NCBI GenBank assembly: GCA_963580285.1
Contig: CAUZLF010000718.1
Span: 62,001-126,000 of the forward strand
Direction of reading: 5' to 3'
Source: Lucinisca nassula
Lineage: Eukaryota > Mollusca > Bivalvia > Lucinida > Lucinidae
Length of the DNA: 64,000 bases
Shown piece after piece: positions 1 to 64,000 of this stretch; the first letter of the stretch is position 1; each line of letters opens with the position of its first letter. A program made the position numbers and the translations under genes. The notes beneath the pieces were generated by a model. The model did not search any database. It was given only the letters and a program-made list of their open reading frames with translations, and was not told the DNA's origin.

Positions 1-310
1 TTGATAAACACTGATAGTTCGTTTACCACGGCTAATTCTAACTAGTTCTGGAGCCCCTTGAGAATATTTCACAAACGTGCAGATATCCATATATTTACGA
101 TAATATATTTTATCTTGAAAAGGTATGTTTTATGCACTCATTAGAATTGGCTTAATGAGGTGACTCTTTGCTTACGTTACAGGAATTTGAGGGTTAAACT
201 AAATAATCTAAGTCCAGATTCACCATAATGTTCAAGCCTACACTCCCATGTGAATAACCCACCAGTGCAGCCACTGCTTTGATTTCTACTTAAATGTAAT
301 TATATTGCAG

Positions 311-424
311 AAAGAAATCTGACAAGGTTCAGATTGATAGACTACTTGGCCTACTTTTCAAAGCTGTCAGAACATCTCAATAATGCCAAATTAAGTAAAG
401 ATCAGATGGAACACCTCATTACAG
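311..424 (+). CDS. CHST15: CHST15-like exon (first in window)
   Basis: Acceptor tattgcag precedes it and donor gtaagc follows. Only the frame starting at 313 is open, reading RNLTRFRLIDYLAYFSKL and onward. It ends with one extra base (G), which pairs with the two-base start of the exon at 3642 to give Gly in ITGDCSAST. This matches the segment just before the STMWDN block in the family. The first two bases complete a codon from an upstream exon outside the window. Confidence 0.8.
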
Positions 425-2615
425 GTAAGCTATAGGCATTCAGGCCTCTTTGTAACACTGGTCAATATAACAGTACAGCTGAAAGATGGAGAATAAAAAC
501 CTAAAAGGTTGCCTTTTGAAAAAAAAAACACATAAAAGAACGAAAATCGGAGAATGTGTTTTATTGAGTCTATTCATACACACTAATATAGTTTGCAAGG
601 TTGTATACGGCCCCCCTAGCACCGGCTTAAGCGATATTCGATTTTCAAAGTAACCAGAATGGGCGCAACGATCCCAAAGGAAAAGAAAATATATGTAAAA
701 TCTGCACTATGATGAAGCACGGGGAGACCTTTTACAGCCGCCACACCAGCTGCAGTGAGGTAAAATTTGAACCCTTTTGAATTAGTCACACACGTTTGTG
801 AATATCAGCCAATCAGATTACGTGATCTGATGTTTTCTTTCAAGGTTACAAACTAAATGACAAACAGTGTAGATCCTGATCAGATGGCTTCAGATGCCAT
901 TTGATCTGGATCTACAATGTTTGCAATGGTAGGGATTGTCGGGAACAGCAGGATAAGGGTTAAAACTGTTGAATCACAAGGCCTCAATCCCACTGAGCAC
1001 CAAATATTGAGTCTTTGAGCAAGATTCTCACACTTTATCCACATTGCTTAGTACTGGTTTTCTTCCTGGAATTACTGCCACAAATGCGTCAGAGGGCATA
1101 GGCAGTATTTGGATATAGAAAGAGTTAGCCAGCTTTTTTAGTTATATCTGCAGAAAAATTATTAATTTGGGAAGGTTGAAATGGTCTACCCCCTAATACA
1201 TTGGGGCAGGTAAAAATTACCATTCAATTGCTAGGACTTGTTAGCATAATGATCATATAGAGGATCTTACATGAGTGTACAAGTATTATTGAATTTATTG
1301 AACGAGTTGAGGAAAAGGGATAAAATGTGAGGCTTTGCCGAGCATTTTATCCCTTTTCTTCAACAAGTTTAATAAATTCAAAAGCCTCGCATTTTATCCC
1401 ATTTCCTCAACTCGTTTAATAAATTCAATAATACATGAGCATGAATGTAAGATTCTATTTATCATATGACATTTAAAGGTGCATTATTGAGCTACCGGGT
1501 CTCAATTTTTTTTCTGGTTTTTATCTTCAATGCATACTCCGTTGTCAAGTGTACACTTTTGGAGCCAAATACAGCTTCAGAACTTTGTGAAAATTGTCGT
1601 TTTCATTTGTGTTTACCCTTGGCTCTGAACATGTGTTCATAATTTCTGTTCTAAAAATAAATCTGTCACTTTACACATACATGGAGGCAGTATCGTCTCT
1701 GAGTGTAGTTACTTATAGCATGGTATTCAGTGTCATATTTTTTTCCGATTCAGGCATGGCCTAAGCAAACAAGGCCAAAAATGAACGTCGCATAACGTCA
1801 TATAGGGGGATTCTATTTTTGTCACGAACTAAAAATAGATCTAACTAGTGTTCGAAACCTAGTTAGGGAATCCCTCTCAAACTCGTTTACCGGTCATCAT
1901 AATTGTTCGCATTTTTGCATAAAATGCATTCATTTGTATTGTTTTAAAGAAAAATACCGGCTATATGTATTTTATTTTAGGAAGCATTTTTTCCGGATAG
2001 CTCAATAATGCACCTTTAAAACGCATTTAATTTACGACTTTTATACAAAAATGTCAATATTCCGCCATTAGTAAACGTGACGTCATTAAGGACGTTGTAC
2101 TTGTATCGTTACATGTCGTGTCTAACTACATGTAATTTGCATATTTAATCCACTACTGGATTACAGAATTTATTATATGACGTTATTTCATTCTCAGATG
2201 CAACGTCTTTTGGCACAACCCCTTGCCCATTGTTAATGGGCAACAGAGACATCTGGGCTAAGGTTTTTCAAAGCATTGCTAGCTTAACCCATTTTCCATT
2301 GCTATATTTTGGACAAGTCCATTTGTCATATAAGGGATGTCAGGCCTATTTTTTTTTTTTTTTTATTCTATTTTTGACAGAAAATTCTGTAAGCAAAGAG
2401 TGCTGGCCCTGATCAGACACCGCATTTTGCGGCATCTGATCTGGGCCTGCACTTTTTGCCAAGGTACCCCTTTAGGGGTTTCCCGCAAGCAAAGGGTTAA
2501 TAAACTCCATAGTGGAGTATAAAATCCAAAACTCGGGTATTTTTGCTGACAAAAATATGAACAGCATTTGCATAAGCAAAAGCAACTATTTTTTTCAGCA
2601 AAAATTTCCGTCAAC

Positions 2616-2650
<35 letters not shown>

Positions 2651-5600
2651 GTTTCGGTTTTACGGCCCTTTCAAGATTATTTCACTCATATCGAGCCGAT
2701 CGTTAATCAGAGGTGGGCGAAAACCGGAGTACCCGGAGAAACACCACCTGACCTATACCGACATTCGATATAACGACAAAACTTGTTATAGCGACAATTT
2801 CAATGAAACATATTATCCTTAGCTCAAGATGATATGATAAATAATTCAAGAATTATTGTAATTCTTTAATACTCCAAGAAACAATTTTATTGGATATTTG
2901 TTAGAATCACCATGGCGAGGCGATTATAACAAATGTACAAAACATTCGTTTCTTGGAGTAATTAAGGGAGAAAGTCCTTTATTACCAATTAGACTACTTC
3001 TAATTGGAATTCTTTATAACGGCAAATTCGCTATAGCGGCTAATTGTTAAGGAACGAATACTGTCGTTTAAACGAGATTCCTGTATAGTATAACTGTCAT
3101 ATTAACTGATGAAATGCTTAACAATATAACTAACAACAGTCACGGTTACTTTTAAACAACTGGACCCTAAGGTATTTGACATCAGTTTTATCAAGGGAGA
3201 CAACAATCAGGGTCCAGTTGATCAAAACATTGTGAGCTAAACGAGCTTGTTAATGGTCAAATTGTGAACTGTTCTAGTAAGTACAGGATCTAAAACTCTG
3301 GTGTTTTTGCTGAAAAAAAATGTGAGCAGCTTTTGCATTTGCAAAAGCTGCTCATATTTTTTCTGCAAAAAATATTAGTATATTTGCCATATTTAATAAT
3401 AAAAGTTTTATGTTAACTAACGATATTGTTAGTTTTGAACAAATGGCTGCAGGATTTCTTCTATAAACTGAGTCCCTTCTTAAAAGGGGTCTACTCTCAA
3501 AAGAAAGAATTTGCTCTTGAGCAAATTCTTTCTTTTAAGAGTTGACCCCTATAGAGAGGGGAGACAAAATTATTTTTGGAAAAGTTACCTCCCCTGAAGG
3601 TGATTCCATATCCCTTATTGTGGTGATGTCTTGTTGCCTAGGTGACTGCAGTGCCTCTACAATGTGGGACAACTTTGAGTGGATTAACCTTCCAAGAAAT
3701 GACGACCCACTGGAGCCCCAATATACCAATGCTGATTATGTACACCATCTTAATCCACATGCTAAAATTATTTTCATATTGAGGAACCCTATCACAAGGT
3801 AAGTTATAAACCCATAAGATGCCAATCACAACAATTGCCATCTGCTTTGTCGTCTGTTTGTTACTTTAAAAGTATTTTTTGCAAACAGAGTGAACCCAGA
3901 TCAGACTGCTCCTCTAGGTGGTCTGATCAGGGTCAACACTGTTTGCCTATATGCAAAAATATGTTTGAAAACGTTTGCAAGAATATATGCAGTAGATGAT
4001 AGAAACAGATTTTTAGGTACAGTTTTTCATGGCATCTTAAAAAGTTAAAATTCTTTTGTAAAGCTAAATTGCTCTGTCTCCAGTAGTGATCAGTCACACA
4101 TATATTAAGATAACACACAAATGCAAAATAATATTTTCTTTCATGTCCCCAAAAATGACCTTTATCTGATGAAAATTACGGATATTTTTCTTAATCCTAA
4201 TTCAAATATAGACTGTGGGTAGGGCTGGCTAATCGGGGCTGAAAAGATAATCGAATATCAATCCTGTCATTGCGATCGAAAATCGATTAGTAATCGCTAA
4301 GACTTTTGTCATTATTTTACCTGTCTGGCTTTCTGTCTGAGCATGACTCTTACCATATGTTGCAATTTACCATATGTATATTTGAACAGACAAGCCTGAG
4401 CAGTGTAGACCCAGATGAGACGCCGCATAATGCGGCGTCGCATCAGGGTCTGTACTGTTTGCCACTCATCCAGCTATTTTAGGCATACCTTTGGGTAGTA
4501 AATTGTACCTATCAAGTAATCGATTAAAAGCAAATCAGAAATGATAATCACTTTTGTGGAATTTATCGGTCGATTAATCGATTATACGATTAATCGTGGC
4601 AGCCTTAACTGTGGGTGCTTATTAGACATTCCTAATTGAGGATAACAAGTACTCACAATCTATGCTTTTAGGCTTAACTAAGACATATAATGAATACCAA
4701 TGTAAATGCAACCTTCACTATATAAAGTGTGGTTTACAAAGGTATTCAGCTCATGGACTTGATAAAAGAATCTGTCCTGTGTTTAAGGGGGAGATAGAAA
4801 AATCTATCCCAAGGATCCCTGTTCAGCATCAAGAGTTATGACCTCTTGACACCAAGCTATCACTCTTAGGCAATGGTAAGGTAATGTCATACCTGTAACT
4901 CTTGTTCTTAAAGGCATTTATTCTTGATTATTGGGGACTATCATTTCATTACATAATATTATGTAGCCCTCAGAGCTGACTGAAGAGAAGACCTCTGTCT
5001 TCAACAGGTAAGGGGCCTCCGTGGGGAAAATCAATAAATTACTTACTTTTGACTGGTGTACATTATTGATTTTCCTCTTAAGTGCCTCAGTCAGGGTATT
5101 CAACTAGAGCTAGAGTTGACCCCTATTGACATGGGAGACAAAAATACTTTTGCAGGAGTTGCCTCCCCTGAAGTTGAATCCATCTACTTAAGAAATGGAT
5201 TTGAAAATTTGGGTTGATGCTAGAACTGATGCAAATGGTGAGGGATTGACAAATGACCAAACAAATGGATGAAAAAGTGGACTCATATACTGAGCATCAT
5301 GCTAAAAGCAGGTGTGACAAAAAAGTTTTTTTTTTTATTTTTTTTGACAATAATATCTATACATTTTTGGGATCTATTATTAAACCATGTTATATCCAAA
5401 GCAATGATATAACAAACAGTGTTATAAAGAGGTTAAGGCCACAGGTCAAAATTTTGTATGAGTAGGAAACCCTTGTCACAAGGAAGCTACATGCCAAATA
5501 TGAAGGCACTATCTCAAATGGTTCAAAAGTTATGACCAATATTACGGTATTTTTTTCTTTAAAGTTAGGGTGTTCGAACTAATTGGTCACATACCGTAGG

Positions 5601-8600
5601 TCACAAGTCAAGGGTCAATACGGAAGCCCTTGTGACACATATGAAGGCTCTATCTGAAACGGTTCATAAGTTATGACCAATGTTAAAGTTGTCCAACAAC
5701 AAACAGACAGGGCACCAACAAACCAACAGACAGGGCCAAAAACAATATGTTCCCGCTATCGCTACGGGGGACATAAAAACTGTATTCCATAATGTGATAG
5801 AAACAGCAGAAAACATGGCAGGTGCATCCAATGTACTACAAATCACAAGTCAAGTAAGCAGTGTCAAAATGCTTGCTTTTTCTTTTGCTTCCTTAAAGTA
5901 GATGTACAGTCGAACTTCGATGGCTCGAACTCGCCGGGACCGCCGTAAAAAGTTCGAGCCATCGGTAGTTCGAGCCATTGGAGTCCAACTCGGCAAGATC
6001 CATCTTTGTGTACTATGAATTTTTATCATAGCTGCGGCGATTTTGGTGACTTCCGGTACATTTATCGGTCATAATTTAAGCCACGTAGTATACCTTCCGC
6101 ACTTTCACGTAGGTTACCTTTCTTATGATACTGCGTGACTTGACCGATAAAACTGGAATTTTTAAAAAGGTAATTAGTGCGAGCCATCGGTGGGATTTTA
6201 CATAGAAAATGCACTCTAGGGACCAGGCTTAGAGTTCGAGGGTTCGAGCCATCGTGGTTCGAGCCAAGGGTGGTATGTTTAGTTAAAATGAATAGGGATT
6301 TTGCCGGGACTGAAAAGTCAGTTCGACCCAAACGTGGTGTTCGAGCCTACCGAGTTCGACCCATCAAAGTTCGACTGTATGTACATACATGAAAATTAGA
6401 ACACACACTCATGCATGCTGTACAGTGTGATAAGGTCCCTTATGCAAAACTGGTACCAAAGCATGAGAAAATCAGCTAAATGTTGTGTTATTCTGGAACA
6501 ATATAAACATTTCAAAACAAGACCAGAAGCAGAACTGTTTTTGCATGAAGGGTCTGACCAGGCTGCAGCTCAAATATTTTCTTTTTAGGTTATATTCGGA
6601 CTACCTGTTCTTTGACAAGGAAGCCAGAAAATCACCAGCCAACTTCCACAGGAAAGTTGTGGATGCCATTCTTATATTAACAGCCTGCCTAAGAGCTACC
6701 TCTCTCAGAAGTTGTGTCTATAGCAAGGAAATAGAGACACTCCTTGAGGTACTTAAAAAGAATACAAATAAACTTCACTGACTCAAGGCTTGTTTACAAC
6801 AAGACTAGAACACCTCGAGTTCCCATAACTGCAGTCAAAAGAAGAGTTCTGCCAAAAGCCATACATGTATTTTGTTTGTTTAAGTCCTTGTCAACACTAT
6901 TTAGGTCATTTTGGAGATGTTGCCAGACATTGAGATGACTTTTCAAGACATACCACCCATAGAAATCGCTTAAGTTTAAGGAGCGGTCCGACTTGCATCA
7001 CTTTTGACCTAAGCGGTTTACCAGTACTCGGGTTTGGTTGGTTTCAGCTCTGCCCTGATGCACCATGCAGAACAATCTATTTCTCCAAGCCCCGATGGGT
7101 TGGGGTGCCTGTGGATGTGCAATGTCACCAAACCATGAACTGTACGTTAAGGTCAAACATGATTTTTTGCATAAAAGTTGCCATTCCTAGATGCAAATTT
7201 GTACCAAGTGTTATTAGTTGTTGAGAAATGGACTTGATTATTTGAGGGGAAAGCAGTTAGTTGGTGATCCATGAAATGTAGGTCTAGAACAAATATGGAT
7301 GCTTGCATTAAACTTGCAATCCCTAGATGTAAGTTTGTGACAACTATCATTAATAAAGCTGCGATAGCTCTTGAGAAATGCACTTTTATTTAGGATTTCT
7401 GCAATCTATGTTTTGAGCAGAAATAAGAAAAATATCACATTTTTTCTCGGAACATTTTTATTTCTTCGGCGGTAAAATTTACAATGTATAAATATAGGCG
7501 TGTTTTCGTAATTTTTTTTCTGTTTGCAAAAACCATACAGACCTGGGCTATTGTAATGATCTTAAGTATTGGGACAGTCAGGCATAAGCAAACAGTGTAG
7601 ACCCAGATAAGACTGCACCTGATCAGGGTCTACACTGCTTCCCATTCCATCTGCACTTTTTGGACTCCTTGCTGGATCCTGAAACAAATTTGTTAAAACT
7701 TTTGGAGAATTTCAGCAACTTTCGTGACTTCTTATTTGCTGGTTTTCGAACTCATCCGAAGTTTTACCCCCCAGCCACCTTACATATAAGTTTCAGAAAG
7801 ATCCGATCAAAACTGAAGGGGCTACAGTGATGACAAGGTCAAAAATCAACATTTTCAGCAATCAAAGGGACCTAACTCTATGATAAATAGGCCACCTTGG
7901 CCGGTATTCGAACTCATCCGAGGTTTTATCCCCAACCACCTTTCATATAAGTTTCAGAGAGATCCGATCAAAACTGAAAGGGCTCTGTGATGACAAGGTC
8001 AAAAATCGGCATTTTCATCAATCAAAGGGATGTTTCTCTTTGATAAATAGACCAACTTGGCAGGTTTTCGAACACATCCTAGATTTTATCCCCAGCCACG
8101 TTACATATAAGTTTCAGAAAGATTCGATCAAAAATGAAAGGGCTACGGTGATGACAAGGTAAAAAATCAGCATTTTCAGCAATCAAAGGGACGTTTCTCT
8201 ACGATAAATGGGCCAACTTGGTCGGTTTTCCAACTTATCCGAGATTTTATCCCCAACCATCTTACATATAAGTTTCAGAAAGATCCAATCAAAACTGAAG
8301 GGGCTACGGTGTGTGTGTGTGTGTGTGAATTCGGGTTTAACGTCGCTTTCAACAATTTTTCAGTCATATCACGACGGTGTCTGGTTGCGACAGGGAGCTC
8401 AATGCTCACGTTTATAGTGATGCCTCACTGAAGTATCATGTCCCAGACACATTGCATGATACCACACCCAGTCACATTATCCTGACACTGGATCGACCAG
8501 TCCTAGCTCTACCCCGTAAATCTGAGTGCCAAGCGAGGAGCAGCTAGTACCATTTTTAACGACATTGGTATGTCGTGGCCCGGGATCGAACCCGAGACCT

Positions 8601-11600
8601 CCCGTTCCCCGGAGTGGACACTCTACCAACTGAGCTATCGGGACCGGTAAAGGGGCTACGGTGATGACAAGGTCAAAAATCGGCATTTTCAGCAATCAAA
8701 GGGACGTAACTCTATGATAAATGGGCCGACTTTGCCGGTTTTCGAACACATCCGAGGTTTTATCCCCAGCCACCTTATATCTAAGTTTCAGAAAGATCCG
8801 ATCAAAACTGAAGGGGCTACGGTGATGACAAGCATTTTCCCATTGTAAGTCTATGGACCTTGTGATTGCCATAGCAACCAAAGTTTTCATGCGATTTCAA
8901 AAAAAAGCTTATGTCATCAATGCCCCACCAGAGGCATGCTACAGATGAGAAATGATTGAGATTAGCCTGCAGGCTGCAGAGATATAGCTGCTCAGAAGTG
9001 TGGACGGACGGACGGACGACGGACGACCCACTATACTATAAGCTCCCCCTGGAGCCTTCGGCCCAGGTGAGCTAAAAATATCACAATTTTTCATCTTAAA
9101 ATTTTCTTTTTTTCGGCAGTAAAGTTTACAATGTATTAGTATAGGTATGTTTTCAGGTTCGGCTGCACATTGGGATCTACTTTATCTACCTGATAGACTG
9201 GTACAGGAAGTTTCCACCAGAACAGATTCTTCCTCTAAACCTAGAAGAGTACTCAACTTCATTGAATTACTCTCTGATGAAACTATTTCATTTTCTTGAA
9301 ATGAGTAAGTAAACTTTGAATTCATGATAATTTGGAGCATTATATAGTCTCACAAAGCATACGTTCTCATTATGAAAACATGGCTATACAAATACAGTGT
9401 AAATTCTACCACCGAAAAAAAAAATTAAGATGAAAACTTGTTATATTTTTCTTATTTCTGCTCAAAACATAGATGGTGGGCACTCTTTAGAACCTTAAGA
9501 AAACTGTTAGTTTGCCCCTGTAAACCCCAGTTTTACTATATAAAAGTGGGGTTCAAGGGGGTCAAAATTAAATAGGCATGTTTTCGTGATATGTTCATTT
9601 CTAAATACTTCAGTGAAACACGGACAGCTGTTCCTAACTTGTTCTTGAGTCCCAAAGAAAAACTTCCCATAACTGTAGATATAAATACATTCGGGATAAC
9701 AATAAATTCTTTTACTTTATTTTGAAAGTGTATAACGTGAAAACTCATTAGAATGGCTTCACTGATACTTTAATTTTTAAGAAAATTGAAAATAACATTA
9801 CGATGACACACCCGTGTGCTAAAATAGCATGTATCTTATCTCTAGAACTAACATTTTTTAGATGAAAATATTTGAAATTTTTCTTATTTCTGGTTCAAAT
9901 ATAGATTGTGAGTGCTCGATAGAATCGCCCCAATGAGGCGGTTCTAACAAGTACCCACAATCTATGTTTTTAACAAAAATAAGAAAAATAATTAACCCTT
10001 CTCTTTCTGAATATTCAGTTTAGCCAAACCCATTTCTGACTTTTAACCAATCAGATTACTTGATGTTATTTATTCTTACAAAGCCATAAACTGAATGTCA
10101 AACAGTGTAGATCCTGATCAGAAGCCATCTGATCTGGATCTACACTGTTTCCAAAGATAGGGGTTGTCGTGAACAGCATGATATGAGTTAATACCCCACA
10201 AAACCCCACTTTTCCCTATATTAAGTGGGGTTTATGGGGGTCTTTATTTCACGGATTTGTTACTGTTCCTACAGACCTGGGGCCCAGTTGTTCAAAGCTT
10301 TGTCAACTTAACGAGCTTGTTAGTGGTCAAATCGTTAATCGTTAACTGTTCTAGCAAGAACAATATCGAAAATTTTGGTATTTTTGCCTAAAAAAAGTGA
10401 GCAGCATTTGCTCACCTTTTTTCAGCAAAAATATAAGCATATTTGCCATATTTAATGATCAAAGTTTTAACGATTCGTTAACTAACGACGTTGTTTTGAA
10501 CAACTGGCCCCTGTTGCTATGATTAACCATCAGTGACTCAAACTACCCCTAACTCAAACTACTTTTCACTGTCCCAAAGGTGTTCAAGCCATGGTCCCAA
10601 AGGTGTTCAAGCCATGGTCCCAAAGGTGTTCAAGCCATGGTTCCAAAGGTGTTTAAGCCATTTAAGTTCAACTGTAAAAGCTTTCAAAAACACTTTTTTA
10701 TGCAGTTTTGCCCTCTTTGGGCCCATTTTATTTTTTTGGGGGGGGGGGGGGTTTGTTTGAATTGAGGTTTAATATCCTAATCAACACTATTTAGGTCATT
10801 TTGGAGACGCTGCTTCCAATTTTGTGGGACTTTTTACCCCACACTGAGATGAAATGATATTTCAAGCCCTGTCGCCTAACGAAACAAAGGCTTATATGCA
10901 TTGGACAGTCTCACACCACTTTGCCTGGGCAGGCTTAGTCCTTCTAAGTGGTTTTCCAGTGAGGACTCATGTGTGACCAGTTTCAGCTCTGCGTGGAAGC
11001 ATCAGTTTCAGCTCTCGTGGAAGCATCATGCAACCCAATCTATTTCTCCAGGTGCCAATGGGTGGGGGTGAATGTTATTTTTAATGACCTGGTCAGAAAT
11101 CAAGACCAATTAAAGCTGCTTCACACACTAAATGTCAGATTTTTAGATGATCCAAATTGGGAAGAAATGTGCAAATATGAGATACAACGTACTGTACTGT
11201 ATAGAAACATTTTGTTGCTAACCCTTACTCTGCTTAATCAGGATATGTTCTACCTTCACAAACAGTGTAGATACAGATCAGATGTCTTCTGAAAAAGCCA
11301 TCTTATCAATAATTACACTGTTTGACTTTCAGTTTGTGAATTGTAGGAACTAATTACATCAAGTAAACTGATTAGTTGTCAAAAATGGCATTGCGATATC
11401 ACATCCTTTTGATAGAGTGCATTTTTCATATCTGAAAAAAAGGTACAGTCGACTCTCGTTATCTCGAACCTCACTGGACCAGATAAAAAAGTTCGAGTTA
11501 TCCGTAGTACGAGATAACCAAAGTGTGATGTCATATGTATGTCAGAACACATTGTTTGCCGTGATATGCTTGGTATTCTTGTTAATTCTTACATGAACGG

Positions 11601-13143
11601 TTTACTGAGTTTTTAAAACTTGTTTATGAAAGTACTGGAGCTTGTCAGAGTATAGCATTTATGAACAAATTAATAAATAAGTAAAACTGATAGATTTCTC
11701 ACGTATTTTGTCGTCTTTTAAATTCCTACAAATCTGGGTTCTAAATATAGTTAGATACTAAACAGACTGGTTCCCGCTTATGAATGCAACGCTTATATTA
11801 CTTCGGAGAGCAGTACATGCTATATAAGTCATACAGTAGTTTGACTCACTGATTAACCGTCACTATGGCAAACAGTTTAGGTCCTGCCGCGAAAGCTCGT
11901 TATGAGCCATCCCTTTTGGATCTACACTGTTTGTACATGGATTTGTGTGGGTTAAGAAACAGAAGGGTTAACAACGATACACGTGAATTGTTCAGAACAA
12001 CTGCATTTTTAACACGCCGAGATATCACAACTTTGTCACTTTCTTTGACATTTCTGCAAGAAAGACAACGCCGCCTTTTATCACGGAAATCTTGCAAATC
12101 ATTGACACGAGACGGTGTAAGATTAAAGGTTGAGCACCGTGTGTTAGTCTTTATTACACGCACATTATTTTCTTAGTAGACGAAAAGGTATTGTGTGTGC
12201 TAATTTTAATTGCAAACGCACCTGGACAAATTGGATAATTAACAACATTGTGAGTATTGATGAATTGTTTTCTAAAGGCCTATTACAAAAATGAAGGACC
12301 GGACGCATATTTTTTTTTTCGTTACGTCAAGAATCCCGGTTCGAGATATGCAGTAGTAAAAACAGTGAAAAATACATTCAGGGACTGAAAATGATGGGCG
12401 AGATAGCTGAAGTGTCAACTTAAAAGTAGTTTGACACATGCGAAGTTGAAATACAATAAATATATAGGGGAAATGTACGGGACTTAGAAATCGGTTCTAC
12501 ATAAGCGATAGGGTCGAGATAAGCGGGGTCGAGATAACGAGAGTCAACTGTAATTTTCTTATGAAAATTTGTGACATTTTTCTTATTTGTACTCCAAACC
12601 ATAGGTTTTGGGTGCTCGTTAGAACCGCCTCATTGAGGCGGTTCTAACGAGTACCCACAACATATGTCTTGGAGCAGAAATTAGGAAAATAATGTTTACC
12701 CCCGTAAACCCCAGTTTTCTCTATAACTTGGGGTTTAGGGGGATCTTAATTTCACGGACTTGTTCACGTGATGGTTGTGGCTTAGTGTGAATAAATTACA
12801 TTCTGTAATCTGATTTGTTTGAAGTCAGAAATGGGAGTGGCACAGTAGGAATTAATTCCATCAAATAATCTGATTGGTTGAAGGTCCACAATGTGGGTGG
12901 CCAAGTTAAAAAAAGCTCAGTATGCTGTCATTGTTTATATTTATGTTTTCAGGACGGCCAACAGAGTCACGTCTCCTCAAAATGTTAAGCATGGGAAGAG
13001 CTAACACCCGAAATGACAGAAATATCAATGTGGGTCCAATGTGGCCAGAAACCAAACAATTGCTGTACAAGTTCTATAAACCATTTAATTCTATGCTAGC
13101 GCACCTGCTACAAGAAACATCTTTTGACTATAATTTGAAATAA
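311..13143 (+). CDS. CHST15: Carbohydrate sulfotransferase 15-like gene, last five coding exons (3' part of gene)
   Basis: Joined exons 311-424, 3642-3798, 6589-6748, 9157-9304 and 12953-13143 encode about 255 residues ending in TAA. Junction phases agree at every intron, and all introns are GT-AG. The product resembles the C-terminal half of Golgi PAPS-dependent sulfotransferases of the CHST15 (GalNAc4S-6ST) group, which add a 6-O sulfate to GalNAc-4-sulfate in chondroitin/dermatan chains. Visible family marks: SASTMWDN early in exon 2; the 3'-phosphosulfate-binding stretch IIFILRNPITR leading into RLYSDYLFF across the exon 2/3 junction; CVY in exon 3; VRLHIGIY...IDW in exon 4; and NVGPMWPET plus a FYKPFN-like end in exon 5. 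The 5'-PAPS-binding loop and the N-terminal membrane anchor must lie upstream of the window. Similarity to vertebrate CHST15 is recalled, not searched. Bivalves may carry several paralogues, so orthology is inferred. Confidence 0.88.
767..959. mobile_element. TTAA-flanked palindromic MITE (family P1)
   Basis: The right end reads cagcaggataaggg then TTAA; the left end is degenerate. The centre is a hairpin with arms AAACAGTGTAGATCCTGATC and its near complement. The same layout recurs many times in the window, with better preserved ends at 51128 and 53534. Confidence 0.6.
1283..1434. repeat. Palindromic repeat with ~60 bp arms
   Basis: The outer ends gtattattgaattt and aaattcaataatac are perfect complements. 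Inside them, acgagttgaggaaa...ggataaaatg is repeated in both orientations. It is a foldback-type repeat of about 150 bp in a CHST15-like intron. Confidence 0.7.
1477..2015. mobile_element. TTAA-flanked MITE, 539 bp
   Basis: The terminal inverted repeats aggtgcattattgagcta and tagctcaataatgcacct lie between TTAA at 1473-1476 and TTAA at 2016-2019. The duplicated TTAA is the mark of piggyBac-type transposition. No open frame is long enough for a transposase. Confidence 0.7.
2345..2655. repeat. Poly-T tracts and hairpin fragments
   Basis: It contains T runs at about 2349-2364 and 2622-2649, a gatcagac...gtctgatctggg hairpin at 2412-2450 and part of a ttttgctgaaaaaa-type hairpin. No gene is present; short frames here are read through T runs. 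Confidence 0.5.
2757..3090. repeat. Degenerate cut-and-paste transposon remnant
   Basis: One side shows gatataacgacaaaacttg and ttatagcgacaa; the other shows tttataacggcaaattcgc and tatagcggc. These resemble the degenerate ends of pogo/Tigger-like MITEs. Boundaries are uncertain. Confidence 0.3.
3208..3443. repeat. Palindromic foldback repeat (family G)
   Basis: The ends read gggtccagttgatcaaaa and gttagttttgaacaa, and the centre is an inverted pair built on gagcagcttttgc / gcaaaagctgctc. The same structure recurs at 10281, 18222, 19400, 26200 and 38990. Confidence 0.6.
3496..3541. repeat. Strong hairpin upstream of an exon
   Basis: ctcaaaagaaagaatttgct is followed within a few bases by its complement agcaaattctttcttttaag. 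It lies 100 bp before the exon at 3642. A related flank (gttgacccctat, gggagacaaa, cctcccctgaag) recurs at 5113-5185. Confidence 0.6.
3642..3798 (+). CDS. CHST15: CHST15-like exon with 3'-PAPS-binding segment
   Basis: Acceptor ttgcctag and donor gtaagt bound 157 bp. It encodes GDCSASTMWDNFEW, then a segment ending IIFILRNPIT plus two bases of Arg. The Arg in RNP and the Ser in the next exon (LYSDY) are the positions that bind the PAPS 3'-phosphate in cytosolic and Golgi sulfotransferases. A strong 20 bp-arm hairpin (3496-3541) lies about 100 bp upstream in the intron. Confidence 0.88.
4215..4612. mobile_element. Inverted-repeat element with TAATCGAT-rich ends
   Basis: The left side reads agggctggctaatcgg; the right side ends in cgattaatcgtggcagcc. 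The centre is a hairpin with arms agacgccgcat / atgcggcgtc framed by gcagtgtagaccc-type sequence. A second copy in opposite orientation lies at 61203-61592. No coding capacity is seen. Confidence 0.6.
5907..6377. mobile_element. pogo/Tigger-like MITE, 471 bp
   Basis: TIRs beginning CAGTCGAACTTCGATGGC are flanked by TA at 5905-5906 and 6378-6379. Subterminal words (gttcgagccat) recur in both halves. TA duplication and CAGTNGAA ends are typical of the pogo branch of Tc1/mariner. There is no transposase frame. Confidence 0.75.
6589..6748 (+). CDS. CHST15: CHST15-like exon (RLYSDY block)
   Basis: Acceptor ctttttag and donor gtactt bound 160 bp. It begins by completing Arg of the RLYSDYLFFDKEA block and continues through an FHRKVVDAILIL helix to SLRSCVYSKEIETLLE, ending in phase 0. 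The spacing from RLYSDY to SC(V)Y fits the family. A SINE lies about 120 bp downstream in the intron. Confidence 0.88.
6870..7125 (+). mobile_element. SINE, family S2
   Basis: It contains the S2 body landmarks: ggtcattttggagatg, gacattgagatga, gcggtttaccagtactcg, gtttcagctctg and caatctatttctccaagc. A shared tail-proximal segment lies at its 5' edge. It sits in the intron after the exon at 6589. Confidence 0.65.
7385..7525. repeat. Hairpin MITE half (family E)
   Basis: tctatgttttgagcagaaat, then aagaaaaatatcacattttt, ttcggcggtaaaatttac and a tataggcgtgttttcgtaat end. This is one half of the family E element seen in full further on. Confidence 0.55.
7546..7735. mobile_element. Palindromic MITE (family P2)
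   Basis: gtaatgatcttaagtattgg leads to aaacagtgtagacccagat and its complement, then ggactccttgctggatc and gttaaaacttttggagaatt. The same order appears at 25738, 38772 and 52345. Confidence 0.6.
7735..9076. repeat. ~165 bp tandem array with a gtgagctaaaa end cap
   Basis: About five units carry ttttcgaactcatccgaag, ttacatataagtttcagaaa, gatccgatcaaaactgaag and gtgatgacaaggtcaaaaat, at about 7740, 7905, 8065, 8225 and 8735. A (GGAC)n stretch at about 9001-9030 precedes the terminal ccaggtgagctaaaa. The array is interrupted by a SINE at 8312-8649. Confidence 0.75.
8312..8649 (-). mobile_element. tRNA-headed SINE, family S4, with target duplication
   Basis: The target duplication aaggggctacggtg lies at 8298-8311 and 8650-8663, inside an array unit. 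Read on the - strand, the head is tRNA-like: GATAGCTCAGTTGGTAGAG (A box) and GGGTTCGATCCCGGG (B box). The tail ends gacgttaaacccgaattc followed by a (CA)n run. Confidence 0.85.
9157..9304 (+). CDS. CHST15: CHST15-like exon (IGIY..IDW block)
   Basis: Acceptor tatgttttcag and donor gtaagt bound 148 bp. It encodes VRLHIGIYFIYLIDWYRKF, then PPEQILPLNLEEYS and LFHFLEM, with one trailing base. The polypyrimidine tract and AG abut sequence matching the end of a MITE family seen elsewhere in the window (tataggcatgttttc). An opposite-facing copy of that end follows at about 9368-9400. Confidence 0.88.
9840..9985. repeat. Hairpin MITE (family E)
   Basis: atagattgtgagtgctcg and its near complement gtacccacaatctatg flank gaatcgccccaatgaggcgg. 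Outer arms are ttcttatttctg / aaaaataagaaaaat. The same hairpin recurs throughout the window. Confidence 0.65.
9996..10187. mobile_element. TTAA-flanked palindromic MITE (family P1)
   Basis: TTAA at 9992-9995 is followed by cccttctctttctgaat; the right side ends gaacagcatgatatgag then TTAA. The central hairpin arms are AAACAGTGTAGATCCTGATC and its complement. CCCTT ends with TTAA duplication resemble piggyBac. Confidence 0.65.
10281..10511. repeat. Palindromic foldback repeat (family G)
   Basis: The ends ggcccagttgttcaaagc and tttgaacaactggcccc are inverted. Internal landmarks are gagcttgttagtggtcaaat, gagcagcatttgctcac (centre) and ttaactaacgacgttgtt. Confidence 0.7.
10572..10660. repeat. 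22 bp minisatellite, four copies
   Basis: The unit cccaaaggtgttcaagccat plus gg/gt is repeated four times. It probably arose inside a pogo-like MITE end, since gttcaactgta follows at about 10665-10675. Confidence 0.75.
10751..11075 (+). mobile_element. SINE, family S2
   Basis: It starts tttgtttgaattgaggttta after a G run (10737-10750), then ggtcattttggagacgctgc, ttttgtgggactttttaccc, gcctgggcaggcttag and gtttcagctctgcgtgg, ending near caatctatttctccagg. The body is close to copies at 17622, 22806, 27506 and 55085. Confidence 0.75.
11225..11350. repeat. Partial P1 MITE
   Basis: aacccttactctgcttaat is followed by aaacagtgtagatacagatc and the complementary half, ending in attacatcaagtaaactgat. 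The right terminus is missing. Confidence 0.5.
11446..12550. mobile_element. pogo/Tigger-like element, 1.1 kb, no transposase
   Basis: The ends CAGTCGACTCTCGTTATCTC and gagataacgagagtcaactg are inverted and flanked by TA at 11444-11445 and 12551-12552. A 103-codon frame inside (11865-12176) shows no recognisable domain and has an equally long antisense frame. Confidence 0.7.
12560..12770. repeat. Family E element with its second hairpin
   Basis: First hairpin: gtgctcgttagaaccgcctc / gaggcggttctaacgagtac. Second hairpin: taaaccccagttttctctat / acttggggttta. It ends tcacggacttgttcacgtga. This is one of the clearest full right halves of the family. Confidence 0.7.
12953..13143 (+). CDS. CHST15: CHST15-like terminal coding exon
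   Basis: Acceptor tatgttttcag; stop TAA at 13141-13143. It completes Arg from the previous exon, then encodes RPTESRLLKMLSMGR, a NVGPMWPETKQLL block and a C-terminal FYKPFNSMLAHLLQ helix. These are the usual final elements of CHST15-like enzymes. An AATAAA at about 13368, inside a hairpin repeat, is a possible but unproven polyadenylation signal. Confidence 0.9.
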
Positions 13144-13189
13144 ATAACTGGCCTGAAGCAAAAATATGTTTCATGTTCAACTCTACTCA

Positions 13190-13380
13190 TTACAAAAACA
13201 TGCCTATACAAATACACTGTGTTTTTCTCTGCCAGAAAAAGTAAATTTTAGGATGAAAAATTGTGATACTTTTCTTATTTCTGCTCAAAATATAGATTGT
13301 GGGTACTCGTTAGAAATGCATCATTGAGGTGGTTCTAACGAGTACCCACAATCTATATTTTAGAGCAGAAATAAAAACAA
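13190..13380. repeat. Family E hairpin element
   Basis: The left end aaaaacatgcctatacaaat is followed by tttctgctcaaaatataga, a gggtactcgttag / ctaacgagtaccc hairpin and agagcagaaataaaaaca. It lies just beyond the sulfotransferase stop codon and supplies the nearest AATAAA. Confidence 0.65.
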
Positions 13381-14990
13381 GTATTCCGCTGAAGGCTATG
13401 TCGCGCCTGTGGGGGCGCAAAGTCGCCGAACAATGGCATCTAGGCCAAGGTCAAACATAGATGCTTGCATAAAAGTTACCATTCTTAAATGCAAGCTGTA
13501 CTAAGTATCATTTATGAAGCTCAAATAATTCTTGAGAAATGAACTTAACCATTAGGGTGAATGCAATATTTTACAAAGTTAGTGAACCATAATATGTAGG
13601 TCAAAGTCAAATATGGATGCTTGCATTTAAGTTTCCATCTCCAGATACAAGTTTGTACCAAGTATCATTAATGAAGCTCTTACAGTTTTTGAGAAATTAA
13701 CTTGACCATTTGTGTGAACGCTAGGGTGGTCGCAATATTATACAAAGTCAGTGAACCATGAAATGCAGGTCAAGGTCAAATATGGGTGCTTGCATTTCAG
13801 TTGCAATCCTCAGATACAAGTTTGTACCAAGCATCATTAATGAAGCTCTTATAGTTCTTGAGAAATAAACTTGACCGTTAGGGTGAATGCTAGGGTGGTC
13901 GCAATATTTTACAAAGTCAGTGAACCATGAAATGTAGGTCAGGGTCAAATATTGATGCTTGCATTTCAGTTCCCATCTCCAGATACAAGTTTGTACCAAG
14001 TGTCATTAATGAAGCTCTTATAGTTCTTGAGAAATAAACTTGACCATTAGGGTGAACGCTAGGGTGGTCGCAATATTTTACGAAGTCAGTGAACCATGAA
14101 ATGTAGGTCAAGGTCAAATATGGATGCTTGCATTGAAGTTGCCATCCCCAGATACAAGTTTGTACCAAGTATCATTAATGTAGCTCTTATAGTTCTTGAG
14201 AAATAAACTTGACCATTAGGGTGACTGCTAGGGTGGTCGCAAATGTTGACGCCTTGACAAACGGACGGATGAACGGACGGAAAACCGGATGCCTATATCG
14301 CGCCATGCTAATAGTAGGCGCGACAATAAATGAAGCTGTTATAGTTCTTGAGAAATAAACTTGAACCTTAGGGTGAATGCTAGGGTGGTCGCAATATCTT
14401 ACAAAGTCAGTGACCCATGAAATGTAGGTCAAGGTCAAATATGGTTGCTTGCATGTAAGTTGTCATCCCGTGATACAAGTTTGTACCAAGTATCATAAAT
14501 GAAGCTGTTATAGTTCTTGAGAAATAAACTTGAACCTTATGGTGAACGTTAGGTTGGTCGCAATAGCTTATGAAGTCAGTGACCCATGAAATGTAGGTCA
14601 AGGTCAAATATGGTTGCTTGCATGTAAGTTGTCATCCCGTGATACAACTTTGTACCAAGTATCATAAATGAAGCTGTTATAGTTCTTGAGAAATAAACTT
14701 GAACCTTAGGGTGAATGCTAGGGTGGTCGCAATATCTTACAAAGTCAGTGACCCATGAAATGTAGGTCAAGGTCAAATATGGTTGCTTGCATGTAAGTTG
14801 TAATCCCGTGATACAAGTTTGTACAAAGTATCATAAATGAAGCTCTTATAGTTCTTGAGAAATAAACTTGAACCTCAGGGTGAAAGCTAGGGTGGTCGCA
14901 AATGTTGACGCCTTGACAAACGGACGGACGGACGAACGGACGGAAAACCGGGTGCCTATTTCGCGCCATGCTAATAGCAGGGGTGACAAA
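13381..14990. repeat. ~169 bp tandem array bounded by tgtcgcgcct / aggcgcgaca
   Basis: About eight or nine units carry aaagtcagtgaaccatgaaa, tgtaggtcaaggtcaaatat, gatacaagtttgtaccaag and gttcttgagaaataaactt. A (GGAC)n and aaaaccgg block closes a first sub-array at about 14250-14330, where aggcgcgaca is the inverse of the start. A second sub-array ends in the same way at about 14990. Confidence 0.8.
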
Positions 14991-15189
14991 AATAAGGTTT
15001 ACCCCTGTAAACCTGTTTTACAATATAAAAGTGGGTTCAAGGGGGTCAGAATTATATTTGCTTGTTTTCATGATGTGAACATAAGATTTATATTTCAACT
15101 AAACATAGGACAGATTCCATCACCTGAATAAGTTCATGAAATGAACACCCCCTTAAATCCCACTTTATATACAGAAAACTTGGGTGTAT

Positions 15190-15300
15190 GCAAGTATACA
15201 TTATTTGTTTTTCTTCTGCTCCAAGCCATAGGTTGTGGGTACTCATTAGAATGAGTATCCACAACCTATGTTTGCAGTCTAAACCAGTAAATATCAGTTT
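15190..15300. repeat. Family E hairpin
   Basis: ataggttgtgggtactcatt pairs with aatgagtatccacaacctat. Confidence 0.6.
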
Positions 15301-15329
15301 TCATCAGCAAAGAGCCATTTTGGAGATGT

Positions 15330-15780
15330 AAAAATCTACTATGTGGCATGAGTGTGTTATTGTAATGCCATCGAAGGCTATGCAATATGATAACAATCCT
15401 GTGCTACATTGCGCATTTTTCACATCTCCAAAATGCTACTTTTCTGATGAAAATCTTTGATAGTTTTTCTTATTTATACTGCAAACATAGTTTTTGGATG
15501 CTTGTTAGAACCGCCTCATTAAGGTGTTTCTAACTAGTACCCACAGCAAACATAGGTTATGGGTGTTCATAAGAACCGCCTCATTGAGGTGGTTATAACG
15601 AGTACCCACAACCTATCTCTTGGAGCAGAAATAAGAAAAGCAATGTATACCCCCATAAACCCCTGGTGTATGAATGTCATTTGATCTGTCACCAGGAACA
15701 GTTCTAATTCTGACCCCAGTTTTCTCTATACAAAGTGGGGTTTAGGGGGTGTTCATTTCAGGGTCTTGTTCACCTGATGT
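15330..15780. mobile_element. Family E element, nearly full, with LINE-tail insertion
   Basis: It has ttttcacatctccaaaatgc on the left, two adjacent gttctaac hairpins at 15480-15620, then a second hairpin (taaacccc / gtggggttta) split by 15668-15714. It ends at ttcacctgatg. Confidence 0.6.
15668..15714 (+). mobile_element. 47 bp copy of a CR1-like LINE 3' end
   Basis: ggtgtatgaatgtcatttg, tgtcaccag and ttctaattctg match the 3' end of the LINE at 35160-37250. It is flanked by acccc on the left and acccc on the right and splits the aaacccc...agtttt arm of a hairpin. Confidence 0.65.
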
Positions 15781-16039
15781 CAGGGCATGGAGCTGACCAT
15801 TAGTGTTGATGCTAGAGTTGATGCAAATGTTAGTGGCTGGAGGAAAAAACAGATGGAAAACTTCACCCCAATAACATGCCATGCTTATAGCAATACAAAC
15901 AAATGGGGCAAATTCCTGCTCAGTTCTGCAGATGATGTTATCTGTGCTGCTCATAAATTTTAAACACCAATGAAGTGTCTTTGGATGAGATTGAAATCAG
16001 AGAATACTCAAATTGTTGATCAGAGCAGGAAAATTGTCT

Positions 16040-16300
16040 GATTTGTTGTCATCACGAAAACATGCCTATATAATTTTGACCTCCTTGAACCCCACTTTTA
16101 TATGGTAAAACTGGGGTCTACAGGGATAAACCTTATTTTTCTTATTTCTGCTCAAAACATAGATTGTTGGCACTCGTTAGAACCGCCTTATGTTTTGAGC
16201 AGAAATAAGAAAAATATCACATTTTTTCATCTTAAAATTTTGGATTTTCGGCCGTAAAATTTACACAGTAATTGTATAGGCATGTTTTTGTAATGTATTT
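16040..16300. repeat. Family E element
   Basis: The left end is aaaacatgcctatataattt, then a gaaccccactttt / aaaactggggtct hairpin, tttctgctcaaaacatag and its complement, and a tataggcatgttttt right end. Confidence 0.6.
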
Positions 16301-16368
16301 TAATGTCTATGAACTCAGTTGAGTTGAGTATGAAAAACATGAAAAAAGTTTACAACCTTGGCATAATA

Positions 16369-16574
16369 CAGTAAAATTCCTATATTAAGACCACCTTTGG
16401 GACTGTCCAAAAGTGGTCTTCAAGACCATTTTTGAACAGTTCCAAAGGTGGTCTCTGACCAGAGGACACTGTTTGCAGAAAAGACAAAGAAAGAATAACT
16501 GCAATCTACTGAATAAGCCTCTAAAACCAGATTTAGTCTTAATTTTAGGTGGTCTTAATAGCGGAATTTTACTG
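16369..16574. mobile_element. TA-flanked MITE, 206 bp
   Basis: The ends CAGTAAAATTCCTATATTAA and gcggaattttactg are inverted and flanked by TA on both sides. The centre is a palindrome built on gaccacctttgggactg and aaaagtggtcttcaag. Relatives lie at 24238 and 26705. Confidence 0.75.
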
Positions 16575-16689
16575 TATTTGTTTTATTACCCTGCCTTTTT
16601 CTGTCTCCATGAACAAGCTTTGGATCAAGAGATATCCTTACAAGCTGTAGAGATGCACAGAATGCATCTTTGTTGTGGGAACAGTGACA

Positions 16690-16985
16690 CAATGTCACAT
16701 ACACCAAAACCTCACGTGATGAACAAGTCCGTGAAATGAACACCCCTAAACCCCACTTTATAGAGGAAACTGGGGTTTATGGGGTTATATATTATTTTTC
16801 TTATTTCTGTTCCAAGACATGGGTTGTGGGTACTCATTAGAAATGCCTCAACGAGCACCCACAACCTATGTTTGTAGTACAAATAAGAAAAATATCACAA
16901 ATTTTCATCAGAAAAGTTGCCATTTTGGATTGGTGAAAAATGCACTATGTCATACGGGTGTGTTATTGTAATGCATGTTATATTC
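16690..16985. repeat. Family E element
   Basis: ctcacgtgatgaacaagtcc, the aaaccccacttta / aactggggttta hairpin, tgggttgtgggtactcatt with its complement, and ttggattggtgaaaaatgc at the right. Confidence 0.6.
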
Positions 16986-17615
16986 AATGAGAATTCTGTC
17001 AAAGACTATGTTGTACCTGTGGAGATACAAAGTCAGTGAACCACAGTTGCCATCCCTAGATGCAAGTTTGTACCAAGAATCAATGAAGCTCTTATAGTTC
17101 TAGAGAAATGGGCTTGAACTTTTGAGTGAACGCTAGGGTTGATGCAATATTCACAAAGTCAGTGAACCATGGAGTCTATGTCAAGGTCAGCTTTGGATGA
17201 CTTCAATGAAGTTGCAATCCCTTGATGCAAGTTTGTATAGTAGTCGCAGATAAAACCGACAGGGCAGAGCCAAGCAGGTGTTGTCAATATATGTCAAATT
17301 CACCTAGTCCACAAGAAGATTCGGTAGAGTGCCTTTTGCATGCTTAAATGGCCCTTTACACCACAGTTTTGTTTGTGTTTCAGTTGAATTCACACAACTG
17401 GGTGACTTGGTTTACCTTTTTGGTAATACAATATTCCTAAGTAGTTGCATACAGTATGCCCTGTCAACCTTATCTGGGACTGCTATACCATTACCAAATA
17501 TCATTAATTAAGTTCTTTTTGTTCTTGAGTAATGAACTGGGAACATAAGGGTGAACCCTAGGGTGGTTGCAAATGTTAATGGCTTGACAAAACCAATGGA
17601 TGGAAAATCCGACTT
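16986..17615. repeat. Degenerate relative of the 13.4 kb array
   Basis: tacaaagtcagtgaacca, gatgcaagtttgtaccaag and gaacgctagggttgatg recur two to three times with divergence. The opening ctatgttgtacctgtgg parallels the start of the array at 13381. Confidence 0.55.
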
Positions 17616-17621
17616 GTATAT

Positions 17622-17840
17622 TTTTTGTTTGATTTGAGGTTTAACGTCCCCTTCAACACTGTAAAGGTCATTTTGGAGACGTTGCTTCCAATTTTGTGGG
17701 ACTTTTACCCGACCTTGAGATGAAATGACATCTCAAGCCCTGTCGCCTAATGAAACTAATAGGGTTTATAAGCATGGACGGTCCGACTCGTGCGCACCGC
17801 TTTGCCTGGGCAGGCTTAGATCCTCTAAGCGGTTGTATAT
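17622..17840 (+). mobile_element. SINE, family S2 (3' part missing)
   Basis: tttgtttgatttgaggttta, then ggtcattttggagacgttgc, ttgagatgaaatgacatctc and gcctgggcaggcttag up to ctctaagcggtt. Confidence 0.75.
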
Positions 17841-18221
17841 TGTGCCATGTTTATAACTTATGCGTATAATCTATACAATTTCATAATTCCATTTTCAAAA
17901 TGAGCAGTGGTATGAACAGGCTGTGGTCTGTTTAACTAATTTAAGGAGGATGACCCTAACTGTCCCAATTAAAACTTCAGAAGCCATCTGATCAGGATCT
18001 GCACTGTTTGTTAAGCAGTTTGTGACTTGAACAAATATATAATTTCAAGTAATTTGTTTGGTTGATACTCAGAGATGGGTGTGGCTAAATTAATTTATTC
18101 AAAAGGATAAGAGTTAATAAATATCAGAGAAAGTTAACTTTTAATGTTTGTTTATATTCTTTTATTTCCTGAATTTTGCAAAACAATGTTGTAAGCAGTG
18201 GTTTTTAAGCTATTAAACAGG

Positions 18222-18890
18222 GCCCAGTTGCTCAAAGTATTGTTAGCTAAACAAGCTTGATTGTGTCAAGGTCCAGTTGTGCGAAACACTGTTAGCTTAA
18301 CAGGCTTGTTAGTGGTCAAACTGTTTACTTTTCTAGCAAGTGCAATACCTAATCTGCTTGCATTTCTTGCTGATTTTTTTAGCAAACATATCAGTGAAAA
18401 TGCAATATTCAATAATCAAAGTTTTAAGGATATGTAAGCTAATGAAGTCATTAGTTTTGAACTGTTCTAGCAAGAGCAATATCTAGTACTATGTTATATT
18501 CGCATTGCACAAGCTGCAAAAATTTTTTTCAGCAAAAGTATTAGTGTATATTCACCATGATCAAAGTTTTAACAATATGCTAGCTAATGAAGTTGTTAGT
18601 TTTGAACAACTGGGTCCAGATTATATGCTTGATTTCTATGAGTTGAAACACCATTATAGCATTGGCATTGGCAAGGTCCAATCAAAATACAGCAAAACTG
18701 TCTAATGACCCTATGCATTCATACTCTCTGAAGGCTAAATAAGGCTTTAATGTTAAAACTTTGATCATTAAATATGGTGTATATACACTAATACTTTTGC
18801 TGAAAAAAAAAATGTAGCTTGTGCAATGCAAATATAACATAGTACTAGATATTGCTCTTGCTAGAACAGTTCAAACTAATGACTCTTGAG
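18222..18890. repeat. Cluster of family G foldback repeats, one inverted
   Basis: ggcccagttgctcaaag and tccagttgtgcgaaacac starts are followed by two forward halves and one inverted half (18720-18880). The halves share taacaatatgctagctaatg and gaactgttctagcaagagc. Confidence 0.6.
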
Positions 18891-19222
18891 TCTCTAAACA
18901 GAGTTCATCTAACAGTTCCAGATATCCACACCTTTGGATATTTTCGGAGGTTGTCCTGATTTTATCCTCAAAAGGTATGGTGTGTGTACTGATTAGAATT
19001 GTCTCAATTAATCGATTCTAATCAATACACACAACATACATTTATTTTATAAAACATCGAAAAGATATCTGTATATCAGTCCAATGATGCCTGATAATCT
19101 GGCACATTGATTAAATCTCAATCGTACCCACTATCCATATCTTGAACACATTTTCATGGCCTAAAAGGTGTTTGTTCCATTGATGATCACCTGTATTTAA
19201 TTTTTACAACTACAGTAGTGTT

Positions 19223-19300
19223 TCAGCAAGCAGCTTTGGCCAGTGCTACAGTATGATCAACTCCACATACTACTCTGTGAGCTATTGCCGGTAGTGATAC
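19223..19300 (-). CDS. RCC1L: RCC1L terminal coding exon
   Basis: Acceptor tgtttcag precedes 78 bp encoding VSLPAIAHRVVCGVDHTV and ALAKAAC, then TGA at 19225-19223. VVCGVDHTVALAK is the expected C-terminal motif and closes the propeller. Below the 60-codon size, it is found by phase and motif. Confidence 0.85.
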   Translation of the reverse strand, partial: VSLPAIAHRVVCGVDHTVALAKAAC

Positions 19301-19677
19301 CTGAAACAGAAATATAATGCCAAAATCAGTTTCAAAGAATGGGTTTAAGACTAGTGATCAAGGGGTGATGGACAAATCCATCTCCATGGTCACAGTCCAC
19401 CATCATTTGCAAAAGGTGCTTACATTTTTTCAGCAAAAATATCCGCATATTTGCCATATTAAATGCTCAAAGATTTAATGCTCAAAGATTTAACGATACG
19501 TTAACTAACAATGTCGTATGTTTTGAACAACTGGGCCCTGATCTATTCTATTTCATTTCTCAAGTCAATAAAAACACCAAAACCAAATCTTCTCATAGAA
19601 GCCATTCTTGAACAGTAATCTCAGGCAGATAGCCCAAAGCTATAAGATGCCTCACACATCTTTGCAGGTTAAAAAAG

Positions 19678-19747
<70 letters not shown>

Positions 19748-22700
19748 CAAAACCAATTTTTTAAAGTATGTATCCGAAAACAAGAGGGCCCAATGGCCCT
19801 ATATCGCTCACCTGTGTACCAGAAAATCATTAGTGTAGGAGACCACTTGACATTGTTACATACTAAATATCTAAGCTCAGGCAAAGTGGTGTCCATGCTT
19901 TGTACCCTATTGGATTCATTGGGCAACAGGGCTTGAGATGAAATTTCGTCTCAATGTTGAGTAAAAGTCCCACACAATTGGAAGAGACATCTCCAAAATG
20001 ACCTATACAGTGTTGACAGGGATGTAAAACCTCAAATCAAACAAAATCTGTGCCTTATGGTTTTGGAAAAGAAGATCTTTTTTAAGTTTTTTTTCCAGTA
20101 TAAGTCTATAGAAGCTAATGAGCCCTGGGGCTTGGCCAATTTTGACCCAAAGGGCATGGTTGGCAGGATTTATGTAGGCGGCCATTTTGTGTTGCTATAC
20201 ACTAAATATCTAAGGTCTGTATTTCATGGTTTCAAAGAAGATGTTTTAAGCTTTTTTCCATTATAAGTTTGATGGAGTTAAGGGGCCACAGGATGTGGCC
20301 AATTTGGACCCCAGGGGTATGATTGGCAGGATTCATGAAGGCGACCCCTCGACATTGCTACATGCTAAATACCTAAGCTCTAGGACTTATGGTTTCAGAG
20401 AAGAAGATTTTTTTCCCCATTTCAAGTTTTTTTTTTTTTTTTTTTTTCTTTTTGATCATAAAGGCCCTGTGGTTTCAAAAAAGAAGATTTTTGAAGTTTT
20501 TCCAATTGTAAGTCTATGGAAGCTAAAGAGTTCTGGGGTGTGGCCAATTTGGATCCCAGTGGCATAACTGGCAGGATTTATGTAGGTGGCCACTTGACAT
20601 TGCTACATACTAAAAATCTAAGCTCTGGGCCTAATGGTTTCATAGAAGAAGATTTTTTAAGTTTTTCTTCCATTATAAGTTTATTGGAGCTGATGAGCTC
20701 GGGCGTGGCAAATTTTGACCCCAGGGGCAGGGTACGCAGGATTTATGTAGCTAACTATTTTATGTTCCTAGATACTAAATATCTAAGTTTTGTGCTTCAC
20801 AGTTTCTGAGAAGAAGATTTTTGAAGCTTTTTTCCATTATGAGTCTATTGGAGCTAAGGGGCCCCGGGGCGTGGCCCATTTGGACCCTAGGGGCATGATT
20901 AGAAGGAAATATGTAGGTGATCACTTGTCGTTGCTACATGCTAAATATCTAAGCTCTGGGCCCTGTGGTTTCAGAGAAGAAGATTTTTTAAGCTTTTTTC
21001 CATTATGAGTCTATGGGAGCTAAGGGGCCCCGGGGCATGGCCCATTTGGACCCCATGGGCATGATTGGCAGGATTTAGGTAGGTGACCACTTGTCATTGC
21101 CACATGCTAATTATCTAAGCTCGGGGAACTGTGGTTTCAGAGAAGAAGAATTTTGAAGCTTTTTTCCATTATGAGTCTATAGGAGCTAAGGGGCCCCGGG
21201 GCGTGGCCAATTTCGACCCAGGGGCATGAATGGCAGGATTTATGTAGGTGACCACTTGCCATTGCTACATGCTTAATATCTAAGCTCTGGGCCCTGTGGT
21301 TTCAGAGAAAAAAGATTTTTGGAGCTTTTTTTCCATAATGAGTCTATAGGAGCTAAGGGGCCCCAGGGCGTGGCCCGGTTGGACCCCAGGGGCATGATTG
21401 GCAGGAATTATGTAGGTGACCACTTGCCATTGCCACATGCTAAATATCTAAGCTCTGGGCCCTATGGTTTCAGAGAAGAAGATTTTTGAAGCTTTTTTTC
21501 CATTATGAGACTATGGGAGCTAAGGGGCCCCGGGGCATGGCCAATTTGGAACCCAGGGGCATGATTGGCAGGAAATATGTAGGTGACCACTTGCCGTTGC
21601 TACATGCTAAATATCTAAGCTCTGGGCCCTGTGGTTTCAGAGAAGAAGATTTTTGAAGCTTTTTTTTCCATTGTGAGTCTATGGGAGCTAAGGGGCCCCG
21701 GGATGTGGCCAATTTGGACCCCAGGGGCATGATTGGTAGGAATTATGTAGGTGACCACTTGCCGTTGCTACATGCTTAATATCTAAGATCTGGGCCCTGT
21801 GGTTTCAGAAAAGAAGATTTTTGAAGCTGTTTTCCATTAGGAGTCTATGGGAGCAAAGGGGCCCCGGGGTATGGCCCATTTGGCACCCAGGGGCATAATT
21901 GGCAGGAATTATGTAGTTGACCACTTGCCGTTGCTACATGCTGAATATCTAAGCTCTGGGCCCTGTGGTTTCAGAGAAGAAGATTTTTGAAGCTTTTTTT
22001 TCCATTATGAGTTTATAGGAGTTAAGGGGCCCCGGGGTGTGGCCAATTTGGACCCCAGGGGCATGATTGGCAGGAATAATGTAGGTGACCACTAGACATT
22101 GTTACAAGCTTAATATCTAAGCTCTGGGCCCTGTGGTTTCAGAGAAGAAGATATTTTAAGTTTTTCCCATTGTAAGTCTATGGGAGCCATATGTTGCCAT
22201 GGCAACCAGAATTCCAATCTGATCAGCCCAAAAACCTTATGCAGCCTTTCCCCCTACCTGATGATGCTTCTCATGAAATTTGATCAAGATTGACCATTTG
22301 GTATTAGAGATATACTTATTTGAAATTGTTTATGGATGCACGCACCCACGGACGGACGCACGCACCCACGGACAAAAAGTGATCACAAAAGCTCACCTCG
22401 TCACTATGTGACAGGTGAGCTAAAAAGAAAAAAGAGCAGGATCTCAAAATGCTGAAAGATGAATAAAAATCAAAAATGAGTTCCTTTAAGAGCAATGAAA
22501 ACATTCATAAGAAAGAAGATGGGTCATACTACATAGTTTCGGCTAATAAAGCCTCATCAGTAACCCTGTAATGATCCGGCAAAGAAAGCCAGAGGAAACG
22601 TACTGCAATTTTGCGAATTTCGAATAGGCAGTCGATACAAAGACTGATATAAATCAAAATGGGGTCCAAATAATTAAAAACCTGTCTAGAACATGAGTCT

Positions 22701-25700
22701 AAACCAATAATTTATTTCTGATTTCTCAGAATATTCACGCTGATCTCAAAGGACCAAAAGTAAAATATAAACTGCACTATGGTTGAAACCCTCTAACACT
22801 GAAGATTTGAGGTTCAACATTGCATTCCATTTAATAGGTCATTTTAGAGACATTGCTTCTAATTTTGTGGTACTTTTACCTGACGTTGAGATGAAATGAC
22901 ATCTCAAGCCCTGCCACACAATGACATCTCAAGCCCTGCCGGGGTTCATATGCATGGATGGTCCTACTCAAACCATTTTGCCTGGGAAGGCTTAGACCCT
23001 CTAAGAGGTGTACCAGTACTCATGTGCAGCCAGTTTCAGCTCTGCATGGAACACCATGCAGCCCAATCTATTTGACTAAGCCACGATGGATAGGGGCCTA
23101 CTATCATCTGGTAGTTGAGATTCAAATATAGAACTTACTTTTAATGGGAAACACTGGTCAGGAAGATCTCTGAGGCCAAGGCAACCATGTTTACCTTTAC
23201 CCCAGGTATAGATATCACCAGTATCTGAAAAAGATACATGTTTAGCCCATTTTGTACTGCAAACCCCAAAATGGATACTTGGCAAACATGCGGCCCAGAT
23301 CAGATGCTGCGGCTGCAAAATGCAGTCTGATCAGGACCATCACTACTTGCAAAAAGTTCAGCTATTTTCCAGTAACACAACCTAAATTTTGAAATTGACA
23401 GTGCTTTATATAAAGAGGAAGATTCCATTTGGTACAAAATGGATTAGTCTAAACCATTTTGTCCTGAATAGAATATCCCCCAAATTCAGGGATGCAACAA
23501 TCAAATCAAATCCATGACTTTTCTCTTTTACTGACCAAAATGCCCAAATCTGATAGCCTTCACAATGGGGCATTAGCAGCGCTCTCTAGATTTCCTTGAT
23601 GGATGATTTGTTTGTATTGGAGTTTTACGGCCCAGTCAACACTATTTAGGTCATTTTCAGCCGGTCAGTTTACCTATCAACACTTTCCTGGGCAGGCTTA
23701 TACGTAAGCGGTTAACCAGTACAGTGCACACTCTTTCGCCAGAAACTGACAACTGCCCTTCTTGAATCAGCGGAAGGGAGAGAATGACCGTAGAAAAGAT
23801 TTCATGATCAATCTCCACGAAAGAATGTTGCCGACCCCGGCGGGAGTCGAACCCGCGTCCTCCTGATCACCAGTCAGACGCGCATCCGAATGAGCCACTG
23901 TGGCTGGCTCCTTGATGGATGAAAAGAGTAAAACTGAAACCCTATGGCAATGTCTTTTAATTTATAGAAAAACAATGATAAATAAATAATCAGTAGCAAG
24001 TTAAGGTTCTGACCTTGAAATAACATCACCTTAAAATTGTAACATAAATAGTTGTTTGTCCTAAAATTACAAAAATCCCCTGTCAGACATTTTCCGACTT
24101 TTTGAAAATTGTTAATTTCCCTGCCTTTTTTTGTTTTATGACTTTTGAATGACCTTGAAAAATTTTCATAAGTTTCCTGACGATTCCCTGATGGTGGCAA
24201 AACCCATAATAGAAACTTCCCCATTATTTACAAAAAATCGTAATATTATGACCACGTTTGGGACTGTTCAAAAGTGGTCTTTAAGACCACTTTTGAACAG
24301 TCCCAAACATGGTCTCATTCTACAGGACTCTAGGGGTAGAAAGCACAAAAAAAGAACAGCTGAAATCATGTAAATATGTTTTTAAAAGCAGAATTTGTCT
24401 TAAATTTAGCTGCTTTTGACAGCGGAATTCTACTGTATAGCAGGAGTCCATTTCATAATTTAGTTCTGCAATGTGTTTTAGATTGACTGATTGTTGAACG
24501 ACACGTCAACCCTTGTGGGCCATTCTGTGTCGTCTCCAAGAGAAAGGGAGAAAAGAGACAGAAGATGTAAGTGAGGGACAGAGGAGAAAGAGGAAAATGA
24601 AAGGAAGTGTAGAAACAGGAGAAATAACAACATTCTGCCTCTACCCTTACCTGCTGCAAGGACAGCAGGCCATGTCCAATTGTAAGCCAATATCAGTTGG
24701 ACACCCCAGTGATGCAAGATCCACAACACCTTTGCCTCACCCAACTGACCCCTATAATGTGTTTTTAGAAACTAAGTTATAAACAAGAGGGCCATGATGA
24801 CCCTGTATCACCATAGTATCATAGCACTTAAGGAGAATATGACTTAAAAAGAGACTTTGGATAACCTATTGCACATTTTGTGGGAAAGTAACTGTCCTCT
24901 TGGCTTTCCGCTGTTGATGTTTCTATTGGGGTTTGTGTTTCTTTCCCTTTGGTGTCTCTGATGGGAGCTGTGGGTTAATTGTATTGATTCCTGATCATTG
25001 CCTCCACTTCTATTTTGTGGGACTTTTACCCCAACATTGAGATGAAATGACATAACAAGTCCTAACACCCATAGAAGCCGCTAGGGTTTAAGGAGTGGTT
25101 TGACTTGTATCTCTTTTCCTGGGCAGGCTTATACCTAAACGGTTTACCAGTACTCAAGTTCGGTCGGTTTCAGCTCTGCACAGAAGCACCATGCAGCCCA
25201 ATCTATTTCTCCAAGCCTGCTTTATTGAATGTTGACATAATAAGGTTGGACTGTCTTTTTGTGTAGCTGGATTTTTCACCAAGTGTTTCCGAATCGAAAC
25301 AATTTTCCAAGAAATTTCTAAAGGAGAATGTAGGCACCTGACATACTGTCATAGCTTCTTTGCTTTTCCACAAACTGTACCACTACAACAAAAGAATTTG
25401 TTCTCCTTTGAGAGGATGCTACTTGTTAGCAAGTTAGAAATGGTTTCTAAACATTTCCATCATGTTGTCCATGTAATGAACACCACTCTAAACCCCACTT
25501 TATAGAGAGAAAACTGGCGTTTAAAGAGGTATTCATTATTCTACTTAATCTTGTCCCATGACATAGGCTGTTGGTAGTCGTTTGAACCACTTCAATTAAA
25601 CAGTTATAACAAGGACTAGCAACCTATGTTTGGAGTATAGATAAGAAAAAAAAATCAAATTTTCATCGGAAAGTAACCATTTGGAGATATGAACATATGC

Positions 25701-28700
25701 ACTGTCACACAGATGTATTATCGTAAGGCCTCCTGAAAGTTACTGTAATGATCCTAAGTATTTGGACAGATAGGCCTAAGCAAACAGTGCAGACCCAGAT
25801 CAGACTGCTCCTTCAGGAGCAGTCTGATCAGGGTCTACACTGTTTGTCAGTGCAGACCCAGATTGGACTGCTCCTTCAGGAGCAGTCTGACCAGGGTCTA
25901 CACTGTTTGTCATCCCGTCTACAAGTTTTGGACTCCTTGATGGCTTGTGAAACAAATTTGTTAAAATTTTAGGAGAATTACAGATAGTCCTCAAGGTGTC
26001 AGATTTTTTAGGATTTTTACGGTAATATTTTCCCTTAACCTATAAACAGTGCAACTTCCATGGCTCAAACACTGATGGCATTGTTTTGAACTCCTTTAGA
26101 TCCTAGGAAAAAATCCCATGACTGCAGATGTTAATGTACTTGATATAATTACACCACAATCTCTTTATAACACTATAAATCAATGCCTCGTTAGTTAAAC
26201 ATCATGTTTCATGTATATCCAAACATGAAATAGAATTTTTTGGCTAAAAAAATGTGAGTCACTTTTGCGTATCCTACTGCTACTCACATATTTTCAGCAA
26301 AAAATAACAAAATTTTAGATTTTGTACTTGCTATAGCATTTAACACTTTGACCATTAACAAGCTTCTTAAGCTTTTGAGGCTTTGAACAACTGGACCCTG
26401 ATCTGGCCCATTGATTAACCCTCAAAAGCTCAAACTACCATTGTTTAAAAAAAAACTTCATGGTTCTGAACTTCTGAAGGTGTTCAAGCTTTGAAGTTTC
26501 ACTGTATAATACATAGGATCTTCCAACTTGGGGCAACATCATATATTCTAGTTTAAGGGGTGCCTGGTAAATTTTAATAGTTTCAATAGATATAGTGAAA
26601 ATTCAGCTATTAAGATTACATAAAATTAAGGCAAATTATGCATTTAAAAGCATATTTAGAAGGTTTCAGGTACATTTTCTTTGTTTTCTCTACATCCAGG
26701 GTGCTCTAGTGGGAGACCACCTTTGGGACTGTTCAAATGGTGGTCTTAAATATCACTTTTAAAAAGTCCCAAAGCGGGTCTTAGTATAGGAATTTTACTG
26801 GATTGTGCACTTCAAGCAAGCAGTATAGACCCAGATCGGACACTATCATGGACAGAGTCTGATCTGGGTCTACAATGTTTCCTTACATCCCTCAGTGGGG
26901 ACATTATTCATTACCGTATGTATTCAAACAGATAGGCCTGAGCAAATATGGACTGAGATGTCATTTCATCTCAGTATCAGGTAAAAGTTCCACAAAATTG
27001 GAAGCAGTAGCTCCAAAATGATCTAAACAGTGTCGGTGGGGATGTAAAAACCACAACTCAAACACAAACAAACATTACCTGTAATTGCAGCAAAATGGTA
27101 GAGCCCACACTGAACATCGATCACTGAACATCGATTACCGTATGTATTCAAACAGATAGGCCTGAGCAAATATGGACTGAGATGTCATTTCATCTCAGTA
27201 TCAGGTAAAAGTTCCACAAAATTGGAAGCAGTAGCTCCAAAATGATCTAAACAGTGTCGGTGGGGATGTAAAAACCACAACTCAAACACAAACAAACATT
27301 ACCTGTAATTGCAGCAAAATGGTAGAGCCCACACTGAACATCGATCACTGTTGTGTTGGGTTGTAGCTCATTGCGCCCGAACAGTGTTCTGTTAAGTTGT
27401 ACAGGTTTCTCTGAAAAACTTCCCTTTGGTCCAGTTCCCAGTATACCATAGCCCCAGGTGTACACCTCTCCATGTTCTGAAAAAAACATTTTCTCTGAAG
27501 ATTTGTTTGTTTGGTTTGGGGTTTAACATCCCTGTCAACACTGTTAAGTCATTTTGGAGAGGTTGATTCCAATTTTGTGGGCATTTTACTCGACACAGAG
27601 ATGAAATGACATCTCAAGCCCTGTCGCCCAATGAATGGACGGTCCGACTCGCACCGCTTTGCCTGGGCAGGCTTACACCCTCTAAGCAGTTTACCAGTAA
27701 CCGTGTGCTGCCTGTTTCAGCTCTGCATGGAAGCATCATGCAGCCCATCTATTTCTTCCAGCCCCGATGGGCGGGAGCCGCTTCTCTGAAGAAAACACAT
27801 GCATGTGTTCATCAACGGATTCATCATCAACGGGTTTTTTTGTTAACGTGCAGGTACAGGGGCAGCGTCCACATAGGTGGGCCCCTTTCCAGGTAGCTGG
27901 CTTGCTGCATGCATGGCAGATCTTACACCAGATCTCCAGGCTTGTCTATCATCAGGATCGATAGCAGAGAGCTTCCATTCTCTGCAATCTCTTTCTGTTA
28001 GCTGCTTCCAGGTCATCTTGGGCCTTCCTGGCCCTCGCTTTCCACCTACCTGAATGTCACAGGCAGTCTTGACTGCACCATTGGAGCGTTCCACATGTCC
28101 ATACCAGCAAAGTCTTCTCTCTTTCAGGATGAGGTCCAGGTCCTCAATGCCAAGACGCTCAAGTAACTCACTGGACCTTATGTTGACAGTGTCCTGTGGC
28201 TTGACATTGCAGATCTGTCTGATCATTGCCCTGTCATTTCGCTGTAGACGTTGGAGGTTTGGCTTTGTCAATGGCCATGTCTCACTGGCATGGAGCATTG
28301 CGCTCCGCACGCAAGAGCTATACACACGGCCACATGTCTTGAACGAGAGGTGGCGGGAAGAGAGAACTGGTGGCAACTCCTTGAATTTCTTCCAGGCTGT
28401 TTTCACACGTGATGTAGTTGAAAGGTCGCAACCACCCGCTGCAGAGAGCATATCACCTAGGCAGCAGAAGGAAGCTACGGCCTCCAGCTTGTCAGATCCG
28501 ACTTGGACTTCCCTCTGTGGTCTGCCATCTAAGGGGCGTGCAGTTCCTTGGCACCGTGTACACCTGTAATCAGGGTCCTCTATCAAGCGTTTGAGCCCAC
28601 TGCATTTCTTGTGCACCCAGAACTTTCAGACATTACAAAAGATACTGTTGCTGCCCACTCCAGTGCGACATACAGCGCATGGGAACTGGCCTGTACTCTT

Positions 28701-31700
28701 CAAGAGGTCCAGACCTGTACCACAGATCATGATCTTTGTCTTTCCTGTATTCACTCTCAGCCCTTTCACCTCCATTGCGTCTTTCCAAGTTAAGAGCCTC
28801 CTGACACATTCCTCAAGGGATTCAGCTATGATGACAAGGTCATCAGCATACAGGTTCTCCCAGGGGACTCCAGAGCGGAACTCGCATAACAAGGCTTCAA
28901 GCCAAGGTTGAGTGGCAAATTCCACCCCCGGTATTTACCAGTGGCATTTACCGGCCTGGAAAATATGCCCAAAGTGGCAAATATGGCAAATATGGCAAAT
29001 ATGATTTTGGTCTTAAAATATTTCAGAAATCTCGACCAAGTCAGAAATTGAGACAATAAGCAGGTAAAAATAAAATCACAGGTATGCATTTAGCTGTGCC
29101 ATTGACACTAATATTGATCCTAAGTTTTTGGATAGTCAGTAGACAGGCCTCTTAAAGATTGTTCAGATCAGAACAGTCTGATCAGGTCCTTGACTGATTT
29201 GTCTGTTTACTTTCTCAACAACATGCTTTAACCTTTATCCTGCTCTTGGCGACAAGCCCTATCTTTGCAAACAGTGTAGATCCAGATCAGATGGCTTCTG
29301 AAGGATCTACACTGTTTGACATTCAGTTTATGAATATGTAGAAATTAATTGTAAACTGATTGGTTCAAAGTCAGAAATGGGTGTGGCTTAATTGAATATT
29401 CAGCAAGTTTGACACTATCCAAAGTTGCAAGGAGTTTTACATAAATTGTCAATTTGACATTACTTAACAACAAAATTAAGAACATGTTTATTTAGCTCTG
29501 CCAGTGACACTTGGTATATTGACCCTTAATCTTTGGATAGACACTAGACAGATAGAATTACTAAAACAACAAATTTAAGAAAATGTTTATTTAAAGTAGG
29601 TAGAGCATAGCCAGAGGCAAAGATGAAAACAAGAAGATGTCATAATTTGTTATTTGTTTATATAACTTAGATATTTAGTCTAGGTGGAATTGAAAAGAGG
29701 TATCTTAGGTGTGAGCTGAGTGATTCCAGGACATTTGCCCCCCAGGACATTTGCCCCCCAATGAATTAATCTAAAAATGGACATTTGCCCCCCATTTAAA
29801 AATAAATTACTCCATCTGTATAAATAACAATGTGCTGTAAACGGCAACCCCTACCTTTACAAGCAGTATAGATCCAGATCAAAACTAAATGTTAGGCAAC
29901 AAATTACTCCATCTATATAAATATTAATCCCATAATGACCTGCTGTTAAGGAGAACCCTGATTGTAGGTAAAAATGCCAGACGTAAAAATGCCATATACA
30001 AAAATGCCAGAGGTAAAAACACCATAGGTAAAAATGCCAGAGGCTACGTGGTAAAAATGCCATAGGTAAAAATGCCAGAGGTAAAAATGCCAGAGGAGAA
30101 AAATATTTTGGTTCTTATTCCATCTGATCAGGATCTACACTATTTGTCATCCCTTCTGCAACTTTTGGGCCCTTTGCAAGTTATCACGTTAACCGTTTGC
30201 AAGTTCATCACGTTAGCAAGTCTGTGTTTTATGAGCATTTATAAGAAAAAAATATCACCCATTTCCTTATTCACTCAGATCATAGTCTACACTGTTTGCA
30301 GTTCCTTCTGCACCTTTTGGGCTTTTTGCATGTTCTACTTTCGAAAGGGCTATCTGTGGTATACATGGGAACATATTTGTTCTTACTTTTGCTTAACGAC
30401 AGGTTACGGGCACATGTTAGGACCGTCTCATTGATGCTGTTCTACTGGGCATAGGTAACCTATGCTTAGAGCATTAATAAGAAAAATACCCATTTCCATT
30501 TCACCCATTTCCTTATTCCTCAGTGAGGCTGTTTAAATGAGTTCCCATAATCACAGAATATTGATTGTGGAAACTTGTTACAACTGCCTTATAGAGGCTG
30601 CTCTAATGAATACCCACAATTTATATTTCTGCACAAAACATAGATTGCGTAAGGCTGTTTTAATGAGTACCCATAATCACAGAACATAGATTGTGGAAAC
30701 TTGCTACAACCGCCTCAGTGTGGCTGTTTTAATGAGTTCCCATAATCACATAATATAGATTGTGGAAACTTGTTAGAACTGCCTCACAGAGGCTGCTTTA
30801 ATGAATACCCACAATCTATGTTTCTGTGCACAAATCAGGAAACTAAATTTACATTTTTATCAACACGATCACTTTTCAAAACGAATGGTATGCCCAACTG
30901 CATTCAGAAAGTTTTCTATGTTGCGTTCACCATTGTTGTATTCAACACACAAACGTCGAAGTCTTGACTGTAGAGTCACATACTTTCTGTGTTTTTTTCT
31001 TGGTTGCAGATTTCCAATTTATCACACTTTCTTTCATCTAAAAAACAATATCTAAAGAACATCAATTAATCCCATTTTAATGGTATAATTATGATTATCA
31101 CACTAAAATCAAAACCAAATCAAAAAATGTAAATTAATTGCATTAATTTACAGCTCTGTATCAAACTCTTTTGCTCCAATATTCTATGCATTCATAGGTT
31201 TTTTTTTTTTTTTTTTTTTGTTAAATAAAACTTTGTCAGTCTGAAAATTATCCAGTTTCCATATAAAAACTTTCACAAAAGTAGCAGAAGGGATGACAAA
31301 CAGTGTAGATCCTGATCAGATAGAATAAGAATCAAAATATTTTTTACCTCTGGTATTTTTGTATATGGCATTTTTACCTATGGCATTTTTACCAGGTAGC
31401 CTCTGGCATTTTTACCTATGACATTTTTACCTCTGGCATTTTTGTATATGGCATTTTTACCTCTGGCATTTTTACCGCACACCAGAACCCTACCTTAGAA
31501 AGCAGTATAGATCCAGACCAGATGCCATCTGATGAGGATCTATACTGTTTGTCATGCAGTTTGTTAAGTTAACAAAAACATACCAAGAATGTGATGGTTA
31601 ATAGTCAACAATTGGAGATGCTTAATTTATTCAGCAGGATAAGGGTTAAGCAAGTCAGCTACAGAACCATATATTGAGTTTATGCCTCACTTAGGGTCCA

Positions 31701-34700
31701 ATGTCAGATGCCTATTTCTGCAACAGTAAGTAATTGAAATGATCTTGAATGGGCTGTAAAACCATAACCAAAACGCTATCATGTAAATTATGTAGCTATA
31801 TACAAGTCTGTATAATGAATATCCTCGCAAGTTAATGGTAATGCAAGACTTAGAGATAATACAAAAATATGGAATGGTAGATGTATCAAGCAGCGGGTTG
31901 GGGGGCAAATGTCCCTTTCTGAAATAAGCAGTGGGGGGCAAATGTCCACCTATAAAATAAGCGAATGTAGGACGATTTGGCCAGCGGACGATTTGGCCCG
32001 GACGATTTGGCCTAGGACAATTTGGCCAGCCAAAAATATTGGGTAGGACAATTTGGCCAGATTAATATAATGACCAGGTTAAACTGAAAATTTAATGTTT
32101 TAGGTTTGTTTTTAATATACAGTAATGTTTGAATATGTGGAAGGAACATTTTAAAGAAGATTTTAAACATTTAGATATTTTTTGTTGTCGTTTTTAAACT
32201 ATAACTTTTGGCCTGAGATGGTTTCTGGTCAACTCGTACCTAAGTCAACTCGTACCTTAGTCAACTCGTACCCAAATTTGGTCAACTCGTACCTTAGTCA
32301 ACTCGTACCTAAGTCAACTCGTACCTTAGTAAAAATAAAATTTGTTTTGGAGTAAGTTTGGCTTATATACATATATATACAGGTCAACTTTATGGTCTAT
32401 GCAGACTCCTGATCCTTTTCCCGACGATGAAGACGCTACATAGTGTGTGCATGACGCCATTACACACGTGCGCCAAATGGCGCCTTTCATGTGTATGACC
32501 CCCATATCCCTTTAGCCAGACATAATTTATGGGTGCTCGTTAGAACTATCCCTGTGGGGCAGCTCTAACGAGTGCCAACAATCTATGCTCCAGAGGGATG
32601 TGATTGGTACATAACACCATGCTCAACATAAGACGAACTTCATATGTAAATGAAAATAACGTGAAAAATATAATTGTAGAACTTACATTTCATGCTCAGT
32701 TGCAAATAAAATGTAGTTATACAATTATAATTTGTTCCCATATATGCTCAAAACATAAATGTTGGCTAACATAAATGTTGCATATTCCTTATTACTGTTC
32801 TTTACGACAACACGCCCGTGCAATATAGTGCGTTTTTCACATCTCCAAAATGGCAATTTTTCTTACGAAAATCCGTGTTTTTTTTTTGTTTTTTTTTGTT
32901 TCTTATTTATACTTCAGACATAGGCTGTGATCTTTAGTTGGAACGACTCTAACGAGTACCCTCAACCTATGTATTGGAGCATAAATAAAGAAAGATAATG
33001 TATATCCCCGTAAAACCGAGTTTCTCTATATAAAGTGAGGTTTAGGGGTGTGCCCATTGCACGGACAAAACCTGTTACATGCCGGCGAGTATAAACACAG
33101 CGGGATATACAGGTAGCACAATAAAAATAAATTCAGTTATTTATATAATTTTATTGCTTAAATTATAAACATTTGTTATACCGTTTAACTAACAAACTCT
33201 TAAATAAAAACAATCATCACGTATGCAAGCCTATATGAATTTGTCCCTCCTAAAACCCACTTTTATATATAAATAGTAAAACTGGGATTTAGTTTTAAGT
33301 TTTGTCAGAACAAAAACAGCCGCTCGCCGGCAAAATTAAAGCAATTAAAACAGTTTAAAGCAATTAAAACAGTCTTTAATGAAGGACGATTAGATTAAAC
33401 TAGTACCGATAATCGTTTTTTACACCCACATTAATCGGTACACGATTAACTAAAGTGTTAACTAAATTAACCCAAATGGAATCTTCCATCTTATATATTT
33501 CGAAATTTAGGGGTGTCAGGTTGTGTTTTCAAACAGCGTCCGCCCTGATCAGACGACGCCGCGTTCTGCGGCGTCTGATCTGGGCATTCAGTGTTTGACT
33601 ACCCAAATGGATTTTGCCATCTTATATATTTCGAAATTTAGGGGTGTCAGGTTGTGTTTTCTTCAAAATTATTCGGGAAGTGGCTAAACTTTTTCAAACA
33701 TCGTAGGCCCTGATCATACGCCGCCACGTTCTGTAGCGTCTGATCTGGGCCTGCAGTGTTTGACAAGGCATCCCTTTGTGGGTTTCTGATACTGAATGGG
33801 TTAAAAGTGAATAATAATAAAATAATAAAAATAATGATAATAATAATAATAACAATAATAAAAATAATAATAACTAGAGCAGGTTGATGGCGCGCCATCG
33901 CATATCCCCGCGTTCTGCGGCGTCGGATCTGGGCCTGCAGTGTTTGCGATCGCAAATCCCCGCGCTGTGAAAACCATGTTACAATAAAAGGACCCAACGT
34001 ACTTCTTTCTGGCCTCCGGTGAACTCAAGACATGTCTCGGGGCAAGTTATAACCCATTTCAACTATTGTTCGGCAAAAAAATAAAGTACCCCACCTACCC
34101 CTGGGGTACGAGTTGACCAAAATAGGTACGAGTTGACTAGGGGGTACGAGTTGACCAAAGAACGGGTACGAGTTGACCAAAAACAGGTACGAGTTGACTC
34201 AGGTACGAGTTGACTTAGGTACGAGTTGACCAGTTACCCCTGAGATATTCTTTAGGAGCAAATTAATAAAAATGGTTAACTATAATCCCCAAACACAAAA
34301 ATACAATAAAATAATAATAATAATAAATAAATAAATTTAATGGTTTTATTAAATTGGCTGGAAAACAAGATTAATTATATTTTCTTGTATTCATGGTTAA
34401 TTGGCTAACTGATTTGCTGACTGGTATTGGTTCCTTGCTTTCTTAATTAGCTATTCCACACTTATTTATTTGGTTTTGTTTGGTTCAAGAATGTGCACCG
34501 CACTGTTTAACCACTTACACTTAGGGGGACTGATCTGCTCAATGTGACCTAAATAGTGTTGACTGGGCTCTGATACTAAAAATGTGTAGAAAATATGTAA
34601 TGATGTGTGATAAAAATATGTTGACAAATAAAGAAACTGCTCAAACTTTTAAAGCAATTTCCTCTTATGTCAGCATTTGATTTTCACTCATCAAAGCCAA

Positions 34701-37700
34701 GAAATGACAGATGAAATCACTGAAAAAAACATGAGATATTAGCCAAATGAAAAAAAAAATGTGAATGAAATGACTGATAGAATAAGCATTGGTAAAACCG
34801 CCAGGAGAAATTAATTTGGCCAAATTGTCCTACCCGGTAATTTTGGCTGGCCAAATTGTCCTAGGCCGAATTGTCAGGGCCAAATCGTCCGCTGGCCAAA
34901 TTGTCCGCCCACCAAAATAAGCACTGGGGGGCAGATGTCCATACCAAAAATAAGCTCTGGGGGGGCAAATGTCCAGGTCACATTTTCAACTGGGGGGCAA
35001 ATGTCCATTTTTTGATTAAGTCATTGGGGGCAAACGTCCTGGGGGGCTAACGTCCGGAGACCGAACTGAGTAGTTGTATGGCTTTAAGCTATGTATACCC
35101 TAGAAGTTAGAGCATTACTGTTCATTAAATGTCCTGAAATTTAGCTAAACACATCTAAAGCAAACTAAAGCAATCAACTTTGATTTGATAAAGTCTTTCA
35201 TTCAAGCTTCGTCCGAAAATCATATCCCCTCCAAAACTAGCAGGTCTGTATCTTCAATTCCTTGGATCACACCAGAAATAAGAAGAAAAATTCGGAGGAG
35301 AAATAAGATTCATGCTAAGGCAAAAAAGTCGGGAAGTGGTAAACTCAGAGCAAAATTTGAAAACTTGAGACGAGAAATTAAAAATGACATCAAAAATCAG
35401 CATGATCAGTATGTAAATAACTTGGTAGGTGATGTAAAGGCGAATCCCAGAGACTTCTACAGATATATCAATAGCCAGAAGAAAGATAGGCAAGGTATCC
35501 CACCCCTTAATAAAAGAGGAGGGAACGGGGTCGCTGAATCGGACTCTGAAAGGGCAGAGGAATTGGTTGGTCAATTCAATGATGCATTTAATAAAACTGA
35601 GTTCAACGAGGTTCCATTGACTGGAAGATCGGCCCCTTTCATGGAAAATATTGTTGTATCCTCTGCGGGAGTGATCAAATTACTTAAAGGCTTGAACCCT
35701 TCTAAAGCTTTAGGGCCTGATGAGCTTCATCCTAGAGTCCTGAAGGAACTAGCAAACGAGTTAGGTCCAGTTTTTGCTCATCTTTTCCAACAATCTCTCG
35801 ATACGGGTGAAATTCCCAAAGAATGGCTCCTAGCGAACATCTGTCCACTTTTCAAAAAAGGGGACAGGGCTCTTGCTCGTAATTATCGCCCGGTGTCACT
35901 GACCTGTGTTCTATGTAAATTGCTTGAACACATAGTCTGCTCAAACATCATGGCCCACTTGGATGAACATAAACTTTTGTCAGACAGACAACATGCATTT
36001 AGGAAAAGGCATAGTTGCGAAACTCAGTTGAGCACGGTTATTAATGATTGGGCAAAAATCCTGGACAAAGGGGGGCAGTTGGACACATTTATTCTGGACT
36101 TTGAGAAGGCTTTTGACACCCCTCCTCATGAACTACTTAAATCCAAATTATTTGGTTATGGAATTGGTGGGAAGACTCTTAAATGGATAGATTCCTTCCT
36201 TTGCTACAGAAAACAGCGTGTTGTTGTTAATGGTGAATCTTCAGTATGGGCGCCAGTTTTGTCTGGAGTCCCACAAGGGACCGTTCTTGGTCCTCTATTG
36301 TTCTCCCTGTACATCAATGATATTTCCACTGATATTGACTCAGAAATAAGACTGTTCGCAGATGACTGTGTTTGTTACCGGGAAATTAGAGATACAGATG
36401 ACTCACTGAAACTTCAGGCTGACATAGATAGATTAGGATGCTGGGCCAGAAAATGGGGCATGAGATTTCAACCAGTTAAATGCAATATTATGCAGATAAC
36501 AAGGAAGAGATCTAATAAAGTTGAGGCTTCTTACACCTTAGAGGGAACGGTCCTCGAAAATGTGAATTCCATTAAATACCTTGGTGTGACAATCACTCAC
36601 GATTTGAGATGGAATACACACATTAGCAATATGTGTACAAAGGCGAATAGAACGCTTGGTTTCCTGAGGCGAAATCTTCATCAGTGTCCTCAGGATGTGA
36701 AAGAAACAGCATACAGGGGACTTGTTCGCCCAATCTTGGAATATGGTAGTTGCATCTGGGACCCAAGCGGAGTGGTCCTAAATGAAGAAATTGAAAAAGT
36801 TCAGAATAGAGCTGCTAGATTTGTAACTGGAAATTATTGCTTTGAAACTGGGAGCATGACTGGAATTCTAGGAAAATTAAGATGGGAGTCTCTAAAGAAA
36901 AGGAGAAGAGACAGTAGGCTCATACTCTTATACAAAGGTCTAAAGGGTGCTGCCAGCATTCCAACAGATGACCTTGTTCCCCCAGCTAGGCATTGTAGAA
37001 AACACCATTCAATGACGTTTCAGACCCTTACTGCAAGAACGGATATTTATAAAGAATCGTTTTTCCCCCGAACCATTAGAGATTGGAATGCCCTTCCCGA
37101 TTCTATTATTTTGACGGCTGAAGGTGCTGAGGATTGTGTAGCTAAGTTTACATCTTTGGTCAGAGCTAGGGACTAACTTCCCATATCACAGGTCCTGGTG
37201 TATGAATGTCATTTGACGTGTCACCAGTAACAATTCTGATTCTGATTCTGACTACAAGTCACCATGGTGAAGCTAAAAGATCCAATCTGGAACTTCTTTG
37301 CTGTTGCTGAACAAGACAACAAAACCAGTGTCAGCTGCATTGACTGCAAAGCGGTTGTCAGTGCTAATGAGATGACCATCAATTGAATTTGCCATATTTG
37401 CCATAAATGCCATAAATGCCGGTAAATGCCAGTGGCATGGAAAATATGATATTTGCCGGCATTTTTGCAACCTTGCTTCAAGCACAATGATGAAAAGCAG
37501 TGGGCTGAGAACAGAGCCTTGATGAACACCCACCTTCACCTCGAATTCTTCACTGTAACCATCACCAACACGGACACGGTTCCGAGCATTAGCATACATC
37601 CCTTGGACCAGTTTCACAATCCACTCGTCCACTCCAAGTTTTCTTAGTGCCCACCAGATGACTTTCCGAGGCACTCGATCAAATGCCTTCTTCAGGTCTA

Positions 37701-40700
37701 CAAAAGCCATGTAGAGTCTCCTGTTGGCTGCCAGATACTTCTCTTGCAGCTGCCGTACAACAAAAATTGCGTCTGTTGTGCCTCTTCCTGGGACGAAGCC
37801 AAACTGGGAATCGTCGATGGACACCAACTGCCTAATGAGGCCATCCACAATCCTCTCCAGGACTTTCATGACCTGTTCTGTCAGCTTGAGACCACGGTAG
37901 TTGCCCCGTTCCAATGCATCACCCTTGCCCTTGTAGAGACAGACAATGAAACTCTGTTCCCAGTCAGATGGTACCTTCCCACCACGGATGATTGCAGCTG
38001 CAAGGTCGCGGATCATCGAGGCACCCGCATCACCTGCAGCTCTTATCATCTCCACAACTATGCCAGAGGGACCCGGTGCTTTGCCAGACTTCATCTGAGA
38101 GATAGCCTTCTTAACCATATCAATAGTGATTGGGATGGGTGGCCCTTCCACTGGTGGTTCATCAGACAGGTGGTCTGGGTCCCAGTCGAACTTAACATTG
38201 AGTAGCCTTTGGTAGTGTTCTAACCAGGCCCTCTGCTTTGAGTCTTCACTCATTGACATCTCCCCTGCATCATTCTTTACTGGTTTGTCACCTACAACAT
38301 CGGCATTCTCTCTTCTCATCTGGTTAGCAAGGCGATATACTTCTGAGGACTTAGGGTCAATATTCTTGTAGATCTTCTTCTCAGCTTCTTGGCGAGCATG
38401 GTGCACCGCTCGTCTGGCTATGCGTTTGGCCGCAAGATATGATGCACGGGTGCCCTTACCAGTCTTCCAAGCTTTAAAGGCTTGCTGCTTGGCTGCAATG
38501 ACCTTATTAACATCCTCATTCCACCACCAGGTTTCACGACACCAGCGGTGGGGCTGAGTTGTGCCACACACCTCTTCAGTTGTCTTGAGCAGACCGGTCT
38601 TGATGCTGTTCCATATATCCTCAGTGGTAGCATCTGCTACACCGGCTGAAGAACTCACATGCTGGCTGAAAACCTCCTGGAAATGATTTCTTGTCTGTGT
38701 TCTTACTTATATCAACAGAGCAAGACCAGTGACGTGTTGTTCCAAGCCTTGCTAAAATAATGAGCAAGCTTATTACCGTAATTATCCTAAGTATTGGGTC
38801 AGTTAGGCCTAAGCACACATTTCAGACCCAGATCAGACTGCAGTCTTATCAGGGTCTACACCCTTTGCCATTCCAACTCCACTTTTTAGACTCCATGCTG
38901 GATCGTGAAAGAAACTTGTTAAAATTTTAGGAGAATTACAGCAAGTCCTCAAGGTGTCCGAATTTTTAGGACTTTTACAGTAGTAGTCAAAATGCTCTAG
39001 TAAGTACAATATCTAATACATATATTTTTGCTGAAAACTATGTGAGTAGCTTTTTCTATTACATTTTTTTCAGCAAAAATATTGACATATTTACCTCAGT
39101 GGCGCAGCAAAAAATATGACATGTTTACCTCGGTACCGCAGTCGGATGCGCATCTGACTGTAGACCAGGAGGACGCAGGATTGATATCTGCCGGGGTTGG
39201 CAACATTCTTTCATGAAATCTTTTCTACGGCATTCTCTTCCTTCCGCTGATTCAAGAAGGGCAGTTGTCAGTTTCTGTTGAAAGAGAGTGCACTGTACTG
39301 GTTGACCGCTTACGTATAAGCCTGCCCAGGATAAGTGTGGATAGGTAAACTGCTTGGCTCAAAAATAATCTTTATAGTGTTGACTGGGCTGTTAAACTCC
39401 AATACAAACAAACAAAACCATATTAAATGATAAAAGTTTTGATGACAAATTAACTATCAACATCATTAGTTTGAACAACTGGACACAGATTACTCAGAAA
39501 TTTGAAATTATCCAGCTGCATAAATTAACCTAGCCATGCCCATTTACATTTCAACCAATCAAATTACTTGATGTAATTTTTTTTCATTCGAAATTGCAAA
39601 CTGAATGACAGTGTAGATCTTGATCAGATGGCTTCTTCAGAAGCCTACAGTGTAGATCCTGATCAGATGGCTTCTTCAGAAGCCATCTGATCTGGATCTA
39701 CACTGTTTGCAAAAATAGGGATTGTCATGTTCAGCTAGATAAGGGTTAAGTTAATAATCAAAACAAGGTGATAGAAAAGCAAATACGGTAGACCTTCATC
39801 AATGCGGAGAATGGCTAGAAAAAAATTTCACCATAAATCTCCATGAAAGACCGTAGCTTGAAATTGAGATCAAATCCTCAACTTATACAGTAGAATCTCG
39901 GTGATTCGAACGCCGATTTTTCGAAACTACTGGATTTTTCGAAAGTGTGTGTCGGTCCCGATCTTTTTTGCTATTATTTTATGTAAAAATATTACATATT
40001 TTTCGAATTTCACTTATTCGAATAAAATTGTCGGTCCCCATCAAAGAAATTCCTATTAAAATCAATCTCCAAATTCGAAGTCAAAATATATCAAACACAT
40101 TATTCATGCTTGAAGGGCATGTTTTCTTTGAGCTTGTTCACATCCGACTGATTTCACAGGTGCATTATGTTATTGTGTATACAGGTAATTGACTCCTAGT
40201 TAATCCTGAGCTTCTTTGATATAATGGCAATTGGTAATGAGCATTGTTAAGAAGATTTTCCTGTTTTAAATAAAGCGACTTTAATCTGAGACTTTAGAGC
40301 ATATGGGATTTTTGGGAAACTGAAAGTAAATTTCAAAGACAGTTGAAAGTTAAAATAGAAAATAAAAATGCAGTACATCGAATGACTAGAAATATGTGGT
40401 TTGCCAGCACAGAATTCAACAGTGTGCTTATTGCATTCTGATCTAGATGTTTGCCGACTACTCCCGTGAGCCATTTCTGTCCCGCCTTTTTACTGGTACA
40501 ATAGTTCGTCTGTTAGAGATTTATTGTTTTACATTACACAATAGATCTAGTTGCGGGATGTTAAATGTATATGATTCATGTTGGTTTGTTTCCTTTAAGA
40601 TGAGGTACTTTTCTTTTATATAGAAAGTCTGTGTTCTTGCCATATGGAAAACTGCAGTCAAATGTTATAACGAATGAAAACTTCCGAACATTACCGAAAA

Positions 40701-43700
40701 CTACCGTTTTCGAAAATTCGAACTCCTGATAATTCGAATACAATCTGGCGGTCCTTGTCACTTCGAATTATCGAGGTTTGACTGTAGATCACACAACAGA
40801 CATGCATTCAAATGCACCACTTAGCCATGCCCATAGCTGGGGTATTAACCCTTACCATCCTGATGTATATTTCAATATGTTACACCCATTACAATAACAC
40901 ACGCGTACAAAATATTACATTTTTTCACATCATCAAAATAGCTTCTTTTTTTATGAAATCTGTGATGTTTGTCTTATTTACACTGCAAACATAGGTTGTG
41001 GGTGCCTTATTGAGGCTGTTCTAATGAGTACATGTACCCACAACCTATGTCTTAGAGCAGAAATTAGCAAAATAATGTATACCCCAAAAAACCCCAGTTT
41101 TCTCTATATGAAGTTGGGTTCAGTAGGGTGTTCATTTCACGAACTTGTATGCTTCTCCTTCATTATCAGCCAATTGTTTTGCATAATTTCGATTTTACCA
41201 TGTATTCTGGACAGTAGCATGATATAAAACAGTACAGATTCTAATCTATTCTAAACTGTCCTATCAGATGTCAATGTAAAGATTTTTCTATTTTAGCTCT
41301 GGTGGACATTTTGTTCAACGTAGTGAAAACCTTAAACCAGTTTGGTAAAGGGGCATAAGAGGTACACTTCTGTGAAATTTATTTTGAAATCAGGCCTTTG
41401 GCCTAGAAGATTTGATTGAATTGTTTGCATTTAAGTTTAACAGCCAAGTCAACACTATTTAGGTCATTTTTGAGCCGGACAGTTTACTTATCCACACTGT
41501 TCCTGGGCAGGCTTATACGTAATTAGTTAACCAGTACAGTGCACATTCTTTAGCCAGAAACAGATAACTGCGGAAGGGAGAGAATGACCGTAGAAAAGAC
41601 TTCATGATCAATCTCCACGACAGAATGTTGCCGACCCCGGCAGGTATCGAACCCACGTCCTCCTGATCACAAGTCAGAGGGGCATCCGACTGAGCTACCG
41701 AGGCCCACTGGCCTAGAAGAACTTATTCAAAGGTTTTTCTGTTTTAAGCTCTGATGGCCATTTTATTCCACCAAGCAGAATTTGGTAAAGGGGCATTTGA
41801 GGACTATTCCTGTGAAATCATTTTGAAATCAAGCCATGGGTCTAGTAGATGTTGTTTGAAGGTTTTTTTCTTCTATTTTTAGCTCTGCAGCCATTTTGTT
41901 CAACCAAGCAAAACAAATTTAGTAATTTTGGTAAGGGGGTATCAGAGGAACATTTATGTGAAATTATTTTGGAGTTGATGTTGTTTAAAGGTTTTTCTAT
42001 TTTTAGCTTTGGCTCCAAGCAGAACAATTTTAGCAGTTCTGGTTGAGGACCATCAGAGGAAAGTTCCTGTCAAATCATTTTGAAATCAGGCCTGTGGCCT
42101 AGAAGGAGATGCCATTAAAGGTTGTTCTATTTTTAGTTCTGGTGGCCAACCTAGCGGAACTATTTTAGCAATTTTGGTATAGGGGCATCACAGTAACATT
42201 TTTTGGAAATTATTTTGAAATCGGGCCACCTAGCGGCCATTTTGTTCAACTCAGTGAAACCATTTTAGAATTTTGTAAAGGGGCATCAGTGGAACACTTT
42301 TGAGATATTATTTTGAAATCAGGCCATTATGTTGTTTAAAGGTTTTTCTATTTTAAAGGGAGAGCTTGATGCATTTTCATTCCTCAAAGATAGTTTGAAA
42401 GAAGGCTATAAAATCTGACATTGATGAAGTTTTATTAGTCCCTGGACACAGGCTATTACTGATAACATCTGAAGCAGTTTTAGGCTCATCAGCTGGTTCA
42501 AGATATTGATTTACCTAACTAATTAGGAATTTCACTGTTGCATTGGAATGTAGTTAGCTATTATATCTTGTAACAGCAAATGACACATAAGAATTATACA
42601 ACATTGAAAAAGCTTGATTAAACAATGATGTGGCCCCACTGGGTTCATGCACCACTTCCAGTGCAAGCAAATAAGATGTGTCAAAGTTGGCAGACAATTG
42701 AATATGTTGAAACAGCATTTTCAGCTACGATTCAACGTTGATTCAATGATGTATGTAGAAACCTCTGTGGAATAGTGCCGGCCTCGGGAGCTCAGTCAGA
42801 TGCGCGTCTGACTGCTGATCAGGAGACGCGGGTTCGACATCTGCCAGGGTCGGCAACATTCTTTCATAGAGATTGATCATGAAATCTTTTCTACAGTCAT
42901 TCTCCCTCTTCTGCTGACTCAAGAAGGGCAGTTGTCAATTTCTGGCGAAAGAATGTGCACTGTACTGGTTAACCGCTTACGAATAATCCTGCTCAGGAAA
43001 AATGTGGTTAGGTAAACTGACCGGCTAAAAAATGACCTAAAATAGTGTTTACCGGGCCGTGAATAAACTCCAATACAAACAAAATCTGTGGAATAGTGGC
43101 TTTGTTACTCGCCTGATAAGCCAAGGATCGCAGGATTAATCCTGGACTTCTAAAGACTTTCCATCAGGAAAACACGTCTCTATAATTTGACCCCCTTGAA
43201 CCCCAATTTTGTGTTGTAAAATGGAGTTTACAGGGGTAAAACTTATTTTCTCACAGTTCTGCTCTAAAATATAGATTGTGAGTCGGTCTAGATTTTGAGT
43301 AGAAATAAGAAAAACATCACAATTTATCATCTTAAAATTTTATTTTTTTCGGCAGTAAAGTTTATAATGTATTTGTTTAGGAGTGCTTTCGTAATGCCGA
43401 TGAGTCTTTAAACTGAGGTCCTGTCTCCGTATGACGTAGAACTAAAACACATACACATTGATTCAATGATGTGTGTTTGCTTGAAGAATAATATATAATA
43501 TTTTGTTCTCTTTTCAATGATATTATGCTCATGCAGCAAGGCCCCTGCCGTTCGGGGCTTGAAGAAATATATGGACTTCATGATGCTTCCACACAGAGCT
43601 GAATCCGACCAGCACACGAGTACTGGTAAACCGCTTAGAGATCTAAGCCTGCCCAGGCAAAGTGGTGCGAGTCGGACCCTCCATGCTTATAAACCCTATT

Positions 43701-46700
43701 GGTTTCATTGGGTGACGGGGCTTGAGATGTCATTTCATCTCAATGTCAGGTAAAAGTCCCACAAAATTGGAAGCAACGTCTCCAAAATGACCTTTACAGT
43801 GTTGACGGGGACGTTAAACTTCAAATCAAACAAAACAAACAAACAATGCTCATGCAGCTATTTGTGTGCATATACTTGTAAACTCCGTTCAGAAAATCTG
43901 AATCATCGATTTTTTCGTTTCTCGCTTTTAGTCTTCATTTTAGCCCATACATCACTATGGGAAAGTTTTAGACCTCACCCTCCGCCGATTTCTCCAACAA
44001 GTCGTATGCCTATGCGACAGCTAGGAAAGGTTGTGATTATTTGGAGAAAATTGCAAAATCTATATTTTCTTTCACAGACTAAGACATTCTGACAGATTCG
44101 ACACACCCTTTTAAACCATATATAGAAGTGGTTACTGCTCTTGTACATTATAAGGGCCTCTATGTTTTATTTGCACGATCACTCCATGGAAAATCATTAG
44201 CTGTGACACCACATCTGATATCAGTATAATTCTTTTCGACGACTGCTGACAGCACTCCCCGTTCAAAGTGAGCCTCTATCCGAGTGCGTGAGTGTTTAAG
44301 TTTTACGTCCCAACAACAGTTAAGGTCATACGGAGTCGGGACCTCGGTGTAAAGATTTATCCGAAAGTCTGGAGAAGCCCGGGATTGATCCTGCGACCCC
44401 TGGTTTACAAGGCGAGTTGCGTAACCACCACACCACGGAGGCTTCTAGTGAGCCTCTATCTAGCCATTCGAATATAAGGTGTGTCGCAATTGCATATCTA
44501 TTTATAAAGTGCGTCACTTGGATTTGAATATTTATTATTTTACCTGACAATCATCGTCAAATGGACTTAGTCTGTGCTCTCATTTCTTTGTTTTGCAATT
44601 TTCTCCAAATAATTACAACCTTTCCTAGCTGTCGCAGAGACATACGACTTGCTGGAGAAATCGGCGGAGGGTGAGGTCTAAAACTTTCTCATAGTGATGT
44701 ATGGGCTAAAATGAGTATTAAAAGGAAGAAACGAAAAAATCGATGATTCAGATTTTCTGAACGGAGTTTAGTAACAACTTACACATACAACTGAATTATA
44801 ATTGGGTCCCGCCCATAAGGGCTTAGAGAAAAAGATACGGCTTGCAGAGCTGAAACCGGCCTCACACGAGTACTGATAAACCACTTAGGAAGGCTAAGCT
44901 GTCCAGACAAAGTGGTATGAACCGTCCATGCATTTTCATTGGGCAACAGGACTTTAGGTGTCATTTCATCTTGATATTGGGTAAAAGTACCACTAAATTG
45001 GAAATAACATCTCCAAAATGACCAAAATAGTGTTGACGGGGACGTTGGTTGGTTGATTTGAGGTTTAACGTCCCCGTCAACACTGTATAGGTCATTTTGG
45101 AGACGTTGCTTCCAGTTTTATGGGACTTTTACCCAACATTGAGATGAAAATACATCTCAAGCCCTGTCGCCCAATGAAACCAAAAGGGTTTGTAAGCATG
45201 GACGGTCCGACCCACACTTCTTTGCCTGGGTAGGCTTAGTTGACAGGGACGTTAAACATCAATTCAAATGAGCAAACAACGGAATTATTATGTCTGTTAC
45301 TGAAATCTAAGTTTTGATCAGATCTTTTCTATATTTTTGTTTGAGTTGTAACGTTCCCGTCAACACTGTATAGGTCATTTTAGAGATGTTGCTTCCAATT
45401 ATGTGAGACTTTTACCCAACACTGAGATGATATGACATCTCAAGCTCTGTCGCCCAATGAAACCAATAGGGTTTATATGCATGGACGGTCCAACTCGCAT
45501 CGCTCCTGGGCGTGCTTAGGACCTCTAAGCGGTTTACCAGTACTCATGTGTGGTCCGTTTCATCATGCAGCCCAATCTATTTCTTCAAGCCCCACTATTT
45601 TTATCTGGATTCCTGCATTGTTAATACATCATGTCAACAAGTCAGTACAGCGAAGACCCCCCCCCCCCCACCTCCTCTAAACCCCATTCTATATAGAGAA
45701 AACTGGGTTTACAAGGCTGTACATTATTTCACTTATTTCTGCTCTGAGTCATAGGTTGTGGGTACTCGTTAGAACTGACTCAATGAGGCAGTTATAACGA
45801 GCGCCCACAACATATGTTTGCAGTATATTAAAAAAAAGGAAAATATCATTCATGGGTTTTCATCAGAAAAGTGGCCATTTTGGAGATGTGAAAAATGCAC
45901 TATGTCGCACAGGTGTGTTATCGTAATGAGCAGTTCAATGTGCAATGAAAATTAATCTAACAAACTTTCAATCTCTCTTTGGCAGAACACACAACTGATT
46001 TCTTGCAATAACACATTTTGCAGGCTAATGAACCAGCCATAAACATTGCTGGGAGTTAATGTCTTTATTATAGCTCATTAAACTATGAGATTCTGTCAAT
46101 CATTTGTAGTTCCACTGGACTACCAAGCTCTCCCTTTAAGCTCTGGTGGCAATTTTGTTCAACCAAACAGAACCATTTAAGCAATTTTGGTAAAGGGGCA
46201 TCAAAGGAACACTTTTGGAAAATTATTTTGAAATCGGGCCACATACCTGTAATTTTTCTTTAACTGTATGAGGGAGATTTTCAATTGTGATGAGGGAGAT
46301 GTAAAGACTATATAGGGAAATTTTCTGTTCAAATGAGGGAGACTCCAAAATTTTACTAAAATTTAGCATAAATTGGGCAAAAATTAGCATCAAAATGAGG
46401 GAGTGTCCCTCATCAGCTCCTTCCTGATGAGGGAGGTATCACAGGCATGGGACATTGGCCTAGAAGGAGATGTCATTTAAAGTTTTTTTCTTCTATTTTT
46501 AGCACTGGTGGTCATTCTGAGCAACTGAGCGGAGCCATATAGCACTTTTAGTAACAGGGCATTAGAGTAACATTTGTGTGAAATTATTTTGAAATCAGGC
46601 CATTGGCCTAGGAGGAGGTGTCGTTTAAAAGTTTTTCTTTTTTTAGCTCTGGCAGCCATTTGTTCAACCTAGCTTAACCATTTCAGCAATTTTGGAAAAG

Positions 46701-49700
46701 GGGCATCAGAGGAATATTTGTGTGAAATTATTTCGACATTGTCTCAATGTCATTTGAAAATATTATGGATGACACATGACGAATGACGACACGGGCCAAC
46801 CACAAAAGCTCACTTTGAGCGCCTTGTAATGTGAGCTAAAAAGGGGTATATCCCAGTTCAGCACAGTAAGGTTTAAACTATCACAACATTATCATGCATA
46901 ATACAAGCTAATGAAGTTCTGGTACCATTAAGTATTGCACACATGGATCCTCCAGCAGCTATTCTTGTAATTTTCCCACAATGCCTTGCAACAGGAAGTT
47001 GTCTGGGCACACTCACTTGTGTCTCCTTGGTTACCATGGACAGCTGATGATATTCCGAGTTTCCCCAACCAAATATTTCACCATCTTCTGACATTGCTAA
47101 CACACAGTCCACTTTAGCAGAAATGTCTTTAACTTTCACACCCTGAATATCACCTTTAATTAATGCTGGTTTATCTACTGTGTGAAATGTTTCAAGTCCT
47201 GAAAAAAACAAAAACAAGAGGGCCATGATGGCCCTGGATCGCTCACCTGATCCATAGAGTAAAAAGCGGGCCCTGGGGAGGGCCATTATTGACCCCAAGG
47301 TTATAATGTGTATAATGTTGAGGGAGGTCTAAAAAGGTGAAGCTTCATACCAAATATCAATAAAGGCTTGATTGTCCACTAGATGAAGCTCCATACCAAA
47401 TATCAAAGACATGGGTCTTGCAGTTTCAGAGGAAGATTTTTCAGTTCTTTCCTATATAAGTCTATGTAAAACCAAAGGGTCTTGGGGCGGGGGCAATTTG
47501 GGCCCAAGGGCTATAATTTGAACAATCTTGATAGAGGTCCACTAGATGAAATTTCACACCAAATATCGAAGACCTAGGCCTTGTGGTTTCACAGAAGAAA
47601 ATTTTTAAAGATTTTCCCTATATAAGTCTATGTAAAACCAAAGGGCCCCGAGGCGGGGGCATTTTTGGTCTCAGGGCTATAATTTGAACAATCTTGGTAA
47701 AGGTCCACTAGCTGAAGCTCCATACCAAATATCAAAGACCTAGGCCTTGTGGTTTCAGAGAAGAAGATTTTTCAAGATTTTCCCTTTATAAGTCTATGTT
47801 AAACCAAAGGGCCCCGGAGGGGGTGGGTGGGGGGCGGGGGTGGGGGGGGGGGGGGCATTTTGGTCCCAGGGCTATAATTTGAACAATCTTGGTAGAGGTC
47901 CACCAGATGAAGCTTCATACCAAATATCAAAGACCTTGGCCTTGCAGTTTCAGAGAAGATTTTTAAAGATTTTCCCTACATAGCCTATGTAAAACCAAAG
48001 GGCACCGGGGCGGGGGCATTTTTGGCCCCAGCACTATAATTTGAACAATCTTGGTAGGGGTCCACTAGATGAAGCTTCATACCCAATAGCAAAGACCTGG
48101 GCTTGCAGTTTCAGAGAAGAAGATTTTTAAAGATTTTCCCTATATAAGCCCATGTAAAACCAAAGGGCCCCGGGGCAGGGGCATTTTTGGCCCAAGCAAA
48201 ATAATTTGAACAATCTTGGTAGGGGTCCACTAGATGAAGCTTCATTTCAAATATCAAAGACCTCGGCCTTGCGGTTTCAGAGAAGGAGATTTTTACAGAT
48301 TTTCCCTATATAAGCCCAAGTAAAACCAAACGGCCCCGGGGCGGTGGCATTTTTGGCCCCAGGGCTATAATTTGAACAATCTTGGTAGAGATCCACTAGG
48401 TGAAGCTTCACACAAAATATAAGACCTGGGCCTTGCGGTTTCAGAGAAGAAGATTTTTAAAGATTTTCTCTATATAAGCCTATGTAAATCCATAGGCCTC
48501 TGGGGCGGGGGCATTTTTGGCCCTAGGGCTATCATTTGAACAATCTTGAAAGAGGTCCATTAGATGAAGCTTCATACCAAATATCCAAGATCTGGGCCTT
48601 GCGGTTCCAGAGAAGAAGATTTTTAAAGATTTTCCCTATATAAGCCTATGTAAAACCAAAGGCCCCTGGGGCGGGGGCGGTTTTGGCCCCAGGGCTATAA
48701 TTTGAACAATCTTGAAAGGGGTCCACTAGATGAAGCTTCACACCAAATATCCAAGATCTGGGTCTTGCGGTTCCAGAGAAGAAGATTTTTAAAGATTTTC
48801 CCTATATAAGCATATGTAAAACCAAAGGCCCCCGGGGCGGGGGCATTTCTGGCCCCAGGGCTATAATTTGAACAATCTTGGTAGGGGTCCACCAGATGAA
48901 GCTTCATACCAAATATCAAAGACCTTGGCCTTGCAGTTTCAGAGAAGATTTTTAAAGATTTTCCCTACATAGCCTATGTAAAACCAAAGGGCACCGGGGC
49001 GGGGGCATTTTTGGCCCCAGCACTATAATTTGAACAATCTTGGTAGGGGTCCACTAGATGAAGCTTCATACCCAATAGCAAAGACCTGGGCTTGCAGTTT
49101 CAGAGAAGAAGATTTTTAAAGATTTTCCCTATATAAGCCCATGTAAAACCAAAGGGCCCCGGGGCAGGGGCATTTTTGGCCCAAGCAAAATAATTTGAAC
49201 AATCTTGGTAGGGGTCCACTAGATGAAGCTTCATTTCAAATATCAAAGACCTCGGCCTTGCGGTTTCAGAGAAGGAGATTTTTACAGATTTTCCCTATAT
49301 AAGCCCAAGTAAAACCAAACGGCCCCGGGGCGGTGGCATTTTTGGCCCCAGGGCTATAATTTGAACAATCTTGGTAGAGATCCACTAGGTGAAGCTTCAC
49401 ACAAAATATAAGACCTGGGCCTTGCGGTTTCAGAGAAGAAGATTTTTAAAGATTTTCTCTATATAAGCCTATGTAAATCCATAGGCCTCTGGGGCGGGGG
49501 CATTTTTGGCCCTAGGGCTATCATTTGAACAATCTTGAAAGAGGTCCATTAGATGAAGCTTCATACCAAATATCCAAGATCTGGGCCTTGCGGTTCCAGA
49601 GAAGAAGATTTTTAAAGATTTTCCCTATATAAGCCTATGTAAAACCAAAGGCCCCTGGGGCGGGGGCGGTTTTGGCCCCAGGGCTATAATTTGAACAATC

Positions 49701-52700
49701 TTGAAAGGGGTCCACTAGATGAAGCTTCACACCAAATATCCAAGATCTGGGTCTTGCGGTTCCAGAGAAGAAGATTTTTAAAGATTTTCCCTATATAAGC
49801 ATATGTAAAACCAAAGGCCCCCGGGGCGGGGGCATTTCTGGCCCCAGGGCTATAATTTGAACAATCTTGGTAGGGGTCCACTAGGTGAAGCTTCACACCA
49901 AATATCGAAGACCTGGGCCTTGCGGTTTCAGAGAAGAAGATTTTTAAAGATTTTCCCTATATAAGCCTATGTAAAACCAAAGGCCCCCGGGGCGGGGACA
50001 ATTTTCGACCCAGGACTATAATTTGAACAATCTTGGTAGAGGTCCACTAGATGAAGCTTCATACCGAATATCGAAGACCTGGGCCTTGCGGTTTCAGAGA
50101 AGAAGATTTTTAAAGTTTTCATTTAAAAAAATCTATTTTTAGCTCCTGTGACCTAGATGTGCAACAGACCGGAACCATTTGAACAACTTTGAAAGGGGAC
50201 CACCTAAGGATCATTCCTGTGAAGTTTGGTCAAAATCCGATCAGTGGTTTAGGAGGAGATGTTGTTTGAAGAAAAGTTTACGCACACACGCACACACGCA
50301 CGCACGCACGACGGACGACGGACAAAAAGTGATCACAAAAGCTCACCTCGTCACTACGTGACAGGTGAGCTAATAAATAAAATAAGAACACAAACTACTG
50401 AGATTATGCTGACTCTGAGACACCTAATGAGCAATAAAAGCACCTTTTTCACAAATACACCACAACCTCTTTATAGCTTGGTTCATTATAACATGGTTTT
50501 GGATATAACACGGTTTCGAGATGGATCCAAAAAATGTATAGAAAAATGACCAAAAATGTATAGCTGACCATAAACGGTCATTTTTCTATATAATCTATAC
50601 ATTTTTGTTTGGTTATAACACAGTTGTTTGACCAACACAGTTTCTGCTTTGGACCCCATCAACAGTGTAATAAAGAGGTTGTGGTGCAGTGAAATCATAC
50701 CTCGCTTGATGTTCCTGAGAACAATAAAATTTTTAAACTCACACTGATGTGGAACAGCATTACATTGATAGGATAAAACACCCACATTTCATGCCTCCTA
50801 AAAAATACTTTCCTTGTTTTTGCAACAAAAATAGACTGTGGGTGCTTGTTACAATCCTAACAAGTACTCAGAATTTATGCTTTAAGCAAAAATCAGGAAA
50901 ATAATGGTTACCTGTGTAAACTCCAGATTTCACTGTACAAAGTGAGGTTCTAGTTAAAAATTTACCACGGTTTGCATTAAAAAAGCTAAATCATAAAAAT
51001 TAATACATGTATTTTGTGTTCAGATAGTAAATCATTTCTTATTTCATAATGTACTTCCAGTATTTACTTGGGAAATGTTGTTACAATGCAAAATGTAGAA
51101 TTCACTTTGTGTTGGTTCCAATATTAACCCCTGTCCTGCTGAATATTTATATATGCCACACCCACTACTAATTATCAACTGATCAGATTACTTGATGCAA
51201 ATTATTGCAACAAATTCATAAACTGAATGACTAACAATGAAGATCCTGATCAGATGGCTTCTTCATTGTTTGAAGGATAAGACATGTACAGACACGGCAG
51301 AACAAGGGTTAAATGTGGTTCTACATTTTACATTTATGATGTGAAATGCGGATGTTTCGGTAAGATTTTTTGACAATTTTCCAATTTTAAAAATATTTTT
51401 TACGGACATCAGTAAATTGACAGGTTGAAGTTCTGCACAAAAATGATTTAGTGATCTATGAGTAAGTACCTGTCTGACCATCTGCCCCGAGACCACAGGA
51501 ATACACCTCTCCAGACTCTGTCAGGAACATGGTGTGGTCCTGACCACATACTATCTGCAATGAAAAAGCATGTTTAATACTGGGACTAATGCCTAAGCAC
51601 AAATCAGGCCCAAGGTTATACATTAGGATAACTACCCCGTGCGACATAGCGCATTTTTCGCATCTCCAAAATGGCTATTTTTCTGATGAAAATCTGTGAT
51701 ATTTTTCTTACTTATACTGCAAATATGGGTTGTAGGTCCTCGTTAGAACCTCCTCATTGAGGCGGTTCTAAAGAGTACCCACAACCTTTGTCTTGAAACA
51801 GAAATAAGAAAAATTCTCCTATAAACCACGTTTTCTCTATATAAAATGGGGTTAAGGGGGTGTTCATTTCATGGACTTGATGTAAATCTTTTTTTCAAGC
51901 TGAACTCATTTGAGCATAAAATTTGTCCTCCTCATAAATTTTTAAAATACCAACAGTAGTTAGCATATCAAAATTTATGAGCAGGACAAATAACATCGCC
52001 ATGACAATTCATGTATATAGAGTGCATAAATGAGCAGTCTAACTGGTCCGGATCTTTCAACCTAGTGGTTGTATCATTAACTTTTTTACCCAGGGTCATT
52101 GGTTCAATTCCCTGTCCGGGCACTCGGCGGGAATTTTCTTTGCAGATTTTTTCTCCTCCTATTATAGATTACAGTAAAGTATGTAGAAATCTACCTGTAC
52201 CAAGCAAGCACCAAATTCTGCAAATAATTCAAACCTGTGTTTAGCAAGTACCTTGCAAAGGTGATTTGGCTGTATTAGCTCAGATGAGTATATACATTTT
52301 TCCTATCATTTTTTGAAAGGAAGCAAATTTCAAAACAGCAATTACCGTAATGATCCAAAGTATTGGCATAGATAGGCCTAAACAGATCAGATTGCTCCCT
52401 GATCAAGGTCTACATTGTTTGCCATTCTGTTTGCACCTTTTGGACTCCTTGCTGGATTGTGAAACAAATTTGTTAAAATTTTTGGAGAATTACAGCAAGT
52501 TGTCAAGGTGTCACAGCTTTAAGGATTTTTGTGCTACTTCCCTGGATCTTCCCAGACCAGGAAAGGGCATATTCTTTTCTTTAGACATTGATATGGTATG
52601 AGTTGTTTCCCCTGAACATATTCTATTTTTCCTTAACCCTTAAGACGCCGAGAAAAACTACATCTGAAAATGTCGTCTGCATATGTCGTCTGCTGAATTT

Positions 52701-55700
52701 TTTTTTTTAACTTTTAAGAACTATTTTTGCATACAGGCAAACAGTGTGGGCCCTGTGGAGCAGGCTGATCTGGGTCCACACTGTTTGCAAAAAATTACTT
52801 TTAAGGTAACCGGCATATGGCAAAGCAGACAATAGTCATGATTGGCATTTTATTACCTTTTTCACATTATCTGGTAGATCTGGTACTCTTTTTACATTGG
52901 CTACTTTGCTGCAAAAATAACATTAACATTTATCCTGTTGAATAATTAATTTAGCCACACCCATTTCTGACTTTCAACCAATCAAATTACTTGATGTAAT
53001 TTATTCCTTCAAATTCACAAAATGCAGGTCAAACAGTGTAAATCCTGATCAGATGGCTTCTACAGAAGCCTTCTGATCTGGATCTACACTGTTTGCAAAC
53101 CCTTATCCTGCCGAATAATTAATTTGGCCACACCCATTTCAACCAATCAAATTATTTGATATATTGTAATTCGCAAACTGAATGTCACACAGTGTAGGTC
53201 CTGATCAGATGGCTTCTGAAGCCATCTGGTCTGGATCTACACTGTTTGTAAAAGTGGGGGTTGTTGAGATCAACAGGATAAGGCTGCTGAATAATTGATT
53301 TTGCCACACCCATTTCTGACTTTCAACCAATCGAATTACTTGATATATTTTATTCATTTAAATTCGCAAACTGAATTATAAACAGTGTAGATCCTGATCA
53401 AATGGCTTCTTCTGATCGGGATCCTCACTGTTTGCAAAGGTAGGGGCTGTCGTGTTCAGTGGGATATGGGTTAACAAGAGTCACTGTGATAGTCAGACAA
53501 GATTTTAATCAAGTCATATGTTTCTAATATTAACCCTTGTCCTGCTGAATATTTATATATGCCACACCCACTACCGATTATCAACCAATCAGATTACTTG
53601 ATGCAAATTATGGCAACAAATTCACAATCTGAATGGCAAACAATGTAGATCCTGATCAGATGGCTTCGTCAGAAGCCATCTGATCTGGATCTACACTGTT
53701 TCAAAGATAGGGCATATCCGGGATCAGCAGGACAAGGGTTAAAGTGAGTAGCCTTACCCCCAAGGTTATAAAACTTTTTCCATGCCCTCCACCCTCTCAG
53801 ATCAGCAGGAAATTTGTCCAAAAATGCCAGTAATAGTTGACATTTAAATATCTATGAGCAAAAAAAAAAGTGTATTCTCTATCCAGCCCCCTCATCCATG
53901 TAAGATTCTTACAGTCTCGACCATATGATGACTGCTGATCTTAACAGTGAAAAACAGTTTTTGTTGATATTTTAGTATATGTATGAGCACTGTGATATTC
54001 AACATAGCCTACACAGTTATCTGAATGTAAAATGGTTGTAAAGATAACACAGGTTTTGCATAAGATCCCTGTTACAGCACTATAATATTCTCGGTCAAAA
54101 AGTTCCTATACATAAAACTGCTTCTGTTACCATAGTTACTACAAATGAAAAATACACAAAATTGGCTTTGTTTTGGTTGGAGGACTCCTTTTTCCATGCA
54201 AAGCCCAAACTGTTTTTGTTTATGTGAACTCGCCAGCCTGTGCTATTGTTTTAAACACCCAAGGGGTCACTGTGACAATTTTGCAGAATACAATCGTTAC
54301 AAAAGCCAAGATTTAAGACAAAAACAAGAGGTCCATGGACCACCATTCTCACCAGAGCGCAGGAGGCACTGCCCACTGGCAGCACTGTATGTTAGGAAAC
54401 CAGAGCTCAGGTGGGCACTGCCCACTGACAGCCATGTATAGTTTTAATTTATCAATTCTAAAGTCTCCTAAATGAACCCCCATTTCCAAATGAGCACCAA
54501 TGTGGACTCTGTATCAAAAATATTAGGCCTTTTATGAAGTGGAGGGGTGAAACATGGACCCAACAGAGCCCAGGTTGGTATCATTGAATGCGTCTTATCA
54601 TAAGGAACAAGAATATATATGGTTAAAGGGTGGGGATCTGTAAGAGTTCCTGAGATATAAGGCCTTTTAAGCTGTCTATGGGTAGGGGCATGGCCCTGGC
54701 AGACCCAAGGAAAGCCAAGATTGTTGTCACTGAATGTGTTTTATCATTAGGACTAAGAAAATATATTGTTTAGGGGTGGGGATCTGAACTGTTTCTGAGA
54801 TATGAGGCCTTTTTATGAAGTGAAGAGGAGAGGAATGGCCCCCGTGGACCGCCAAGTTGGTGAGACTGCATGTGTCTAAACATAAGGAACAAGAATATAT
54901 ATGATTATATGAGGTGGGGGATCTTAATGGTGTCTGAGACATATGGCCTTTTATGAAGTGGAGGGGCAGGCCATGGCATCAGCACATTGCCCTAGCAAAA
55001 AGAGACCCCAGGTTGATGTGACTGAAGGAGTGTTATCATAAGGAACACAAATATGCATGCTTTAGGGTTTTTTTTTTTTGTTTGTTTGTTTGTTTGATTT
55101 GAGGTTTAACATACCCATCAACACTGTATAGGTCATTTTGGAAACATTGCTTCCAATTTTGTGGGACTTTTACCCGACAATGAGATGAAATGACATCTCA
55201 AGCCCTGTCGCCCAATGAAACCAACAGTGTTTATAAGCATGGACGGACAGACTCGCACCGCTTTGCCCGGGCAGGCTTAGATCCTATAAGCAGTTTACCA
55301 GTACTTGTGTGTGATCGGTTTCAGCTCTGTGTGGAAGCATCATGCAGCCCATCTATTTCTTCAAGGCCTGATGGGTGGGGGCCGACATGTGTTAGGGGTC
55401 GGGATCAGAACGGTTTCTGAAATATATGACATTTTATGAAGTGGAGCGGTGGGGCATGGTCCCGGTGCACCCTGGTATACCCCTAGGTTTGTATTTCTGA
55501 ATGTGTCTTATCATAAGGAACAAGAATATATATGGTTTAGGAGTGGGAATCTGGAAGGTTTCTGAAATATTGGGCCTTTTACGAAGTGGAGGGGATGGGG
55601 CATGGCCCCGGCACATCCCAGGGGACCCACAGGTTGGTGTCACTGAATGAGTCTTATCATAAGAAACAAGAACATATCTGGTTTAGGGGTGAGGATCTGA

Positions 55701-58700
55701 ATGGTGTTTGAGATATTTGGCCTTTTATGAAGTGGAGGGGTGGCGCATGGCCCCAGCACACCCTGGGAGACCCCTAGGTTGGTATCACTGAATATGTCTT
55801 ATCATAAGGAACAAGAATATATATATGGTTAAGGGGTGAGAATCTGAACGGTTTCTGAGATATTAATCCCTTTACAAAGAATGTGGCTGGGGGTCACTTA
55901 TGGAATGTCGCAGACAGCAAAAACTTGTATTTATGTATAAATCAATAAACGGGTTCGTTCCTACATATATATCCGAACTAATTCCCCCTTTAGTGGGAGA
56001 AGCAAATGCTTACAATCTCCGAAACCAAGCAGATGTTACCGCTCCTTTCTGCAGGACTGAAATCTCTCGCAAATCTTGTATTCCATCCTCAATTTTAGCA
56101 TGGAATTCTCTTGACGTCGAATTACGTAATTCACCGTCTCTGGCAAGTTTTAAGTATCAGTTGAAAAGACATCAAAACAACTCGAAAGTCCCATTACACT
56201 ATAGAACTGGCAACAGATATGTGTCTGCTTTACACGCAAGAATTAGAAATAATTGTAGTAATTTACGTCTTAACTTATATATTAATCACTTATCACCTAA
56301 TTTCACTTGTAGTTGCTCTGACGAAGCCGAAGATGCTGCTCATTATTTTTTTCACTGTTCACATTACACTAACGAAAGAGTAATTCTTTTCCAATCAACC
56401 AGAGCTTTTCATCCACTCAGCATTAATATTCTTTTATTTGGAGATGTTAGTCTGTCGATAGAAGATAACACTCTCATCTTTACAGCCATACAAACATTTA
56501 TTAAGGATTCTAGAAGGTTCGCCAACTAGGCTGCTGCTCACTTAGGCCAGCATGACATCTCGTTCCATTTTCACTTTATTTTTTTTTTCACACTGTTTTT
56601 CTTTATTTAATTATCCATTATTCATCTTATACATTTTTTCTCACCATTTTTTCTTTTCTCATCACCTTTGGAAAATGTGATGTATGTTTATTTGTTATAT
56701 CACTCCATATGAAGTATTCTAAATGTCTCTGTATTTGCCACTATCAAGTGCATGTATTTATTACTGTAATACTGTTTTGTAGGGGAGGGCTGTAACTAAT
56801 GTTGGCAGAACTTGTGGCCCGACCCTGTTGCTTGATTTATGATGCAATAAAATATGTTTATACTAAAAGCATATGGCTAATAGAAGTTCACTCAAGGAAC
56901 ATTTCTATAAAAGTACTGTCAAAATATCTGCAAAGGCTTGACAGTAAATGCTATTTTTCTATTTCCCAATTGTAAGTCGATGGTAAATCTAAGGTGCTGC
57001 AGCAACCAAACTAATGAGCCGATTTTCATTAAAAACACAAACTTACAATCCCCCAGCCCAAGGATGCTAAAGATGAAAGTTGGACTGAATCGGCCCAGTG
57101 GCTTCAGAGAAGATGTTGTTTGAAAGTGCTCCAGACGATGCAGATGACGACGATGACGGACAACTGCCTATCCTATAAGCTTCCCAGGAGCCTTCGGCTC
57201 TGGTGAGCTAAAACATACACTCAGCACAAGATTTCTAAAATTTGATATGTACCGGTAAGCTTTTATTAGACACCCTGTGTGTCTATTCACAAAAGATTTG
57301 GAACTTTAGTTCCATTTGCTAAGATAAACAGACGACCACTTCTTTGAAGGTGTGTGCAAATTGCTGCTTTCAAACGAAACTCCATAGAAAATCGCAACTG
57401 GAAATGCTACATGCTACATGAATTTTCTACATTATTTTCCAACAAGGTTAGCAGCACTGGTCACAACAAAGCACCTTTTAAAGAAATTGCAAAAATTGAA
57501 TGATAGAAATGATAACAGTTTGAAAATTGCAATATTTTTAATTGAAAGGGAGATAACCTGAGAATTTCACAAATTAAAGCCTAGACTGTAGTGCAAGATC
57601 ATGAGAAATCGTAAAGGTAAAGTGAGTTTAGATGTTGAATGGACATGATCTTTCATCTCCGACATAAAATGATCATTTGCGCATGCACAATGCCAAAAAG
57701 TTCCTTGCAAAACCTTTCTAGGAACATATTGCAAAGCATAGTATGCATAAATACCAATTAATGCATTTTGTAACAAAATGTCTGATTCGCATGTTTACAG
57801 CCATCTTTAGCCGAATGGCTACCGAATAGCTGCTGAAATTTACACGGAAATTGGTAAAGGTACTTTTTTGACCAAGTACACAATAAATTGTTGGGGAAGC
57901 AGCCTTTGAACTTGTCCTGTGGCAAAGTAAACAAAGTAACATGTGATTTGCAGTGTTAAAACCAATGATTAACTTCATGAATGACAGCTTTTACAGATTG
58001 ATTCAAATAGCTTGATTCATTATTTGGAATTGTTATAATATTGTATTATTTGCACAAAAAGGCAAGCACAATCAGCACAGTATAAACAAATGCTTGCTTA
58101 TGAAACTGTTGATTAGGTCTTGTTTTTGACAGGGCATTGCTGAATACAAGAATTTTATTATGTTATCCAAACAAAGTGTTATGTTTTCAAGTGTAAAAAA
58201 AAAGATTATGATCTATCAGAAATTTGTTCTGGGGTGCAGGTGTGTGTGTGTGAGGGGTGCTGTTGACCCTTACATCCCTGACTTTCTGAGGTGGACTCTT
58301 CTAGCTTTGAATTTGGAAATGTTCATTTTTACAACAAGAGGACCAAGATGGCCCTGAACTGCGCACCTGATTTCAAGATGTCACATGGCTGGAAAGTCAT
58401 GTCGATAGCTGACAGTCACCTTATTCCATGAAGCATACCGGTAACTGTTGCACTTAGATAGATAGTTACCTAAGTAACATTCTTGTGAATATTGAATGAA
58501 ACTAGCTTAAGAGTTTAGGAGAGGCTGTCACTTAAAGAGTTTTATACTTTTAATGTAACTGGCTTAAGAGTTTAGGAGGTTGTCATTTAAAGTTGTCTAC
58601 TTTTAAGTCCGCCAGCCTTTTTCTTCATTGGATAAAAACATTTTGGTAGGTCATTTAGGTAACCTTCCTGTGAAGTTTGAACTAAATCGAACCACAAGTA

Positions 58701-61700
58701 TAGGAGGAGTTGTCTAAATATCTAAAGATATTCCTACTTTAAGCTTTGGCAGCCACCTTGTTCATCAGAGTGGAACTATACAGCTACTGAATTGGGTCCC
58801 ATAAGCAACATGCCTAGGAAGTTTGAATGCAATTGGGCCATACATATAGGAGGGGTTGTCATTTAAGGTTTTTTTTCTATATTTAGCTCTGGTGACCAAC
58901 TTGTTCATTGGAGCCAAACTGTTTTAGCTAGTTTGGAAGAGGGTCACCTAAGCAGCGTTCTTGTTAAGTTTGAATGAGACTGGACCATAGGTTTAGGAGG
59001 AGTTTTTGTATTTCAGCTCTGTCAGCCACGTTTTCATTGGAGCTGAACCACATTAGCTATTTTTTGTATAATGACACCCAAGCAACAAAGCCATAGGTGT
59101 AGGAGAAGTCATTTAAAGGTATTTCTTTTCTATTTTTAGCTCTGGTGGCCATTTTGTTCAACAGAGTGGAAACGCTTTAGCTATTTTTGTAGAGGGTCAC
59201 CTAAGCAATGAAGCCATAGGTAGAAGTCATTTAATTTTTTTTTCTATTTTCAGCTCTGGTTGCCATTTTGTTCAACAGAGTGGAACAGTTTTAGTTATTT
59301 TTTTCCGAGGAATTGTTGTTGTTGAAAAGTTTTTCTATTTTTAGCTCTGGTGGCCATCTTGTTCATCGGAGCATAGCAATTTTAGCTATTTTTGTAGGGA
59401 GCCATGTAGACATTCCTATGGCGTTTGAATCAAACTGCCCCAATGGTTTGGCATTTAAAGCACTGTTGACATTCTTCTATTTTTAGCTCTTTGGTGGCCA
59501 TTTTGTTAGCCACAGCGGAACCGTTTTAGCCATTTTGGTTGGGAGCCACCTAGGCAAAATTCCTGTGAAATTTGAGCTCAATTGGCCCAAGGGTTTAGGA
59601 GGAGTTCGTATTTAAAGCAAATTGTTGACGTTATTCTACTTTAAGCTCTGGCAGCCAGTTTGCTCAATGGAGAGAAACCATTTTAGCTACAGAGGGTCGA
59701 GGGTAGAGGATCACCTAAGCAACATACCCATCCAGAAATGGTTCCACTCAGAATAATAAAATATCTCCAAGAGCTAAAAAAAGAACAATCTTTAAACAAC
59801 AACTCCTACACATAGGGATCAATTTCATTCAAACTTCATGAAGTTTGATTGAAATCGGCTCATGGGTATAGGAGGAGTTACAAGTGAGTGAGTGAGTGAG
59901 TTTTAGTTTTACGTCCCACCAACAGCTAAGGTCATACGGAGATGGGACCTCGGTTTAAAGACTCATCCGAAAGGCTGGAGAAGCCCGGGATCGATCCTGC
60001 AATCCCTGGTTTACAAGGCGAGTAGCGTAACCACTGCACCATGGAGGCTTCTAGGAGTTACAAGTAGAGGAAAGATTTTAGCTATTTTGGTTGCGTAGGT
60101 ACCTGTATCAGTCTACAAGGTTGAAAGAGTCTAAATCATTAACAAGATGGTTAACAGTGCAGATCCTGATGATACACCTCATTTTAAGCTGCCACATCTC
60201 TTTCCAATGCACTTGAGTATGTAACGCGACATCTGATTGGATAAGGTCAAAAATTTGCGACAGTATATTCTGCGATATACTGTCGGAAACCCGACGTCAT
60301 CATATAATGTCGCTTTCCTTTGGTTGGTATTTGATTTTACGCAGCTCACTGCGCTTGCTGTTTTGTGTAAAAAGAACATTTTTTTTAAACAAAACAAGTG
60401 AATAGGTGCATTAGAATGGGGATATCTGTTTCGAAAATTGTCATTTTGAGGAGGTTAATTGTCTGTTTTACGGTTGCAAATTCCATTTTAAATGAAAACG
60501 AAATTTCTGACCGTAAAACCAAAGATTTACCTCCCCAACTGACAATTTTCAATACAGTTTTCCCAAAAATCTACACTGCTTGCATAGGTATCTGTATTAG
60601 ATTACAAGGCTGAAAGGGTCAACATCACAAACAAGATGGAAAGAGTGCTGATGATGATGAGATAGGATCTACTCCATTTCCATAGGTATCTGTAGCAAGC
60701 TATAGGTCAGGTCCTAAAGAGTCAAAATCATTACCAAGATGACAATGTTGATCCTGAAAAGATGCTCGTTAGGGGATGTCTTATCTGGATATACAATGTT
60801 GAAAATAGATAGTCCAACCTGTAATTAGCAAGCACCTAACCCTTAAGATGCCATAAAAACGGTGTATGAAAATGTTGTCTGTTTAAGTCGTCTGCTGAAT
60901 CTTTTTGCAAACTTTTTAAAAATATTTTTGCATACAGGCAAACAGTGTGGACCCTGACCAGACTGCTCCTACAGGAACAGTCTGATCTGGATTCACACTG
61001 TGAATTGTTGTGATTGGCATCTTATGGTTTGAGGGATAGTTAAAATGTGCTTGCTTAAGACAGGTACTTGCTTAAAACAATTGAATTTCAATGTATTTAT
61101 CTTTGTATGGGAACCACATGCATGCTTGCTTAAGACAGGATGTTTACTTAACAAATGTGGCTGCTATGACAGGTTTTACTGCATCTGTAATGGTTTACAA
61201 GTAAGGCTGGCACGATTAATCGGATAATCGATTATTCAATCGATAAAATCCTCAAAAATGATTATCATTACTGATTTGCTTACAATCTATTATTTGATAA
61301 GTACAATTTACTACCCAAAGTTGCGCCTAAAATAGCTGTATGAGTGGCAAACAGTGCAGACCAAGATGAGACGCCGCATTCTGCAGCGTCTCATCTGGGT
61401 CTACACTGTTTGCTCAGGCCTGTCTGTTCAAATACATATGGCAAAGTACAATACATGGTAGGAGTCATGCTCAGACAGAAAGCCAGACACGTAAAATTAT
61501 GACCAAATCTTCAGTTATCTCTAATCGATTATCGATCGCAATGACAGGAATGATAACTGATTATCTTTTCAGCTCCAATTAGCCAGCCCTATCTACAAAG
61601 CTCCAAACATTTTCTGTGTTCAACTTTACCTTCCACTGCCTCACCTATAGATTTCCCCTTCTATAATAGGCCGACCACACTGACCATAGGAGTTGTTTCC

Positions 61701-61711
61701 TTGGCTGAACA
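19223..61711 (-). CDS. RCC1L: RCC1L (WBSCR16-like) RCC1-repeat protein, last seven coding exons
   Basis: On the - strand, exons 61711-61645, 52908-52857, 51554-51470, 47198-46926, 27476-27303, 23224-23139 and 19300-19223 join in phase to give about 270 residues ending in TGA. All introns are GT-AG. The product is a run of RCC1 blades: FSQGNNSYGQCGRP; IVCGQDHTMFLTESGEVYS and CGLGADGQTG; DGEIFGWGNSEYHQL; GEVYTWGYGILGTGP; CGLYHFAAIT; GDIYTWGKGKHGCLGL; and VVCGVDHTVALAK at the end. Order, blade spacing and the C-terminus match vertebrate RCC1L, a mitochondrial inner-membrane-associated RCC1-like protein linked to mitoribosome assembly, tRNA/rRNA modification and fusion. The N-terminal targeting region and first blades lie beyond 61711. 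Orthology is from remembered sequence, not a search. The largest intron (27477-46925) is 19.4 kb and holds the nested transposons. Confidence 0.9.
19400..19540. repeat. Family G half element
   Basis: ttttttcagcaaaaatatcc, catatttgccatattaaatg and gaacaactgggccctg match the right half of the element at 10281. Confidence 0.6.
19679..19746. repeat. (TG)n microsatellite, ~34 units
   Basis: An uninterrupted TG run lies directly before the array element at 19779. Confidence 0.97.
19779..22426. mobile_element. Capped tandem-array element, ~168 bp units
   Basis: The 5' cap is aacaagagggcccaatggcc plus ctatatcgctcacctgtg; the 3' cap is gctcacctcg...caggtgagctaaaaa after a (GGACGCAC)n stretch. Between them about 14 units each carry tggttt cagagaagaagatt, ccattatgagtctat, ctaaggggccccgggg and catgctaaatatctaag. 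GCTCACCTG near the start is the inverse of CAGGTGAGC at the end. The layout resembles Helentron-associated elements (HINEs, pearl) of bivalves; that assignment is inferred. Confidence 0.75.
19870..20045 (-). mobile_element. SINE S2 fragment inside the array element
   Basis: caggcaaagtggtgtcc, cttgagatgaaatttcgtct, tccaaaatgacctatacag and gatgtaaaacctcaaatc are the reverse complement of S2. Confidence 0.65.
22806..23097 (+). mobile_element. SINE, family S2
   Basis: tttgaggttcaacattgc, ggtcattttagagacattgc, gttgagatgaaatgacatc (partly doubled), ggtgtaccagtactcatgtg and gtttcagctctgcatgg. It ends 40 bp from the donor of the RCC1L exon at 23139. Confidence 0.7.
23139..23224 (-). CDS. RCC1L: RCC1L exon (GDIYTWGKGKHG block)
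   Basis: Acceptor tctttttcag and donor gtaagt bound 86 bp encoding TGDIYTWGKGKHGCLGL and RDLPDQCFPLK in phase 0. The RxxDQxFP pattern is typical of the last RCC1L blade. Confidence 0.9.
23270..23345. repeat. gatcaga-type hairpin
   Basis: ggcaaacatgcggcccagat and ctgatcagg...acttgcaaa form an imperfect inverted pair around gctgcggctgcaaaatgcag. Confidence 0.5.
23607..23908 (-). mobile_element. tRNA-headed SINE, family S1, full length
   Basis: The target duplication tccttgatggatga lies at 23593-23606 and 23909-23922. On the - strand the head reads agtggctcattcggatgcg, then gactggtgatcagg and gcgggttcgactcccgc (B box). The body contains cagttgtcagtttctggc and tggttaaccgcttacg; the tail is gggccgtaaaactccaatac. 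Confidence 0.88.
24238..24435. mobile_element. TA-type MITE, relative of 16369
   Basis: It has a palindrome of gaccacgtttgggactg with aaaagtggtctttaag, and the right end gcggaattctactg then TA. The left end is worn. Confidence 0.6.
24781..24825. repeat. Solo 5' cap of the array-element family
   Basis: aaacaagagggccatgatga plus ccctgtatcaccatag matches the start of the elements at 19779 and 47213 but carries no array. Confidence 0.6.
24975..25225 (+). mobile_element. SINE S2, partial
   Basis: ttttgtgggacttttacccc, cattgagatgaaatgacat, gcctgggcaggctta-like sequence, gtttaccagtactcaagttc and caatctatttctccaagc. Confidence 0.6.
25440..25720. repeat. Family E element
   Basis: taaaccccactttatagaga hairpin, then ataggctgttggtagtcg and gactagcaacctatg arms, and gaaagtaaccatttggaga on the right. 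Confidence 0.55.
25738..26032. mobile_element. Palindromic MITE (family P2), best copy
   Basis: The ends ttactgtaatgatcctaag and ttaggatttttacggtaat are inverted. Between them lie two tandem hairpins, each gcagacccagat...ctgctccttcaggagcag...tctacactgtttgtc. Confidence 0.7.
26170..26400. repeat. Family G foldback, inverted
   Basis: gttagttaaacatcatg, tggctaaaaaaatgtgagtc and its complement, attaacaagcttcttaagc and gaacaactggaccctg. Confidence 0.55.
26700..26815. repeat. Fragment of the 16369 MITE family
   Basis: gaccacctttgggactgttc, aaaaagtcccaaagcgggtc and aggaattttactg-like end. Confidence 0.5.
26818..26890. repeat. gatcaga-type hairpin
   Basis: caagcagtatagacccagat pairs with gatctgggtctacaatgttt across cactatcatggacagag. 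Confidence 0.55.
26910..27350. repeat. 224 bp tandem duplication covering a splice donor
   Basis: 26910-27126 is repeated without visible difference at 27134-27350, with aacatcg between. The copy holds an inverted S2 SINE segment and the last 48 bp plus donor of the RCC1L exon. The intact exon uses the right-hand copy. Confidence 0.92.
26945..27297 (-). mobile_element. SINE S2 segment, present twice through the duplication
   Basis: gagatgtcatttcatctcag, gtaaaagttccacaaaattg, tccaaaatgatctaaacag and aaaaccacaactcaaacaca are the reverse complement of the S2 5' part and tail. The second copy ends 5 bp from the exon donor. Confidence 0.7.
27303..27476 (-). CDS. RCC1L: RCC1L exon (WGYGILGTGP block)
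   Basis: Acceptor tttttttcag and donor gtaatg bound 174 bp encoding GEVYTWGYGILGTGP, a RTLFGRNEL segment and VQCGLYHFAAIT plus one base. The donor lies about 5 bp from a SINE tail, and the last 48 bp plus donor are duplicated at 27079-27126. Confidence 0.92.
27506..27785 (+). mobile_element. SINE, family S2
   Basis: tttgtttggtttggggttta, agtcattttggagaggttg, acacagagatgaaatgacat, gcctgggcaggcttacaccc and gtttcagctctgcatgg, ending at cccgatgggcggg. It starts about 30 bp from the acceptor side of the RCC1L exon and is inverted relative to the copy on the donor side. Confidence 0.75.
27843..28894 (-). pseudogene. RTE-like LINE reverse transcriptase, 3' part
   Basis: This is the C-terminal part of a LINE RT on the - strand. 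The catalytic YADDLVIIAES motif lies at about 28850, followed by LRVNTGKTKIMICG, a Cys-rich patch (CTRCQG) and a GKRGPGRPKMTW tail. An in-frame TGA at 28628-28626 breaks it between the YADD and CTRC parts. It ends in TAA at 27843-27845. Its 5' continuation is at 37484-38760: removing the insertion 28903-37475 and one target copy makes the frame continuous. It is antisense to nothing else but lies in sense with RCC1L, inside that gene's 19.4 kb intron. Confidence 0.85.
29232..29412. mobile_element. P1 palindromic MITE
   Basis: TTAA then cctttatcctgctc; central gcaaacagtgtagatccag hairpin; ggtgtggcttaattgaatat at the right. It lies inside the hAT composite. Confidence 0.55.
29960..31483. mobile_element. 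Modular inverted-repeat element D, 1524 bp
   Basis: The target duplication agaaccct lies at 29952-29959 and 31484-31491. The ends are gattgtaggtaaaaatgcc and, inverted, ggtgtgcggtaaaaatgcc. Each arm is a run of about eight aggtaaaaatgcc(ag)-type words. The interior (30110-31330) has four tandem family E hairpins and no convincing gene. Confidence 0.82.
30535..30840. repeat. Four tandem family E hairpins
   Basis: gaggctgttttaatgagtac, ccataatcacagaa and atagattgtggaaacttg repeat four times inside element D. Confidence 0.65.
31492..31645. repeat. P1 MITE right part
   Basis: cagtatagatccagaccag hairpin, then tcagcaggataaggg followed by TTAA at 31646-31649. The left terminus lies across element D: the matching left part is near 29830-29950. 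Confidence 0.5.
32510..33065. repeat. Family E hairpins inside element C
   Basis: gggtgctcgttagaac / gctctaacgagtgcc at 32528-32570. A fuller copy at 32800-33060 has ttttcacatctccaaaatgg, the ggctgtgatctttag arm and a gtaaaaccgagtttctcta hairpin. Confidence 0.6.
33520..33990. repeat. GC-cored hairpins and an (AATAAT)n tract
   Basis: Three hairpins or half-hairpins built on cctgatcagacgacgccgcg / gcggcgtctgatctggg at about 33550, 33710 and 33910. A 60 bp stretch, gcgtctgatctggg with aaatggattttgccatct flanks, is repeated about 120 bp apart. An A/T trinucleotide tract lies at 33810-33875. Confidence 0.7.
35160..37250 (+). mobile_element. CR1-like LINE, 5'-truncated
   Basis: The fragment begins in frame near 35160, carries the RT ORF at 35185-37176 and ends in ggtgtatgaatgtcatttg, tgtcaccag and an (ATTCTG)n tail. 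Octamer-like ATTCTG tails are typical of the CR1 group. The endonuclease half is missing. Confidence 0.8.
35185..37176 (+). CDS. CR1/jockey-like LINE reverse transcriptase (663 codons)
   Basis: This is an open frame of 663 residues in a LINE RT. A Lys/Arg-rich linker (about 30-110) precedes the thumb/finger region with NYRPVSLTCVLCKLLE. Palm motif A is TFILDFEKAFD, motif B is SGVPQGTVLGPLLFSLYIND and motif C is LFADDCVCY. The C-terminal domain has VKYLGVTI-like SIKYLGVTITHDLRW and LEYGSCIWDP, ending in TWNALP-like DWNALPDSI. The whole palm is open, so the copy is young or selected. The start is arbitrary because the upstream endonuclease is lost. It would copy LINE RNA by target-primed reverse transcription, but an isolated RT is probably inactive. 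Confidence 0.9.
   Translation: MIKSFIQASSENHIPSKTSRSVSSIPWITPEIRRKIRRRNKIHAKAKKSGSGKLRAKFENLRREIKNDIKNQHDQYVNNLVGDVKANPRDFYRYINSQKKDRQGIPPLNKRGGNGVAESDSERAEELVGQFNDAFNKTEFNEVPLTGRSAPFMENIVVSSAGVIKLLKGLNPSKALGPDELHPRVLKELANELGPVFAHLFQQSLDTGEIPKEWLLANICPLFKKGDRALARNYRPVSLTCVLCKLLEHIVCSNIMAHLDEHKLLSDRQHAFRKRHSCETQLSTVINDWAKILDKGGQLDTFILDFEKAFDTPPHELLKSKLFGYGIGGKTLKWIDSFLCYRKQRVVVNGESSVWAPVLSGVPQGTVLGPLLFSLYINDISTDIDSEIRLFADDCVCYREIRDTDDSLKLQADIDRLGCWARKWGMRFQPVKCNIMQITRKRSNKVEASYTLEGTVLENVNSIKYLGVTITHDLRWNTHISNMCTKANRTLGFLRRNLHQCPQDVKETAYRGLVRPILEYGSCIWDPSGVVLNEEIEKVQNRAARFVTGNYCFETGSMTGILGKLRWESLKKRRRDSRLILLYKGLKGAASIPTDDLVPPARHCRKHHSMTFQTLTARTDIYKESFFPRTIRDWNALPDSIILTAEGAEDCVAKFTSLVRARD
37264..37386 (+). 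pseudogene. BED zinc-finger remnant of a hAT transposase
   Basis: ATG at 37264 opens MVKLKDPIWNFFAVAEQ, then a CIDC pair, and stops at TGA after about 40 codons. A Trp-Phe-Phe start followed by CxxC is the N-terminal half of a BED finger; the His/Cys half is lost. Its place 90 bp from the right hAT end supports the hAT assignment of 28903-37475. Confidence 0.6.
37484..38760 (-). pseudogene. RTE-like LINE reverse transcriptase, 5' part
   Basis: An open frame on the - strand runs from about 38690 to the hAT junction. In order it holds a linker with RETWWWNEDVNKVI, KSGKAPGPSGIVVEM, YRGLKLTEQVMKVLERIV, DSQFGFVPGRGTTDAIFVVR, palm motif A MAFVDLKKAFDRVP and motif B VGVHQGSVLSPLLF. Residues after LLFIIVLEA in the raw frame belong to the hAT end, not the LINE. 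Motif C (YADD) is in the other part at 27843-28894. The order and motifs suit the RTE clade. The LINE is 5'-truncated, as the endonuclease is not found; the edge near 38760 is approximate. Confidence 0.85.
38772..38998. mobile_element. Palindromic MITE (family P2)
   Basis: attaccgtaattatcctaag, gcacacatttcagacccag hairpin, ggatcgtgaaagaaacttg and ttaggacttttacagta. Confidence 0.65.
39000..39490. repeat. Family G foldback split by a SINE
   Basis: gctctagtaagtacaatatc and ttttttcagcaaaaatattg lie on the left; attaaatgataaaagtttt and tttgaacaactggacac lie on the right, after the SINE at 39129-39417. Confidence 0.6.
39129..39417 (+). mobile_element. tRNA-headed SINE, family S1
   Basis: cggtaccgcagtcggatgcg (A box region), gaccaggaggacgcagg, cattctttcatgaaatc, cagttgtcagtttctg, ggttgaccgcttacgtataa and aactccaatacaaacaaac. 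Near-repeated flanks agcaaaaa(a)tat(t)gacat mark the insertion. Confidence 0.75.
39523..39745. mobile_element. P1 palindromic MITE
   Basis: ttaacctagccatgccc, aatcaaattacttgatgtaa, doubled cagtgtagatcctgatcag hairpin halves and ttcagctagataaggg then TTAA. Confidence 0.65.
39888..40784. mobile_element. pogo/Tigger-like MITE, 897 bp
   Basis: The ends CAGTAGAATCTCGGTGATTC and gaattatcgaggtttgactg are inverted, with TA on both sides. Subterminal words (ttcgaa) recur. There is no transposase frame. Confidence 0.72.
40860..41160. repeat. Family E element
   Basis: attacaataacacacgcgta, catcatcaaaatagctt, the ataggttgtgggtgcc / gtacccacaacctatg hairpin, an aaccccagttttctctata hairpin and tcacgaacttgta. 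Confidence 0.6.
41418..41707 (-). mobile_element. tRNA-headed SINE, family S1
   Basis: The flanks tggcctagaaga are duplicated, within an array unit. On the - strand: ggtagctcagtcggatgcc, gtgatcaggaggacgtgggt and the usual S1 body. Confidence 0.8.
42778..43084 (+). mobile_element. tRNA-headed SINE, family S1, full length
   Basis: The target duplication tctgtggaatagtg lies at 42764-42777 and 43085-43098. Head: ggcctcgggagctcagtcag with B box gcgggttcgacatctgcc. Tail: gggccgtgaataaactccaa plus tacaaacaaaa. Confidence 0.9.
43540..43845 (-). mobile_element. SINE, family S2
   Basis: Reverse complement of the S2 landmarks: cggggcttgaagaaatatat, cagagctgaatccgaccag, gtactggtaaaccgcttag, cttgagatgtcatttcatct and gacgttaaacttcaaatc. 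Confidence 0.78.
43881..44768. mobile_element. Long-TIR element (~190 bp arms), 888 bp
   Basis: aactccgttcagaaaatctg at the left is the inverse of cagattttctgaacggagtt at the right. Complementarity continues through ccgccgatttctccaa and attatttggagaaaattgc for about 190 bp. TA lies on both sides. A SINE is inserted at 44281-44446. Confidence 0.8.
44281..44446 (+). mobile_element. Short SINE, family S3, with target duplication
   Basis: The target duplication agtgagcctctatc lies at 44267-44280 and 44447-44460. The body carries gttttacgtcccaacaacag, aaggtcatacggagtcggg, aagcccgggattgatcctgc and caaggcgagttgcgtaacc. A tRNA-like B box is possible in the inverted reading, but the class is not settled. 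Confidence 0.82.
44806..45048 (-). mobile_element. SINE S2, inverted
   Basis: cgcccataagggcttagag, cagagctgaaaccggcctc, gtgtcatttcatcttgatat and tccaaaatgaccaaaatagt. Its tail meets the next copy tail to tail. Confidence 0.65.
45049..45262 (+). mobile_element. SINE S2, tail-to-tail with its neighbour
   Basis: ggttgatttgaggtttaacg, ggtcattttggagacgttgc, cattgagatgaaaatacatc and gcctgggtaggcttag, closing with a second tail gacgttaaacatcaattc. Confidence 0.7.
45337..45600 (+). mobile_element. SINE S2
   Basis: tttgtttgagttgtaacg, ggtcattttagagatgttgc, cactgagatgatatgacatc, gcggtttaccagtactcatg and caatctatttcttcaagcc. Confidence 0.7.
45655..45930. repeat. Family E element after a C run
   Basis: C run at 45659-45669, aaccccattctatatagaga hairpin, ataggttgtgggtactcg / gcgcccacaacatatg arms and gccattttggagatgtg at the right. 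Confidence 0.6.
46926..47198 (-). CDS. RCC1L: RCC1L exon (WGNSEYHQL block)
   Basis: Acceptor tttttttcag and donor gtacca bound 273 bp, the largest exon here. It encodes a linker, VDCVLAMSEDGEIFGWGNSE, then VSVPRQLP and a GGSMCAILN segment. A 3.2 kb array element starts only ~14 bp upstream of the acceptor in gene sense (47213). Confidence 0.92.
47213..50374. mobile_element. Capped tandem-array element, ~165 bp units, about 17 copies
   Basis: The 5' cap is aacaagagggccatgatggc with ctggatcgctcacctg; the 3' cap is gctcacctcg...gacaggtgagctaa after CGCACACA and GACGGAC runs. Units carry gcggtttcagagaagaagat, ttccctatataagcctatg, aaaaccaaagggccccgggg and ctataatttgaacaatcttg. The cag-agaagaagattt word is shared with 19779-22426. 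A G-rich run lies at 47818-47855. Confidence 0.78.
47900..49879. repeat. 989 bp higher-order duplication in the array
   Basis: The segment from about 47901 to 48889 recurs at 48890-49879 with an offset of 989 bp (six units). Private unit variants such as accggggcgg after ggc, tacccaatagcaaag and gcaaaataatttg are in the same order in both copies. Confidence 0.9.
50458..50686. mobile_element. pogo-like MITE, 229 bp
   Basis: The ends CACCACAACCTCTTTATA and taaagaggttgtggtg are inverted. The centre is a palindrome of atgaccaaaaatgtatag and its inverse. The left flank is TA; the right flank is not clearly TA. Confidence 0.65.
50820..50960. repeat. Family E hairpin
   Basis: tagactgtgggtgcttgtta pairs with taacaagtactcagaattta, followed by a gtaaactccagatttcac hairpin. 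Confidence 0.5.
51128..51308. mobile_element. TTAA-flanked P1 MITE
   Basis: TTAA, cccctgtcctgctgaat, gccacacccactac, attacttgatgcaaatt, a shortened hairpin, then ggcagaacaaggg and TTAA. CCC...GGG ends at TTAA suit a piggyBac-type transposase. Confidence 0.72.
51470..51554 (-). CDS. RCC1L: RCC1L exon (CGQDHTMFL block)
   Basis: Acceptor tcattgcag and donor gtactt bound 85 bp encoding IVCGQDHTMFLTESGEVYS and CGLGADGQT plus one base. This is a textbook RCC1 repeat (CGxxHT...G.vYS.G). Confidence 0.92.
51595..51890. repeat. Family E element
   Basis: cgacatagcgcatttttcgc, atctccaaaatggct, gtaggtcctcgttagaac / gttctaaagagtaccc arms and a taaaccacgttttctctata hairpin. It begins about 40 bp from the acceptor of the RCC1L exon at 51554. 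Confidence 0.62.
52345..52540. mobile_element. Palindromic MITE (family P2), hairpin shortened
   Basis: attaccgtaatgatccaaag, aacagatcagattgctccct, ggactccttgctggattg and aggatttttgtgct. Confidence 0.6.
52735..52800. repeat. gcaaacagtgtgg hairpin
   Basis: gcaaacagtgtgggccc pairs with gggtccacactgtttgc. A relative lies at 60935-61010 with the same flanks (cttaagacgcc...tgtcgtctgc). Confidence 0.65.
52857..52908 (-). CDS. RCC1L: RCC1L small exon (52 bp)
   Basis: Acceptor tttttgcag and donor gtaata bound 52 bp. C completes Ser with the preceding AG, then KVANVKRVPDLPDNVKK follows. It fills the linker that should precede IVCGQDH, and phase 0 at its end fits the next exon exactly. It is too short for ORF-length detection. 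Confidence 0.78.
52923..53475. mobile_element. Three fused P1 MITEs
   Basis: Starts at about 52927, 53100 and 53283 each read like cccttatcctgctgaataat, then gccacacccatttc, and a cagtgtagatcctgatcag hairpin. Adjacent copies share one terminus, and the last ends gggatatggg then TTAA. Confidence 0.7.
53534..53738. mobile_element. TTAA-flanked P1 MITE, best copy
   Basis: TTAA|cccttgtcctgctgaata on the left and atcagcaggacaaggg|TTAA on the right. The central palindrome is perfect over gatcagatggcttc and gaagccatctgatc. Confidence 0.8.
55085..55385 (+). mobile_element. SINE, family S2, nearly full
   Basis: (TTTG)n, then gatttgaggtttaacatacc, ggtcattttggaaacattgc, caatgagatgaaatgacatc, gcccgggcaggcttag, gtttcagctctgtgtgg and cctgatgggtggggg. 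Confidence 0.8.
55895..56868 (+). mobile_element. 5'-truncated LINE fragment with 3' UTR
   Basis: It holds the C-terminal ORF below, a T-rich 3' UTR and the end gatgcaataaaatatgttta. It replaces the middle of an array unit. Confidence 0.75.
55900..56529 (+). CDS. LINE reverse-transcriptase C-terminal domain (209 codons)
   Basis: An open frame matches the tail end of a molluscan LINE pol protein. It opens with KLVFMYKSINGFVPTYI, then AWNSLDVELRNSPSLASFK, a Cys/His patch (CSCSDEAEDAAHYFFHCSHY) typical of the zf-RVT domain, and ends FTAIQTFIKDSRRF before TAG. The palm domain is missing, so it is a 5'-truncated copy and cannot function alone. The clade is not the same as the CR1-like copy at 35185. 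The start codon is arbitrary. Confidence 0.82.
   Translation: MECRRQQKLVFMYKSINGFVPTYISELIPPLVGEANAYNLRNQADVTAPFCRTEISRKSCIPSSILAWNSLDVELRNSPSLASFKYQLKRHQNNSKVPLHYRTGNRYVSALHARIRNNCSNLRLNLYINHLSPNFTCSCSDEAEDAAHYFFHCSHYTNERVILFQSTRAFHPLSINILLFGDVSLSIEDNTLIFTAIQTFIKDSRRFAN
57214..58333. other. Intron stretch with no recognised feature
   Basis: AT-rich RCC1L intron sequence. No coding frame, hairpin family or SINE was recognised on either strand. Confidence 0.5.
58334..59886. repeat. Capped ~150 bp array, degenerate
   Basis: Cap aacaagaggaccaagatggc plus cctgaactgcgcacctg. Units carry tttctatttttagctctggt, ggccattttgttcaacagag, ggaaccattttagctatttt and gggtcacctaagcaac. They are related to the array at 41296. 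No 3' cap is found before the SINE. Confidence 0.65.
59887..60058 (+). mobile_element. Short SINE, family S3
   Basis: (GAGT)n, gttttacgtcccaccaacag, aaggtcatacggagatggg, aagcccgggatcgatcctgc and caaggcgagtagcgtaacc. The flanks ggagttacaag are duplicated on both sides. Confidence 0.8.
60261..60290. repeat. Perfect short hairpin
   Basis: cgacagtatat and atatactgtcg are exact complements around tctgcg. A looser inverted pair (aattgtcattttgaggag / ctccccaactgacaatt) follows at 60435-60548. Confidence 0.6.
60935..61010. repeat. gcaaacagtgtgg hairpin
   Basis: caaacagtgtggaccctgac pairs with gatctggattcacactgtg across a perfect ctgctcct/aggaacag-type stem. Confidence 0.6.
61203..61592. mobile_element. 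Second copy of the 4215 element, opposite orientation
   Basis: aggctggcacgattaatcg at the left, the hairpin agacgccgcattctgcagcg with gtgcagaccaagatg arms, and ttagccagccctatc at the right. It lies 50 bp from the RCC1L exon at 61645. Confidence 0.7.
61645..61711 (-). CDS. RCC1L: RCC1L exon (GNNSYGQCGR block)
   Basis: Acceptor ttttgcag and donor gtgagg bound 67 bp encoding FSQGNNSYGQCGRP and IIEGEIY. It needs one base from an upstream exon and leaves AG for the next. The SYGQCGR core is a standard RCC1 blade turn and is nearly invariant in RCC1L. Confidence 0.85.
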
Positions 61712-61765
61712 CTGCAAAACAAATACAGTTAACCAATAAACAGTCCGACTTCAACCTGCCGGGTT

Positions 61766-61952
61766 GCCGGCCTCGGTAGCTCAGTTGCATGCATGTGTGA
61801 CTGGTGATCAGGATGTGGGTTCGTTACCTGCCGGGTTCGGCAACATTTTTTCGTGGAGATTGATCATGAAATATTTTCTATGGTCATTCCCTCCCTTCCA
61901 CTGATTCAAGAACGGTAGTTGTCAGTTTCTGGCGAAAGAATGTGCACTGTAC
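61766..61952 (+). mobile_element. SINE S1, 3'-truncated
   Basis: ggcctcggtagctcagttg, gtgactggtgatcaggatg, gggttcgttacctgccggg and cagttgtcagtttctggcg, stopping at gtgcactgtac. Confidence 0.75.
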
Positions 61953-62095
61953 ATTTTCTCTTTATTAAATGGCAACTATAAATTGGGTTTTATCGCCTTT
62001 AAATTTGACAATTTTTACCACAAAAAATGCATGGTTGACGTCATGACATTACCTATTCCCGCCATAATGTTATAACACATTTGGTCAGGTGATTT

Positions 62096-62520
62096 TTAGC
62101 TTGCCTGTATGAAGTACATGGAGAGCTATTGTTGTCACCTCGGATGGCGTGCGTGTGCGCATTCCCGTCACACTTCGTTCAAGTTTTTCAAATGCTTATA
62201 TCTCAACAGTCACTCATCACAGAGCACTCATATTTGGAACTTTAGTACCTGGGAGGGTCTTCTGATGTTCAAAGAGAACAGACCCCTGGGGTCGAGCCCC
62301 TGGGTGGGGCTAGGGGTCAAAATCTAGAACACCTATGTAATACTGTGTTAAAGTTTATGAAATGCTTATATCTCAGCAGTCACTCATCACAAAGCATTCA
62401 TATTTACAACTTGGATACCTGGGAGTGTCTTCTGAGATTCCAAGACAACACACCCCTGGGTTCATGCTTGGGAGTGGGGATGGGGTGGGGCTAGGGGTCA
62501 AAATCTAGGACAACTTTGTA
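62096..62520. repeat. Two-unit tandem repeat, ~185 bp
   Basis: aatgcttatatctca(a/g)cag, tcactcatcacaaagc, acctgggaggg/tgtcttctg and ggggctaggggtcaaaatct occur twice. Confidence 0.7.
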
Positions 62521-62619
62521 ATTTGTTGTATACCTTTCCCTTATGCTAACAAGTTATGGACAGAATTGGTTATACATCAGCCAATCAAGTGACATTGGTT
62601 CAAGTGTATAAGAGTGAAG

Positions 62620-63950
62620 GTCATGGTGGCCTACATTTCACGGTCCACTGATTTTGCCTTATATCTTGAAGACTATTTGTTGGAGAAATGTCATACCTGG
62701 GATATTAGTTCCATGTGACGCCACGATTGACTTCAAAATATATCTAGGTCAGTGTGACCTATATTTCATGGTTCAGTGATTTTGCCTATTATCTCGAATA
62801 CTATTTGACGGAGAAATGTCATACCTGGATTATTAGTTCCATGGGACCTGATAATTGACTTCAAAATATATCTAGGTCACTGTGACCTATATTTCATGGT
62901 TCAGTGATTTTGCCTTTTATCTCGAATACTATTTGACAGAGAAATGTCATACCTGGATTATGAGTTCCATGTGACCCGATAATTGACTGCAAAATATATC
63001 TAGGTCACTGTGACCTATATTTCATGGTTCAGTGATTTTGCCTTTTATCTCGAATACTATTTGATGGAAAAATGTCATACCTGGGTAATTAGTTCCATGT
63101 GACTCCCATGATTGACCTCAAAATATAGCTAGGTCAGTGTGACCTATATTTCATGGTTCAGTGATTTTGCCTATTATCTTGAATACCATTTGATGGAGAA
63201 ATGTCATACGTGGGTTATTAGTCCCATGTGACCCCATGCTTGACCTCAAAATGTGTCTAGGTCACTGTGACCTATATTTCACGGTTCAGTGATTTTGTCA
63301 TTTATCTTGAATACTATTTGATGAAGAAATGTTACACCTGGATTATTTATTCCATGTGACCCAATTATTGATCACAAACTAAATCCAGGCCATTGTGACC
63401 TATATTTCATGGTTCAGTGATTTTCCCTATTATCTTGATTACTATTTGATGGAGGAATGTCAAATCTGGGTTATTATTTCCATGTGATCCCATGATTTAC
63501 CTCAAAATAGATCAAGGTCAGTGTGACCTATATTTCATGGTTCAGTGATTTTGCCTATTATCTTGAATACTTTTACATGAAGAAACGTCATACCTGGATT
63601 ATTTATTCCATGTGACCCCGTGATTGACCTCGAAATTATATCTTGGTCAGTGTGACCTAAATTTCATGATTCAGTAACTGTGCCAAATATTTTGAATATT
63701 ATTTTTTTTAGAAACTTCAATCCTGAATTTTAAGTTCCATGTGACCAGATGATTGACATAGAAATATATCTAGGTCAGTATGACCTATTTTCATGGTTCA
63801 TTGATTTTGCCTTATAATTCATACACAATGTGATTATGAAATGTAATATCTGGCATATATGTTCCATGTGACCTGATCATTGACCTCAAAATGTATCTAG
63901 GTGTGTGTGACCTATATTTCATGGTTCAGTAATTTTACCTTATATCTTTA
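62620..63950. repeat. ~125 bp tandem array running to near the window end
   Basis: Ten or eleven units carry aggtcagtgtgacctatatt, tcatggttcagtgattttgc, tatctcgaatactatttga and gttccatgtgacccc. The closing sequence gcgagctatgctgtcatg (63965-63982), with aacagctcttgtt, looks like an end cap cut by the window. Confidence 0.78.
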
Positions 63951-64000
63951 AGGCGCGAAGCAGGCGAGCTATGCTGTCATGCAACAGCTCTTGTTATTAC

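What the first reader, a model, noticed from the sequence alone, without database searches (positions are those of the whole stretch)
29722..35062. Four nested modular inverted-repeat elements (A-D) that look like one undescribed superfamily
Seen: elements A (29722-35062), D (29960-31483), B (31963-34913) and C (32220-34238) each have terminal arms built from many loose copies of one private word: ggacatttgcccccc (A), aggtaaaaatgcc (D), aggacgatttggcc (B) and ggtcaactcgtacc (C). The words are unrelated, yet the extreme ends all start G, mostly G(G/A)T, e.g. gattgtagg/ggtgtgcgg (D), gaatgtagg/ggtgggcgg (B), ggtttctgg/ggtaactgg (C) and gattccagg/ggtctccgg (A). Exact 8 bp target duplications flank C and D, B has a 9 bp match and A an imperfect one. 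No transposase is visible. Known: foldback-type elements have modular arms, but I know of no family set with this exact combination. Inference: one transposase mobilises elements whose arm words are free to change, perhaps because arms evolve by slippage and conversion.
Basis: partly seen in the sequence, partly recalled or inferred. Interest (0 to 1): 0.88.

Follow-up and report, generated by a model that had tools for sequence, protein, structure and literature searches.

The report
Nested foldback transposons with word-array arms
Four non-coding jumping-gene families, each ended by many copies of its own short DNA word, are nested inside one another; they are real and abundant, and are most likely new foldback-type relatives of the known Mutator transposons rather than a new kind.

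Summary
The four elements are real. Other copies in the same 2.93 Gb genome have the same ends, and copies of A and B that lack the nested insertions show a single target copy for D in A, B in A and C in B. First-look candidates number 847-2058 per family. Target duplications are 9 bp in A (6 of 7) and B (16 of 16), 8 bp in C (17 of 19), and 8 or 9 bp in D with the same ends, so the four fit one 8-9 bp class. One C copy contains a 3,569 bp coding element of the same build (arms of its own word, exact 9 bp duplication) with a Mutator-type (MULE) transposase and an Ulp1/PHD-finger exon, resembling published Rehavkus. I read A-D as non-autonomous MULE foldback elements, not an undescribed superfamily. 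Among the copies read, none with the words of A-D encodes a transposase, so that link rests on anatomy. A 56%-identical transposase relative keeps the coding element's word core, which favours words tied to a transposase lineage over freely changing words.

The parts
29722..35062 (.). Element A: ends GATTCCAGG / GGTCTCCGG, word GGACATTTGCCCCCC
   Evidence: other genome copies with the same ends and 9 bp duplications
29713..29721 (+). Target copy left of A, gagctgagt
   Evidence: right copy differs at one base
35063..35071 (+). Target copy right of A, gaactgagt
29729..29793 (+). A left-arm words (29729, 29745, 29779)
31900..31947 (-). A right-arm words lying before B's insertion point
   Evidence: the same arm uninterrupted in L003
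34926..35055 (-). A right-arm words lying after B's insertion point
29960..31483 (.). Element D, inserted in A's interior: ends GATTGTAGG / GGTGTGCGG, word GGTAAAAATGCC mostly at 15 bp spacing
   Evidence: empty site in other A copies
29952..29959 (+). Target copy left of D, agaaccct
31484..31491 (+). Target copy right of D, agaaccct
29967..30091 (+). D left word array
31341..31476 (-). D right word array
31963..34913 (.). Element B, inserted in A's right arm: ends GAATGTAGG / GGTGGGCGG, word GGACGATTTGGCC
   Evidence: empty site in other A copies
31954..31962 (+). Target copy left of B, aaaataagc
34914..34922 (+). Target copy right of B, aaaataagc
31970..32058 (+). B left word array
34818..34906 (-). 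B right word array
32220..34238 (.). Element C, inserted in B's interior: ends GGTTTCTGG / GGTAACTGG, word GGTCAACTCGTACC
   Evidence: empty site in other B copies
32212..32219 (+). Target copy left of C, cctgagat
34239..34246 (+). Target copy right of C, cctgagat
32227..32325 (+). C left word array
34105..34231 (-). C right word array

Best explanation
A, B, C and D are four non-autonomous DNA-transposon families of foldback build that move by cut and paste. Their extreme ends (a cap of about 9 bp starting with G) mark the cleavage site, and the repeated private word in each arm is a string of transposase-binding sites; a staggered cut gives 8-9 bp target duplications. The enzyme is most likely a Mutator-superfamily (MULE), Rehavkus-like transposase, with different words served by different members of a diverse MULE set in this genome. 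Shown: elements, ends, duplications, empty sites for D, B and C, no long open frame in the window's elements, and a similarly built coding MULE in the same genome. Inferred: that MULE enzymes move A-D, that words are binding sites, and that each word pairs with its own enzyme.
For: Duplications in genome copies with both ends found: A 9 bp in 6 of 7 (4 exact, 2 with one mismatch; the seventh, L002, has a changed right end and 8 bp); B 9 bp in 16 of 16 (11 exact, 5 with one mismatch; L014 and L026 share flanks, so 15 independent); C 8 bp exact in 17 of 19; D 8 bp exact in 7, 9 bp exact in 2, none in 1 of 10. D shows that one set of ends gives both lengths. Empty sites with one target copy for D in A, B in A and C in B. 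Coding element L081:1177-4745: duplication tatcaatag 9 of 9, ends GCTGGTTAC / GGTCGTTAC, 46 copies of CGGAACA in either orientation inside and 0 in the other 6,431 bases of the locus. In an alignment of its transposase with 19 relatives, D221 is invariant and D284, C304, H307 and E397 are at least 90% conserved; 9 of the 20 match PF10551 MULE at E<=0.001. Its 3' exon passes the Pfam cut-offs for PHD and Ulp1. Word spacing of 32-34 bp in A's arms recurs in the right arm of L081. 17 of 96 listed genome matches to the transposase are full length, stop-free and 100% identical.
Against: No coding element carrying the words of A, B, C or D was seen; tblastn of the L081 transposase and its 95 relatives against the window and the loci then held found no match to it inside A-D elements other than the coding insertion itself. 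The L081 transposase itself misses the PF10551 cut-off (E 0.025, 15.4 of 27.6 bits). Its word lacks the GG...CC form and its caps differ from those of A-D. Upstream pieces of eleven further transposase matches were read; only L090 shows a word array, although several pieces lie in coding sequence and none is known to reach an element end. C is 8 bp while A and B are 9 bp, so C could belong to another superfamily.
Confidence: 0.62

Rival explanations
1. One reading: one transposase recognises the short G-starting caps and moves all four families; the arm words are not recognised specifically and change freely by slippage and conversion.
For: Caps are more alike between some families than words: A, B, D and family E (L015) fit GA(A/T)T..AGG at one end and GGT...CGG at the other; C and family F do not. 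Beyond the shared GG...CC frame, the interiors of the four words A-D are not more alike than shuffled ones (583 of 3000 shuffles reach the score, 621 of 3000).
Against: With families E and F added, word interiors are more alike than shuffled: A-E 46 of 3000, A-F 3 of 3000 with the F word first chosen and 5 of 3000 with its commonest form. A 56%-identical transposase relative keeps the word core CGGAACA. Galileo G-subfamily THAP bound the K arm more weakly and the N arm not at all, though it did bind the D. ananassae arm.
Confidence: 0.15
2. P-superfamily foldback elements, like Galileo of Drosophila, with a THAP-type transposase.
For: Galileo has long internally repetitive arms with multiple transposase-binding sites (abstract). 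The 8 bp duplications of C would suit a P-type element (recalled, not from a call).
Against: 9 bp duplications in A and B in 22 of 23 copies; the one similarly built coding element found is a MULE with 9 bp. P-type transposases were not searched for.
Confidence: 0.1
3. The four are not one group: C (8 bp, caps GGTTTCTGG / GGTAACTGG) and A/B/D (GAWT / GGT caps, 8-9 bp) belong to different superfamilies that converged on word-array arms.
For: C is 8 bp in 17 of 19, A and B 9 bp in 22 of 23; independent origin of the foldback structure from different lineages has been suggested (passage in PMC4079207).
Against: D has both lengths with the same ends, and family E with A's exact left cap GATTCCAGG has 8 bp (one copy).
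Confidence: 0.12
4. Not transposons: minisatellites or assembly artefacts that happen to lie as inverted clusters.
For: Word arrays alone look like minisatellites.
Against: Many dispersed copies with constant ends, flanking duplications and empty sites.
Confidence: 0.01

Closest known systems
Rehavkus (outgroup or member of the Mutator superfamily)
   Same: For the coding element L081: 9 bp duplication, PHD finger, minisatellite before the 3' end. For A-D: 8-9 bp duplication and word-array arms only.
   Different: Hosts given are Arthropoda and Annelida (PMC6446971, passages; section 8). Here the minisatellite lies in an apparent intron and repeats the arm word; A-D are non-coding. No tree was made.
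Foldback-type elements assigned to the Mutator superfamily (such as Tetris)
   Same: Modular inverted arms, no conserved ORF, 8-10 bp duplications (Tetris: PMC4079207, passages). Tm1 was seen only as a title and start of abstract in a listing.
   Different: Here several families with different words and partly similar caps coexist; the words are short (12-15 bp), set mostly at 14-23 bp or at 30-34 bp spacing.
Galileo (P superfamily)
   Same: Internally repetitive arms carrying multiple binding sites of the transposase's DNA-binding domain (PMC3688188, abstract).
   Different: Different transposase superfamily from the coding element found here; P-type transposases were not searched for.
Phantom and other animal MULEs
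   Same: MULE transposase, 8-10 bp duplications; mini-satellite after the transposase ORF noted for aphids.
   Different: No phylogenetic placement was made here.

Membership tests
Foldback-type TIR transposon (structural class), for A-D | Long inverted arms built of short repeated modules | tested here: met
Foldback-type TIR transposon (structural class), for A-D | Target duplication and clean empty sites | tested here: met
   duplications; empty sites for D, B and C; none found for A itself
Mutator superfamily (MULE), for A-D | 8-11 bp target duplication (range given in PMC6446971) | tested here: met
   9 bp in A and B, 8 in C, 8-9 in D
Mutator superfamily (MULE), for A-D | MULE transposase encoded by a copy with the same arms | tested here: inconclusive
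   none seen among the loci held; only the best 40 candidates per family were scored and only part of those were fetched
Mutator superfamily (MULE), for L081 element | DDE transposase of PF10551 type | tested here: met
   by its relatives: 9 of 20 aligned members match PF10551 at E<=0.001, conserved D, D, C..H, E; its own match is weak and below the cut-off (E 0.025)
Rehavkus, for L081 element | 9 bp target duplication | tested here: met
   tatcaatag twice, one copy examined
Rehavkus, for L081 element | PHD finger in the coding part | tested here: met
   PF00628 31.7 bits, cut-off 24
Rehavkus, for L081 element | Minisatellite before the 3' end | tested here: met
   tandem repeats at L081:3365-3864
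Rehavkus, for L081 element | Transposase groups with Rehavkus in a tree | not testable with these tools
   no Rehavkus reference sequence at hand
Galileo / P superfamily, for A-D | P-type transposase with THAP domain in a copy with the same arms | not tested
   no P-type search was run
Named Repbase/Dfam family covering A-D | Sequence match to a library consensus | not testable with these tools
   neither library is available here

The most novel reading that the evidence does not exclude
A set of MULE-type transposon families in which the cleavage cap is conserved while the repeated binding word is swapped from family to family, so that one genome holds a natural series of re-addressed but otherwise equivalent transposon ends, possibly served by overlapping transposases.
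Probability: 0.2. Interest if true: 0.7.

Novelty: new member of a known kind. Interest (0 to 1): 0.42.

Why it matters
The families are numerous, and the best-scored B and C copies are mostly 92-99% identical to the query pieces, so arm words, caps and transposases can be compared within one genome: a direct test of how foldback transposons change their binding sites. The similarly built coding element, with many identical copies, gives an enzyme to test.

Tried and rejected
Rejected: minisatellite or artefact (empty sites). Rejected: C as a coding element; in the reference C copy L062 the longest stop-to-stop frame is 102 residues, and the window's whole region has no listed ORF above 120 aa. 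Of the five C regions without a right end in their 3.4 kb (L053, L055, L056, L058, L060), L056 proved to hold the coding insertion, L055 and L058 hold other insertions, L053's right end is changed or missing, and L060, read on to 10 kb as L082, shows no right arm. Not pursued: Merlin and P transposases. Led nowhere: the viral-contig scan with the transposase (11 pattern hits, none confirmed); the phage-collection search with the A end (no match); upstream pieces L083-L089 and L091-L093: repeated coding-like units, an OTU-like stretch by eye in L085, or no array (read; the repeat count covered L086-L093 only). The arm search with L081:1170-1420 did not complete. Literature checks on Rehavkus with PHD/Ulp1 failed, so the statement that I saw no description of these families rests on the listings.

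Bias notes: genome copies are among the best-scoring 40 of 847-2058 candidates per family, not a random sample. In one search I dropped before counting: window B 33377-34913 and window D 26099-31483 (chance ends), and C rows that repeat a copy on the other strand or start at an inner word; the script itself dropped copies with identical flanks, such as L027. L007 of family A was counted because one search missed its damaged arm. Copies for which no second end was found (for instance L004 and L005 of A, L010, L020 and L028 of B, L074 and L079 of D) are not in the counts. L075, L077 and L078 of D were counted with the right cap GATGTGCGG. The word of F first used was my choice of a rarer form; one search repeats the test with its commonest form. 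H (L036) was picked for likeness to C's word and is left out of the test quoted. With all letters shuffled, even A-D alone exceed every shuffle (0 of 3000 reach the score), which reflects the shared GG...CC frame.
Full report
Observation. The window holds four inverted-arm elements at the stated places. With up to 2 mismatches the words of A, B and C are found only inside the finding and are absent or nearly absent from five letter shuffles; the D word is less specific (13 of 43 window hits in D's arms, 4-7 per shuffle) but forms two dense inverted clusters. A is interrupted twice: D sits in its interior and B inside its right arm; C sits in B. No listed ORF overlapping the region exceeds 120 aa.

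Copies elsewhere. The window lies in an unnamed 2.926 Gb genome, G000:C645:62001-126000. First-look candidates were 2058 for A, 2054 for B, 1457 for C and 847 for D, of which 40 each were scored. Apart from the window itself, scored B matches that cover most of the query are 92-98% identical to it and scored C matches 97-99%.

Boundaries. Duplication lengths: A 9 bp in 6 of 7 copies with both ends (L007, the others; 4 exact, 2 with one mismatch), and 8 bp in L002, which has a changed right end. B 9 bp in 16 of 16 (11 exact, 5 with one mismatch; L014 and L026 share flanks). C 8 bp exact in 17 of 19; L043, a composite of two C copies, and L050 lack one. D 8 bp exact in 7, 9 bp exact in 2 and none in 1 of 10. 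So 8 and 9 bp occur with the same D ends, and the difference between C and A/B need not mean different enzymes.

Empty sites. Probes of 60 bases, made by joining the flanks with one target copy, were aligned to the held loci (match 1, mismatch -1, so 60 is perfect). The best score for D in A was 56 (three A copies, target copy differing by one base), for B in A 58, for C in B 60 in three loci (L013, L023, L028); A itself had no site scoring 40 or more. For the coding element in L081 the best other C copies scored 53, with tataaatag in place of tatcaatag.

Further families. A scan of the held loci met two more families by structure: E (L015:1304-2951, word GGACAAAATCCCCCC, duplication gaacaata, left cap GATTCCAGG as in A) and F (L055:500-2197, commonest word form AGTCGTTTCGCCCCC, duplication cataacac). 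L036 holds an array of GGTCATTTCGTACC, a near relative of C's word. Keeping the two outer bases at each side and shuffling interiors, A-D show no likeness beyond chance (583 and 621 of 3000), A-E a weak one (46 of 3000), A-F a clear one (3 or 5 of 3000, by the form taken for F). 'Unrelated words' is therefore too strong for the wider set.

A coding element. One C copy, L081 (duplication atggtagc), contains an insertion at 1177-4745 (3,569 bp) flanked by tatcaatag twice, with ends GCTGGTTACTAAAACACGGAA and GGTCGTTACTAAAACACGGAA. It holds 46 copies of CGGAACA in either orientation, against 0 in the other 6,431 bases of the locus. It has a 452-residue open frame with 95 relatives at E<=0.001, many carrying PF10551, and MULE-type catalytic residues; its own PF10551 match is only E 0.025. 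A 3' exon has an Ulp1-like stretch and a PHD finger above the Pfam cut-offs. Between them lies a tandem-repeat stretch rich in the arm word, bounded by sequences that look like splice sites (splice sites by eye). Of 96 listed genome matches to the frame, 17 span residues 1-452 without stops at 100% identity (93 of 329 candidates scored), so the element probably amplified recently. Its right-arm spacing of 32-34 bp equals that of A's arms.

Relation to A-D. The coding element and A-D share build (cap, inverted word arrays), G-starting ends with GGT at one side, and 8-9 bp duplications. They do not share a word, and the coding word lacks the GG...CC form. I read upstream pieces of eleven other transposase matches; one, L090 (56% identical transposase over residues 101-286), shows an array whose core is again CGGAACA, nine copies. 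The other ten show no such array, but several lie in coding sequence and they may not reach the ends, so they say little. The one informative comparison suggests that the word is kept within a transposase lineage.

Mechanism. Most likely a MULE transposase cleaves at the cap and is gathered by the word array; non-coding copies keep only these parts. Published work on Galileo found multiple binding sites of the transposase's THAP domain in such arms and suggested that they supply specificity (PMC3688188, abstract). Its G-subfamily domain bound the K arm more weakly, the N arm not at all, but the D. ananassae arm significantly (section 2.5). For A-D this is inference.

Known kinds. PMC6446971 (passages; section 8) describes Rehavkus with a 9 bp duplication, PHD finger and a minisatellite before the 3' TIR, from arthropods and annelids. 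[quoted passage not shown] PMC10294476 (passages) reports MULEs in all genomes it analysed; PMC13359780 (passages) counts Rehavkus with MULEs. I saw no description of the families here in the listings; Repbase and Dfam were not available, and five later literature searches failed.

Verdict. Real, well delimited and numerous; new families of a known kind. The claim of a new superfamily is not supported; the idea of swapped words on shared caps stays open and is the interesting part.

Noticed in passing
L081:1177-4745 (G000:C20:88385128-88388696): MULE element with Ulp1/PHD exon and an apparent intron rich in its own arm word; 17 full-length stop-free matches at 100% identity in the genome.
   Followed up: partly
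L015:1304-2951 and L055:500-2197: Two further word-array families with 8 bp duplications, one hosting a B copy, the other inserted in a C copy.
   Followed up: partly
L090 (G000:C2:105854500-105855400): Word array with core CGGAACA upstream of a 56%-identical transposase relative.
   Followed up: partly
L083, L084, L085, L087, L088, L091: Upstream of other transposase relatives lie repeated coding-like units (L083, L084, L087, L088, L091) or an OTU-like open stretch (L085); by eye, not scanned.
   Followed up: no
L014, L026, L027 (C19, 73.7-74.3 Mb): Three B copies share the same flanks, so they look like duplicates of one insertion.
   Followed up: no
window 31282-31326 and 31522-31566: D's interior and A's interior share an inverted stretch of 45 bases (80%), similar by eye to stretches elsewhere such as around 860-900.
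   Followed up: no
window 43730-45152: Another inverted-repeat pair about 1.4 kb apart with matching 8-mers at its flanks.
   Followed up: no
window 36037-36498: Stretch similar to a protein carrying PF00078 (reverse transcriptase), 45% over 154 residues.
   Followed up: no
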